From: Aquificaceae bacterium
GTDB taxonomy: Bacteria > Aquificota > Aquificia > Aquificales > Aquificaceae
NCBI GenBank assembly: GCA_026414575.1
Contig: JAOAIS010000006.1
Coordinates: 1-51,650 of the forward strand
Direction: 5' to 3'
Length of the DNA: 51,650 nt
Part shown: positions 1 to 51,650 of the stretch, piece after piece
Numbering within the stretch: the first letter of the stretch is position 1
Layout of the letters: every line of letters begins with the position of its first letter
Program-made: the position numbers and the translations under genes
The notes under the pieces: generated by a model
What the model was told of the DNA's origin: nothing
What the model saw: only the letters and a program-made list of their open reading frames with translations
The model's database searches: none

Positions 1-304
1 GCATAATCCTCGTGGCATCATGCGAGATAAGCAGGCTCTACGGGGCGTAATGGGTAAAGTCAGCTAAACAGAAAGCGCAATCCATTTTTATTCAAGAGGA
101 CTCTTCAAGTATAATTCCAAAGCCAGAGATTTTTAGGTTGCAGACTTTCATCTCAAGTCTGCCCTACCTTCCGCATGTCCCCTTTTTACCCCCTTTGAGC
201 TTTGGTAATGAGTGTTATATGTTATTGATAAATGATAAAAGTCAACACATGGCTGTAAAATAACTATACTATATAGCCTTATTGGATAGCTAAAAGGAGG
301 GATT

Positions 305-2152
305 ATGAAAAAGGCGGTTCTCACAAGGTTTTTGACTGCTGTAGTGGTGGCGTTTTTAGTGGTGCTTACAGCCACTTTATACACCTTCAGGTCCCAGGCT
401 CTGGAAGAATCCAAATGGAGGTCTCACATAATTTCCGAGATCGTCAGAGATACCCTCACCTCCTATATGGTTATGGGGACCATGGATAGGAGGGATGAAT
501 TTTTGAGTAGGATTAGGGAGATTAAGGGCGTGGAGGATATAAGGGTAATAAGGGGCAAAAGCGTAGTAGAGCAGTTTGGTAGTGGTATGAAGCTTGAAGC
601 GCCGAGGGACGAGCTAGAACGCAGGGTCCTCTTAACGGGAAAGGAAGAAGAGTATCTTAGTGAGTCTTTAAAGGCGGTTAAATATAAAATAGTAATACCC
701 TACAAGGCAGTTCCACTGAAGGGCATAGACTGCCTTCAATGCCATAGGGCTGAGCCAGGGGAGACTTTGGGCGCCATTACCCTAACTATGGACCTTTCCC
801 ATGTGAGAGCTGAATCCGCCAAGGTTTTTTCCTTGTTGACCATCATATTCTTGCTTACTATCGGAGGTGTTTCTATATTTTTGAGTCTGTTTGTAAGAAA
901 ACTAAGTGATTTTATAAAAGAGCTTACCTGTGCTATGAAATCTGCCAGCGAGGGCACATTCCAATGTGAAATAAAAGCAGACCCTGGCTATGAGGGAAGC
1001 CTTCTTAAAGAGACGTTGAAACAATCTTTTTCCAGTCTCCATAACACTCTTACTTCCATAGAGGACAAGGTTAGAGCCATGATAGGTTATGGCGTTCTAA
1101 AAACGGGCAACGTGCTCTCTGATACCTCCAAGATAGTGGATGAACTGCTCAACATTTACAAATTCAAAAGGGTTATAGAAAAAGACAGGAGGAAAAAGGA
1201 CGTCTATGAGAGGATAAGGGATGTCCTCGAGAACTATATGAGTCTCGATATGTACTCCCTTTATGAGGTGGAACAGGGTAAAAACAGAATGAAACCTGTT
1301 TTTGTAAAAGGTCTTCAGAGTTGGTGTAACGAAGTTATACTGGAAAACGCAGAAGAATGCAGAGCAAAGAGGACGGGTATGGATGTAGATTCGAGGGAAT
1401 TTCCTTGTGTTTGCCCTAACTTTATAGATGACGAAGCCTGTAGTAATGGGTCAATTCACTATTATTGCATACCCGTCTATGTGGGTGGTTCCGTGGGCAA
1501 TGTTATGCAGGTTGTTTACGAGCCAGAGATGGAGCCCTTCATCAAAATGATAATTCCCTACATAAAGGGCTACTTGAACGAGGCATCTCCCGTGCTTGAA
1601 GCAAGAACCTACATGGACATGCTTAGGGAACAATCCCTGAGGGACCAACTTACAGGCTTGTATAACAGGAGGTTCCTCGAAGAAACCATAGATAAGATTT
1701 CCGCTCAGATTAAAAGGAGGGGGACAGCGCTGGGCATTCTCATGGTGGATGTGGATTATTTTAAGCAAGTAAACGACACCTACGGTCATGACATGGGAGA
1801 TAAGGTTTTGAGAGAGGTGGCCCATATTCTTCTAAAATCGGTGCGTGAAGCGGACATGGTCATAAGGTACGGCGGTGAAGAATTTATGGTGCTTCTGATG
1901 GATGTGCAAAATGGCAAGTCTGAGGAGATTGGTGAGAAGATTAGAGGTGCTGTTGAAAGCCACACCATAGAAGCGCCTGGCGTAGTGCTCAAAAAGACGG
2001 TGAGTGTGGGTGTGGCTGAGTTTCCGATAGATAGCGACAAAATATGGCAATGTATAAAGTTTGCAGATGTTGCCCTTTATAAGGCCAAGGAGATGGGAAG
2101 GAATAGGGTAGTCAGATTCAAACCAGAGTTTTGGATGGAAGAGAGTTATTAG
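305..2152 (+). CDS. Membrane-anchored diguanylate cyclase (GGDEF) with periplasmic CxxCH heme-c sensor region and Cys-rich cytoplasmic GAF-like segment
   Basis: ORF with SD aaaaggaggg before ATG; N-terminal TM, CLQCH motif, second TM, GGEEF signature (RYGGEEFMVLL). Confidence 0.9.
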   Translation: MKKAVLTRFLTAVVVAFLVVLTATLYTFRSQALEESKWRSHIISEIVRDTLTSYMVMGTMDRRDEFLSRIREIKGVEDIRVIRGKSVVEQFGSGMKLEAPRDELERRVLLTGKEEEYLSESLKAVKYKIVIPYKAVPLKGIDCLQCHRAEPGETLGAITLTMDLSHVRAESAKVFSLLTIIFLLTIGGVSIFLSLFVRKLSDFIKELTCAMKSASEGTFQCEIKADPGYEGSLLKETLKQSFSSLHNTLTSIEDKVRAMIGYGVLKTGNVLSDTSKIVDELLNIYKFKRVIEKDRRKKDVYERIRDVLENYMSLDMYSLYEVEQGKNRMKPVFVKGLQSWCNEVILENAEECRAKRTGMDVDSREFPCVCPNFIDDEACSNGSIHYYCIPVYVGGSVGNVMQVVYEPEMEPFIKMIIPYIKGYLNEASPVLEARTYMDMLREQSLRDQLTGLYNRRFLEETIDKISAQIKRRGTALGILMVDVDYFKQVNDTYGHDMGDKVLREVAHILLKSVREADMVIRYGGEEFMVLLMDVQNGKSEEIGEKIRGAVESHTIEAPGVVLKKTVSVGVAEFPIDSDKIWQCIKFADVALYKAKEMGRNRVVRFKPEFWMEESY

Positions 2153-2163
2153 AATATTTCCTA

Positions 2164-4422
2164 ATGAGGGAAAGGGACCTTTTGAGGCTTGACTTTTTCC
2201 AAGTTTTAGAAAAGATAAAAACCTATGCCCATTCCAAGGCAACCGAAAGGTTCATAGACCACATAAGACCAATCACCGATAGACAGACTTTGGAGGACGC
2301 CTACAGACTGCTAAGGGATTTTAGTGAAGTTTGCCATGGGCTAAGTATTTACAACTTCGAGGATGCGGAAGAGATAATAAAGAAAACTTCAATAAGAGAC
2401 TATGTTATATCGGTAGAGGACGCACTCACCCTCTTGCAGATAATGAGGCTGATTAGGGAAGTCAGAAGAGTGATAGGCGAGAAGGTTCAGGAGCGCAAGA
2501 GCCTTGCCCAGCTTACGAGGGGCCTTCATCTTTTTAGTTCCCTTGAGAACGCCATAGATTCCGTCGTAGACCCAAGGGGCTTTGTTAGGGACTCAGCCAG
2601 CGAGGAACTTAGGGATATTAGACAGAAGGTAAGGGAGACGGAAAGGGAGGTGTTAAAAAGGCTTGAGACTGTCTTTTCAAGACCAGATGCGGACAGGGTA
2701 TTTTCTGACAGGTTCGTAGCTTACAAAAACGGCAGGTATGTGCTTCCCGTTAAAACTTCGGAAGTGAAAAAGATAATAGGTGTCGTGCATGGCACTTCTT
2801 CTTCTGGTTTTACCACCTATGTAGAACCTCAGAGTGTTATAGAGCTTAACAACAGACTTGCCACACTTAAGGATGAGGAGGAAGAGGAGGTAAGAAGAAT
2901 CCTCAGGAAACTATCCTCTTTGGTTGGCGAGCAGAGCCAGAGACTTCTTGAAGCTTTCTGGACTCTTGTAAAAGTGGACTTTCTTGTTGCCCTTGTGAGG
3001 TTCTCACGGGATTGCAACTGCACGCTTCCCGAAATAGGAGAGTATGTGGAACTCATAGGTGTCAAGCATCCCCTTTTGCTGTTCTTAAAGGAAGAGACGG
3101 TGCCAGTGGACATAGTTATGAAGGAAAGCAGGGGGCTTTTGCTCACTGGTCCAAACACGGGGGGCAAGACGGTGGCCCTCAAGACCCTTGGTTTGTGTAG
3201 CCTTCTTGCCCAGTCGGGCATTCCTATACCCGCGGAAAGGGCCACCATACCAATCTTTGAAAGGGTTTTTGTTGACATAGGGGATGAGCAAAGCATAGAA
3301 CAAAGCCTTTCTACCTTCTCTTCCCACATGACTAATGTGGCTGAATTTCTTCAGCTTGTGGATGATAAGACCCTTGTGCTGCTTGACGAGCTTGGGGCTG
3401 GTACTGACCCAGTAGAGGGTTCAGCCCTTGGCATAGCCCTGCTTGAATACCTTAAGGAGAGGAAGGCTTTTGTCTTTGCCACCACCCACCACACGCCCAT
3501 AAAGGTATACGCCCTGAGCTCTGATTACTACAAGCCCGCGAGCACTCTCTTTGACAGAGAGAGTTTAAAGCCTTTGTATAGAATACTCTACAATTCGGTT
3601 GGCGAAAGCATGGCTCTCCTTGTGGCACAGAGATGCGGAGTACCGCAAGAGGTTTTGTCAAGGGCCAGGGAAGCCCTCCCACCCGGCTTTGAGGAATACT
3701 TCTCCGCAAGGGAAGCTCTCGAAGGATACATAAAGGAGTATAAGGAAAAGTTGAAGGAGCTCGAAGAGGAAAGGAGAAGACTCGAAAGCACGATACTGGA
3801 GCAAGAGAGAAGAAAGGAGGAGCTCGAAAGAATGAAAAAGGAGGAGATTAGAAGGGTTGTGGAAGAAATAAGAGACAGATTTGAGGAGTTTCTCCTTGAG
3901 GTAGAAAAACAAACAAGAAGCTTAAAGGAAAGGCAAAGGATAAGGGAAATCTTCAGAGAGAGGGTAGAAAGCTTATACAGGTTTGAGGAGGAAGGCTTAC
4001 TGCAGGTAGGTGACTGGGTTGAGTTTTTGGGTTCAAGGGGTAAAGTGCTTGAGATAAAGGAAGGAAGAGCAAATGTGCTTTTTGGTAGCGTCAAGGCATG
4101 GGTCAAGGCTTCAGAGTTGAAAAAGATTGAACCACCAGAAGAGCGCCCTCCAGAAAGGGTCTTTGAGTTCAGGAAGACCACTTCTTCGGAGATTAACCTG
4201 ACAGGTTTTACGGTGGACGAAGCCCTAACCAAGCTGGAGCTTTACCTTCAGGAGGCTAATAGTATGGGCTTTAAGGCGGTAAAGGTTATCCATGGATACG
4301 GAACGCTAAAGAAAGCCGTTCAGGATTTCCTTTCCTCTTCGCCCCTTGTGGTTTTCCACAGGGAAGGATATCCAAGAGAAGGAGGTGCGGGGACCTCCCT
4401 CGTTTACTTAAAGAGAGATTAA
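2164..4422 (+). CDS. mutS2: Endonuclease MutS2
   Basis: Walker A TGPNTGGKT, LLDELGAGTDP, Smr C-terminal domain (HGYGTLKKAVQDFL); track start 2131 overlaps the upstream CDS, ATG at 2164 is an alternative. Confidence 0.93.
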   Translation: MRERDLLRLDFFQVLEKIKTYAHSKATERFIDHIRPITDRQTLEDAYRLLRDFSEVCHGLSIYNFEDAEEIIKKTSIRDYVISVEDALTLLQIMRLIREVRRVIGEKVQERKSLAQLTRGLHLFSSLENAIDSVVDPRGFVRDSASEELRDIRQKVRETEREVLKRLETVFSRPDADRVFSDRFVAYKNGRYVLPVKTSEVKKIIGVVHGTSSSGFTTYVEPQSVIELNNRLATLKDEEEEEVRRILRKLSSLVGEQSQRLLEAFWTLVKVDFLVALVRFSRDCNCTLPEIGEYVELIGVKHPLLLFLKEETVPVDIVMKESRGLLLTGPNTGGKTVALKTLGLCSLLAQSGIPIPAERATIPIFERVFVDIGDEQSIEQSLSTFSSHMTNVAEFLQLVDDKTLVLLDELGAGTDPVEGSALGIALLEYLKERKAFVFATTHHTPIKVYALSSDYYKPASTLFDRESLKPLYRILYNSVGESMALLVAQRCGVPQEVLSRAREALPPGFEEYFSAREALEGYIKEYKEKLKELEEERRRLESTILEQERRKEELERMKKEEIRRVVEEIRDRFEEFLLEVEKQTRSLKERQRIREIFRERVESLYRFEEEGLLQVGDWVEFLGSRGKVLEIKEGRANVLFGSVKAWVKASELKKIEPPEERPPERVFEFRKTTSSEINLTGFTVDEALTKLELYLQEANSMGFKAVKVIHGYGTLKKAVQDFLSSSPLVVFHREGYPREGGAGTSLVYLKRD

Positions 4423-5711
4423 CAGGGAGATCCGGGTGTGCCAGAACAATCTGAACATAGGCTTATGGGATGGACCTTTAGAAGGAGCTCTAATCCCTTT
4501 TCTTCAAACCATGGTGTCATGTCTCCATGTTTTACCTTCCATAGGAAATACTTTTCAAAGGCGGATTTTATGTAATGCATGAGCATGCCCTTTTTGTAGA
4601 GCACATTCGACCTTGGAGGCAAGACTGGGTCTGCAAAGAAGGCCATGGCATCACCGCCCATATCGGCTATGCATATGGCGGATAGGGATGGTACATACCT
4701 GTCTGGGTTGTTTCTTGCGTCGTTTACTATGTTATGGGCAACTGCAAGGGCCATCTGTTCTATCATCATACCTGTTTTTGGCGCTCCCGTCGGTATGGGC
4801 GTTTGCTCTACCGGTGGAATGGCGGTAACCACGCCCACACCAAAGATATTTTTGTAGGTTGGGTTCTGGAAACACTTGTTTACGACCACCATCTTGTTGG
4901 TGGGGTTTGCCACCTTTTCACCGGCGGATTGCACCACTTCTGGTCCCATAAACCTGGGCATTAGCATGGATAACTTGGCATGCGCTTCGTAGGTATGGCC
5001 TTCCATGTCTTCGTAAATAACCTTGCCGGGCTCAACCTTCGTGATTTTTACATTGGTTACCCATCTTATGCTTCTTTCCGCCATGAGGTCTTCCATGAGC
5101 CTCCTTGATGGACCAACACCGCCAAGTCCCATGTGTCCCACATAGGGTTCTGAGGTTATGTAAGCTATGGGCACTTTGTGTCTTATGCCCCTCTTTTTAA
5201 GCTCATGGTGGAGCATGAAGGCAAATTCATAGGCTGGACCGAAACAGCTAACGCCCGGTATGGCACCAACCACCACAGGTCCGGGGTTTTTGTAAAACTC
5301 TTCCAGTTTTTTGTTTAACTCGATGGCATGTTCTGCGGTGCATATGGAAGCAGAGTATTTTTCTTGACCTTCTGCGCCAAAAACCAGCTTGGGGCCTGTG
5401 GCTATAACAAGGTAGTCGTATTCCAGAGTTTTACCACCCTTGGTCTTTATCCTGTTACCTTCTGGGTCTATGCTCTCTCCGTCTTCGTTCACAAAGTCAA
5501 TACCGTGCCTAGGTAGTAGGCCTGTAAGGGGCAGGCTTATGTCTTCAAACCTTCTCCAACCAAGGGCAAGGTGGGGGTAGGAGGGTGTAAAGCCAAAGTA
5601 GGGTCTTCCTGAAACTATGGTAACCCTGAAGTCTTTGCTTAGTTTTTTCAAATTGTATGCGGTGGCTAAGCCCCCTATACCACCACCCAAGATGACCACA
5701 TGTTTTTTCAT
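4419..5711 (-). CDS. sqr: Sulfide:quinone oxidoreductase (type I-like FAD flavoprotein)
   Basis: GGGIGGLATAYNLKK dinucleotide fold; three Cys in SQR contexts (ICTAEHA, VSCFGPAYEFAF, AICIADMGGDA); TYKNIFGVGV. Confidence 0.87.
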   Translation of the reverse strand: MKKHVVILGGGIGGLATAYNLKKLSKDFRVTIVSGRPYFGFTPSYPHLALGWRRFEDISLPLTGLLPRHGIDFVNEDGESIDPEGNRIKTKGGKTLEYDYLVIATGPKLVFGAEGQEKYSASICTAEHAIELNKKLEEFYKNPGPVVVGAIPGVSCFGPAYEFAFMLHHELKKRGIRHKVPIAYITSEPYVGHMGLGGVGPSRRLMEDLMAERSIRWVTNVKITKVEPGKVIYEDMEGHTYEAHAKLSMLMPRFMGPEVVQSAGEKVANPTNKMVVVNKCFQNPTYKNIFGVGVVTAIPPVEQTPIPTGAPKTGMMIEQMALAVAHNIVNDARNNPDRYVPSLSAICIADMGGDAMAFFADPVLPPRSNVLYKKGMLMHYIKSAFEKYFLWKVKHGDMTPWFEEKGLELLLKVHPISLCSDCSGTPGSPC

Positions 5712-5737
5712 ATCGGACCTCCTTTCTGACTTAGTAT

Positions 5738-5757
5738 AACTTATAATTATATAAGTT
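5738..5757. promoter_or_regulatory. Perfect inverted repeat AACTTATA-ATTA-TATAAGTT between divergent sqr and petA
   Basis: 8-bp arms read directly; overlaps a TATAAT-like hexamer on the minus strand upstream of sqr. Confidence 0.5.
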
Positions 5758-5865
5758 TCAGCTTATAGTAGCTGGGCGGTGTTTTCATGATAGTAGAATG
5801 GATTGGCATACATATTCAGTTATATAATTAAAATGTTATGAACTTTGTCAGGAGGTAATAAAGTC

Positions 5866-6384
5866 ATGGAGACTTCAAGAAGAAACCTCATGAGCCTTGC
5901 GGTTGGCGGTCTTGGCGCTGTTGGGGTTTTGGGAGTGCTTTATCCTATCGTCAAAACTCTTGCTCCCAGCGCTTCTTCTTTGGCAGGTGCTTTGGTAGAA
6001 GTGGATACCAACTCTATCCCGGAGGGGCAGATTAGGGTGGTATCTTGGAAGGGGAAGCCTGTGTTTGTAATAAAGCTTCCTCAGAATTTTCAGTGGTCTG
6101 GCAAAGTAAAGGAGGATAAAAATTCTAAGTTACTCCAAGGACAGAACACTTTTGCCCTTATAGCGGTATGCACCCATCTTGGTTGTGTTCCTCTGTGGAA
6201 ACCCCAGGGCGAGGCGGAGTTTAACTACCCGGTTTTTCACTGCCCCTGTCATGGTGGTTTCTACTCACCCTGGGGTGATAATGTTGCAGGTCCTCCCCCA
6301 AGACCCTTATACATTCCTCCACAAACTATCAAGGATGGAAAGCTGGTCATAGGCGAGTCAGGCTTTATAAAGGAACTAACTTAA
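5866..6384 (+). CDS. petA: Rieske iron-sulfur subunit of cytochrome bc1 complex
   Basis: CTHLGCVP and CPCHGG motifs; twin-Arg-like SRRNLMS; SD aggaggtaa places start at ATG 5866 rather than TTG 5845. Confidence 0.93.
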   Translation: METSRRNLMSLAVGGLGAVGVLGVLYPIVKTLAPSASSLAGALVEVDTNSIPEGQIRVVSWKGKPVFVIKLPQNFQWSGKVKEDKNSKLLQGQNTFALIAVCTHLGCVPLWKPQGEAEFNYPVFHCPCHGGFYSPWGDNVAGPPPRPLYIPPQTIKDGKLVIGESGFIKELT

Positions 6385-6397
6385 GGAGGTGGTGGCA

Positions 6398-7609
6398 ATG
6401 CTTGGAAGGATAGGAAAATGGATTGACGAGAGAGCCCACCTGTCCGAATTGTGGCAGTCCCAGATGGTAGATTACAGGGTTCCAAAAAATCTTACCTTTC
6501 CCTATGCCTTTGGCATCATGGCCATGGTGGCCTTCGCTATTCAGGTAATATCTGGCATATTTTTGACCATGTACTATCAACCAGATGTTTACAAGGCCTT
6601 TGATAGCGCCAACTATACCATAATGAAGGAAGTACCCTTCATGTGGCTTATAAGGAATGTGCACGCTGCTGGTGCCAACTTCTTTTTGGCAGTCGTGTAT
6701 CTTCACATATTCACCGGCATATACTATAACGCCTACAAAAAGCCAAGAGAGCTGACTTGGATAGTGGGATGGCTCATATATTTTGTTTTGCTTACTACCG
6801 CCCTGACGGGATACCTTCTGCCCTGGGGCCAGCTTTCCTATTGGGGTATGGTGGTGACCGCAGAAATTCCGACCTCTATAGACTCTGCTCCCATAATAGG
6901 TAAGCTAAAAATAGGTGAAACAATCTCCATATGGATGAAGGGTGGTTATGAGATTGGGCAGATAACCCTTGGAAGGTTCTTCGGTCTTCATATATGGCTT
7001 TTGCCCCTTATACTCCTTTTGCTTGTGGCTTTGCACCTCTACCTTGTGCGTGCCGCTGGCATATCAAACCCGGAGGGGAGGGAAATCGACAAGAAAAAGG
7101 AGGGCGTTCCTTTCCACCCATACATGACCCTCAAGGAAGGGGCATACTTAATGGGTTATCTTGCGGTGTTTTTCTTCTTCGTGTTTTTCTACATGCATCA
7201 CTTCCTACCACCAGACAACTATGACCCAGCTGATCCCTTCAAGACGCCGGCTCATATAGCCCCCGAGTGGTATTTGCTTGCTTACTATACCATATTCAGG
7301 TCTATACCTGACAAGTTTCTTGGTTTTGTCGCCTTCAACCTTTCACTACTTTTACTACTTTTGCTACCTTTCCTTGACTTTTCTCCCCTCAGGAGCGCCA
7401 GAAACAGGCCTCTTTTCTTCATAATGTTTGTTGTTTTGGTAATCTCTTCCATTGCCCTCACCATACTTGGCACCATGCCTCCCACACCGACCAACGCCAT
7501 GCTTGGTCTTGTGTTCACTGCGGGACTTTTTGCTTTCTTCATTTCTCTGCCATTAATATCCATCATAGAGTGGGGTTGGTTCAAAGCCAGAGGAGGTGAA
7601 AAGCCATGA
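6398..7609 (+). CDS. petB: Cytochrome b of bc1 complex
   Basis: GYLLPWGQLSYWG, PEWYLLAYYTIFRSIPDK; SD aaggaggtgg before ATG 6398. Confidence 0.93.
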   Translation: MLGRIGKWIDERAHLSELWQSQMVDYRVPKNLTFPYAFGIMAMVAFAIQVISGIFLTMYYQPDVYKAFDSANYTIMKEVPFMWLIRNVHAAGANFFLAVVYLHIFTGIYYNAYKKPRELTWIVGWLIYFVLLTTALTGYLLPWGQLSYWGMVVTAEIPTSIDSAPIIGKLKIGETISIWMKGGYEIGQITLGRFFGLHIWLLPLILLLLVALHLYLVRAAGISNPEGREIDKKKEGVPFHPYMTLKEGAYLMGYLAVFFFFVFFYMHHFLPPDNYDPADPFKTPAHIAPEWYLLAYYTIFRSIPDKFLGFVAFNLSLLLLLLLPFLDFSPLRSARNRPLFFIMFVVLVISSIALTILGTMPPTPTNAMLGLVFTAGLFAFFISLPLISIIEWGWFKARGGEKP

Positions 7610-8238
7610 TTAAGACTATTTTCTTTACCGCCATAACAATCGGCTTTTTCTACATAATATGGATAAACAACATATTTGCACACCGCGAGCGATACGAAAT
7701 GCCTAACCAATATGCCAAGATAGCGGAAGATGTAAAAAGCTATGCCAAGGAGGGTAAACAGCTTTTTGAACAGAACTGCCAGGCTTGCCATTCCGTAAGG
7801 TACGACGGAGTTTACATAAGCTCCGTGCAGGCAAATCCCAAGCTCAAGACCCTTCAAGAGAAGTACGGTGTCAAGCTTCCAAGGGATGTTTATGAGGCGG
7901 TGTTTCACGAAGACCTTATGGCTTTAAAGGAGTCTTTCGGGAAAGTTCCTCCAGACCTCTCCACCATCTATCTGGTCAAGGGCAAGGAATACCTTTTTAA
8001 CTTTACCCTTGAGCCTCAGAAGGTTTTGCCTGGCACCTCTATGCCTGCGGTCATGGCAGGAAGGCCGGAGGAAACTGCAAAAATCATCGCTTACCTCAAG
8101 TCTGTAGCAGAGCCAAGCCCTGAAGAAAAGAACAAAAGGTTTCTTATGGGTGTAGGCACTATAGCTTACCTGATAGTTATGGGCGTTCTTCTGTGGCTCT
8201 TGAGGACCAGAATTCTCAAGAGTATGGGGCTCCACTGA
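7606..8238 (+). CDS. petC: Cytochrome c1-like subunit
   Basis: CQACH heme motif, GTSMP axial Met region, C-terminal TM; ATGA overlap with petB. Confidence 0.87.
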   Translation: MIKTIFFTAITIGFFYIIWINNIFAHRERYEMPNQYAKIAEDVKSYAKEGKQLFEQNCQACHSVRYDGVYISSVQANPKLKTLQEKYGVKLPRDVYEAVFHEDLMALKESFGKVPPDLSTIYLVKGKEYLFNFTLEPQKVLPGTSMPAVMAGRPEETAKIIAYLKSVAEPSPEEKNKRFLMGVGTIAYLIVMGVLLWLLRTRILKSMGLH

Positions 8239-8866
8239 TACATAAGCTTTTAATAGGGCACTCCCCACAAAGGGGGGTGCTTCTACAATACCTTTTGGCA
8301 TGTTCGTCAATAAGGGCATGAAACTCCTTGTATAGGTCTATATCTCTGGGCAGATTTTCTTCGAAGAATCTTTTTAGGTCATCGTATCCACCCGATACCC
8401 CTAATAGCCTGTGGACAAACCTCTGGGTGTACTTGTCTATAACAAAGCTGAGTCTATTGCCTGCGTATAGCAGGATTGCATCTGCGGTTTCTTTGCCAAC
8501 ACCTTGAACCTTCATCAGCTCACCCCTTCCTACGCTATTTAGCCTTTCCAGCGGATTGAAAAAGTGCGCCACACTTTTGAGTCTTACTGCCTTAAGGTTA
8601 TAAAAGCCTGCTGGCTTGATGAGTGTTCTCAAGTAGTCAATTTCAGCCTCTCTTATAAACCTAAGGGATATCTCTCCATTCTTTTTCAGGTTTTCGAGTG
8701 CCCTTTCCACATTCTTCCAGCTTGTGTTTTGAGTCAGCACGGCTCCTATTATTATTTCCTCCCTTGGATCTGTCCCCTTCAATGTGTGATATTCTTCATC
8801 TACAGGCCACCAACCCTGAGGTCCGTATAGGTCAAGCAATGTTTTGTAGAGCTTTTCTAACTTCAT
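8216..8866 (-). CDS. Endonuclease III-like HhH-GPD DNA glycosylase with C-terminal Fe-S motif
   Basis: LTQNTSWKNVERAL, VQGVGKETADAILLYA, CRSTPLCGECPIKSLC. Confidence 0.85.
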   Translation of the reverse strand: MKLEKLYKTLLDLYGPQGWWPVDEEYHTLKGTDPREEIIIGAVLTQNTSWKNVERALENLKKNGEISLRFIREAEIDYLRTLIKPAGFYNLKAVRLKSVAHFFNPLERLNSVGRGELMKVQGVGKETADAILLYAGNRLSFVIDKYTQRFVHRLLGVSGGYDDLKRFFEENLPRDIDLYKEFHALIDEHAKRYCRSTPLCGECPIKSLCISGAPYS

Positions 8867-9419
8867 GGTATACCTCTTCGCCCCTTGCGTACCTCTTACC
8901 GAGTTCTTTTGCATACTCCAGCCCCAGAAAACCCTCCCTTACAAGAAGCTGTAGGAATTGGCTAAGGTTATGTCTTTTCTTTGCACCCAAAGACCCTCTC
9001 TCAAAGTCCAGAAGGTAAACCTTGAGCCCTTCTCCCACGAGCGTGTTTTTTTCAAGATGCTGTAGCTCGTCCTTGTTTATTCCAAGGCTGTCCAGCAACC
9101 CAATCAGGTCAAGCACCTTAAGGTAAACAAGGATGCGTTCCCCCTTATTAAGACGAGCTTTTTCTATGGGAACACCTTGTATGAATTCGTAGGCTACAAA
9201 GTCTTCGCCCTTTTCTACAAGCTGGGGAAAGCCGTCTATGCCCTTCAGAACCTTTAGTATTTCTCCTTCCTTTCTTATGGCATATTCCTTTTCTTTGCCC
9301 TTTGCCACTTTTATTGCCACCTCTTTGCCATTAAGGTAAGACTTAAAAACTATACCTCGCCATCCTTTGTTGAAGGGCTCTATCTTTCTTAGAAGGTTCT
9401 TAAACTCTTCAAACCTCAC
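8832..9419 (-). CDS. Predicted protein kinase, COG2112-like (RIO/Bud32-type fold)
   Basis: GIVFKSYLNGKEVAIKVAK, YEFIQGVPI, YLLDFERGSLG. Confidence 0.6.
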   Translation of the reverse strand: MRFEEFKNLLRKIEPFNKGWRGIVFKSYLNGKEVAIKVAKGKEKEYAIRKEGEILKVLKGIDGFPQLVEKGEDFVAYEFIQGVPIEKARLNKGERILVYLKVLDLIGLLDSLGINKDELQHLEKNTLVGEGLKVYLLDFERGSLGAKKRHNLSQFLQLLVREGFLGLEYAKELGKRYARGEEVYHEVRKALQNIA

Positions 9420-9621
9420 CGACCATCCTGTATCCCCATTCCTCCAGGGCGGATTTCATAATATGGAATGGGACTTCCCTTTCCATGCGGACATAAACCT
9501 TACCCTCTTCCAAGCTAACTTCCACATGGGATACGCCCTCAAGGGCGAAGAGGACCCTTTTCACAGTATTCACGCAGTGCTTGCAGGTCATACCTTCAAC
9601 TTTAAAAACCTTCTCTGCCAT
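9409..9621 (-). CDS. Heavy-metal-associated (HMA) domain protein / copper chaperone
   Basis: GMTCKHCVNTVKRVL motif; ~70 aa. Confidence 0.85.
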   Translation of the reverse strand: MAEKVFKVEGMTCKHCVNTVKRVLFALEGVSHVEVSLEEGKVYVRMEREVPFHIMKSALEEWGYRMVGEV

Positions 9622-10192
9622 AGGTTTTTAATATAAACTCCGCATCCTCTTTTGTGTTTACATTGAGAAAGGAAAGAAGTTCTGGGTCGCTTTCTGAGGC
9701 ATCTTTCTCGTCAAGTTCTTTGTGGACAGCTTTTTCCACAAAGTCTATCAGCCTCTCGCCTCCGGATGTTATGTAGGCTTCAACATATGGTAGAAGTTCC
9801 TTATAATAGACTGCCAGCAGGGGTTGTAGTTTTCCTCCAATTCTGAAGAGGGTAAGGGGCGGTTCCGCCTTTTGTATGAGCGTCTCCAGCAAGTTTTTTC
9901 TTATCAAGGGCATGTCCCCGGCTACTATTAGGCCTTTGGTGTTTTTGAGGTTTCTAAGGGCAGTATGAATGCCCGAAAGGGCACACTGCTTTTCTAAGAA
10001 ATCTTCTATCAGCTCCACACCCTCTAAAAAGCTGAACTTTTTAACATCCTTCGTCACGAGACATATTCTGTGGCATAGACCTCTGAGGGCATCTACCGTG
10101 CACTCTATAAGCCTCTTGTGGCCAATAGTATAAAGGAGTTTATCCTCGCCAAAACGCCTACTCCGACCACCCGCAAGGATAAAGCCCTCCAT
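9602..10192 (-). CDS. mobA: Molybdenum cofactor guanylyltransferase (MobA-like)
   Basis: FILAGGRSRRFGEDKLL nucleotidyltransferase signature, VAGDMPLI. Confidence 0.8.
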   Translation of the reverse strand: MEGFILAGGRSRRFGEDKLLYTIGHKRLIECTVDALRGLCHRICLVTKDVKKFSFLEGVELIEDFLEKQCALSGIHTALRNLKNTKGLIVAGDMPLIRKNLLETLIQKAEPPLTLFRIGGKLQPLLAVYYKELLPYVEAYITSGGERLIDFVEKAVHKELDEKDASESDPELLSFLNVNTKEDAEFILKTYGREGF

Positions 10193-11136
10193 TACTCTCT
10201 TATGACAAGTCTTGCACCGTTGGGAAGTCTTTCAACCTTCTCTAAGGCACTCTTACCCTCCTCCCTTGGCACATAAACATAGGTGCCTGCCGGTATTATG
10301 TCTCTTTTTATGTGGGGGTTTAGGTCTTTAAAGGTGCTTTCTCTTACGCCAGCCCTTAGTAGGAATTCCTCAGTGGATGTTTCTTTTTCTAAAATCTTGT
10401 GGGCTATGGAGATGCCATCCACCCTTACGGAGAGCCCATACTGGTCAGGACCCCTTGCTAACAGTAAGACCGCAAAGAAAGCAGGCACATAGTTTCTGGT
10501 CTCCTCGGGCAAGAAACTTTGGGTTTTCCAAAAGTCCAAGCCACCCGTCTTTCTTGTCACACAGTTTTCACCACAGTTGTAGCTTGCAAGGGCAAGCTCC
10601 CAGTTTCCAAACATGTTATAAAGGTCTTTTAGATACCTCATGGCTGCATCGGTGGCTTTTATTACATCAAACCGCTCGTCCACATAGTGGTCTACCCTAA
10701 GTCCGTACCTTCTTGCGGTGGAAGGTATAAACTGCCACAAGCCCGCAGCACCAGACCTTGATACTGCAAAGTTATTGAAAGCGCTCTCAATTACAGGAAG
10801 CAGGGCTAATTCCTCCGGAAGCCCATGTTTTTTTACTATGGGTTTTATTAGGGGCATGTAATAGTTTGCCCTCTGAAGGGCAAGTTCAAAAGAGCGCTTG
10901 TTGGATAGGTAATAATCCACGAACCTCCTTATTTCTTCTCTGTCGGGTATGGGTATGCCCAAGGCGTGGGCTTCCCTCTGAATGAATTTTTCCTCCTCTT
11001 CCGAGAAATATTTGTTACCCTTCTGAACTACGCTAATGTCATTTTCTTTCCTTGTGATTACCGCCTGCCTAACAACGGGCGTACAAGAGCTTAAGAAGCT
11101 TAGAAGAATAATGGCCATAAGGAGATATCCTTTCAT
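10192..11136 (-). CDS. Lytic transglycosylase (SLT domain) lipoprotein, MltD-like
   Basis: Lipobox LLSFLSSC; ESAFNNFAVSRSGAAGLWQFIPSTARRYGL, ALASYNCG; start set at ATG 11136 after SD-like gggag. Confidence 0.85.
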   Translation of the reverse strand: MKGYLLMAIILLSFLSSCTPVVRQAVITRKENDISVVQKGNKYFSEEEEKFIQREAHALGIPIPDREEIRRFVDYYLSNKRSFELALQRANYYMPLIKPIVKKHGLPEELALLPVIESAFNNFAVSRSGAAGLWQFIPSTARRYGLRVDHYVDERFDVIKATDAAMRYLKDLYNMFGNWELALASYNCGENCVTRKTGGLDFWKTQSFLPEETRNYVPAFFAVLLLARGPDQYGLSVRVDGISIAHKILEKETSTEEFLLRAGVRESTFKDLNPHIKRDIIPAGTYVYVPREEGKSALEKVERLPNGARLVIRE

Positions 11137-11197
11137 AAATCTCCCTCTGGGTTTATTATACATTCTTATCGCCCCCTATGTTATAAATTTAATATAC

Positions 11198-12241
11198 ATG
11201 GAAATACTTGCCTCTTATAATCTGCAGGAGCTAAGGGTAAAGTTCCAAGAGTTGGGTTTTGAACCCTACAGGGCTAATCAGGTTCTTGGTTGGGTTTACA
11301 GAAAGTTCAAGGACAACTTTCAGGAAATGACGGACATCCCCAAAGAGCAACGAACTCTTCTGTCACAAGCCTTTAGGGTTCACACTTTAAAGCCTGTCGA
11401 GAGGATTGAGACCAAGGATTCTGTCAAATATATATTCAGGACGGAAGATGGTAGTATTATAGAAACTGTTCTTATCTTTGAGAGGGACCATTTGACTCTC
11501 TGTTTGTCTTCACAGGTTGGTTGCGCGGTGGGTTGTAAGTTCTGCGCCACCGCAAAGGACGGGCTTTTTAGGAATCTTACAACTGCAGAGATAGTGGACC
11601 AATACCTTTGGGTTCAGAAGGATGCGCCCAGCAGAATAAGGAATGTGGTTTTTATGGGTATGGGTGAACCATTGGCAAACTACGAGGCAGTAAGGAAGGC
11701 AGTGGAAATCATGGTGAACCCATGGGGCATAGGGCTTTCCAAAAGAAGGGTAAGCATATCCACAAGCGGTCTTATATCTCAACTCAAAAGGATGGCTCAA
11801 GACCCACTTCTTAGAGAATTGAACCTTGCTGTTTCTGTTAACGCACCTTACCAATATTTGAGGGAGCTTCTAATGCCCATAAGTAAGACCAACAACCTTA
11901 AAGAACTTATGCAAACCCTTGCGGATCATCCTTACCCACCAGACAGGAGGATAATGCTTGAGTATGTGCTTATAAAAGATATAAACGATTCTGAGGCTCA
12001 CGCAAGAGCCTTTGCCCAGCTAATAGTCCCATACAGGAATAAGTTTAAGGTCAACTTAATCCCCTACAATCCTGACCCATCCATTGCCTTTGAAAGACCC
12101 TCCATGGAGAGGGTATATGCTTTTCAGGAGGTCTTGAGAAGCCATCACATATCAACCTTTATAAGGTTGAGTAAGGGTGTTGATGTTTTTGGTGCCTGCG
12201 GACAGCTAAGAAGTAAAAGGCTCGAGCTTGTGGTAAAATAA
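11198..12241 (+). CDS. rlmN: Dual-specificity 23S rRNA/tRNA methyltransferase RlmN (radical SAM)
   Basis: GCAVGCKFCATA cluster motif, MGMGEPLANY; start trimmed from track 11036 to ATG 11198. Confidence 0.93.
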   Translation: MEILASYNLQELRVKFQELGFEPYRANQVLGWVYRKFKDNFQEMTDIPKEQRTLLSQAFRVHTLKPVERIETKDSVKYIFRTEDGSIIETVLIFERDHLTLCLSSQVGCAVGCKFCATAKDGLFRNLTTAEIVDQYLWVQKDAPSRIRNVVFMGMGEPLANYEAVRKAVEIMVNPWGIGLSKRRVSISTSGLISQLKRMAQDPLLRELNLAVSVNAPYQYLRELLMPISKTNNLKELMQTLADHPYPPDRRIMLEYVLIKDINDSEAHARAFAQLIVPYRNKFKVNLIPYNPDPSIAFERPSMERVYAFQEVLRSHHISTFIRLSKGVDVFGACGQLRSKRLELVVK

Positions 12242-12245
12242 AAGG

Positions 12246-12929
12246 GTGCAGGCAATCCCCAGGTGGCTAAGAGAGCTAATAATAGTAGTGATAGTAGTGC
12301 TTTTCATAAGAGCCTTTCTTGTTCAGGCTTACAACATACCTTCTGGCTCCATGAAGCCTACCCTCCTTGTAGGTGATTTTATACTGGTTAACAAGCTAGT
12401 CTATAAGCTGTCCGAGCCCCAGAGGGGAGACATAGTGGTTTTTAAGTGGCCTTTAAACCCTCAGATTGACTTTATAAAGAGGATAGTCGGTATGCCTGGG
12501 GATACCCTTGAAATAAGGGGTGAGAGGGTTTATATAAACGGCCAAGAGTTGCCACTGAAGTTTTTGGGCGTTGTGCGGGAAGATGGTATGGCCAAACTAA
12601 TTTACGAAGAGACATTGCCCAATGGTGTAAAACACAAAATTGCCCTTTACGATAGCCCTTTTATCCCCAGAAGGGATGTTTACTATGCCAAAATACCAGA
12701 GGGTCATTACTTGGTACTGGGGGATAACAGAGATAACAGCGAAGACAGCAGATACTGGGGCCTTCTGCCAAGAGAAAACATTGTGGGGAAGGCTTTTGTG
12801 GTTTATTTCTCTGGTGATATTCCGCCCCTGGACTCTACTGACGTGAATGTTTTTACGGGTTTTAAACAGCTTTTTCTTGCCCTTCTTAACCCGCGTTTTG
12901 ATAGGATAGGCAAGCCCATCATATGGTAA
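12246..12929 (+). CDS. lepB: Signal peptidase I
   Basis: NIPSGSMKPTLLVGDFILVNK, DFIKRIVGMPGD, GDNRDNSEDSRYWG. Confidence 0.93.
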   Translation: MQAIPRWLRELIIVVIVVLFIRAFLVQAYNIPSGSMKPTLLVGDFILVNKLVYKLSEPQRGDIVVFKWPLNPQIDFIKRIVGMPGDTLEIRGERVYINGQELPLKFLGVVREDGMAKLIYEETLPNGVKHKIALYDSPFIPRRDVYYAKIPEGHYLVLGDNRDNSEDSRYWGLLPRENIVGKAFVVYFSGDIPPLDSTDVNVFTGFKQLFLALLNPRFDRIGKPIIW

Positions 12930-14646
12930 AGGGTGCGCCGGATAGATAAAAGTGTCTTATAGCTTCCTTGATAAACCTGGCGTTCAAGTTCTTGGAATAC
13001 ATAATGCCTATGATTAGAGATGGTAAAGCCTCTATATCTACGGAGACTTGTATGATTTTACTGTCCTCTATGTATGCAAACTGATAAAGATCTTCCAAAA
13101 AGCTATTCAGCTCCGAGCTCTCTAAGTTTGTCTCCAAAAACTTTAAAAGATTTTCACAGGTTTCCAGTATCAAGTCTTTGTCAAAGCTTTGCATGTCCCT
13201 GTAGACGACCGCTAGTCCTTCAAGCCTTGCCAATAGCCATTTGGTCTCAGCTTCGGAATTCAAGGGATTGCCGAGCATGGGATATAAGGAAAGGACCGTA
13301 TCGTGTTCTATCCTTTTAAGAAAAACTTTTAACGCTTCTTGGGATGGGGCTATTAGGTTTGTGTAAAGGAGCATGTCTTCCACATGGGCGTTTTTGAGAG
13401 GGTTAAATTCTTCTGGAGTGACTAATGAGCTTAGTAGCCTGCCGGTGAATAGACGTCCCGTATCTTCTTCGAGAACCGCAAAACTTCCCGCTTCTGGCAA
13501 GAAAGGCGTTGGTATGAACCTGAGAACATGACCAGAAGCCAGCTTCAATCTGCTTCTCGGAAAGGTTTCTATTGTTCTAATCCTTGCCTGAGGTATGCCC
13601 AAAGCTTTTAATCTCTGAGCTATGTTAATGGAGGTTATCACAAAAGCTTTCTTGTTTCCTTGCAGGAAGCCGAGGATCCCTGAAGACTCATCTATGCCAG
13701 AGCCCATGAGTATGATGCCCTTGACTACATCTACAGGACCTAAGACCTGCTCAAGTTTTGTCCTTATGAGTACATACTCTTGCTCCGTGCCCATGTTTAT
13801 AAGAATGGGAACTTTTATGTTGTCTTTGCCATATATGCGTAGGTAGGCATTTTTATGAAACAGTCCTTTTTTATCCTGAACCCCTACCCAGTAAAAACCA
13901 TCTCCAAGTTCCAATGGCTGATCCAAGTCGGGAACGCTTGCAGCAGTCGGGGATTCCATGGTTGCGATGAGCGCTTCCTCTTGCATGACTTGGGGCATTA
14001 CAGTTTCTGGTTTGTAATCGCTGACAAGTTGCCCAAAGAATTCCCAGTTGTTGGCAAAAACAAGGGTTGGTTCCAGATCTTCTTCCCTGTATGGCTCGAG
14101 CCAAATCTTTAGGTTCTCAGGCATGAGCTTTACAAGCTCTTCTACATTACAGTTGCTACCCTTTAGGACACCATTTTCTATATAAATGGCGCAGGAGTAA
14201 TTGGGACCTTCCATAACCATGGAGGATGTAATACCATGACGCAATAGCTTCAGCAGTGTGCTGGCTGGCCCTATTGTTTCTAAGTGAGCTGGTTCTTGAG
14301 GGCTCTTACTTAGGTTTACTACTTTAGTCAAAAGTTCTATTGGGTTAAAGGGTAGGACCACATAATTAACTTCTCTAAGACCATATTTTCTTATAATTTC
14401 CGCGTCCTCGTGGCTTTCCAAAAAGAATATTGGTGAGGGGTAATATCCCATTTCCAAGATCTTAAGCCAGAAAGCTAAGTCTTCTAAAGACAACAATACT
14501 GCCTCTGGCGAGGCCATTTTCAAAAGCTCAAGAGCCTTCTCCTCGTCCAGAGCTATGAGGAGCTTATGTCCAGTGATGTTAAAAATGTCCGCAAGCAGGG
14601 AAGAGTATTGTCTCTTCTTGTCTAATAGTAGGCAAAGTACTCCCAT
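12919..14646 (-). CDS. Multidomain protein: degenerate receiver + DUF4388-like + metal-ligand-less flavodiiron/ODP-like beta-lactamase-fold domain + helical C-terminus
   Basis: Fold-level motif match by eye: GDGFYWVGVQDKKGLFHKNAY...MGSGIDESSG...FIPTPFLPEAGSFAVLEEDTGRLFTGRLLSS against flavodiiron DGIYWVG...NHxExDHxG...MLHWPDS...ND; REC-like N-terminus without canonical residues. Confidence 0.6.
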   Translation of the reverse strand: MGVLCLLLDKKRQYSSLLADIFNITGHKLLIALDEEKALELLKMASPEAVLLSLEDLAFWLKILEMGYYPSPIFFLESHEDAEIIRKYGLREVNYVVLPFNPIELLTKVVNLSKSPQEPAHLETIGPASTLLKLLRHGITSSMVMEGPNYSCAIYIENGVLKGSNCNVEELVKLMPENLKIWLEPYREEDLEPTLVFANNWEFFGQLVSDYKPETVMPQVMQEEALIATMESPTAASVPDLDQPLELGDGFYWVGVQDKKGLFHKNAYLRIYGKDNIKVPILINMGTEQEYVLIRTKLEQVLGPVDVVKGIILMGSGIDESSGILGFLQGNKKAFVITSINIAQRLKALGIPQARIRTIETFPRSRLKLASGHVLRFIPTPFLPEAGSFAVLEEDTGRLFTGRLLSSLVTPEEFNPLKNAHVEDMLLYTNLIAPSQEALKVFLKRIEHDTVLSLYPMLGNPLNSEAETKWLLARLEGLAVVYRDMQSFDKDLILETCENLLKFLETNLESSELNSFLEDLYQFAYIEDSKIIQVSVDIEALPSLIIGIMYSKNLNARFIKEAIRHFYLSGAPFTI

Positions 14647-14894
14647 CAGTAAAGCTCTCCTTTTTCACATGCTACCTTTATAAGTCCCAGTTGTTCCTTG
14701 AGTATGTTAGCAGACTGAACCAACATGAAAAAGGCGTGTTCCACATTTACAAGGGCTGATTGGAAGGATGGGTTATCCTCAAGGACTCTAAGCTCCCTAA
14801 ACCTTCTATAGTACTCATCTATGTCGGTGCCAAAGTTCAGGAGGAGTTTTATTACAGCCTCCGATAGTTCTAAGGCGTTGCCCCTCGTATCCAT
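14646..14894 (-). CDS. Hypothetical small helical protein
   Basis: Intact 82-aa ORF coupled by overlap to both neighbours in the operon. Confidence 0.6.
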   Translation of the reverse strand: MDTRGNALELSEAVIKLLLNFGTDIDEYYRRFRELRVLEDNPSFQSALVNVEHAFFMLVQSANILKEQLGLIKVACEKGELY

Positions 14895-15274
14895 ATTCTG
14901 CCTACCTCCTCTCCTTCCGCTCTTGGCATATTATACCTGCTAAAGAGTATGGATTCAACCATTTTCAATTCATGGTCTTCAATTTTCTCCATTAGGAGAC
15001 TAATCTCTTCTCCTTGGGATTTAACGCCTATCTCTAAATCTCCCTCCTGATGTTCCTGATAAACATCGCCCCCGCCCGCCATAAAACCAACGCCAACAGA
15101 AAGGGTAGCAAAGTTAAACTCTCTAAGCACCATTTTAGGCTTTTGCAAGCCCTTTTGAATTTTTAGGTAAACACATAGGGCAAGACCAATCCTGATTAAG
15201 CTTTCTGGTGTAAAGGGATAGACCCCAAGTTTACCGCTTAGACGCTTTTCTTTAAATAGCTTCCCCGATGGCAT
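14870..15274 (-). CDS. Hypothetical; resembles N-terminal domain I of GlmM/phosphohexomutase without the catalytic Ser loop
   Basis: SGKLGVYPFTPESLIRIGLALCVYLKIQKG...FATLSVGVGFMAGGGDVY...AEGEEVGRIWI collinear with GlmM domain I; intact ORF overlapping tlyA and the next gene. Confidence 0.55.
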   Translation of the reverse strand: MPSGKLFKEKRLSGKLGVYPFTPESLIRIGLALCVYLKIQKGLQKPKMVLREFNFATLSVGVGFMAGGGDVYQEHQEGDLEIGVKSQGEEISLLMEKIEDHELKMVESILFSRYNMPRAEGEEVGRIWIRGATP

Positions 15275-16028
15275 TGTCTATTGCCTCTTGTATGTTTTCC
15301 ATATCCTCTGCGTGTTTTTTGGCAAGCACAAAAAACTCCTCATTACCCTTTGCCCCTTTTGGTTTAGCCTTTATCACACCACATATTTTAAAGCCCTCTG
15401 ACTTTATAAGGTCAACCACCTTGAGCACTGCCAACTTTTTAGCTTCCGCCTCCTTTACTATGCCCTTCCTCAATCTTTCTGGCCCCACTTCAAATTGGGG
15501 TTTTACGAGCAAAAGCAGTGTACCATCCTCCTTTAGGAATTCTAACACATGGGGCACTATCTTTCTCGCAGATACGAAGGAGACATCCACCGTTATCAGA
15601 TCTACCAGCTCTGGTATGTGTTCTTTTGTGAGCTCTCTTGCGTCTGTTTCTTCATAGAGTATTACTCTTGGGTCGTGCCTGAGTTTTGGATCCATCTGCC
15701 CCCTTCCCACATCCACCGCATAGACCCTCTTTACCCCGTGCATTAGCAGACACTGGGTGAACCCACCCGTAGAGGAGCCCACGTCAAGGGCTACCATCCC
15801 TTCCACCTTTAGCTTGAGTCTTTTTAAGGCATTTTCAAGCTTGTCACCGCCTCTGGACACATACTTGGGAAGTTCCTTAACCTCTACCCTCTGACCTTCC
15901 CTAATTTTCATTCCTGGCTTATTTGTCGGCTTTCCGTCCACCTGCACAAGGCCTGCCATTATGATTGCCTGCGCCTTTTCTCTTGTCGGTGCGTATCCCT
16001 TTTCCACCAGATATAGGTCTAACCTCAA
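15252..16028 (-). CDS. tlyA: TlyA family rRNA methyltransferase (S4 + FtsJ-like)
   Basis: [33 protein letters not shown]4 domain; ALDVGSSTGGFTQCLL SAM motif. Confidence 0.9.
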   Translation of the reverse strand: MRLDLYLVEKGYAPTREKAQAIIMAGLVQVDGKPTNKPGMKIREGQRVEVKELPKYVSRGGDKLENALKRLKLKVEGMVALDVGSSTGGFTQCLLMHGVKRVYAVDVGRGQMDPKLRHDPRVILYEETDARELTKEHIPELVDLITVDVSFVSARKIVPHVLEFLKEDGTLLLLVKPQFEVGPERLRKGIVKEAEAKKLAVLKVVDLIKSEGFKICGVIKAKPKGAKGNEEFFVLAKKHAEDMENIQEAIDNAIGEAI

Positions 16029-16264
16029 AGTTTGAAAAGATGTTTTATGAGATAAAGAACAAGGATTAGTATTAAAGGTGAGAAATCAAAGCCACCCGCT
16101 GGTGGAACCACCCTTCTTATGGGTTCGAGGAGGGGCGAGACAAATCCATCAAGTATCTCATAGAATCTGCTCTCCCTTATCTTTGGTATCCAAGAACCCA
16201 AGGCGTGCAAAAACACCAAAAAAATGAGCAGGTTAATTATAAGGGACAGGATTCCCTTAATCAT
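16025..16264 (-). CDS. YggT family membrane protein
   Basis: Two TM segments, [29 protein letters not shown]. Confidence 0.8.
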
Positions 16265-16617
16265 TCTACCAATTCAAGGATGGCAAGCTCGCATCCATCG
16301 CCCTTTCTCCTTTCTGGCAGTTTTATTATTCTCGTGTATCCACCCTGCCTACCTTCGAACCTCGGGGCTACTTCTTCAAAAAGCTTTCTCACGGCAGCCT
16401 TATCTGGTAGAACTTTAAGGGCAAGCCTGCGAGCATGCAAATCACCTCTCTTACCAAGGGTTATAAGCTTTTCTACGAAGGGCTTTACCGCCTTCGCTCT
16501 TTGGAGGGATGTTTCAATCCTTTCTTCCATTATGAGAGCCCTTGCCAAGGACCTGTATAGGGCAAGCCTCTGCTCCTTTGTTCTGTCAAAGTGTTTCTTT
16601 TTTATCCTATGTCTCAT
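16261..16617 (-). CDS. rplQ: 50S ribosomal protein L17
   Basis: [29 protein letters not shown]; position after rpoA. Confidence 0.95.
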
Positions 16618-16621
16618 CTTT

Positions 16622-17575
16622 TTACCTCCTGCTTTCTACATCCATACCAAGGCTCAAACCCATCTGACGTAGGGCTTCCTTTATCTCGTTTATTGCCTTC
16701 CTTCCCACATTTTTGGTGCCTTTTAGGTCATCCTCAGTAAGTCTTACCAGGTCTCCTATGGTGGATATGCCCATCCTCTTTATGGAATTGAGGGCCCTTT
16801 GGGATACATCAAGCTCTTCTATGGGCAAGCTTAGCTTTTCTGAAAACTCGTCCACTATACCCACTGGCTCTTCTACTACCGGGGCTTCAAAGGAGATGTT
16901 CTCAAGGGCGCTGAAGTTCCTAACTATTAGCTGGACTGCTTCCTTCAAAACTTCCTCTGGTGTCTTGGTTCCATCGGTGTATATCTCCATTATGAGCCTG
17001 TCGTAGTCGCTTCTTTTTTCCACTCTTGTCTTTTCAACTTTAAAGGCCGCTTGGCGTACTGGGGAGAAGTCAGCATCTACCAAAATCCAACCCACTTCGC
17101 CCAACACTTCCATTTCCTCTGTGGGCAGATAACCAAAGCCTCTTTCAATTCTTATTTCTATGTTTATCTCCTTGTTGGGGTTTGTTATGGTAAGTATCTT
17201 CTGGTCGGGGTTTACCAATTCCACATTAGGAGGCAGGCTTATATCTTTAGCATAGACATCGCCTTCACCCTTTTTCTTGAGATAGAGTATTTCCACGTCC
17301 GAGCCAAGGAGTTTAAACCTCGCCTTTTTAAGATTGGCTATTATCTCCAGCGTATCTTCCTGAACGCCTTCTATGGAAGAGAACTCATGGTAGGTGCCGT
17401 ATATCTTAACAGCAGTCATGGCAGTGCCTTGTATGGAAGAAAGAAGGGTTCTTCTCAGGGAATTGCCTACAGTTATACCAAAGCCTCTTTCTAAAGGTTC
17501 CATAATAAACCTGCCGTAGGTTTTCCCTCTCTCCTCCCAGTAGACCTTTGAAGGGAAAAGAAACTCTCTCAGCAT
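16622..17575 (-). CDS. rpoA: RNA polymerase alpha subunit
   Basis: [28 protein letters not shown]; alpha-[22 protein letters not shown]. Confidence 0.97.
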
Positions 17576-17586
17576 AGTCTTCCTCC

Positions 17587-18216
17587 TTACACTCTCGAGT
17601 AGAACTCTATGATGTACTGAAGGTTTACAGGTACCTCCAGCTGTATGTCTCTGGGCATGTCTATTACCCTACCCCTGAAGTTTTCCTTATCTAACTCAAG
17701 CCACGACGGGACGCTGCGTGGATCCATATTTTCCAAGTTTTCCAGTAGCTGTGGCACATCTCGAGAGCCTTGTTTTACCTCAATAATATCTCCTGGTTCT
17801 ACCCTGTAGGAGGGAATGTCAACTTTTCTGCCGTTTACAGTAAAGTGTCCATGGGCAACCCATTGTCTTGCCTGTCTTCTAGTGCTGGCAAATCCCAGCC
17901 TGTATACCACATTATCGAGCCTTCTTTCAAGAAGCTGAAGAAGCACCTGACCTGTGTTACCCTTTGATCGGGAAGCTTCATCAAAATACCTTCTGAATTG
18001 TTTTTCCCTCAAGCCTCCATACAGAAACTTGAGCTTTTGTTTTTCCATAAGACGTACACCGTACTCGGTGAGCTTTCTCCTTCTTCCCTTTGTTCTCCCA
18101 TGTTGACCTGGGGGGAAGTTTCTTCTTGCCAAGTTTTTTGGTGCGCTCTTTTTGCCAGATACTATGGCACCTAACCTTCTGTCTGTCCTTACCTGAGGAC
18201 CTATGTATCTACCCAT
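17587..18216 (-). CDS. rpsD: 30S ribosomal protein S4
   Basis: RRLDNVVYRLGFASTRRQARQWVAHGHFTVNG. Confidence 0.97.
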   Translation of the reverse strand: MGRYIGPQVRTDRRLGAIVSGKKSAPKNLARRNFPPGQHGRTKGRRRKLTEYGVRLMEKQKLKFLYGGLREKQFRRYFDEASRSKGNTGQVLLQLLERRLDNVVYRLGFASTRRQARQWVAHGHFTVNGRKVDIPSYRVEPGDIIEVKQGSRDVPQLLENLENMDPRSVPSWLELDKENFRGRVIDMPRDIQLEVPVNLQYIIEFYSRV

Positions 18217-18219
18217 GCG

Positions 18220-18609
18220 TTAAACCCTCCTCTTTGCTGGCGGTCTACATCCGTTATGTGGTATGGGGGTTATATCCCTTATGGCTTTGACCTTTATGCC
18301 TGCTGCATATACAGCCCTGAGGGCGGACTCTCTTCCTGCTCCAGCTCCCTTAACTCTTACCTCTGCTTCTTGCAACCCATACTCTTGAATTGCCCTCTTT
18401 GCTGCTTTTTGGGCGGCAAGTTGTGCTGCATAGGGTGTGCTTTTCCTTGTGCCTTTGAAACCAACGGTGCCGCCACTTTCCCACACAAGGGTATTACCCT
18501 GTTTGTCTGTTATGCTTATGATTGTATTGTTAAAGGTGCTTAGTATATGAACTATGCCCTCTGTTACTGTCTTTTTCTGCTTTTTTTGTGGCTGTTTCCT
18601 TTTTGCCAT
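18220..18609 (-). CDS. rpsK: 30S ribosomal protein S11
   Basis: [32 protein letters not shown]. Confidence 0.97.
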
Positions 18610-18620
18610 CTATGACCTCC

Positions 18621-19001
18621 TTACTTGACTATCTTTTTCTTGGTGCCACCAACGGTTTTTCTCTTGCCCTTTCTTGTTCTTGAGTTCGTTTTCGTTTGTT
18701 GACCCCTAACGGGAAGACCCTTCACATGTCTTATGCCCCTGTAGCAACCCATATCTATTAGTTTTTTTATGTTTATTTGAACTTCCCTGCGCAGATCGCC
18801 TTCTACCGCATAATTTTGCTCAATGAACTTGCGTATTGTATTAAGCTCTTCTGGTGTTAGTTCACCGAGCTTTTTGGTGCCGGGTATGCCTGTTTTTTCA
18901 CATATTTCTCTTGCTCTGGACCATCCTATGCCATAAAGGTAGGTCAGGACCACTTCCAACTTTTTGCCCTCTGGGAGGTCAACACCTGCTATCCTTGCCA
19001 T
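18621..19001 (-). CDS. rpsM: 30S ribosomal protein S13
   Basis: [40 protein letters not shown]. Confidence 0.97.
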
Positions 19002-19012
19002 CTTTTACCTCC

Positions 19013-19129
19013 TTAACTACCCTGTCTTTGTTTGTGCTTTGGGTTCTCGCATATTACCATAACTCTTCCCTTTCTCCTTATGATCTTGCACTTGGCACAT
19101 ATGGGCTTTACAGAAGGTTTAACCTTCAT
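19013..19129 (-). CDS. rpmJ: 50S ribosomal protein L36 (Zn-binding type); absent from the ORF track because it is short
   Basis: Manual reverse translation: [38 protein letters not shown]. Confidence 0.95.
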
Positions 19130-19165
19130 GTTTACCTCCTTGTAACCTAACAATTATAACACAAA

Positions 19166-19397
19166 TCATCCTCTGTATACTATCCTACCCCTTGTGAGGT
19201 CATAGGGTGATAGCTCTACCTTTACCTTATCTCCGGGAAGTATCCTTATAAAATGGATGCGCATTTTGCCAGAAACATGGGCAAGCACTTCGTGCCCTGT
19301 CTCCAGCTTAACCCTAAACATGGCGTTAGGTAAGGCTTCTAACACTTCGCCTTCGATTACTATTCCCTTTTCCTTGTGTTTCTCTTCTCCCTTTTTC

Positions 19398-19405
<8 letters not shown>
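19166..19405 (-). CDS. infA: Translation initiation factor IF-1
   Basis: [33 protein letters not shown]. Confidence 0.96.
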
Positions 19406-22105
<2,700 letters not shown>

Positions 22106-22127
<22 letters not shown>

Positions 22128-22555
22128 ACACCGCCAAGAGCTTCTATCTTCTGCTTTGCGGATTGGGAAAAGGCATGGGCTTTTACTTTGAGTACCTTCG
22201 TAAGCTCTCCATCGCCCAGAATCTTTACTGGCATACCTTTACGCACAAGCCCCTTATTTAGAAGGCTTTCGGGAGTTACTTCCTCACCTGCCTGAAAGTA
22301 TTTTTCTAAGGTTTTAAGGTTTACCACCGCATACTCAACCCTGTTTATGGGTCTAAAGCCTCTCTTTGGCACCCTTTTATGCAGGGGTGTTTGACCTCCC
22401 TCAAACCAAGAAGGAAGCCTTCTGTCACCCGAGCGCGTCTTTTGACCCTTGTGTCCCTTTCCGCATGTCTTGCCAAGGCCAGAGCCAACACCCCTACCTA
22501 CCCTCTTTCTTTCCTTTGTTGCCCCTTCATTGGGAGCGAGCTCGTGCAGTTTCAT
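22106..22555 (-). CDS. rplO: 50S ribosomal protein L15
   Basis: [38 protein letters not shown]. Confidence 0.97.
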
Positions 22556-22737
22556 GTCTGAACCTCCTCTACTTCAAGAAGGTGGATAGCTTTGCGAATA
22601 TTCCCCCTTACCACGGGGCTATCCTCCAAGAGCACCTCCTGTCCCACCTTTTTGAGTCCAAGGCTTTTTACTGCCTTTATCTGCGATTCAGACTTACCGG
22701 CCAAACCTCTTAGGAGTTTAACCCTCAATTTTGCCAT
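22552..22737 (-). CDS. rpmD: 50S ribosomal protein L30
   Basis: [25 protein letters not shown]; position between rpsE and rplO. Confidence 0.93.
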
Positions 22738-22748
22738 TTCAAGCCTCC

Positions 22749-23336
22749 TTAAGGTACTCGAAGGTCTCTTGCGTATACATTGTATCTCTTACGTAGAACA
22801 TCAACATCTACACCTCTATCCCTTGCTAACTCTTCAAGAGACCTTAACTTGAGTAAAGCGTCGAAAACGGCCCTTACTACATTGTTGGGATTTGTGCTTC
22901 CCTGAAGTTTTGTGAGCACATCCGTGTAGCCCGCTAACTCAAAAATGGGCTTTGCTGCACCGCCAGCCACTATACCGGTTCCGCGCCTTGCGGGTATAAC
23001 CCTTATCATGGTTGGCCCGTAGTGACCTATCACATCGTGGGGAACTGTGCCGTTTTCTATGGGTACCCTTATTATGTGTTTTTTGCCATCCTCTATGGCT
23101 TTTGCTATGGCTATAGGCACTTCCCTCGCCTTTCCAAGACCGAAACCAACAAAGCCCCTTTTGTCACCGACTATGACCAGGGCGCTGAAGGAGAACCTTT
23201 TACCGCCTTTGGTAACCCTTGTGGTTCTTTTCGCGTATATAAGCCTTTCTTCTATCTGTAGCTGGTCTTCCAGCTCCGAAATTCTCTGCACTCTTCTTTT
23301 ATCGTCAATGAGCTTTTCAATAGTTATACCACCCAT
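22749..23336 (-). CDS. rpsE: 30S ribosomal protein S5
   Basis: VIVGDKRGFVGFGLGKAREVPIAIAKA. Confidence 0.97.
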   Translation of the reverse strand: MGGITIEKLIDDKRRVQRISELEDQLQIEERLIYAKRTTRVTKGGKRFSFSALVIVGDKRGFVGFGLGKAREVPIAIAKAIEDGKKHIIRVPIENGTVPHDVIGHYGPTMIRVIPARRGTGIVAGGAAKPIFELAGYTDVLTKLQGSTNPNNVVRAVFDALLKLRSLEELARDRGVDVDVLRKRYNVYARDLRVP

Positions 23337-23347
23337 GTTTACCTCCT

Positions 23348-23728
23348 TTAAAATTCAAGCCCAAGTTCCCTGCACTTGTCTGCAAAAGCTTTAATCTTGC
23401 CGTGATATAAGAACCCACCTCTATCAAAGACCACCTTTTTTATACCTTTTTCAAGAGCCCTTTTGACTAAGATTTCTGCCACTTTCTGCACATCCTCTAT
23501 AGACTTGCCTCCTCTTTTGCCAGCAAGCTCTTTAAACTCTGGGTCTATGGAGGAGGCGGAGACAAGGGTTTTGGAAATTCCTTCGGAGTCGTCTATTATT
23601 TGGGCATAAAAAGCCTTCAGGCTTCTGTAGACAGACAAGCGTGGTCTTTCAGATGTTCCTATTATTTTTTTTCTTATCCTCTTGTGTCTTCTCTCCCTTT
23701 TTTCGTGTCTGTCTAACTTTGCCATCAA
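23348..23728 (-). CDS. rplR: 50S ribosomal protein L18
   Basis: RPRLSVYRSLKAFYAQIIDD, FDRGGFLYHGKIKAFADKCRE. Confidence 0.97.
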   Translation of the reverse strand: MMAKLDRHEKRERRHKRIRKKIIGTSERPRLSVYRSLKAFYAQIIDDSEGISKTLVSASSIDPEFKELAGKRGGKSIEDVQKVAEILVKRALEKGIKKVVFDRGGFLYHGKIKAFADKCRELGLEF

Positions 23729-23736
23729 ACACCTCC

Positions 23737-24285
23737 TTATTTCTTGCCGCCTTTACCGGCCGATTTACCAGCCTTTAGCCTGAGTGTTTCACCTTCGTAG
23801 CGTATGCCCTTGCCCTTGTAGACGTTGGGTTTTCTAAAGGCTCTTATCTGCGCACACACCTGACCAACCTTTTGCTTGTCTATACCGCTTACATAAATCT
23901 TGTTTTCTTTTACCTCTATCTTGACATCGGGTGGTATTGGATACACAACTGGGTGAGAAAGACCAAGGCTAAGCTCCAGATTGTTTCCTTTAACCGCTGC
24001 TCTGTATCCTAAACCAACCACTTCCAGCACCTTGGTAAATCCCTCTGTGACCCCCTTTATAAGGTTCCTTATAAGGGCTGCGGTTGTGCCGTGCATAGCC
24101 CTGTGGAAGGGCTGGTTGGTTGGTCTTTCTACTTTTATGGTTTCACCCTCCAGGTATACTCTTATGTCTGGATGAACCCTCATGGAAAGCTTACCCTTGG
24201 GACCCTCAACCTTCAGTTCACCGTCCTGAAGGCTTACTTTTACACCCTTTGGCACTTCTATGGGTTTTTTGCCTATCCTTGACAT
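23737..24285 (-). CDS. rplF: 50S ribosomal protein L6
   Basis: [35 protein letters not shown]. Confidence 0.97.
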
Positions 24286-24294
24286 GTCACCACC

Positions 24295-24699
24295 TCACCA
24301 AACATAAGCTATAAGCTCTCCACCCTTGCCAAGCCTACGGGCTTCGTGGTCAGTTATCAGTCCCGCGTCTGTGGAAAGGATGGCTATACCAAAACCTCTT
24401 TCTACATAGGGTATTCTGTGTTTTGGCGTGTATATTCTTCTTCCCGGTTTTGAAATTCTTTTCAGCTCGGATATCATATTTCTTTCTTTCTTTTGGTCAA
24501 GGTATTTCAGGTAAATCCTGAGCGTGTATTGGTTGCCCCTTTTGTTTTCCTCTACCCTTTCCCAGCTCTTTATGTAGCCTTCCTTTTTCAAGAGCTCCAA
24601 TATAGCTTCCCTAAGCTTTGAAGAGGGCACATCTACATAGTCCATACGCCTCTTTATGGCATTCTTAATGGCAGAGAACATATCCGCTATAGGGTCCAT
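24295..24699 (-). CDS. rpsH: 30S ribosomal protein S8
   Basis: MDPIADMFSAIKNA; GFGIAILSTDAGLITDHEARRLGKGGELIAYVW. Confidence 0.97.
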   Translation of the reverse strand: MDPIADMFSAIKNAIKRRMDYVDVPSSKLREAILELLKKEGYIKSWERVEENKRGNQYTLRIYLKYLDQKKERNMISELKRISKPGRRIYTPKHRIPYVERGFGIAILSTDAGLITDHEARRLGKGGELIAYVW

Positions 24700-24710
24700 A
24701 CTTTACCTCC

Positions 24711-24899
24711 TTACCAGCTTGACTTTTTGACGCCCGGGAGCTCTCCCTTTAAGGCAAGTTCTCTAAAACACAGCCTACACATACCAAACTGCCTTATGAA
24801 GCCCCTTGGTCTTCCACACAGGGGGCATCTATTCTTGTGCCTTACCACATACTTGGGAAAAAACATGATATCCTTTGCTACCTTTGCCTTTCTTGGCAT
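24711..24899 (-). CDS. rpsN: 30S ribosomal protein S14 (Zn-binding type)
   Basis: [25 protein letters not shown]; start at MPRKAKVAK (24899) preferred over track 24914. Confidence 0.95.
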
Positions 24900-24900
24900 G

Positions 24901-25470
24901 TTAACCTCCTGCACTTCTTATGGGAAGCCCCAGCAGGGACAAAAGCCAAAAGGCTTCCTCATCCTTCTTGGCGGTAGTGTGTATCACTATATCCATGCCT
25001 CTTATGGCGTCCACCTTTTCGTAGTCTATTTCTGGGAAAACTATCTGTTCCGCTATACCAAAGGCATAATTACCCCTGCCGTCGAAGGAGCGGGGGTTTA
25101 AACCCTTGAAGTCCTTAACGCGTGGAAGGGCTACCGATACGAGTTTATCAAGAAAATCCCACATTCTGTCTTTTCTCAAAGTCACCTTTAATCCTACGGG
25201 CATGCCTTTCCTAAGCTTAAAGCCCGCTTCGGACTTTTTTGCCCTTCTTACCGCTGGCTGTTGGCCTGTTATGGCTTTGAGGTCCTCCATAGCCCTCTCA
25301 AGGTGCTTAATGTCACCCACCGCTTCCCCAACGCCCATGTTAACCACTATCTTTACGATTCTTGGCACCTCCATAGGATTTTTGTAACCAAAGCGATTTA
25401 TGAGTTGTGGCACTACCTCTTCCTTGTATTTGTTGTAAAGCCTGGGTGCATACCTTGTTTCTACGCTCAT
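24901..25470 (-). CDS. rplE: 50S ribosomal protein L5
   Basis: [39 protein letters not shown]. Confidence 0.97.
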
Positions 25471-25826
25471 CTTCTAACCCTCGCTTTTTCTCTTATTAAA
25501 TCCATGTTTTCCTTACACTTCTTACAGCACCTGTACTTTCTTACAACATCCCCTTCCATGACTGTTTTTATTTCAACCCTTGTGGGTTTCTCGCACTTGG
25601 GACACAGGAGCATGACATTGCTTACATGTATAGGAGCTTCCATTTCGTATATACCGCCTTCTCTGACATTGGGTATTGCCTTTACATGCTTCTTGACCAG
25701 GTTTACATCCTTAACTATGACCATGTTTTCCTCTCTCAATACCCTTATGACCTCACCCATCTTGCCCTTTTCTTTGCCCCTCATTATCACAACCCTATCA
25801 CCTTTCTTTATCTTTTGTGCCATCAC
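25467..25826 (-). CDS. rplX: 50S ribosomal protein L24
   Basis: [25 protein letters not shown]. Confidence 0.96.
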
Positions 25827-26188
25827 ACTACCTCCGGTGCCAAGGATGCCAGTTTAGTAAACCCCCTGTTTCTTACCTCTCTGGCTATGGGACCCAGTAT
25901 GCGGGTTCCGAGGGGCTCCCCATATTGGTTAAGAAGCACTACCGCATTGTCGTCGAACTTTATGTAGCTACCATCTGCTCGCTTCACTTCCTTTTTTGTC
26001 CTTACCACTACAGCCCTGTAAACTTTGCCCTTTTTTGCGGCTCCATTTGGGGCGGCCACCTTTACTGTAACGGTAACTACATCACCCACCGTCGCATACT
26101 TCCTCGGAGCGTAGGGTATGCCTATTATTTGCACCCTTTTGGCGCCCGAGTTGTCAGCCACGCTTGCATAACCTTGTCTTTGTATCAT
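25823..26188 (-). CDS. rplN: 50S ribosomal protein L14
   Basis: [45 protein letters not shown]. Confidence 0.97.
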
Positions 26189-26238
26189 GACTTTTCACCT
26201 CTAATATAAACAAAACATTATAGCAAAAATCCACCTAA

Positions 26239-26263
26239 GGGCTTGAAGTTTTCTGACAAGCCC
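26239..26263 (-). promoter_or_regulatory. Leader hairpin of spc-alpha operon (GGGCTTG/CAAGCCC, 7-bp stem, 11-nt loop)
   Basis: Read directly between the putative promoter and rplN. Confidence 0.45.
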
Positions 26264-26289
26264 CACGTCAATGACCAATTGAAATCCTT

Positions 26290-26319
26290 ATTATAAAACA
26301 CGTGGAAATACTCTGTCAA
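26290..26319 (-). promoter_or_regulatory. Sigma70-type promoter of spc-alpha operon: TTGACA-18-TATAAT
   Basis: Minus strand reads CCTTGACAGAGTATTTCCACGTGTTTTATAATAAGG. Confidence 0.7.
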
Positions 26320-26945
26320 GGGTTTACTGAAAAATCTCTGAAAATTATCCAACAAGCACACGGCAACAATTCTGCAGTATGGGCAGGAAGGTGTAAAAAC
26401 GTAGCCTCAAAAGCATCATTGCAAAAGCCTTGCAAGCTCCTACCTCCAAGTCCTTCACCCTATCGCGCATGCTCCTTCACATTCCCACAAACTGCCCTAC
26501 CTCATACCTGCCCATTACCAACTTCTTGCATGCCTTAGTAACTTCTTGCCTTACTATCACTTATTAAAGCACTGCAGTAGTATCCGTAAGCTACAAAATG
26601 CTGAGCCTTGAATCTGACCTTATCAAGCATTGCCCAAAAAAAGCTTCAACCACCCCCAGAATATATCCTTTCAACTGCTATTCTTATCAGAGCTTGTGTC
26701 TTTACATGGGATTTTTACTTCTTTTGTCTTTTTGCTTGTGGGTTTTTGTCTGTAGAAATATGTGGCCAACTTTCCGATTAAGTCTAAGGAAAAAGCTAAA
26801 TCTTTGTCGCTTATGTACTCTATGTTTGCCACCTTCTGGACATGACTTTTTGAGGTATGTATGTTATAGCTTTCTTGCTTTGGAGGATTTAGAAGGTTTT
26901 GGGTTGAACTTTAAGCACAAAACTTTTCTGCGGGCTATACTTTTT

Positions 26946-28136
26946 ATGATGAGAATTATACTCTTTTCTGGTAAGGGGGGCGTTGGCAAGACTACGATTT
27001 CTGCAGCAACCGCCTACAGGCTTTCGAGGCTTGGATATAAAACCATCGTAGTTTCCCTCGACCCTGCTCATAGCTTAGGTGATGCCTTCGACCTTTTGGA
27101 GGAGGAAAAAACCAAAGCCAAGGGCTTGCCCATAAGGGTATCCGAAAGCCTTTTCTTACAAGAAATAGACATCCAGGAGGAAGTTGACAGGTATTGGGGT
27201 GATGTGTACAGGTTTCTTGAGCTTTTGTTTAACACAACTGGTCTGGACCAGGTAGTATCCGAGGAGCTTGCCATACTGCCGGGCATGGAAGAGGTGACAA
27301 GCCTTTTATATGTTAACAAGTACTACAGGGAGGGCGAGTTTGATGTTTTGGTGCTTGACCTTCCACCGACTGGGGAGTCCCTTAGGTTTGTATCCATGCC
27401 TACGGTTCTTAAGTGGTATATGAGAAAGATATTCAACGTGGAAAGGACCATACTGAAAGTGGCAAGACCTGTAGCCAGAAGGCTCACGGATGTTCCACTT
27501 CCTGATGAGGAATACTTTAAAGCTCTTGAAAATTTCTACGAAAAGCTCAAGGGAGTTGACGAACTTCTTGTTGACCCAGGCATAACTTCCGTGAGGCTCG
27601 TAGCTAACCCCGAAAAGATGGTGTTGAAGGAGAGTCAAAGAGCTTTTATGTACTTCAACCTTTTTGGTATTAATGTGGATGGGGTCATAGTTAACAAGGT
27701 TTTGCCTCCAACGGTGGAAAGCTGTGAACACTTTTCCAGATGGATGCTTACCCAGAGGAGGCACATAGAGGATATTCATGCTTTGTTTTATCCTGTTCCC
27801 GTGTTCCTAGTACCTCTTATGGAGGACGAGGTGGTAGGAGTAGATAGACTGGAGACATTATCTGAACTTATATACGGGGATGCTGACCCCGCAAGGGTTT
27901 TTCACAGGGAAAAGCCTTACGAGTTTGTGGAGCAAGGCGGAGATTATGTGATAAAGCTAAGGGCCCCCTTCCTCACGAAGGATGGTCTTTCCATTTTAAA
28001 GAGCGAAGGAGAGATCATAATAAGGTGGAGAAATTTCAAGAGCCATGTTCTTCTCCCAAGGAAGTTAAGAGAATACGAGCCAAAAAGCGCAAAGATTGAG
28101 GAGGGATATGTTAAAGTTTATCTTTCAAAGACCTAA
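26946..28136 (+). CDS. ArsA/GET3-family ATPase
   Basis: MMRIILFSGKGGVGKTTISAATAYRLSRLGYKTIVVSLDPAHSLGDAF; start trimmed from track 26598. Confidence 0.88.
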   Translation: MMRIILFSGKGGVGKTTISAATAYRLSRLGYKTIVVSLDPAHSLGDAFDLLEEEKTKAKGLPIRVSESLFLQEIDIQEEVDRYWGDVYRFLELLFNTTGLDQVVSEELAILPGMEEVTSLLYVNKYYREGEFDVLVLDLPPTGESLRFVSMPTVLKWYMRKIFNVERTILKVARPVARRLTDVPLPDEEYFKALENFYEKLKGVDELLVDPGITSVRLVANPEKMVLKESQRAFMYFNLFGINVDGVIVNKVLPPTVESCEHFSRWMLTQRRHIEDIHALFYPVPVFLVPLMEDEVVGVDRLETLSELIYGDADPARVFHREKPYEFVEQGGDYVIKLRAPFLTKDGLSILKSEGEIIIRWRNFKSHVLLPRKLREYEPKSAKIEEGYVKVYLSKT

Positions 28137-28808
28137 GGCAATATCCCTAGCTTTTTTCAAATCTTCCAAAAATTCCTTTTCCGCATTGGGGTTTCTAAGT
28201 ATGTAAGCAGGATGGTAGGTGAGTAAAACTTTTATGTTTCTGTTGTAGGGATAGTCAAAAATCTGTCCTCTACTCTTTGTAACCTGGGTACTTCTGCCAA
28301 GTATGCCCTCAAGGGCTGTGGCACCAAGACACACGATGAGCTTTGGCTTTATAACTTCTATTTCCCTCTTTAGGTATGCCAAACAGCTCTGCATTTCCTT
28401 TGGTGTGGGCTTTCGGTTTCCGGGTGGTCTTGACTTGACTACATTGGTTATGTAAACCTCCTCCCTTTTTAGACCTACATCTTCCAACTTTTGGTTTAGG
28501 TATCTGCCTGCCCGTCCCACAAAGGGACGCTTTAATCGGTCTTCTTCCTCGCCAGGCGCCTCGCCCACAAGGACAATGGGCGAGTAAGGGTTTCCTTCAC
28601 CAAAGACATAACCGCTGGCACCTTCGTAGAGCACGCAACTCTTTTCCCTCTCCATGCTTTTGTAGATTGCCTCCAGCATGCTTTTTCTGTCTTTTGTGGG
28701 TTCCCCTGTCGACTCAGACTTATGTGTCTCTTGCTCCCTTTTGTCAAGGTAGAGGACATCAAAGCCTATGTCTCTTAGGGCCATCAGTGTAGCGTAAGCC
28801 TTTCTCAT
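28125..28808 (-). CDS. Uracil-DNA glycosylase family 4
   Basis: VFGEGNPYSPIVLVGEAPGEEEDRLKRPFVGRAGRYLNQ, VKSRPPGNRKPTPKE, TYHPAYILRN. Confidence 0.9.
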   Translation of the reverse strand: MRKAYATLMALRDIGFDVLYLDKREQETHKSESTGEPTKDRKSMLEAIYKSMEREKSCVLYEGASGYVFGEGNPYSPIVLVGEAPGEEEDRLKRPFVGRAGRYLNQKLEDVGLKREEVYITNVVKSRPPGNRKPTPKEMQSCLAYLKREIEVIKPKLIVCLGATALEGILGRSTQVTKSRGQIFDYPYNRNIKVLLTYHPAYILRNPNAEKEFLEDLKKARDIALGL

Positions 28809-28853
28809 GCGTCTTTAGAATTATTCTATTGTCATGCTTTCAAGCCTTTAACT

Positions 28854-30137
28854 TTACACCCTTTTGTATCTTTCCCAATCCTCTGGAAATTTCTGCATGG
28901 ATTGGCGTATGAGTCTGCCAGCAACAGCCCCCAACCCACATATGGATGTAGGCTGTATATGGGAGTTGACAAAGTCAAAGCCTTCCCAGTCCCTTTCCTC
29001 CGCATGATGGTGCAGGATTTTTTCAAGTAGATATGCTTGCTCGTGGGTGCCTACACGACAGGGAGTGCATTGACCGCAACTCTCATGGGCGTAAAATTCC
29101 GCAACCCACAGGCATGCCTGCACTATATCATCTTCCTCGGTAAGCACGATTACAGTACCTGTCCCCCCAAACCCGAAGGGGGAATAATCCATGGGCGTAT
29201 CCAGTTCCTCTGCAGAAAAACAGTCCAGGGCGCCAGAAAAGACCGCTTTTACCTTCTTATTTCCAAGGGTTCCACCGGCGTACTTAAAGATAACTTCCCT
29301 TAGAGTTGTGTTCATGGGAAGCTCGTAAACTCCTGGTTTTTTAACCTTACCGCTTACGGGAAAGAGCTTTGGTCCTGAGTAGTCGCTCGGTCCTATGTAT
29401 CTGTATTCCTCCCAGCCCATGCCTACTATTAGGGGTATGTTGCATAGGGTTTCCACATTATTGACCACGGTAGGCCTCCCAAAGAGTCCGTACTGAACTG
29501 GGAAGGGAGGCTTAATCCTTGGAAAACCCCTCTTACCCTCAAGGGATTCAATAAGGGCGCTTTCTTCACCGCAGATGTAGGCACCTGCACCCCTTGCCAC
29601 ATATATATCAAGGTCAAAACCAGAGCCAAGAATGTTCTTACCCAGAAAGCCCCTTTCTTTTGCCTCTTCTATGGCACTTCTTAGTATGTGATAGGCGATA
29701 GGATACTCCCCCCTTATGTATACGAAAGCTTGGTGGGCTCCTATGGCGTAGGAGGATATTATCATACCCTCTATTAGAAGATGTGGGTCCCTTTCCATGA
29801 GTATGCGGTCTTTGAAAGTGCCGGGTTCTGACTCGTCCGCATTGCATATGAGGTATCTTGGAGCTGGATTCTGGACTGCAAACTTCCACTTGCGCCCAGT
29901 TGGAAAACCTGCGCCCCCACGACCCCTTAGTTGGCTCTTATCCACCCAGTCTATTATTTCCGTAGGTTCCATGTTCAGAGCCTTTTCTAAAGCCTGATAC
30001 CCACCATCTTTAAGGTAATCCTCGATAGTGTGAACCTTTGGTTTTTTTGCCCTCTTTAAAAGGAGGTTGAGGGCAGTTTCTGCGTATATCTCAGGTATAA
30101 CGAGATAGGATTTCATTGAGCTTCTCCTTCGACTCAA
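28854..30137 (-). CDS. nuoF: NADH-quinone oxidoreductase subunit F
   Basis: LRGRGGAGFPTGRKW, FYAHESCGQCTPCRVGT; FMN/NAD and N3 cluster motifs. Confidence 0.92.
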   Translation of the reverse strand: MSRRRSSMKSYLVIPEIYAETALNLLLKRAKKPKVHTIEDYLKDGGYQALEKALNMEPTEIIDWVDKSQLRGRGGAGFPTGRKWKFAVQNPAPRYLICNADESEPGTFKDRILMERDPHLLIEGMIISSYAIGAHQAFVYIRGEYPIAYHILRSAIEEAKERGFLGKNILGSGFDLDIYVARGAGAYICGEESALIESLEGKRGFPRIKPPFPVQYGLFGRPTVVNNVETLCNIPLIVGMGWEEYRYIGPSDYSGPKLFPVSGKVKKPGVYELPMNTTLREVIFKYAGGTLGNKKVKAVFSGALDCFSAEELDTPMDYSPFGFGGTGTVIVLTEEDDIVQACLWVAEFYAHESCGQCTPCRVGTHEQAYLLEKILHHHAEERDWEGFDFVNSHIQPTSICGLGAVAGRLIRQSMQKFPEDWERYKRV

Positions 30138-30561
30138 ACTTGTAAAGGTCTTCGTCCACCATAAAACAGGGCGCTTCGGAGCATGCGCCTATGCACTGTA
30201 CTCCTACCAGCTTAAATTTTCCGTCTTTGGTAACTTCACCAATGGAGATGCCGAGGAGTTCCTTCAGTGCGGTCAATACCCTTTGGGATTTCATCAGATT
30301 GCATACAACGCTTACGCAGACCCTGACCCTATGCCTGGCTGGTAAGCCCCTGTCAAACATATCATAAAAAGAGACTACATCCTCTATGTGGTTTAGTGGC
30401 AGGTCTAATATTTTTGCAACCTCCTTAAGGGCAAATTCCGGCAGGTGTCCGTAATGGTCTTGCACTTCGTGTAGGCAAAGCAGTATAGCTTGTTCTTTTC
30501 TTGGGAAGTATTCCGCATGACCCTGAAGTTTTTTTAGAAGTTCCTCGGGCAACATAGTCAT
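30091..30561 (-). CDS. nuoE: NADH-quinone oxidoreductase subunit E (2Fe-2S)
   Basis: VRVCVSVVCNLMKS...GVQCIGACSEAPCFMVDEDLY. Confidence 0.92.
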   Translation of the reverse strand: MTMLPEELLKKLQGHAEYFPRKEQAILLCLHEVQDHYGHLPEFALKEVAKILDLPLNHIEDVVSFYDMFDRGLPARHRVRVCVSVVCNLMKSQRVLTALKELLGISIGEVTKDGKFKLVGVQCIGACSEAPCFMVDEDLYKFESKEKLNEILSRYT

Positions 30562-31403
30562 CAGCTTATCACCTCATCGCTAAAAATAACATGAGGTATA
30601 TCAGCCTTAATTATACCCCTTTCAACCCCCATTTGAAGCATCAACCTAACTGCTCTTTTTCCATCTTCTCCGTAGTCAAGGGTCCTTTGGTTTACATACA
30701 TGCTAACAAATCTTTTGGTCTTTTCCCCATCTTCCTTTATTTCTCTTGCGTATTTTCTTGCAAAGTTCAGGGCTTCTTCTGGATTATTCAGGGCGTACTC
30801 TATGCTTCTCTTCATAAGGCCTTCAAACTTTCTTATATTTTCCATGCCCAGGTCTTTTCTTATCACATTACAGCCCAAAGGTAGCGGAAGGTCAGTTTTT
30901 TCTTTCCACCACCTGCCAAGGTCCAAAAATATCTTTAGGCCCCTATCTTGGTAGCTTAGCTGTCCTTCGTGTATAACAAGCCCTGCGTCAACATCCCCCT
31001 TCTCTACAGCATCCAGCACATGGTCAAAGGGTAGTACAACCTCCTCAAAGTTTGGCTCGTAAAGCTTAAGCATAAGGAAGGCTGTGGTTAGTTTTCCTGG
31101 CACCCCCACTCTTTTAGCTTTGAGGCTTTCTAAGTTTTCCTTAACCACCACTATGGGTCCATAGCCGTCGCCCACGCTCCCACCACTTGGAAGCACGAGA
31201 TATTTGTCTGCTATGTAGGGATATGCGTGGAAAGAGACTGCGGATACTTCATAGGTGCCCTTCAGGGCTTCTTTGTTAAGGGTTTCTATGTCCGCAAGCA
31301 CATGTTCTATTTCAAAACCTTCCGTGTCTATCTTGCTCTCAGTCAGGGCATAAAACATGAAGGCGTCGTCCGAATCAGGGCTGTGAGCTATCCTTATTTT
31401 CAT
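30561..31403 (-). CDS. mqnD: 1,4-dihydroxy-6-naphthoate synthase-like (futalosine pathway, MqnD)
   Basis: [17 protein letters not shown]-terminus, [28 protein letters not shown]. Confidence 0.8.
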
Positions 31404-32373
31404 GCCTTTTCTCCTTAAAGAGTTCTGGCAACTTAATTATGTAGGCGTAGAGCCTTTTCCACTTTGACCATTCCATGGCGGGTATGACGCCTCCGTATAC
31501 CTTACCCCCCTTGAGGTCTTTGCTGACGCCCGCCTTGGCGGAAACTACCGCACCATCGCCTACGAAGACGTGGTCCGCTACTCCCACTTGACCAGCCAGC
31601 ACAACCCCTTTTCCAGTTCTTACACTGCCAGAAAGACCTACCTGTGAGACCACAAGGTTGTTTTCACCAAGCCTGCAATTATGACCTATCTGAACTAGGT
31701 TGTCAATCTTTGTATTCTTGCCTATTCTTGTTTCATCCAGAAGAGCCCTATCTATGCATGTGTTGGAGCCAATTTCTACAAAGTCTTCAATGATTACCTT
31801 ACCTATATGGTTAAGCTTGAATATGCCCTCTGCGCCAACATAATAGCCAAACCCGTCCGCCCCTATGACGGAACCGCTGTGGATTCTCACGCCCTCACCT
31901 ATTACACAGCCAGGATATACATGTACACCGCTAAAAAGCACGCTGTCTTTGCCAATTTTTGTCCCATCACCTATGTAGCAGAAGGGATAGATTTTAACCC
32001 CTTCTTCAAGCACTGCGTCTTTGCCCACATAAACGAAGGGTCCTATGTAAACATCCCTTCCTATGGCCACCCCCTCTTCTATGTGAGCCCTTTCGGATAT
32101 GCCGGAAGGATGCTTTTCTGGGTAATGGAGGCTAAGAAACTTGGCAAGCGCAAGCCTTACATTCTTGACTTTTATATATCTTGGAAAGTCCACTTCCTCT
32201 GAGACTATGGGCACTATATCTAAACCCTTAAGTTTTTCCGCATCCAAAACCCTCTGGCAGAAAACCGCCGTCCCTTCCCTGGGACTTTCTAAGGATGAAA
32301 TCCCAATCACTTCATGTTCCAAGTCGCCAAAGGGCTCGCCCTGCAACAGCTCTGAAAGTTCTCTGATTGTCAT
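31375..32373 (-). CDS. lpxD: UDP-3-O-acylglucosamine N-acyltransferase
   Basis: Left-handed beta-helix hexapeptides; [30 protein letters not shown]. Confidence 0.93.
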
Positions 32374-32855
32374 TTTTGTTGGTCAAGCCTATCTATGACC
32401 TCCTTGGTTATGTCTATCTCCGCAGCCCTGTATACGAAGGCAGAACAATCAAGCACGCCTGTAAAGCCCTGCTTTTTGGCTATGTCCTCCGATATGCTTC
32501 TCACATTCCCTATTATCTCTTCTTCCATCTTGCCTTTGAGCTCCGATAGCTCTTTTTGGGCCTTTTGCTGCAGTTCCATGCCTTCCGCTTCCATCTTCTG
32601 GTACTCTTTTATTCTTTGTTCTCTTACATTCTGGGCTATGCCCTTGCTCTCTATCTGTTTTTTCAGCTCTTCTAGTCTTTTGTTAATCTGGTCAAGCCTT
32701 TTCTGATACTCATCCACCTTTGCCCTTAGCTGGGTTTCTTTACCTTTTACAAGTTTTGACTCGGAAAGGATACGATTGGGATCCACGCATGCAAATTTTT
32801 GTTGGGCAAGACCAAGGGTTGAGAAAAATACCAAAGCTAAAAAAATTCTTTTCAT
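32370..32855 (-). CDS. OmpH/Skp-like periplasmic chaperone
   Basis: Signal peptide, [13 protein letters not shown], long coiled coil; adjacent to lpxD. Confidence 0.82.
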
Positions 32856-32889
32856 AATCTTTTCCTCCTATAAAAAGGATAGCACATTT

Positions 32890-34128
32890 TTATACCGCTT
32901 CTTTTATGATGTAGGTGGGTTTTAGCTTGTCCCTCACCACGTCTTCTTTAACCAAAACCTTCTTTACATCTTTCAAAGATGGTATCTCGTACATGACATC
33001 CAGCATAATTTCTTCCATTATGGCTCTTAGACCTCTTGCTCCCGTCTTTCTTCTTATGGATTCTTTTGCTATCTCTGCAAGAGCGCCCTCTGTAAATTCA
33101 AGCTCCACCCCCTCCACCTCAAAGAGCTTCTTGTACTGCTTTACTAAGGCGTTTTTGGGCTCTACGAGAACTCGTATTAGTTCCTCTTCGGTAAGCTCAT
33201 CGAGGACTGCCACAACCGGCAGTCTCCCTACAAACTCAGGTATGAGACCGTAATGTATAAGGTCGTCTACTTCCACAAAATGCAGGGTGTTTTCTCCCTT
33301 TTCGAACTTTTTGATTTCAGCCTCAAAGCCCACTACGGACTTGCCAAGCCTGCGCTTTACTATATCCTCGAGCCCCACAAAAGCTCCTCCGCATATAAAA
33401 AGTATGTCTGTGGTGTCCACCTGTATGAATTCCTGATGGGGATGCTTTCTGCCACCCTGTGGTGGTACATTTGATACGGTGCCCTCTATAATCTTCAAGA
33501 GGGCTTGCTGCACACCCTCACCAGAGACATCTCTGGTTATGGATGGGTTGATGCCGGATTTTTTGGCTATCTTGTCTATTTCATCTATGTAGATAATGCC
33601 CTCTTGGGCTGATTTTACATCGTAACCGCAGTTTTGCAACAGCCTTACAAGCACATTCTCCACATCCTCACCTACATAGCCTGCCTCCGTAAGCGTTGTG
33701 GCATCTGCGATAGCGAAGGGCACATCCAATATCTTTGCAAGGGTCTTTGCCAGAAGTGTTTTTCCTGAGCCAGTGGGCCCTATGAGTAGAATGTTGCTCT
33801 TTTCTACCTCTACATCGTCAAGGTTTACGCCAAGCCCCTTTGTTCTTATCCTTTTGTAGTGGTTGTAGACCGCAACGGAGAGTATCTTTTTTGCCTTTTC
33901 TTGGCCTATCACATAACGGTCAAGCTGTTTCTTTATCTCTTCTGGTGTTGGTATCTCCTTTGATACATGCTGGGCTATCTGTCTTTTTTGCTCTTTTATT
34001 ATTCGACCACATTCTTCCACGCATCGGTCGCATATGAAGGTATCCTGAGGGCCTCCTATGAGCATAAGAACCTCATTTTGGGATTTGCCACAAAAAGAGC
34101 AGTGGTTTTCCTGTCTTCTTCTTGACAT
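32890..34128 (-). CDS. clpX: ATP-dependent Clp protease ATP-binding subunit ClpX
   Basis: [11 protein letters not shown] zinc finger, [30 protein letters not shown]. Confidence 0.97.
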
Positions 34129-34129
34129 A

Positions 34130-34726
34130 TTAGCTCCTTTTTTCTATAACCTTGTCCACTATACCGTATTCCATAGCTTCCTGAGCGGACATAAAGTAGT
34201 CCCTCTCCACATCCCTTTCAACCTTTTCTAAAGGTTGTCCAGTGTGTTTTGAGAGAATTTCGTTAAGCATATGTTTTATCCTTCTTATTTCCTCCGCATG
34301 GATGATTATGTCCGTTGCCTGCCCTGAGATACCGCCAAGCGGTTGGTGTATCATAATTCTTGCATGAGGCAGGGCATACCTTTTGCCCTTTGAGCCAGCA
34401 GAGAGAAGCACCGCACCCATGGATGCTGCCTGGCCTAAGCATATGGTTATAACATCGGGTTTTATGTACTGCATGGTGTCGTAGATTGCCATTCCAGCGG
34501 TCACAGAACCTCCGGGTGAGTTTATGTACATGTATATGTCTTTGTCTGGGTCTTGAGCCTCAAGGAAAAGAAGCTGTGCCACTATTAGGTTTGCTATATG
34601 GTCATCTATGGGAAAGCCAAGAAGCACTATCCTATCTTGCAAAAGCCTGGAGTATATGTCAAAGGCCCTCTCGCCCCTTGGTGTTTGCTCTATAACTATG
34701 GGTACAAGCTGGTCAAGTATTTTCAT
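34130..34726 (-). CDS. clpP: ATP-dependent Clp protease proteolytic subunit ClpP
   Basis: [21 protein letters not shown]; start ATG 34726 preceded by aggagg. Confidence 0.97.
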
Positions 34727-36008
34727 TCTGCTCCTCCTTTTTCTCTTCCATTTCCTTAACAACCACCTTAGATATTATATCTTCGAGAGCTTTTTCTCTC
34801 CTTATGTCATCTTCTAAAACTGGCAGAAGGTTTTCCCTCTGCAAAAATTCTCTCATCTCCTCCACAGATTTTTCATAAGACTGGGCGAGCTCCTCTATTC
34901 TTTTTTGAACTTCTTCGGTGTCCACCTGTATGCCTTTTTCTTGGGCATACCTGTCAAGTATAAACCTTAGCTTTACATTCAGTACGGCCTGGGGTGTAAG
35001 TTCTTGGGTGATGGACTTGTAGTCTAAGTACTTGGGGTCTATGCCCCACTGGGATAGCTGTGCAACTCTCCTTTCTACCAAATGAGCTAACTCCCTCTGC
35101 AGTAAGGTCTGAGGGACGGAAAAATCGTGCATTTCCACGAGTTTTTTGGCTACTCCGTCTGTTATAAGGTTTCGCCTCAGGTTTTCAAGGCCGGCTTTTA
35201 CTTCTTGCCTTATCTTCTCTTCCGCCTCATCCCAGGTTTCTCCGTAGCCCAGCTCCCTTGCAAAGTCATCCTTGAGCTCTGGAAGCACTTTTTCCTTAAC
35301 CCCCTTTACTTTTATTTCTACCCTTGCTTTTCCTGAAGGTTTACCATCCATGTCATACAGTGTAAGCTCCTCTAAGGTAATGGTGTCGCCCTCCCTTTTG
35401 CCCACAAGGACTTTTTCTATCTCTTCCCTGAAGGTTTTTGTGCCAAGAATGCCGGAAGTTTCGCCATCGGTAGCTTCTCCGCTCTCTAAGTCTTCCACCT
35501 TGTAATCTACCACTACCAGGTCTCCTTCTTTTATTTCTCTATCAACGGGCTCCCATAGGGCATGTTCCTCTCTGAGTTCTTCTATCCTTTTGTTGACAAG
35601 CTCTTCCTTGTATTCTACCCTTTTGATTTCAACCTCAAGTCCTTCAAGGTTCTTGACCTCAAACTCGGGAGGCACTTCAAAGGATACGGTGTAGCTTAGC
35701 CTCTGGGAAGGCTCCTCGAGCTGAACTCCCTCTAAGTATATGTCCGCCACCGGCCTCAATCCGCTTTCTTGTATGGCTTCAGCAAGCGTGGCGTTGGCGA
35801 CCCTTTTGCCTACCTCTTCTTGGATGTATTCTTTGAACTTTGCCCTTATTATCCATAGGGGGGCTTTGCCTTTTCTAAAACCCTCCACATCAGCATTTTG
35901 TCTAAGATAGTTGTATACCTCATCCAGCACAGATTTTACTACATCACCCTCCACTTCTACCTTGAGGGCCTTAAAGAGTCCTTGTTTTTCTTCTACTTTT
36001 ACCTTCAT
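34713..36008 (-). CDS. tig: Trigger factor
   Basis: [22 protein letters not shown], PPIase-like and C-terminal helices; start ATG 36008 with aaaggagg SD. Confidence 0.93.
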
Positions 36009-36028
36009 AAAAACCTCCTTTGACAAAT

Positions 36029-36110
36029 GCGGGTGGAGGGAGTTGAACCCTCACGGGCTAAGCCCACAGGATCCTAAGTCCTGCGCGTCTGCCAGTTCCG
36101 CCACACCCGC
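36029..36110 (-). tRNA. tRNA-Leu, anticodon UAG, no encoded CCA
   Basis: Minus-strand GCGGGTGTGGCGGAACTGGCAGACGCGCAGGACTTAGGATCCTGTGGGCTTAGCCCGTGAGGGTTCAACTCCCTCCACCCGC; acceptor GCGGGTG/CACCCGC, anticodon loop CTTAGGA, variable arm, GGTTCAACTCC T-arm. Confidence 0.97.
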
Positions 36111-36123
36111 TTAAGAATAGAAA

Positions 36124-36150
36124 ATTATAACCTGCTTTTGGTCAGTTCAA
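36124..36150 (-). promoter_or_regulatory. Promoter-like TTGAAC-15-TATAAT just upstream of tRNA-Leu
   Basis: Read directly; -10 lies ~14 bp upstream of the tRNA 5' end. Confidence 0.5.
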
Positions 36151-36181
36151 CATACAGCCACAGCCTATATTTACTTAAACT

Positions 36182-37378
36182 ATGCAGAAGTTTGTGGAGC
36201 TGTCCCTTGACCTTACACAGAAGTGTGTAAAGTGTGGGCTTTGTAAGTCAGTATGCCCTACCTATCCTTACATAGAGGAAGAGGCGGGCTATGCAAGAGG
36301 TAGGCTTGTCCTTGCGGAGATGGTGGCAAAGGGTGAATTACCGCTGACGCAGGAGGTGTCCCAGCAATGGGACCAATGCGCCATGTGTAGGCGGTGCGAG
36401 TGGATATGTCCAAACGGTGTGGAATACAAGGAAGTACTTGTCCATGTGAAAAACAAGCAAAGGGAGAGTCTTGGTCAAGGGGTGGTAAAAAGTCTTGGAT
36501 TAAAAGCCCTTGAGTTAATGCAAACAAGAGCAGGTAGAGCATTAATCAAGCTTACGGGAAAGGTAATGGAAGCCCTTCCCTTTGAGGAGATAAAAACGCC
36601 CTTTCCCACTGGTGCGGTCAAGTTCATGCCCAAGCCCACCGCTGAGGCTTTTGGGCTTAGGGGTAAGGTTTTCAAGGCGGAAGAGGAAAGGGGCAAACTT
36701 CTCTTTTTTACCGGCTGTATGATTGATGCCTTTTATGGAAAGACGGGGGAGAATGTTATAAAGCTCATGAATAAGGCGGGCTATACAGTCGTTGTGCCAA
36801 GAGACATAAAGTGCTGTGGTGCACCCCACTACTACTCGGGCAACCTTCCTGCTTTTGAGAGGCTGAAAGAGCATAACCTCAAGGAGATGGAAAAGTATGA
36901 GTTTGACGGGGTGGTGGTCGCCTGTCCTACCTGCGGCGGTGCCCTTCAGGAGGATTACAAACTTGACAAACCCGTTTACGACTTTGCGGAGATAGTTTTT
37001 AAGAGTCCTATAAGGTTTAGAGGTTCTGGCAACAGGCTTACCTTTCATGTGCCTTGCCACTCTTACAGTGCCATGAAGGTAAAGGAGGAAGTTTTCTATG
37101 GCCTTATGGAAAGGATAGACGGTGATCAAGTTAAAAGGGCAGAAAAAGACAAATCCTGCTGTGGTTTTGCCGGACTCTTTTCTGTAACAAATCCTGATAT
37201 GTCCGACAAAATACAGAGGGAAAAGATAGAAGACCTTCAAAAGACTCAGGCAAAGGTGGTACTTACCGCTTGCCCCGGTTGTGTTCTGAATCTAAAGGAT
37301 GGTGTTAAAAAGCACAAAACCGGTCAAGAGGTCATGCATTTAGCGGATTACCTTGCGGAAAACCTTGGGGAAATTTAG
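36182..37378 (+). CDS. GlcF-like (Fe-S)-binding oxidoreductase subunit (two 4Fe-4S motifs + two CCG domains)
   Basis: CVKCGLCKSVCP, CAMCRRCEWICP, CCGAPHYYSG, CCGFAGLF. Confidence 0.85.
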   Translation: MQKFVELSLDLTQKCVKCGLCKSVCPTYPYIEEEAGYARGRLVLAEMVAKGELPLTQEVSQQWDQCAMCRRCEWICPNGVEYKEVLVHVKNKQRESLGQGVVKSLGLKALELMQTRAGRALIKLTGKVMEALPFEEIKTPFPTGAVKFMPKPTAEAFGLRGKVFKAEEERGKLLFFTGCMIDAFYGKTGENVIKLMNKAGYTVVVPRDIKCCGAPHYYSGNLPAFERLKEHNLKEMEKYEFDGVVVACPTCGGALQEDYKLDKPVYDFAEIVFKSPIRFRGSGNRLTFHVPCHSYSAMKVKEEVFYGLMERIDGDQVKRAEKDKSCCGFAGLFSVTNPDMSDKIQREKIEDLQKTQAKVVLTACPGCVLNLKDGVKKHKTGQEVMHLADYLAENLGEI

Positions 37379-37387
37379 AATAAGAGC

Positions 37388-38374
37388 ATGCGAGTTTTGG
37401 TGACTGGAGGTGCTGGATACATAGGCTCCCATATGGTTAAGCTTTTGGGTGAAAGGGACCACAGGGTCCTTACAATTGATAACCTCTCGGAGGGCAATCA
37501 CTGGGCAGTGCTTTACGGAGAGCTGAAGGTTTTAGACCTTCTTAACTTCAAAGCTCTTGAGGAGGTGCTTTTGGAATTCAAGCCAGATGCGGTCATCCAC
37601 TTTGCCGCAAAGGTTAAAGTGCCAGAAAGCGTTAAAAAACCACTACTCTACTATGAAAACAACCTCATGGGGACTTTAAACCTCCTACAGGCTATGGAGA
37701 GGACCGGGGTGAATCATCTTATCTTTTCTTCTACGGCTGCCGTCTATGGTATTCCCGAGAGGATTCCAGTAGTTGAGGAGCACCCTACAAAGCCGATTAG
37801 CCCTTACGGCTGGAGTAAGCTGTTTGCGGAGAGAGCCATAAGAGACTTTTCCTGCGCAACTGGGCTAAAATATGTAATTCTTCGCTACTTTAATGTGGCA
37901 GGTTCAGACCCTGAGGGAAAGATAGGTCAGGTTAGCAGAGAGCCTTCTCATCTTATTCTTAGGGCTGTGAAGGTTGCAACGGGACAGCTCCCCTACTTGG
38001 AAGTTTTCGGCACCAACTATGCTACCCACGACGGAACTTGCATAAGGGATTATGTGCATGTCATGGACCTCTGTGAGGCACACCTTAAAGCCTTAGAATA
38101 CCTCCTTGAAGGAGGAGAAAGTGAAGTCTTTAATGTGGGCTATGGGAAGGGTTACTCGGTCCTTGAGGTAATAAAAAAGGTAAAGGAGGTTTCTGGGTGC
38201 AACTTTGAGGTTAGATACGCTCCAAGGCGTGAAGGGGACCCGCCAGCTTTGGTGGCGGACAATAGGAAGGCAACAAGGGTTTTAGGATGGCAACCAAGAT
38301 ACGACGACCTTACCTTTATCGTAAAGACAGCCTTAAACTGGGAAAAGGCGTATATTAATAGGCATGGAGATTAA
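37388..38374 (+). CDS. galE: UDP-glucose 4-epimerase
   Basis: MRVLVTGGAGYIGSHMVKLL, SSTAAVYG, YGWSK. Confidence 0.93.
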   Translation: MRVLVTGGAGYIGSHMVKLLGERDHRVLTIDNLSEGNHWAVLYGELKVLDLLNFKALEEVLLEFKPDAVIHFAAKVKVPESVKKPLLYYENNLMGTLNLLQAMERTGVNHLIFSSTAAVYGIPERIPVVEEHPTKPISPYGWSKLFAERAIRDFSCATGLKYVILRYFNVAGSDPEGKIGQVSREPSHLILRAVKVATGQLPYLEVFGTNYATHDGTCIRDYVHVMDLCEAHLKALEYLLEGGESEVFNVGYGKGYSVLEVIKKVKEVSGCNFEVRYAPRREGDPPALVADNRKATRVLGWQPRYDDLTFIVKTALNWEKAYINRHGD

Positions 38375-38672
38375 GATATTAGAAAAACTCAAGGAGATAA
38401 AAGATCCAGAGATTCCCATAGACATAGTTAACCTTGGGCTCGTGTATGGTGTGCAGGTAAAAGAGAACATAGCTTACATAGACATGACTCTGACGGTCCC
38501 TTCATGTCCTGCAAGGGGCTTCTTCGCCCAACACATAAAAGAACATGTGCTAAGAAGTTTCCCCCGGCTTGCCGATGTTGTGGTAAACTTTGTATTTGAG
38601 CCTCCCTGGAGCAGGGATAAGATATCGCAGGAAGGGTTAGAGAGGCTCAGGAGTATGGGATGGAATATTTGA
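38364..38672 (+). CDS. MIP18/DUF59 family metal-sulfur cluster assembly protein (SufT/PaaD-like)
   Basis: KEIKDPEIPIDIVNLGLVYGV, MTLTVPSCPARGF. Confidence 0.88.
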   Translation: MEIKILEKLKEIKDPEIPIDIVNLGLVYGVQVKENIAYIDMTLTVPSCPARGFFAQHIKEHVLRSFPRLADVVVNFVFEPPWSRDKISQEGLERLRSMGWNI

Positions 38673-39145
38673 AAGATAAGTTCAGAGCCTTGGCGGAAGC
38701 CATAGAAAGGGAGTCGGTGCTCGTGCATCGCGCAGCCCTTGTGGATGGTTACAGGGATATTTACAGACTTAGTAAGCTTGGCATAGACAAGGTAATCAAG
38801 AAGGCAACCAAATTTGGTGGTAAAAAGGGGGCAAAAATACTCAAGGAAAGGTACGGCATATACACGGACAGGCTTGACGAGGCTCTTGATGTGCTGACCG
38901 TCATAGCAGAGTCTTCGAGACTCCTTGATGTGTTTGAGTACGACCTTGAAAGCATGGAAATAAGGGTAGATGGCTCCATACTGGTAGAGGCTGTGGGTGA
39001 CAGCAAAAAGCCCGTATGCGAGCCAATGGCTGGTTTTTTTGAAGGTTTTTTGTCTGAGTTGTTAGAAAGAGAATTGGGCGTGAAGGAAATAGCCTGCAAG
39101 GCCCAGGGTCGTGAGAGGTGTATATTTAAAATAAGCTTAAAATAG
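38660..39145 (+). CDS. V4R-like domain protein
   Basis: CEPMAGFFEGFLSELLERELGVKEIACKAQGRERCIFKI matches the V4R C-terminal pattern. Confidence 0.65.
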   Translation: MEYLKDKFRALAEAIERESVLVHRAALVDGYRDIYRLSKLGIDKVIKKATKFGGKKGAKILKERYGIYTDRLDEALDVLTVIAESSRLLDVFEYDLESMEIRVDGSILVEAVGDSKKPVCEPMAGFFEGFLSELLERELGVKEIACKAQGRERCIFKISLK

Positions 39146-39146
39146 T

Positions 39147-39545
39147 ATGGCAGTTATAAGGGTAAGAACCACAAAACATACCAGCTTTGTCAACATAACC
39201 AATCAGGTTAGGGAAGTGGTAAGGTCTATGGGTGTAAAGTCAGGCATGTGCCTTGTGTATGTACCTCACACCACCGCCTGTGTCCTTATCAACGAAGGAG
39301 CAGATCCTGATGTGATAAGGGACATAGCTTATTTGGTGGAGAGGCTCATACCTTGGAAGGACAACTATGCCCACGCAGAGGGTAATTCGGCAGCTCACAT
39401 AAGGAGTGCCATAATAGGCAACTCAAGGGTAATACCCGTTGAGGAGGGCGACTTGGTGCTCGGCACTTGGGAAGCCATTTTCCTCGCAGAGTTTGACGGA
39501 CCGAGGGAGAGAAGGGTAATAGTTAAGGTTATTAAGGAGGATTGA
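39147..39545 (+). CDS. YjbQ family (UPF0047) protein
   Basis: YVPHTTACVLINEGADPDV, AHIRSAIIGNSRVIPV. Confidence 0.92.
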   Translation: MAVIRVRTTKHTSFVNITNQVREVVRSMGVKSGMCLVYVPHTTACVLINEGADPDVIRDIAYLVERLIPWKDNYAHAEGNSAAHIRSAIIGNSRVIPVEEGDLVLGTWEAIFLAEFDGPRERRVIVKVIKED

Positions 39546-39546
39546 T

Positions 39547-40842
39547 ATGGAATATGTGATAGCCTTTTTAATTCTTGTGGGTGTCCTCATATGGTTTCAT
39601 GAGCTTGGACACTTCCTTATGGCTAAGCTTTTTGGTGTAAAGGTAGAAGTTTTTTCTATAGGCTTTGGTCCTGTGCTTTTTAGCAGAAAGCTCGGCGATA
39701 CAGAATACAGGGTCTCCGCCCTTCCACTTGGTGGTTTTGTAAAGCTTTATGGTGAGGAGGAAAACCTGCAGGACATTAAAGCCTTTTCTTCCAAGCCAAA
39801 CTGGCAGAAGATACTCATAGCCTTTGGAGGTCCCCTTTTCAACCTTATACTTGCATTGTTTCTCTTTACCCTTCTTTCTAACCTTGGTGGAGAAGTGCCA
39901 AAGTATACCTTTGAAAAACCCCTTGTGGGACACGTGGTAGAAGGTAGCGTGGCTCAAAGAATGGGTATAAGGGAGGGAGACATACTGCTGGAGATAAACT
40001 CAAAAAGGGTTAACAATTGGAAGGAAGTGGAAAGGACCTTATTCCAAAATGTATTGAGCAGGAGCTGGGAAGTTAAAGTATTGCGGGATGGTAAGGAGAT
40101 AAAGCTCTATGTGCAGGAAAGTATAGCAAAATCAACGGGCTTTGGAGTTGAACCCTATTTTCCTGCTGTCATAGGCCAAGTCGTAGCGAATACCCCAGCC
40201 TTTCAGGTGGGTTTGCGTGAGGGGGACAAGGTGCTAAAGGTTAACCATGTTGAAGTAAGTGGCTGGTATGATTTTGTTAGAGAAGTTAGGAAATCAAAGG
40301 ATAAGCCCATAACCCTTACAATATTGAGGGGTGGCAAGACCGAGGAAAAAACGGTCGTTCCAGCGATGGACCCAAGGACTGGATTGCCCGTGCTGGGCGT
40401 AACTCCCCATGTGGACAAGGTGAAAGTAAAAAAGCCTGCGCATCAGGCTTTGGTGGACGGGCTGGAAAGGACCTATATTTTAAGCCTCCTATCTTTGAAG
40501 GCCATCTGGCAGTTGGCAACTGGCGGTCTTTCTATAAAAACCCTGGGCGGTCCCATAGCCATAGCCCAGTTGGCAGGAGAGTCGGCTCAGCAGGGTCTTC
40601 TTCCCTTCATAGGTATGATGGCTTTTATATCCGTCCAGCTTGCCATCTTTAACCTCATACCCCTTCCAGTCCTTGATGGTGGGCTTATACTGCTCTTTTT
40701 CATAGAATCTGTAAGAAGGAAGCCCCTATCCCCCAAGTTCAAAGAAGTGTGGGTAAAGGCGGGTTATGCCATCATCATAGCCCTTGCGGGCTTTGTGATC
40801 ATAAACGACATTATTAGGATAATAGGTGGCGGTGGATTTTAG
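39547..40842 (+). CDS. rseP: RIP metalloprotease RseP (site-2 protease, tandem PDZ)
   Basis: [22 protein letters not shown], two PDZ-like segments. Confidence 0.93.
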
Positions 40843-41492
40843 AAGGGCTTACCTGGCACCTTCTCCCAGTCTTTGAGGAAAAGCTCTATTCCCTTATCGG
40901 TTAATGGATGTTGGAAGAGCCTTTTGAGCACTTCAAAGGGCATGGTGCATATGTCAGCACCTATGAGGGCTGCTTCAACCACATGCATGGGGTGTCTTAC
41001 GCTTGCCACTATTATTTCTGTGTCTATTTCGTAGTTGTCGAAGATTTGCTTTATTTCTCTTATAAGCTTCATGCCATCGTTGGAGACATCGTCCACCCTG
41101 CCCACGAAGGGGGACACAAAGCTGGCGCCAGCTTTAGCTGCGATGAGGGCTTGTGTAGGCGAAAAAACAAGGGTTACATTGGTAGGAATGCCTTCAGATT
41201 CAAGGATTTGAACCGCTTTCATACCCTCGGGCGTCATGGGTATTTTTACCACCACATTGTCTCCAAGTTCTGCCAACATCTTGCCCTCTTTTACCATTCC
41301 TTCTGCGTCCCTTGAGACGGTCTCAAGGCTAACAGGGCCATCCACAAGCTGGAGTATCTCCTTTGCAACATCAAGAAAGGGTCTTCCCGTTTTTGATATA
41401 AGGCTTGGATTGGTGGTTACGCCATCCAGTATTCCCCACTCAAGGGCTTGCTTTATCTCTTCCACGTGGCCTGTATCAAGGAAGAACTGCAT
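40839..41492 (-). CDS. tal: Transaldolase / fructose-6-phosphate aldolase family
   Basis: [35 protein letters not shown]. Confidence 0.92.
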
Positions 41493-41495
41493 AGT

Positions 41496-41864
41496 TTATA
41501 CCTCCTGAAGTATTCTCCGGTGCTTTACAGCACCCACAAACACCCTTTTAATTATACCATCCCTCACCACAAGAGTCGTGGGGGTGGCCACAAGGCCAAG
41601 CTCCTGAGCAAGGCGGTATCCTTCCGGTTTTGCCACATCCATCTCAAAGACCTTTACCTTTTCCTTTAGCCTTTCTATTTCTGGCTTCATGAGCTTACAT
41701 GCCCCGCAACGCTCCGAATAAAAGTACACCACGCCATTCTCGAGCCCTTCAAAGACCTTTCCCTGCATACCTTTACTCCTCCATGTGGCATACAGCTTCA
41801 AAATAGACATAAAACCAAAGAACAGAACAAGAAAAAGGGCCGTTAACTTTAAAAGGTCTTCCAT
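41496..41864 (-). CDS. Membrane-anchored thioredoxin-like protein
   Basis: N-terminal TM; YFYSERCGACKLMKPEI, VATPTTLV. Confidence 0.85.
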   Translation of the reverse strand: MEDLLKLTALFLVLFFGFMSILKLYATWRSKGMQGKVFEGLENGVVYFYSERCGACKLMKPEIERLKEKVKVFEMDVAKPEGYRLAQELGLVATPTTLVVRDGIIKRVFVGAVKHRRILQEV

Positions 41865-41865
41865 G

Positions 41866-42621
41866 TTAAACTTCTTTGACTGGTTCCATATCCAAGGCTT
41901 TCCTAAGCCTTTTTAACTCATGTTCATTGAGGTCTCGCCATTGACCTGGCTTTAGGTCCCCGAGTTTTATGGGCCCTATGGCAACCCTTTTAAGCTTTAT
42001 AACCCTGTGTCCAAAGTGGGATAAAAATCTCTTGACTATGTGCTTTCTTCCCTCGTGGAATACTACCTCAATAAGACTTTTGTTCTCTTGATGTTTTAAA
42101 AGCCTTACGCTATCTGGCTTTGTAAAGCCATCCTCAAGCCTAACACCTTTTTTCATGCGGTTTAGAGTTTCCTTGCCAACAATCCCATACACCCAAACAA
42201 GATAGGTTTTTTTCAGCTTGTGTCGTGGGTGCATGATGCGGTTTGCAAGCTCACCGTCGTTGGTAAGAAGGAGAAGCCCCTCTGCGTTATAGTCAAGCCT
42301 TCCGGCTGGGTAGACTCTTTCTGGGATATCCTTTATAAGCTCCTCTATGGTTCTTTTGCCATCCTTTGACTTGCCAAGGGCCGTAAGGTAACAGCAGGGC
42401 TTGTAAAGGATTATGTATCGGTATGTTGGTTGCTTTACTTCCTTACCTTCCACCTCAACCACGTCCTTTTTAGGGTCCACCCTCCAACCCAGTTCCTTGA
42501 CCACAAGACCGTTCACCTTTACCTTACCCTGAAGTATTAGCTCTTCTGCTTTTCTCCGTGAGGTAAGGCCACAAAGGGACAGGTATCGATTAAGTCTTAC
42601 CAATAGCGTTCTTCCTTCCAT
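41866..42621 (-). CDS. Pseudouridine synthase (RluB/RsuA family)
   Basis: RLNRYLSLCGLTSRRKAEELI S4 domain; PAGRLDYNAEGLLLLTNDG. Confidence 0.92.
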   Translation of the reverse strand: MEGRTLLVRLNRYLSLCGLTSRRKAEELILQGKVKVNGLVVKELGWRVDPKKDVVEVEGKEVKQPTYRYIILYKPCCYLTALGKSKDGKRTIEELIKDIPERVYPAGRLDYNAEGLLLLTNDGELANRIMHPRHKLKKTYLVWVYGIVGKETLNRMKKGVRLEDGFTKPDSVRLLKHQENKSLIEVVFHEGRKHIVKRFLSHFGHRVIKLKRVAIGPIKLGDLKPGQWRDLNEHELKRLRKALDMEPVKEV

Positions 42622-43232
42622 GGGTCTCCCCTCATGTTGTAGCCCCTCTGTTCCCAAAAGCCTGCTCTATCTTTTTCCATAAGCTCAAGACCCCACACAT
42701 ACTTGGCGCTTTTCCAGGCATAAAGCTTCGGGACCACCAGTCTTAGAGGGTATCCATGCCTGAGGGGTATGGGCTTTCCGTACATCCTGTAAGCAAGTAT
42801 GCTGTCTTCTTCGTACAGGTAGTCAAGGGGTAGGTTTGTGGTATAGCCTTCAAGGCAGTGGACCATAACATATTTGGCAGAAGGTTCTGGCTTGGCAAGG
42901 TCCAAAAGATAACGGGTCTGCACCCCTTCCCACTGCACTTCCTTCACGCTCCAGCGAGTCACGCAGTGGAAGTCCGCGATAAGTTCAACGGACGGCATTT
43001 CAAGAAGCTCTTGATAGGTAAACGCAAGGGGGTTTTCCACAAGCCCAAAGAGCTTGAACCTGTAATCCTCCACACTCCACTGGGGGATGTTATCCACTAT
43101 GTCGTATACTATGGGTGCGGATATCCATTTTTGCCCTGGTGGGAGACGGTCTTCCCTAATGTTTATGTTGCTTATTATCCTTTTCCTCTCCATAGTATAG
43201 ATAATCATAGGCTTTTGCATACTGGGTAGCAA
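42597..43232 (-). CDS. Sulfite-oxidase-like molybdopterin-dependent oxidoreductase
   Basis: DFHCVTRWSVKEVQWEGV (Mo-ligand Cys context), HGYPLRLVVPKLYAWKSAKYV. Confidence 0.88.
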   Translation of the reverse strand: MLPSMQKPMIIYTMERKRIISNINIREDRLPPGQKWISAPIVYDIVDNIPQWSVEDYRFKLFGLVENPLAFTYQELLEMPSVELIADFHCVTRWSVKEVQWEGVQTRYLLDLAKPEPSAKYVMVHCLEGYTTNLPLDYLYEEDSILAYRMYGKPIPLRHGYPLRLVVPKLYAWKSAKYVWGLELMEKDRAGFWEQRGYNMRGDPWKEERYW

Positions 43233-43235
43233 GGG

Positions 43236-43264
43236 TTGACATTAAATGAGCAATTACTTACTAT
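43236..43264 (+). promoter_or_regulatory. Consensus promoter TTGACA-17-TACTAT ending 7 bp before ATG 43272
   Basis: Sequence ttgacattaaatgagcaattacttactattttaatcatg. Confidence 0.65.
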
Positions 43265-43271
43265 TTTAATC

Positions 43272-44417
43272 ATGTTTTATGTATCCAAGGTTAGCATACC
43301 CTTCTTCTTTCTTGCAGTTTTTGACCTTCTTTACTCTTTAGCGGTTAAAGGTCTGCACTCTGACATCAAAGTGGTGTGGCTTACGGCAGTATTTGGCTTT
43401 ATAGCCCATACCATAATGTCTGCCATGTACCAGATCGTGCCAAACTCTCAGGGAAGACCCCTAAGAATACCCTGGCTTTCTTACTTGGTTTTTGGATTTA
43501 GTCTTTTTTCCTCTGTGGCTTTTTATCTATTTCAGAGCCTGCTGGGAAGTATCCTTTTTTTGGCAGCTTCTTGTATTTTCCTTCTTCATATTCTAATATC
43601 CGTAAGTAATTGGCAACCCCTCACCGTTAAGTTTATTGGTGTTGGAGTGCTTTATCTACCTTTGTCTGGCCTTTTTCTTCTTCTTTCTGAGCTTGGATAT
43701 GTGCATCCTGCCCTGGCGGTGCATGCCCTTACGCTCGGTTTTATGCTGAAGGTGGTTATGGGGGTGGAATTGGCTTGGATACCCATGCTCTACATGGAAG
43801 CCCTAAATTTAAGGCTGGGCATGAGGCTTTTCCATATTAGCCTTTTTGCAGTCCCACTCTTGCTCGTAAGCTTTTATTTCTTAAACTACAAGCTGATTGC
43901 TCTTTCAAGCTTTCTTGTGCTGGTGCTTGTAGGCTATTTCCTGTACATTATCTATCTTCTCATGTCAGGAAAAAGAATGCCCAAGGAGATACCGCTCATT
44001 GTTAGGTTTCTATTGCTTGCTTTGATAATTCTTCCCTCTGGTTTGCTACTTGGTTTTTTGATGGCTAGTTATGGACTTTCTTCTTACTTGCTTTTGATTC
44101 ACCTTGACCTTCTTGTCTATGGCTTTGCTGGCATTACCATAATGGGAGGCATGGCTCATCTTTATCCCCGTATTCTTTACGGTTGGAAGTTTGCAGGCAA
44201 GGGAAGGGTAGCCATCTCAGACCTTGTGGAAGAAGGATGTCTCAGAAGGATTATGCCCTTACTTCCCATGAGCCTTGCCTGGATGATTTTCGCAGATGTC
44301 ATAGGTGGTCCGCTCAAATACGCAAATTCTCTTCCCTACACAATACTGTGGCTTCTTTTCCTTAGGAGCGTTCTTTTGAAAGGGCTTCTCTTTCGGCAGG
44401 ATGATACCACGGGCTGA
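43272..44417 (+). CDS. Heme-copper-oxidase-like polytopic membrane protein
   Basis: ~12 TM; AHTIMSAMYQIVP, HLDLLVYGFAGITIMGGMAHLYPRIL resembles CcoN-like motifs; start moved from TTG 43236 to ATG 43272. Confidence 0.65.
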   Translation: MFYVSKVSIPFFFLAVFDLLYSLAVKGLHSDIKVVWLTAVFGFIAHTIMSAMYQIVPNSQGRPLRIPWLSYLVFGFSLFSSVAFYLFQSLLGSILFLAASCIFLLHILISVSNWQPLTVKFIGVGVLYLPLSGLFLLLSELGYVHPALAVHALTLGFMLKVVMGVELAWIPMLYMEALNLRLGMRLFHISLFAVPLLLVSFYFLNYKLIALSSFLVLVLVGYFLYIIYLLMSGKRMPKEIPLIVRFLLLALIILPSGLLLGFLMASYGLSSYLLLIHLDLLVYGFAGITIMGGMAHLYPRILYGWKFAGKGRVAISDLVEEGCLRRIMPLLPMSLAWMIFADVIGGPLKYANSLPYTILWLLFLRSVLLKGLLFRQDDTTG

Positions 44418-44483
44418 ATCTGCCAAGGCTTTCACGCATTTGATTCAAAACATGGGTCTGTTTGTGGTAACATTTTTAACATT

Positions 44484-45038
44484 ATGAGTTTGCTGGCTGT
44501 ATACACGGAAGAGGGACAGCTTTTGGAACTTACCAAGGATTATAGGACCATATCGGAAAAACTTGCCGGCTTGGGTGTTAGATTTGAAAGGTGGAAGGCA
44601 GACAGGGAGCTTTCTTGGTCTGCAGGTCAAGAAGAAGTTCTTGAGGCTTACAAGGAGGATGTGAAGAGGATAGTTGAGGAATTCCGCTTTAAATCTATTG
44701 ATGTGGTAAGCCTTACGCCAGAGCATCCCAAAAAGGATGATTTAAGAAATATGTTCCTCTCGGAGCATACCCACTCGGATTTCGAGGTGCGTTTTTTTGT
44801 TGACGGTTGTGGCACCTTTTACCTTCATCCCGATGATAGGGTTTATGTTGTTCTGTGCGAGAGGGGGGACTTTATAAGCGTTCCTGCCAACACTAAGCAC
44901 TGGTTTGACATGGGGACAAAGCCCTTTTTCAAAGCCATAAGGTTCTTCTCGATACCCGAAGGCTGGGTGGCAAACTTTACAGGCTCTGACATCTCCACCA
45001 AAATACCTCCTCACGACCAAATACTTGAACTTTTATGA
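44484..45038 (+). CDS. mtnD: Acireductone dioxygenase
   Basis: EHTHSDFEVRFFVDGCGTFYLHPDD, PANTKHWFDMG. Confidence 0.9.
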   Translation: MSLLAVYTEEGQLLELTKDYRTISEKLAGLGVRFERWKADRELSWSAGQEEVLEAYKEDVKRIVEEFRFKSIDVVSLTPEHPKKDDLRNMFLSEHTHSDFEVRFFVDGCGTFYLHPDDRVYVVLCERGDFISVPANTKHWFDMGTKPFFKAIRFFSIPEGWVANFTGSDISTKIPPHDQILELL

Positions 45039-45706
45039 TTAGGGCAATTCTTACAGACATAGAAGGGACCATATCTTCCCTCGAATATGTAAAGAGTATC
45101 TTGTTTCCCTACTCCAGAGCAAGGCTTGAAGAGTTTCTAAAAAAGCATTGGGAGGAAGAAGCTATAAAAGGAATAATAGAAAAACTGCAGGATAAACTGC
45201 AAAGGCCGGTGAATCTAAAAGTGGCGGTAGAGGTCTTCGGGGACTGGGTAGACAAAGACCTTAAAGAACCCACACTCAAGGAGCTCCAAGGTCACATTTG
45301 GGAGGAGGGTTTTTTGAAGGGGGAGCTGAAGGGACACATTTACGAGGATGCTTACTCTAAGCTGAGGGAATGGAAGAAGAAGGGCTACAAGCTCTATGTT
45401 TACTCTTCTGGTTCTGTGAAGGCTCAGAGACTCTTCTTTGCCCATAGCCAGTATGGCGACCTAAGGGAGCTTTTTGATGGCTTCTTTGACACCTCTGTGG
45501 GTGGAAAAAGGGAAAGAGAATCTTACCTGAGGATAGCGGACACGGCGGGGCTTTTGCCGGAGGAGTTTATCTTTTTGTCTGATGTTAAAGAGGAGTTAGA
45601 TGCGGCAAGGTACTCGGGCATGAACACAATCCTTGTGTCCAGGAATGGCCTAACTGAAGGAGGCCTTCACAGGGTCATCAGTAATTTTTCTGAGCTTGAG
45701 CTGTAG
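45035..45706 (+). CDS. mtnC: Enolase-phosphatase E1
   Basis: ILTDIEGTISSLEYVK, VYSSGSVKAQRLFFAHS, FLSDVKEELDAA. Confidence 0.92.
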   Translation: MIRAILTDIEGTISSLEYVKSILFPYSRARLEEFLKKHWEEEAIKGIIEKLQDKLQRPVNLKVAVEVFGDWVDKDLKEPTLKELQGHIWEEGFLKGELKGHIYEDAYSKLREWKKKGYKLYVYSSGSVKAQRLFFAHSQYGDLRELFDGFFDTSVGGKRERESYLRIADTAGLLPEEFIFLSDVKEELDAARYSGMNTILVSRNGLTEGGLHRVISNFSELEL

Positions 45707-47015
45707 AGCCTTTTATTAGAAGACTAAGGGAGTAAAGGACGAAAAGCATACCTCCAATAACCGCAAAAAGGGTTCCAATACCCATAAGGCTCAGTGAGGC
45801 AAGCGCAAAGGGGTCGTCGGTGAAAGCGGTGCCGTAGGTCTTTCTGGGGGCGTTCCTTATGCCCGCCAGAAATAGGCCAAAAACGAAGAGGAACATACCC
45901 ACTCCGTATAGATAGACTTGGGGTATGGTTATGGTGCTTAACCTTGATGTGTAGCGGTAAGACACAAAAAGGCTATATGCTACTGCCATGAAGGCAAGGG
46001 TTTGACTTGTTATAACGCCATGGTAATGGGCTGGTATGCTCAGGGTTGACTTCATACCGCTATAACCCGTATCTGGGTTTATGGCATGGGACAGTAGGGA
46101 TGGCAGGACGCCTGCATAAGCTATAAGCACACCAAGAAGGTACAGAGCTACAGATATAAGGAAGGAAATGGAGTAAAGATTTTTTACCTGCGTCCTGCAG
46201 TTTTTAAGAAGATAGAAAATGTGGAAGAATATGGGAATACCAAGCCCCAGCGCATAGCCCAAGTCTGTAAACCTCCTTGCAGTCTCTGATACCGGGTCAC
46301 CAAATATGATGGGCAAAAGCACATACATAAGACAGAAGGAAAGGAAGAAAAAGCTCATATACCTTAGTCTCCCAAGGGATATTTTTATGCCCTGTTTTTC
46401 AAGAAGGTAATACCAGGAATACAGGAGCATGGTGCCGTTTATAAATTGATGTACATGTCCCGGAGCCCAGTAGAGCCTCTCGTAGAAAAGATAAAGCTCG
46501 TCTCTGCTACCGGCTTTTGGGATGGAAGTCAGGAAGGCAAAGAACATAAGAATGGAAAGGATTACCCCAAGCGAGGCAAGATGTTCCTTTGGGTCTTCTG
46601 AAAAAATGCCTCTTTCCGCATCCCTAATGAGTAAAAAGGCACCTAGCCAGAATCCTACAAAGAAGACTAAAGCACCTAACCAGAACAGGGGATGGTCTAT
46701 GGTAGGCAGGTAATTGTTGGAAATACCTCTGCCCATGCCCAGGAAGGACACGAGGGCAATCAGAACCAAACCCAAGGTTGAAAAATAGAAGGGTACAGTC
46801 AATGTTTTTTGCAAGGTCATCTGCCAAAGAAGTAAACTAAAGGTGAGGAAAAAGCCCACTATAGCTAAGTCCACATGACCTATTATTGCATGGTAAAAGT
46901 ACCCGGGCGGAACGAGCTTGTAGACCGCCGGAGTTCTCGCCACTGCCGCCACCAGAGCCAAAAGACCCCCAAGACCCAAAGATAGTATGGATAGCAAAAG
47001 CCATCTTCTGTACAT
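45678..47015 (-). CDS. Divergent heme-copper oxidase subunit I-like protein
   Basis: ~12 TM; GHVDLAIVGFF, YWAPGHVHQFINGT, IPAHYHGVITSQTLAFM, GIRNAPRKTYGT. Confidence 0.7.
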   Translation of the reverse strand: MYRRWLLLSILSLGLGGLLALVAAVARTPAVYKLVPPGYFYHAIIGHVDLAIVGFFLTFSLLLWQMTLQKTLTVPFYFSTLGLVLIALVSFLGMGRGISNNYLPTIDHPLFWLGALVFFVGFWLGAFLLIRDAERGIFSEDPKEHLASLGVILSILMFFAFLTSIPKAGSRDELYLFYERLYWAPGHVHQFINGTMLLYSWYYLLEKQGIKISLGRLRYMSFFFLSFCLMYVLLPIIFGDPVSETARRFTDLGYALGLGIPIFFHIFYLLKNCRTQVKNLYSISFLISVALYLLGVLIAYAGVLPSLLSHAINPDTGYSGMKSTLSIPAHYHGVITSQTLAFMAVAYSLFVSYRYTSRLSTITIPQVYLYGVGMFLFVFGLFLAGIRNAPRKTYGTAFTDDPFALASLSLMGIGTLFAVIGGMLFVLYSLSLLIKGSTAQAQKNY

Positions 47016-47016
47016 T

Positions 47017-47895
47017 TTATCTCCTCATGTCAAAGACCATAATGGAGAAGAGCAGGGCTATGTATAGAACCGAATAGAAAAAGAGAAGCATGCCGTTGGG
47101 CTTTTTGGAAAATACAAAGCGTAGTGTAAGCAAGAGGTACAGAAGGCTAAGAAAAAGTGCGGATGTAAAATATACATGTCCAGCCAGACCATATATGGAG
47201 GGTAGCAGTGTTATTGGTAAGAGTCCTGCGGTATACAAGAGCGTCTTTATTTTAGTGTGTTCCACGCCCTTTGCCACTGGCATGGTGGGTATCCCCGCTC
47301 GTTTGTAATCCTCCGCATACTTTATTGCAAGAACCCAGAAGTGGGGAGGCTGCCAGAGAAACATGATGAGGAAAAGTATCAAGGCTTCAAAGCCCACCTC
47401 GCCTTTCACCGCAGAGTAGCCTATGACAGGGGGCAAGGAGCCAGATATGCCTCCTATTTCCGTTGCGAGAGGACTCTTTCTTTTGAGGGCAAGCGTGTAC
47501 ACCACCACGTAAAAGAAGGAAGCAAGAAAAACAAAAAAGGTTGAGAGAAGGTTTACCCTTGACACCATGACCATCGCCGACAGCATTAGCAGGACAACAC
47601 CCAAAAATAGGGCACTTTTGGGGCTTACTGCACCACTTGGTAGCGGTCTTGTCTTTGTCCTTTCCATAAGGGCGTCTATGTCCTTATCCAAGAACTGGTT
47701 GAGAACGGCAGAGCCTGCAGAAGCTAAGCCAGTGCCAAGAAGGGTCCAAAGGACAAGCAATGGGTCAGGAAAGCCCCTTTGGGCAAAGTACATGCCCGTA
47801 AGGGTGGTTATAAGAACAAGCACCACTATGCCGGGTTTTGTAAGAGCTATGTAGTCCTTTAACACACTGCTGTAGATTATAGCTTTGCTTACCAT
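47017..47895 (-). CDS. ctaB: Protoheme IX farnesyltransferase (heme O synthase)
   Basis: NQFLDKDIDALMERTKTRPLPSG; start at MVSKAIIYSS (47895). Confidence 0.93.
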   Translation of the reverse strand: MVSKAIIYSSVLKDYIALTKPGIVVLVLITTLTGMYFAQRGFPDPLLVLWTLLGTGLASAGSAVLNQFLDKDIDALMERTKTRPLPSGAVSPKSALFLGVVLLMLSAMVMVSRVNLLSTFFVFLASFFYVVVYTLALKRKSPLATEIGGISGSLPPVIGYSAVKGEVGFEALILFLIMFLWQPPHFWVLAIKYAEDYKRAGIPTMPVAKGVEHTKIKTLLYTAGLLPITLLPSIYGLAGHVYFTSALFLSLLYLLLTLRFVFSKKPNGMLLFFYSVLYIALLFSIMVFDMRR

Positions 47896-48755
47896 GCAGG
47901 TTTTACCTTGGGTTCTAGAGTAGATTTTAAAGAAAGGTTGTAGGTTAGCCAAGCAAAAAGGAAAAAGCCCATGGCTGTGTCAAGAAACACCAAGGGCAAG
48001 AAAAAGCCGGAAACCACCATGGATATGGCGAACACAAACTGAAGGTTTATGAGGATAAAGGCGGTAAGGGTGGTTTTGTTAAAGTTGGTAAGGAGTGCAA
48101 GGAGGAAAGATAGCCATGTAACATAGGATATGTTCCTATGGGCAAACTGAAGGGCCACCTGCCAGTTGTTTAATTCTGGTATAAGTTTACCATTACAAAA
48201 GGGCCACTCGTGCCCGCAGGCTTCACCAGAGCCCGTGTATCTAACCAAAACGCCGGTTATCATTGTGGTTACCGCAAAGGCATAAGCCCACCAGGGAACT
48301 CCGGCAGTATTTTCTTCCTTTGTCAAAAACCTGTAGGTTAGCACTAGCGCGCCCAGTATTACCATAGATTCGTATATATGAAGGGATTCAAGAAGCATGT
48401 GGGAGATATACTTGAGGTTTGGCGCCTCCGATTGTATCATCTTCATGCCCGTCAGGGCTGCAGAGACGGTAAAAAGGAGGGCTATCAGGGAGGTTACTTT
48501 GGAAGACCTTGGGGAATTCTTGTGCTTAAACCATACAAATAGGAAAGTAGCAAGTACAAAAATGCCTGCAAGACCGCTTACAGTTCTGTGACCCATCTCT
48601 AACTTTGCGGAGGTGTCCTTTGGCAGTTGGAAACTGCCGTAGCAGAGGGGCCAATCGGGGCAGGCAAGGCCTGAGTCTGTGGACCTCACCGCACCTCCCC
48701 ATATCATCACTATGTAAGTAAAAAGAATGGCAAGCCCAAGAAACAATCTAAGCAT
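47889..48755 (-). CDS. ctaA: Heme A synthase (CtaA/COX15)
   Basis: GGAVRSTDSGLACPDWPLC, EMGHRTVSG, QFAHRNISYV; 8 TM. Confidence 0.9.
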   Translation of the reverse strand: MLRLFLGLAILFTYIVMIWGGAVRSTDSGLACPDWPLCYGSFQLPKDTSAKLEMGHRTVSGLAGIFVLATFLFVWFKHKNSPRSSKVTSLIALLFTVSAALTGMKMIQSEAPNLKYISHMLLESLHIYESMVILGALVLTYRFLTKEENTAGVPWWAYAFAVTTMITGVLVRYTGSGEACGHEWPFCNGKLIPELNNWQVALQFAHRNISYVTWLSFLLALLTNFNKTTLTAFILINLQFVFAISMVVSGFFLPLVFLDTAMGFFLFAWLTYNLSLKSTLEPKVKPAW

Positions 48756-48875
48756 AGTTTATAAATTATATCTTATCAAGATGCGTCGGAAGAAAAATTT
48801 CGGGCAAGCCTTATGCAGAAACTGTGTGGATGGTCTGATATGGTATGACTGTAAGGAAGCTCTAAGGGCATAAAA

Positions 48876-50012
48876 GTGTTAGCCTTGCTTGTGGCAGTCT
48901 TAGTAGGTGCGGGTCTTATATTCTCCTATGTAAAAGCCAGCAGTAGTGCCGATTCTACTCCGCAGGATTGCACCGTTGTTGTAAAAAGCTTGAGTGAACT
49001 CAGGAATACCTTGACAAGCGTCCAGAAGAACAACATGGACAATTTTGTATGCATTCAGGCGGGAACTTACATGGTGACCCAGGCGTTAATCTACAACACA
49101 GAGGACGGGATGACGAGCATAGTCTAACCATAAAAGCATTGGACGGTCAAGTAGTGCTTGACGGTGATGGTAAAACGCAAATAATGATTATTGACACCGG
49201 TACCGATAATAACGGCAAGGGTGACCGAGCATATATAGTTATAAAAGGCATAACCTTCCAAAAAGGTTTGGCTTCAAAGTATGGTGGCGGTTTGCTTATA
49301 AAGACAGGGAATGCAGGGATAACCTTGATAAATAACACTCTCTATGCCAATCAGGCTCATAGTGGTGCTAGTGGCTACTTATATTCATATTCTGGCACTA
49401 TATATATTGTCAATAATGTGTTCTAAAATAACAGCGTCACGCACCACAGTGGTGGAGTATATGCGCATTTATTTGCGGGTAGTATACTACTTATTAACAA
49501 CACATTTGTTAGTAATAACGCCTTTGAGTATTATGGTGGTGGAGCATTTGTTCGTGTAGATGAAGAATTTGGAAGTAGAATAGCCCCACGTCATGAAGTA
49601 GTGATTTCGATATACAACGACATCTTGTGGCAAAATGTAGCACATGCGGGTGGTAATGATGGAAACGACCTATATATAGATAGCTATGGCGACCGTGACG
49701 ATTGACCACCTGAGTTAGACCTTTACAATAATAACTTCTCTGGGAATGCGAACTTTGGTGTTAAGATAGGAGACCCATATATTAAGTCAGAAGACCTGTA
49801 TACAAGGCGAATGCTAATAGTTACATATGAACAAGCTGGCAACATTACAAGCAGACACAAAGTTCGTAGGGGTTGCAGACTTCAGACTAAAAGAGGGCTC
49901 TCCCTGTATAGATGCAGACAGGAATGATGTTCCAGAGCTTCCACCGACGGACAGGGACGGAAAGCCAAGAATCAACGGTCGTGCTTTGGATATAGTGACT
50001 TACGAGTTTTAG
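48876..50012 (+). pseudogene. Decayed right-handed beta-helix / choice-of-anchor Q-like surface protein
   Basis: Signal-like N-terminus, then collinear fragments in shifted frames (shift near 49107-49110; in-frame TAA 49424-49426; in-frame TGA 49703-49705; further indel(s) near 49795-49826), ending in SPCIDADRNDVPELPPTDRDGKPRINGRALDIVTYEF. Confidence 0.85.
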
Positions 50013-50020
50013 CGCACTGG

Positions 50021-50899
50021 TTAAACCTCAGTAGGCTGTATGAGAAGCTCCCTTAAGTATTTAGTAAGGTCTTCCCTAAGGTCATCTCTCTGTAGTGCAA
50101 ACTCAAGCATGGTTTGCAGGTAGCCCATTGGTGTACCCGTGTCGTAAACCTTGGAATCTATCTTGATAGCGTAAACCGCCTCCTGTTCAAGAAGTAGCTT
50201 GATGGCATCTGTAAGTTGTATCTCTCCGCCTTTGCCTGGCGCTGTTATCTTTAATTTTTCGAAGATTTTGGGCGTAAAAAGGTACCTTCCAACGATGGCA
50301 AGTCTTGATGGGGCTTCTTCGGGCTTTGGCTTTTCCACAAGGTCGTCGATTATGTAGATGTCCTTCTCTATGTGCCTACCATCTATGATACCGTATTTGG
50401 AAACCTCTCTTTGTTCCACCTCAAAGACCGCTATTACGCTCTTACCAAACCTTCTGTAGACTTCCGTCATTTTCATCAGCACATTATCCTCGTCCTTTAG
50501 AATTACATCTCCAAGGCAAACTATAAAGGGTTCATAACCCACTGCAGGTTCCGACACCAGCACCGCATGACCAAGTCCAAGTTGTTCTTTCTGTCTTATG
50601 TATATAGGATTTATCAGCCTGCTTATCTCCATTATGTTTTTAAGAAGCTCTTTTTTTCCACACTGTTCAAGGTGCTTCTCAAGGTCCGTGTTTATGTCAA
50701 AGTGGTGTTCTATGGGTCTTTTGTGTCTTCCCGTCACAAAGATTATGTTGTCAATGCCAGCTCCCAAGCACTCCTCTACTATGAATTGTATTACAGGCTT
50801 GTCGATTATTGGAAACATCTCCTTTGGCATTGCCTTTGTTGCTGGCAAAAACCTGGTCCCCCAGCCTGCCACTGGCAAGACAGCTTTCCTCACCTCCAT
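50021..50899 (-). CDS. galU: UTP-glucose-1-phosphate uridylyltransferase
   Basis: KAVLPVAGWGTRFLPATKAMPKEMFPIIDKPVIQFIVEE. Confidence 0.95.
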   Translation of the reverse strand: MEVRKAVLPVAGWGTRFLPATKAMPKEMFPIIDKPVIQFIVEECLGAGIDNIIFVTGRHKRPIEHHFDINTDLEKHLEQCGKKELLKNIMEISRLINPIYIRQKEQLGLGHAVLVSEPAVGYEPFIVCLGDVILKDEDNVLMKMTEVYRRFGKSVIAVFEVEQREVSKYGIIDGRHIEKDIYIIDDLVEKPKPEEAPSRLAIVGRYLFTPKIFEKLKITAPGKGGEIQLTDAIKLLLEQEAVYAIKIDSKVYDTGTPMGYLQTMLEFALQRDDLREDLTKYLRELLIQPTEV

Positions 50900-50910
50900 A
50901 TCTATACCTC

Positions 50911-51345
50911 CTACATAAGGTTCATCTTCTTCAAAAGGTTTGCTACTTCTTTATCTCTTTCCGCTGTGTTTCTAAGGGCTTCCAGTAGAACCTGCACTTT
51001 TTCTCTATCCTTGCCTAAACCTTCTTCTATCTTCTTCATCTTTTCCTCAAAGGGTCTTACCATGGTTCTTCTGTCCCAAAGGGCAAAGCCTATAGTAACT
51101 CCAGTTATGCTTACAAATATACCGGAGAGTATCCAAAGAAAGTTGACGAGGTCATCAATGCGTTTTTCCACCTGCTCAAACCTTTTGTCCACCTGCTCAA
51201 ATCTTTTGTCCACTTGCTCCATGAAAACCTTCAAAGTAGCTTTTAACTCGGCCACATCCCTGAGGAGTTGTTTTTCTTCTTCTTGCGTCAATGCAAAGGA
51301 TAGACTGAGAATTGCAAATATGGTGGCTAAAACCCTAAAAAGCAT
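50911..51345 (-). CDS. Hypothetical coiled-coil membrane protein with tandem heptads
   Basis: Signal-like N-terminus, FMEQVDKRFEQVDKRFEQVEKRIDDL repeats, one TM. Confidence 0.6.
   Translation of the reverse strand: MLFRVLATIFAILSLSFALTQEEEKQLLRDVAELKATLKVFMEQVDKRFEQVDKRFEQVEKRIDDLVNFLWILSGIFVSITGVTIGFALWDRRTMVRPFEEKMKKIEEGLGKDREKVQVLLEALRNTAERDKEVANLLKKMNLM
51167..51219 (-). repeat. Short 21-nt tandem repeat (about 2.5 copies) encoding EQVDKRF heptads
   Basis: TCCACCTGCTCAAACCTTTTG / TCCACCTGCTCAAATCTTTTG / TCCACTTGCTCC. Confidence 0.8.
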
Positions 51346-51355
51346 AAAACTCCCT

Positions 51356-51650
51356 CTATTTTAGAATATACTCTATCATGAGCTGACAGGCAACGGGATT
51401 TGCAAAGCTTCCTATCCTTTCGGAGAAAAACTCTCTGTCCTGAATTATCCTTTCCAACAGATTTAGAACTCTATCCAGGCTTGCATCCCTTTCCTCCAGA
51501 ACAAGACCCCCGCCTAAACTTTCAATTTCTTTTGCGTTGTAAAGCTGGTGGTTGTAAACTGCATGGGGAAAGGGTACGAAAAGGGCAGGAATTTGGTAAA
51601 GGGACAGCTCCGTTATGGAGCTTGCGCCTGCTCTACTTATGGCTATAGTG
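51356..51650 (-). CDS. murG: MurG C-terminus (partial, runs off window)
   Basis: Manual reverse translation: TIAISRAGASSITELSLYQIPALFVPFPHAVYNHQLYNAKEIE...IEYILK*. Confidence 0.88.
   Translation of the reverse strand, partial: TIAISRAGASSITELSLYQIPALFVPFPHAVYNHQLYNAKEIESLGGGLVLEERDASLDRVLNLLERIIQDREFFSERIGSFANPVACQLMIEYILK

Follow-up and report, generated by a model that had tools for sequence, protein, structure and literature searches.

Receivers are phosphorylated on an Asp residue, and ODP domains bind di-iron and sense O2. PqsE of P. aeruginosa, a protein with a metallo-β-lactamase fold, regulates via contact with RhlR. In T. denticola, the ODP is a regulator that is genetically coupled to a cytoplasmic chemoreceptor (PMC7666581). 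Cyanobacterial Flv1 and Flv2 contain a flavodiiron-type metallo-β-lactamase domain that lacks the canonical ligands, yet they are kept as partners of Flv3 and Flv4 (PMC4390876). Receivers lacking any of a set of five residues are known as pseudo-receivers, and their switching has been called unresolved, an open question (PMC12632262). In cyanobacteria, response regulators of the PATAN type have been linked to type IV pili; among them is PixE, an interaction partner of the PilB1 motor (PMC7690835).

The window analyzed here is a stretch of 51,650 nucleotides from an Aquificaceae bacterium. On its minus strand, to which all gene features below belong unless stated otherwise, it encodes a 575-aa protein (12919..14646; coding positions 12922-14646, ATG at 14646, stop codon at 12919-12921). 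On the basis of the ORF, a Pfam match to ODP, its orthologs and an AlphaFold2 (AF2) model built from these orthologs (mean pLDDT 87), five parts can be distinguished: a pseudo-receiver fold (residues 1-116; 14299..14646), a DUF4388/PATAN-like segment (residues 117-212; 14011..14298), a flexible linker (residues ~213-243; 13918..14010), a domain with the ODP/flavodiiron fold without its metal ligands (residues 244-478; 13213..13917) and a C-terminal domain (residues 479-575; 12922..13212). In the model, the receiver spans residues 4-113, a helix plus β-hairpin module residues 119-211, the ODP domain residues 245-476 and the C-terminal domain residues 490-569; the sole disordered stretch, with pLDDT values below 50, is found at residues 211-236.

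Each of the systems introduced above resembles only part of this protein. The ODPs of T. maritima (6qwo/6qrq) and T. denticola (6qnm/6r9n) share their fold and sequence family (PF19583) with residues 244-478, but the protein studied here and its relatives lack all three His and nearly all Asp ligands, embed the domain among several others and have a two-helix hairpin, not a chemoreceptor, as the coupled partner. PqsE and Flv1/Flv2 share the fold and, in the case of Flv1/Flv2, also the absence of the canonical ligands (PMC4390876). However, Flv1 and Flv2 belong among the redox enzymes and also contain flavodoxin and flavin-reductase domains, whereas PqsE is itself catalytically active and has an unrelated domain set. 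Relative to other pseudo-receivers, a second dead domain and the family-specific invariants T25 and H27 are added. The PATAN/DUF4388 response regulators PixE, PixG and LsiR (PF14332) also combine a receiver with a DUF4388-like segment, but in the 575-aa protein this segment is far diverged and contains a Cys pair, the receiver has no phosphorylation site, and ODP-fold and C-terminal domains are present in addition. A pseudo-receiver and a metal-free ODP are each known already; the literature and families searched contained no description of a protein that combines two such dead domains and has a coupled hairpin partner. We consider the protein, with a probability of roughly 55%, to be a non-catalytic multi-domain signalling scaffold that operates with the hairpin protein, uses the Cys pair as input and has a cytoplasmic machine as output.

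The gene is the last of a co-directional run with ribosomal protein genes, rpoA, rplQ and tlyA (the names of the ribosomal genes and rpoA were assigned by inspection). It faces a convergent signal-peptidase-like gene (12246-12929). Its description as an operon tail in an earlier note, made from the DNA sequence of the window, is therefore borne out; the peptides quoted there are all present in the ORF, which had also been placed correctly. No structured RNA was found near the locus in Rfam. Between tlyA and the gene for the hairpin protein lies a 134-aa ORF (14870-15274), which was found in 29 compared loci and has no Pfam match above the cut-off; by eye, its start resembles the N-terminus of a phosphohexomutase.

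The ODP assignment is firm. ODP (PF19583) is the single family that Pfam recognizes in the 575-aa protein (residues 264-456, E 2e-15; score 57.6 bits, cut-off 27.2), and it was also found in 23 of 25 orthologs. A profile of 35 orthologs matched the solved ODPs of T. maritima (1e-19) and T. denticola (1.5e-18), and Foldseek aligned the AF2 model with T. maritima ODP 6qwo_B (target TM 0.81, rmsd 2.6, E 9e-14). The fold matches also included PqsE and the Flv1 core, the latter being among the sequence matches as well. Hence, the ODP layout previously proposed for residues ~220-420 is correct as to the fold, but the domain really extends over residues ~244-478, slightly further toward the C terminus.

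The fate of the metal ligands was assessed by aligning 46 members of the family with five metal-bearing ODPs from the same phylum. At the site of the HQDPD motif of ODP, which provides an H and two D ligands, the window protein reads G315-S-G317-I-D319 (13690..13704). The fourth ligand, a His, is replaced by P384 (13495..13497), the bridging Asp by R403 (13438..13440) and the last His by L458 (13273..13275). Only one of the six ligands, D319, is thus retained, as the earlier note had recognized, and the losses are family-wide: His is found in 0/46, 0/46 and 0/46 members at the three His positions, and Asp in 11/46, 11/46 and 2/46 at the three Asp positions, the D319 column being one with 11/46. 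Instead of His, the P384 column contains Pro in 43/46 and the L458 column Tyr, Phe or Trp in 38/46.

Such conserved replacements look as if the pocket had been rebuilt, and the ODP domain is under purifying selection (see below). Both observations would fit a ligand sensor, in which the emptied pocket, once remodelled, holds a different cofactor or a small molecule, with the pseudo-receiver relaying the signal. We consider this possible but unlikely, since the remaining columns of former ligands are highly variable (G, D, T and S, or E, K and R), no invariant polar residue set surrounds the old site, and the receiver is better conserved than the ODP domain. Relocation of the ligands within the ODP domain was also considered; it was rejected for His, as there is no conserved His column in this domain among the 46 members. 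The only invariant His of the whole protein, H27, is located in the receiver. Together with the low frequency of Asp in the D319 column, this makes it highly improbable that a metal or redox enzyme site still functions by means of shifted ligands, even though the fold is complete, D319 is kept in the window protein, and Flv1 and Flv2 demonstrate that proteins without the canonical ligands can be retained (PMC4390876).

Metal-bearing ODPs are present as separate genes in the same family. In a quick midpoint-rooted tree of ODP domains, these intact ODPs form a group of their own (support 0.96), apart from the scaffold family (0.98), so the loss of the ligands most simply precedes the radiation of the scaffold family. 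In other families of the Aquificota, an intact ODP is fused to a GGDEF diguanylate cyclase domain (L139:3994-5667, L174:2582-4282, L175:2265-3920 and L176:2569-4209), with E-values in the L174 fusion of 6e-60 for ODP and 7e-44 for GGDEF. These fusions are probably oxygen-controlled cyclic-di-GMP enzymes.

By sequence, the receiver is only weakly recognizable: the best PDB match of the window protein is CpxR with an E-value of 0.001, and the ortholog profile matches the CpxR receiver with 1.8e-8. In the AF2 model, the receiver fold of residues 1-116 is clear. The five receiver residues are D9/K10, S53 at the phospho-Asp site, E77 and L98 at the Lys site in the window protein, which departs from the usual set of phospho-acceptor D, DD pair, T and K. 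Within the family, Asp occupies the phospho-Asp column in 3/46 and Lys the Lys column in 15/46 members, whereas D9 is invariant, as are D20, T25, H27 and P99. In view of its fold, the profile match and these column counts, the domain is a pseudo-receiver as defined above (PMC12632262), which substantiates the previous reading of a receiver-like N-terminus devoid of the phospho-Asp and the Lys.

Both domains are maintained, as appears from the pairwise dN/dS values, which are about 0.05-0.19 for the whole genes. For the ODP domain, considering only pairs in which this domain changes, the values are about 0.04-0.17, and the linker is the only part with values that sometimes exceed 0.5. Mean conservation is highest in the pseudo-receiver (0.61), followed by the ODP domain (0.53) and the middle segment (0.47). 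A decaying pseudogene was rejected because of the dN/dS values and the intact frames in almost all genomes. In one locus (L044:5007-6570), a frameshift interrupts the scaffold gene just past the DUF4388-like segment; this split is either real or a sequencing error. Because the losses are common to the whole family and purifying selection acts on it, the protein is not a decaying copy, and there is good support for the proposal of the earlier note that the two domains are catalytically dead.

When the window protein was used as a query, matches were obtained in 60 of the 64 Aquificaceae genomes, those in genera g5 and g6 covering only ODP-like or short stretches. Orthologs are present in nearly every Aquificaceae genome except those of one genus; no full-length orthologs were found in genus g5 or in sister family f2. 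A diverged form is present in another sister family, f3, where a 500-aa relative has the same first part and no recognizable ODP ligands. Across the phylum (136 genomes), there were no further full-length relatives among the matches listed, and a scan of a collection of 84,980 species genomes revealed, outside the Aquificota, only short, mostly receiver-level similarity.

The DUF4388-like nature of the middle segment, also proposed in the earlier note, has modest support. A direct Pfam match to DUF4388 (PF14332) is absent from the window protein, but it was found in one of 25 orthologs (E 1.5e-4), and in hhalign the profile of the segment matched genuine DUF4388 proteins of the same genomes with an E-value of 1e-4, albeit with a probability of only 57%. 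The AF2 model shows a helix and a β hairpin, the strands of which are predicted at residues 151-157 and 160-164. Two Cys residues flank this hairpin: C152 (14191..14193), which is Cys in 46/46 members, and C166 (14149..14151), just past the facing strand and Cys in 44/46. From this topology, the two residues should be close in space. The Cys pair, which is missing in the diverged f3 form, may possibly be structural. The C-terminal domain, modelled as two helices, a β hairpin and two further helices, has no family match; its profile has a weak similarity to that of the middle segment (probability 21%).

Directly upstream of the scaffold gene lies an ORF for an 82-aa protein (14646..14894), the stop codon of which overlaps the start codon of the scaffold gene in the sequence TGATG. 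With simple ORF calling, this gene adjoins the scaffold gene in 55 of 66 loci, the gap between the two being -4, -1 or 0 bases in every case, and the number rises to 60 of 66 once ORFs hidden by overlaps are recovered. As the same genomes from two collections are included, the 66 loci are not independent cases. The six exceptions comprise one genome that was counted twice, two loci at contig ends and two from f3. The doubly counted genome (L041/L083, genus g7) is the only Aquificaceae case of a scaffold gene without the hairpin gene away from contig ends; there, the end of a 679-aa ORF and the scaffold gene overlap directly. The pair has been kept in at least four unrelated genomic contexts, i.e., after tlyA and facing lepB, in another setting in g3, beside glmU-type genes in g2, and before genes for T2SSK and T2SSF in g11.

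With a mean column identity of 76%, the 82-aa protein is far better conserved than its 575-aa partner (44%). It is modelled by AF2 as a two-helix hairpin (pLDDT 92; helices 3-38 and 42-78) and contains an invariant E52-H53. There was no convincing match in Pfam or NCBIfam, and fold searches returned only generic helical hairpins, ROP-like or resembling the DHp domain of histidine kinases, all with E-values >0.05. A di-iron or Hpt role, suggested by E52-H53, was rejected in view of these generic matches and the absence of an ExxH pattern. The gene is more widespread than the pair (95 of 112 genomes of the order), and it also occurs without the scaffold gene, in genus g5 beside a gpmA-like gene and throughout family f2, which argues for a role of its own. 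In f2 (L159-L173), it is mostly followed by a conserved gene for a protein of 125-137 aa, for which no family match was found, and by one for a TlpA-like thioredoxin lipoprotein, a gene set that differs from that of the Aquificaceae. A conserved, apparently unclassified, order-wide protein family is thereby added.

A link of the scaffold to type IV or type II filament machinery is only suggested. The T2SS K- and F-type genes mentioned above are located downstream of the pair in two genomes of a single genus (g11; L037/L039), and filament-type ATPases do not discriminate, since every genome has them, whether or not it encodes the scaffold. A narrower version of the scaffold reading holds that the protein is an assembly factor for such filaments (type IV pili or type II secretion), like the PilB-binding PATAN regulators of cyanobacteria. 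The receiver plus DUF4388/PATAN-like architecture, the operon in L037/L039 and the interaction of PixE with PilB1 (PMC7690835) would agree with it; we regard it as doubtful, given that the T2SS context is confined to one genus and that g5 has the ATPases without the scaffold.

Small GTPases are another lead. In Aquificaceae, L185:2096-3702 and the equivalent loci L186-L193 carry a conserved gene set in which a 230-aa DUF4388 protein is encoded together with a Roadblock/LC7-like protein and a small Ras-like GTPase (the names of the Roadblock and GTPase genes were assigned by inspection). The gene for the 230-aa protein is widespread in the order and has no strong match in genus g5. However, families without the scaffold likewise have genuine DUF4388 genes (in the Aquificaceae, these lie beside the small GTPase gene), and the joint absence of the scaffold and the Roadblock-DUF4388-GTPase genes from g5 is therefore weak evidence.

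According to the scaffold reading, then, the 575-aa protein most likely serves as a platform for docking and not for sensing or catalysis. The receiver and ODP folds, from which the residues for phosphorylation and metal chemistry have disappeared, would have been kept as protein-binding surfaces. The hairpin protein, coupled and conserved as described above and co-translated with the scaffold, probably forms a helical bundle and docks on it. As neither of the old switches can work, the most plausible input is the conserved Cys pair of the DUF4388-like segment, which might act, e.g., as a disulphide redox switch. The output would probably be a cytoplasmic machine of the kind linked to DUF4388/PATAN proteins (e.g., a type IV filament motor or a small GTPase), which is the weakest step of the proposal. 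The binding or regulatory scaffold suggested in the earlier note is retained as the best inference, albeit one drawn indirectly, and the coupled hairpin gene, the Cys pair and the C-terminal domain, all absent from that reading, change the mechanism at issue. In a bolder form, which we consider improbable, the protein would be an enzyme-free redox hub, in which a disulphide-gated DUF4388-like module connects a dead receiver to a dead O2 sensor, the hairpin protein is a dedicated binding partner and, in the Aquificaceae, thiol chemistry has replaced phosphorylation and iron in the control of filaments or a small GTPase.

The family constitutes a natural case in which Asp phosphorylation and di-iron O2 binding have both been lost from one protein that is still under strong selection. 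As its pseudo-receiver comes with a small coupled partner and a fixed Cys pair, and is found in thermophiles that have been cultured and have stable proteins, the question of how pseudo-receivers switch becomes directly testable.
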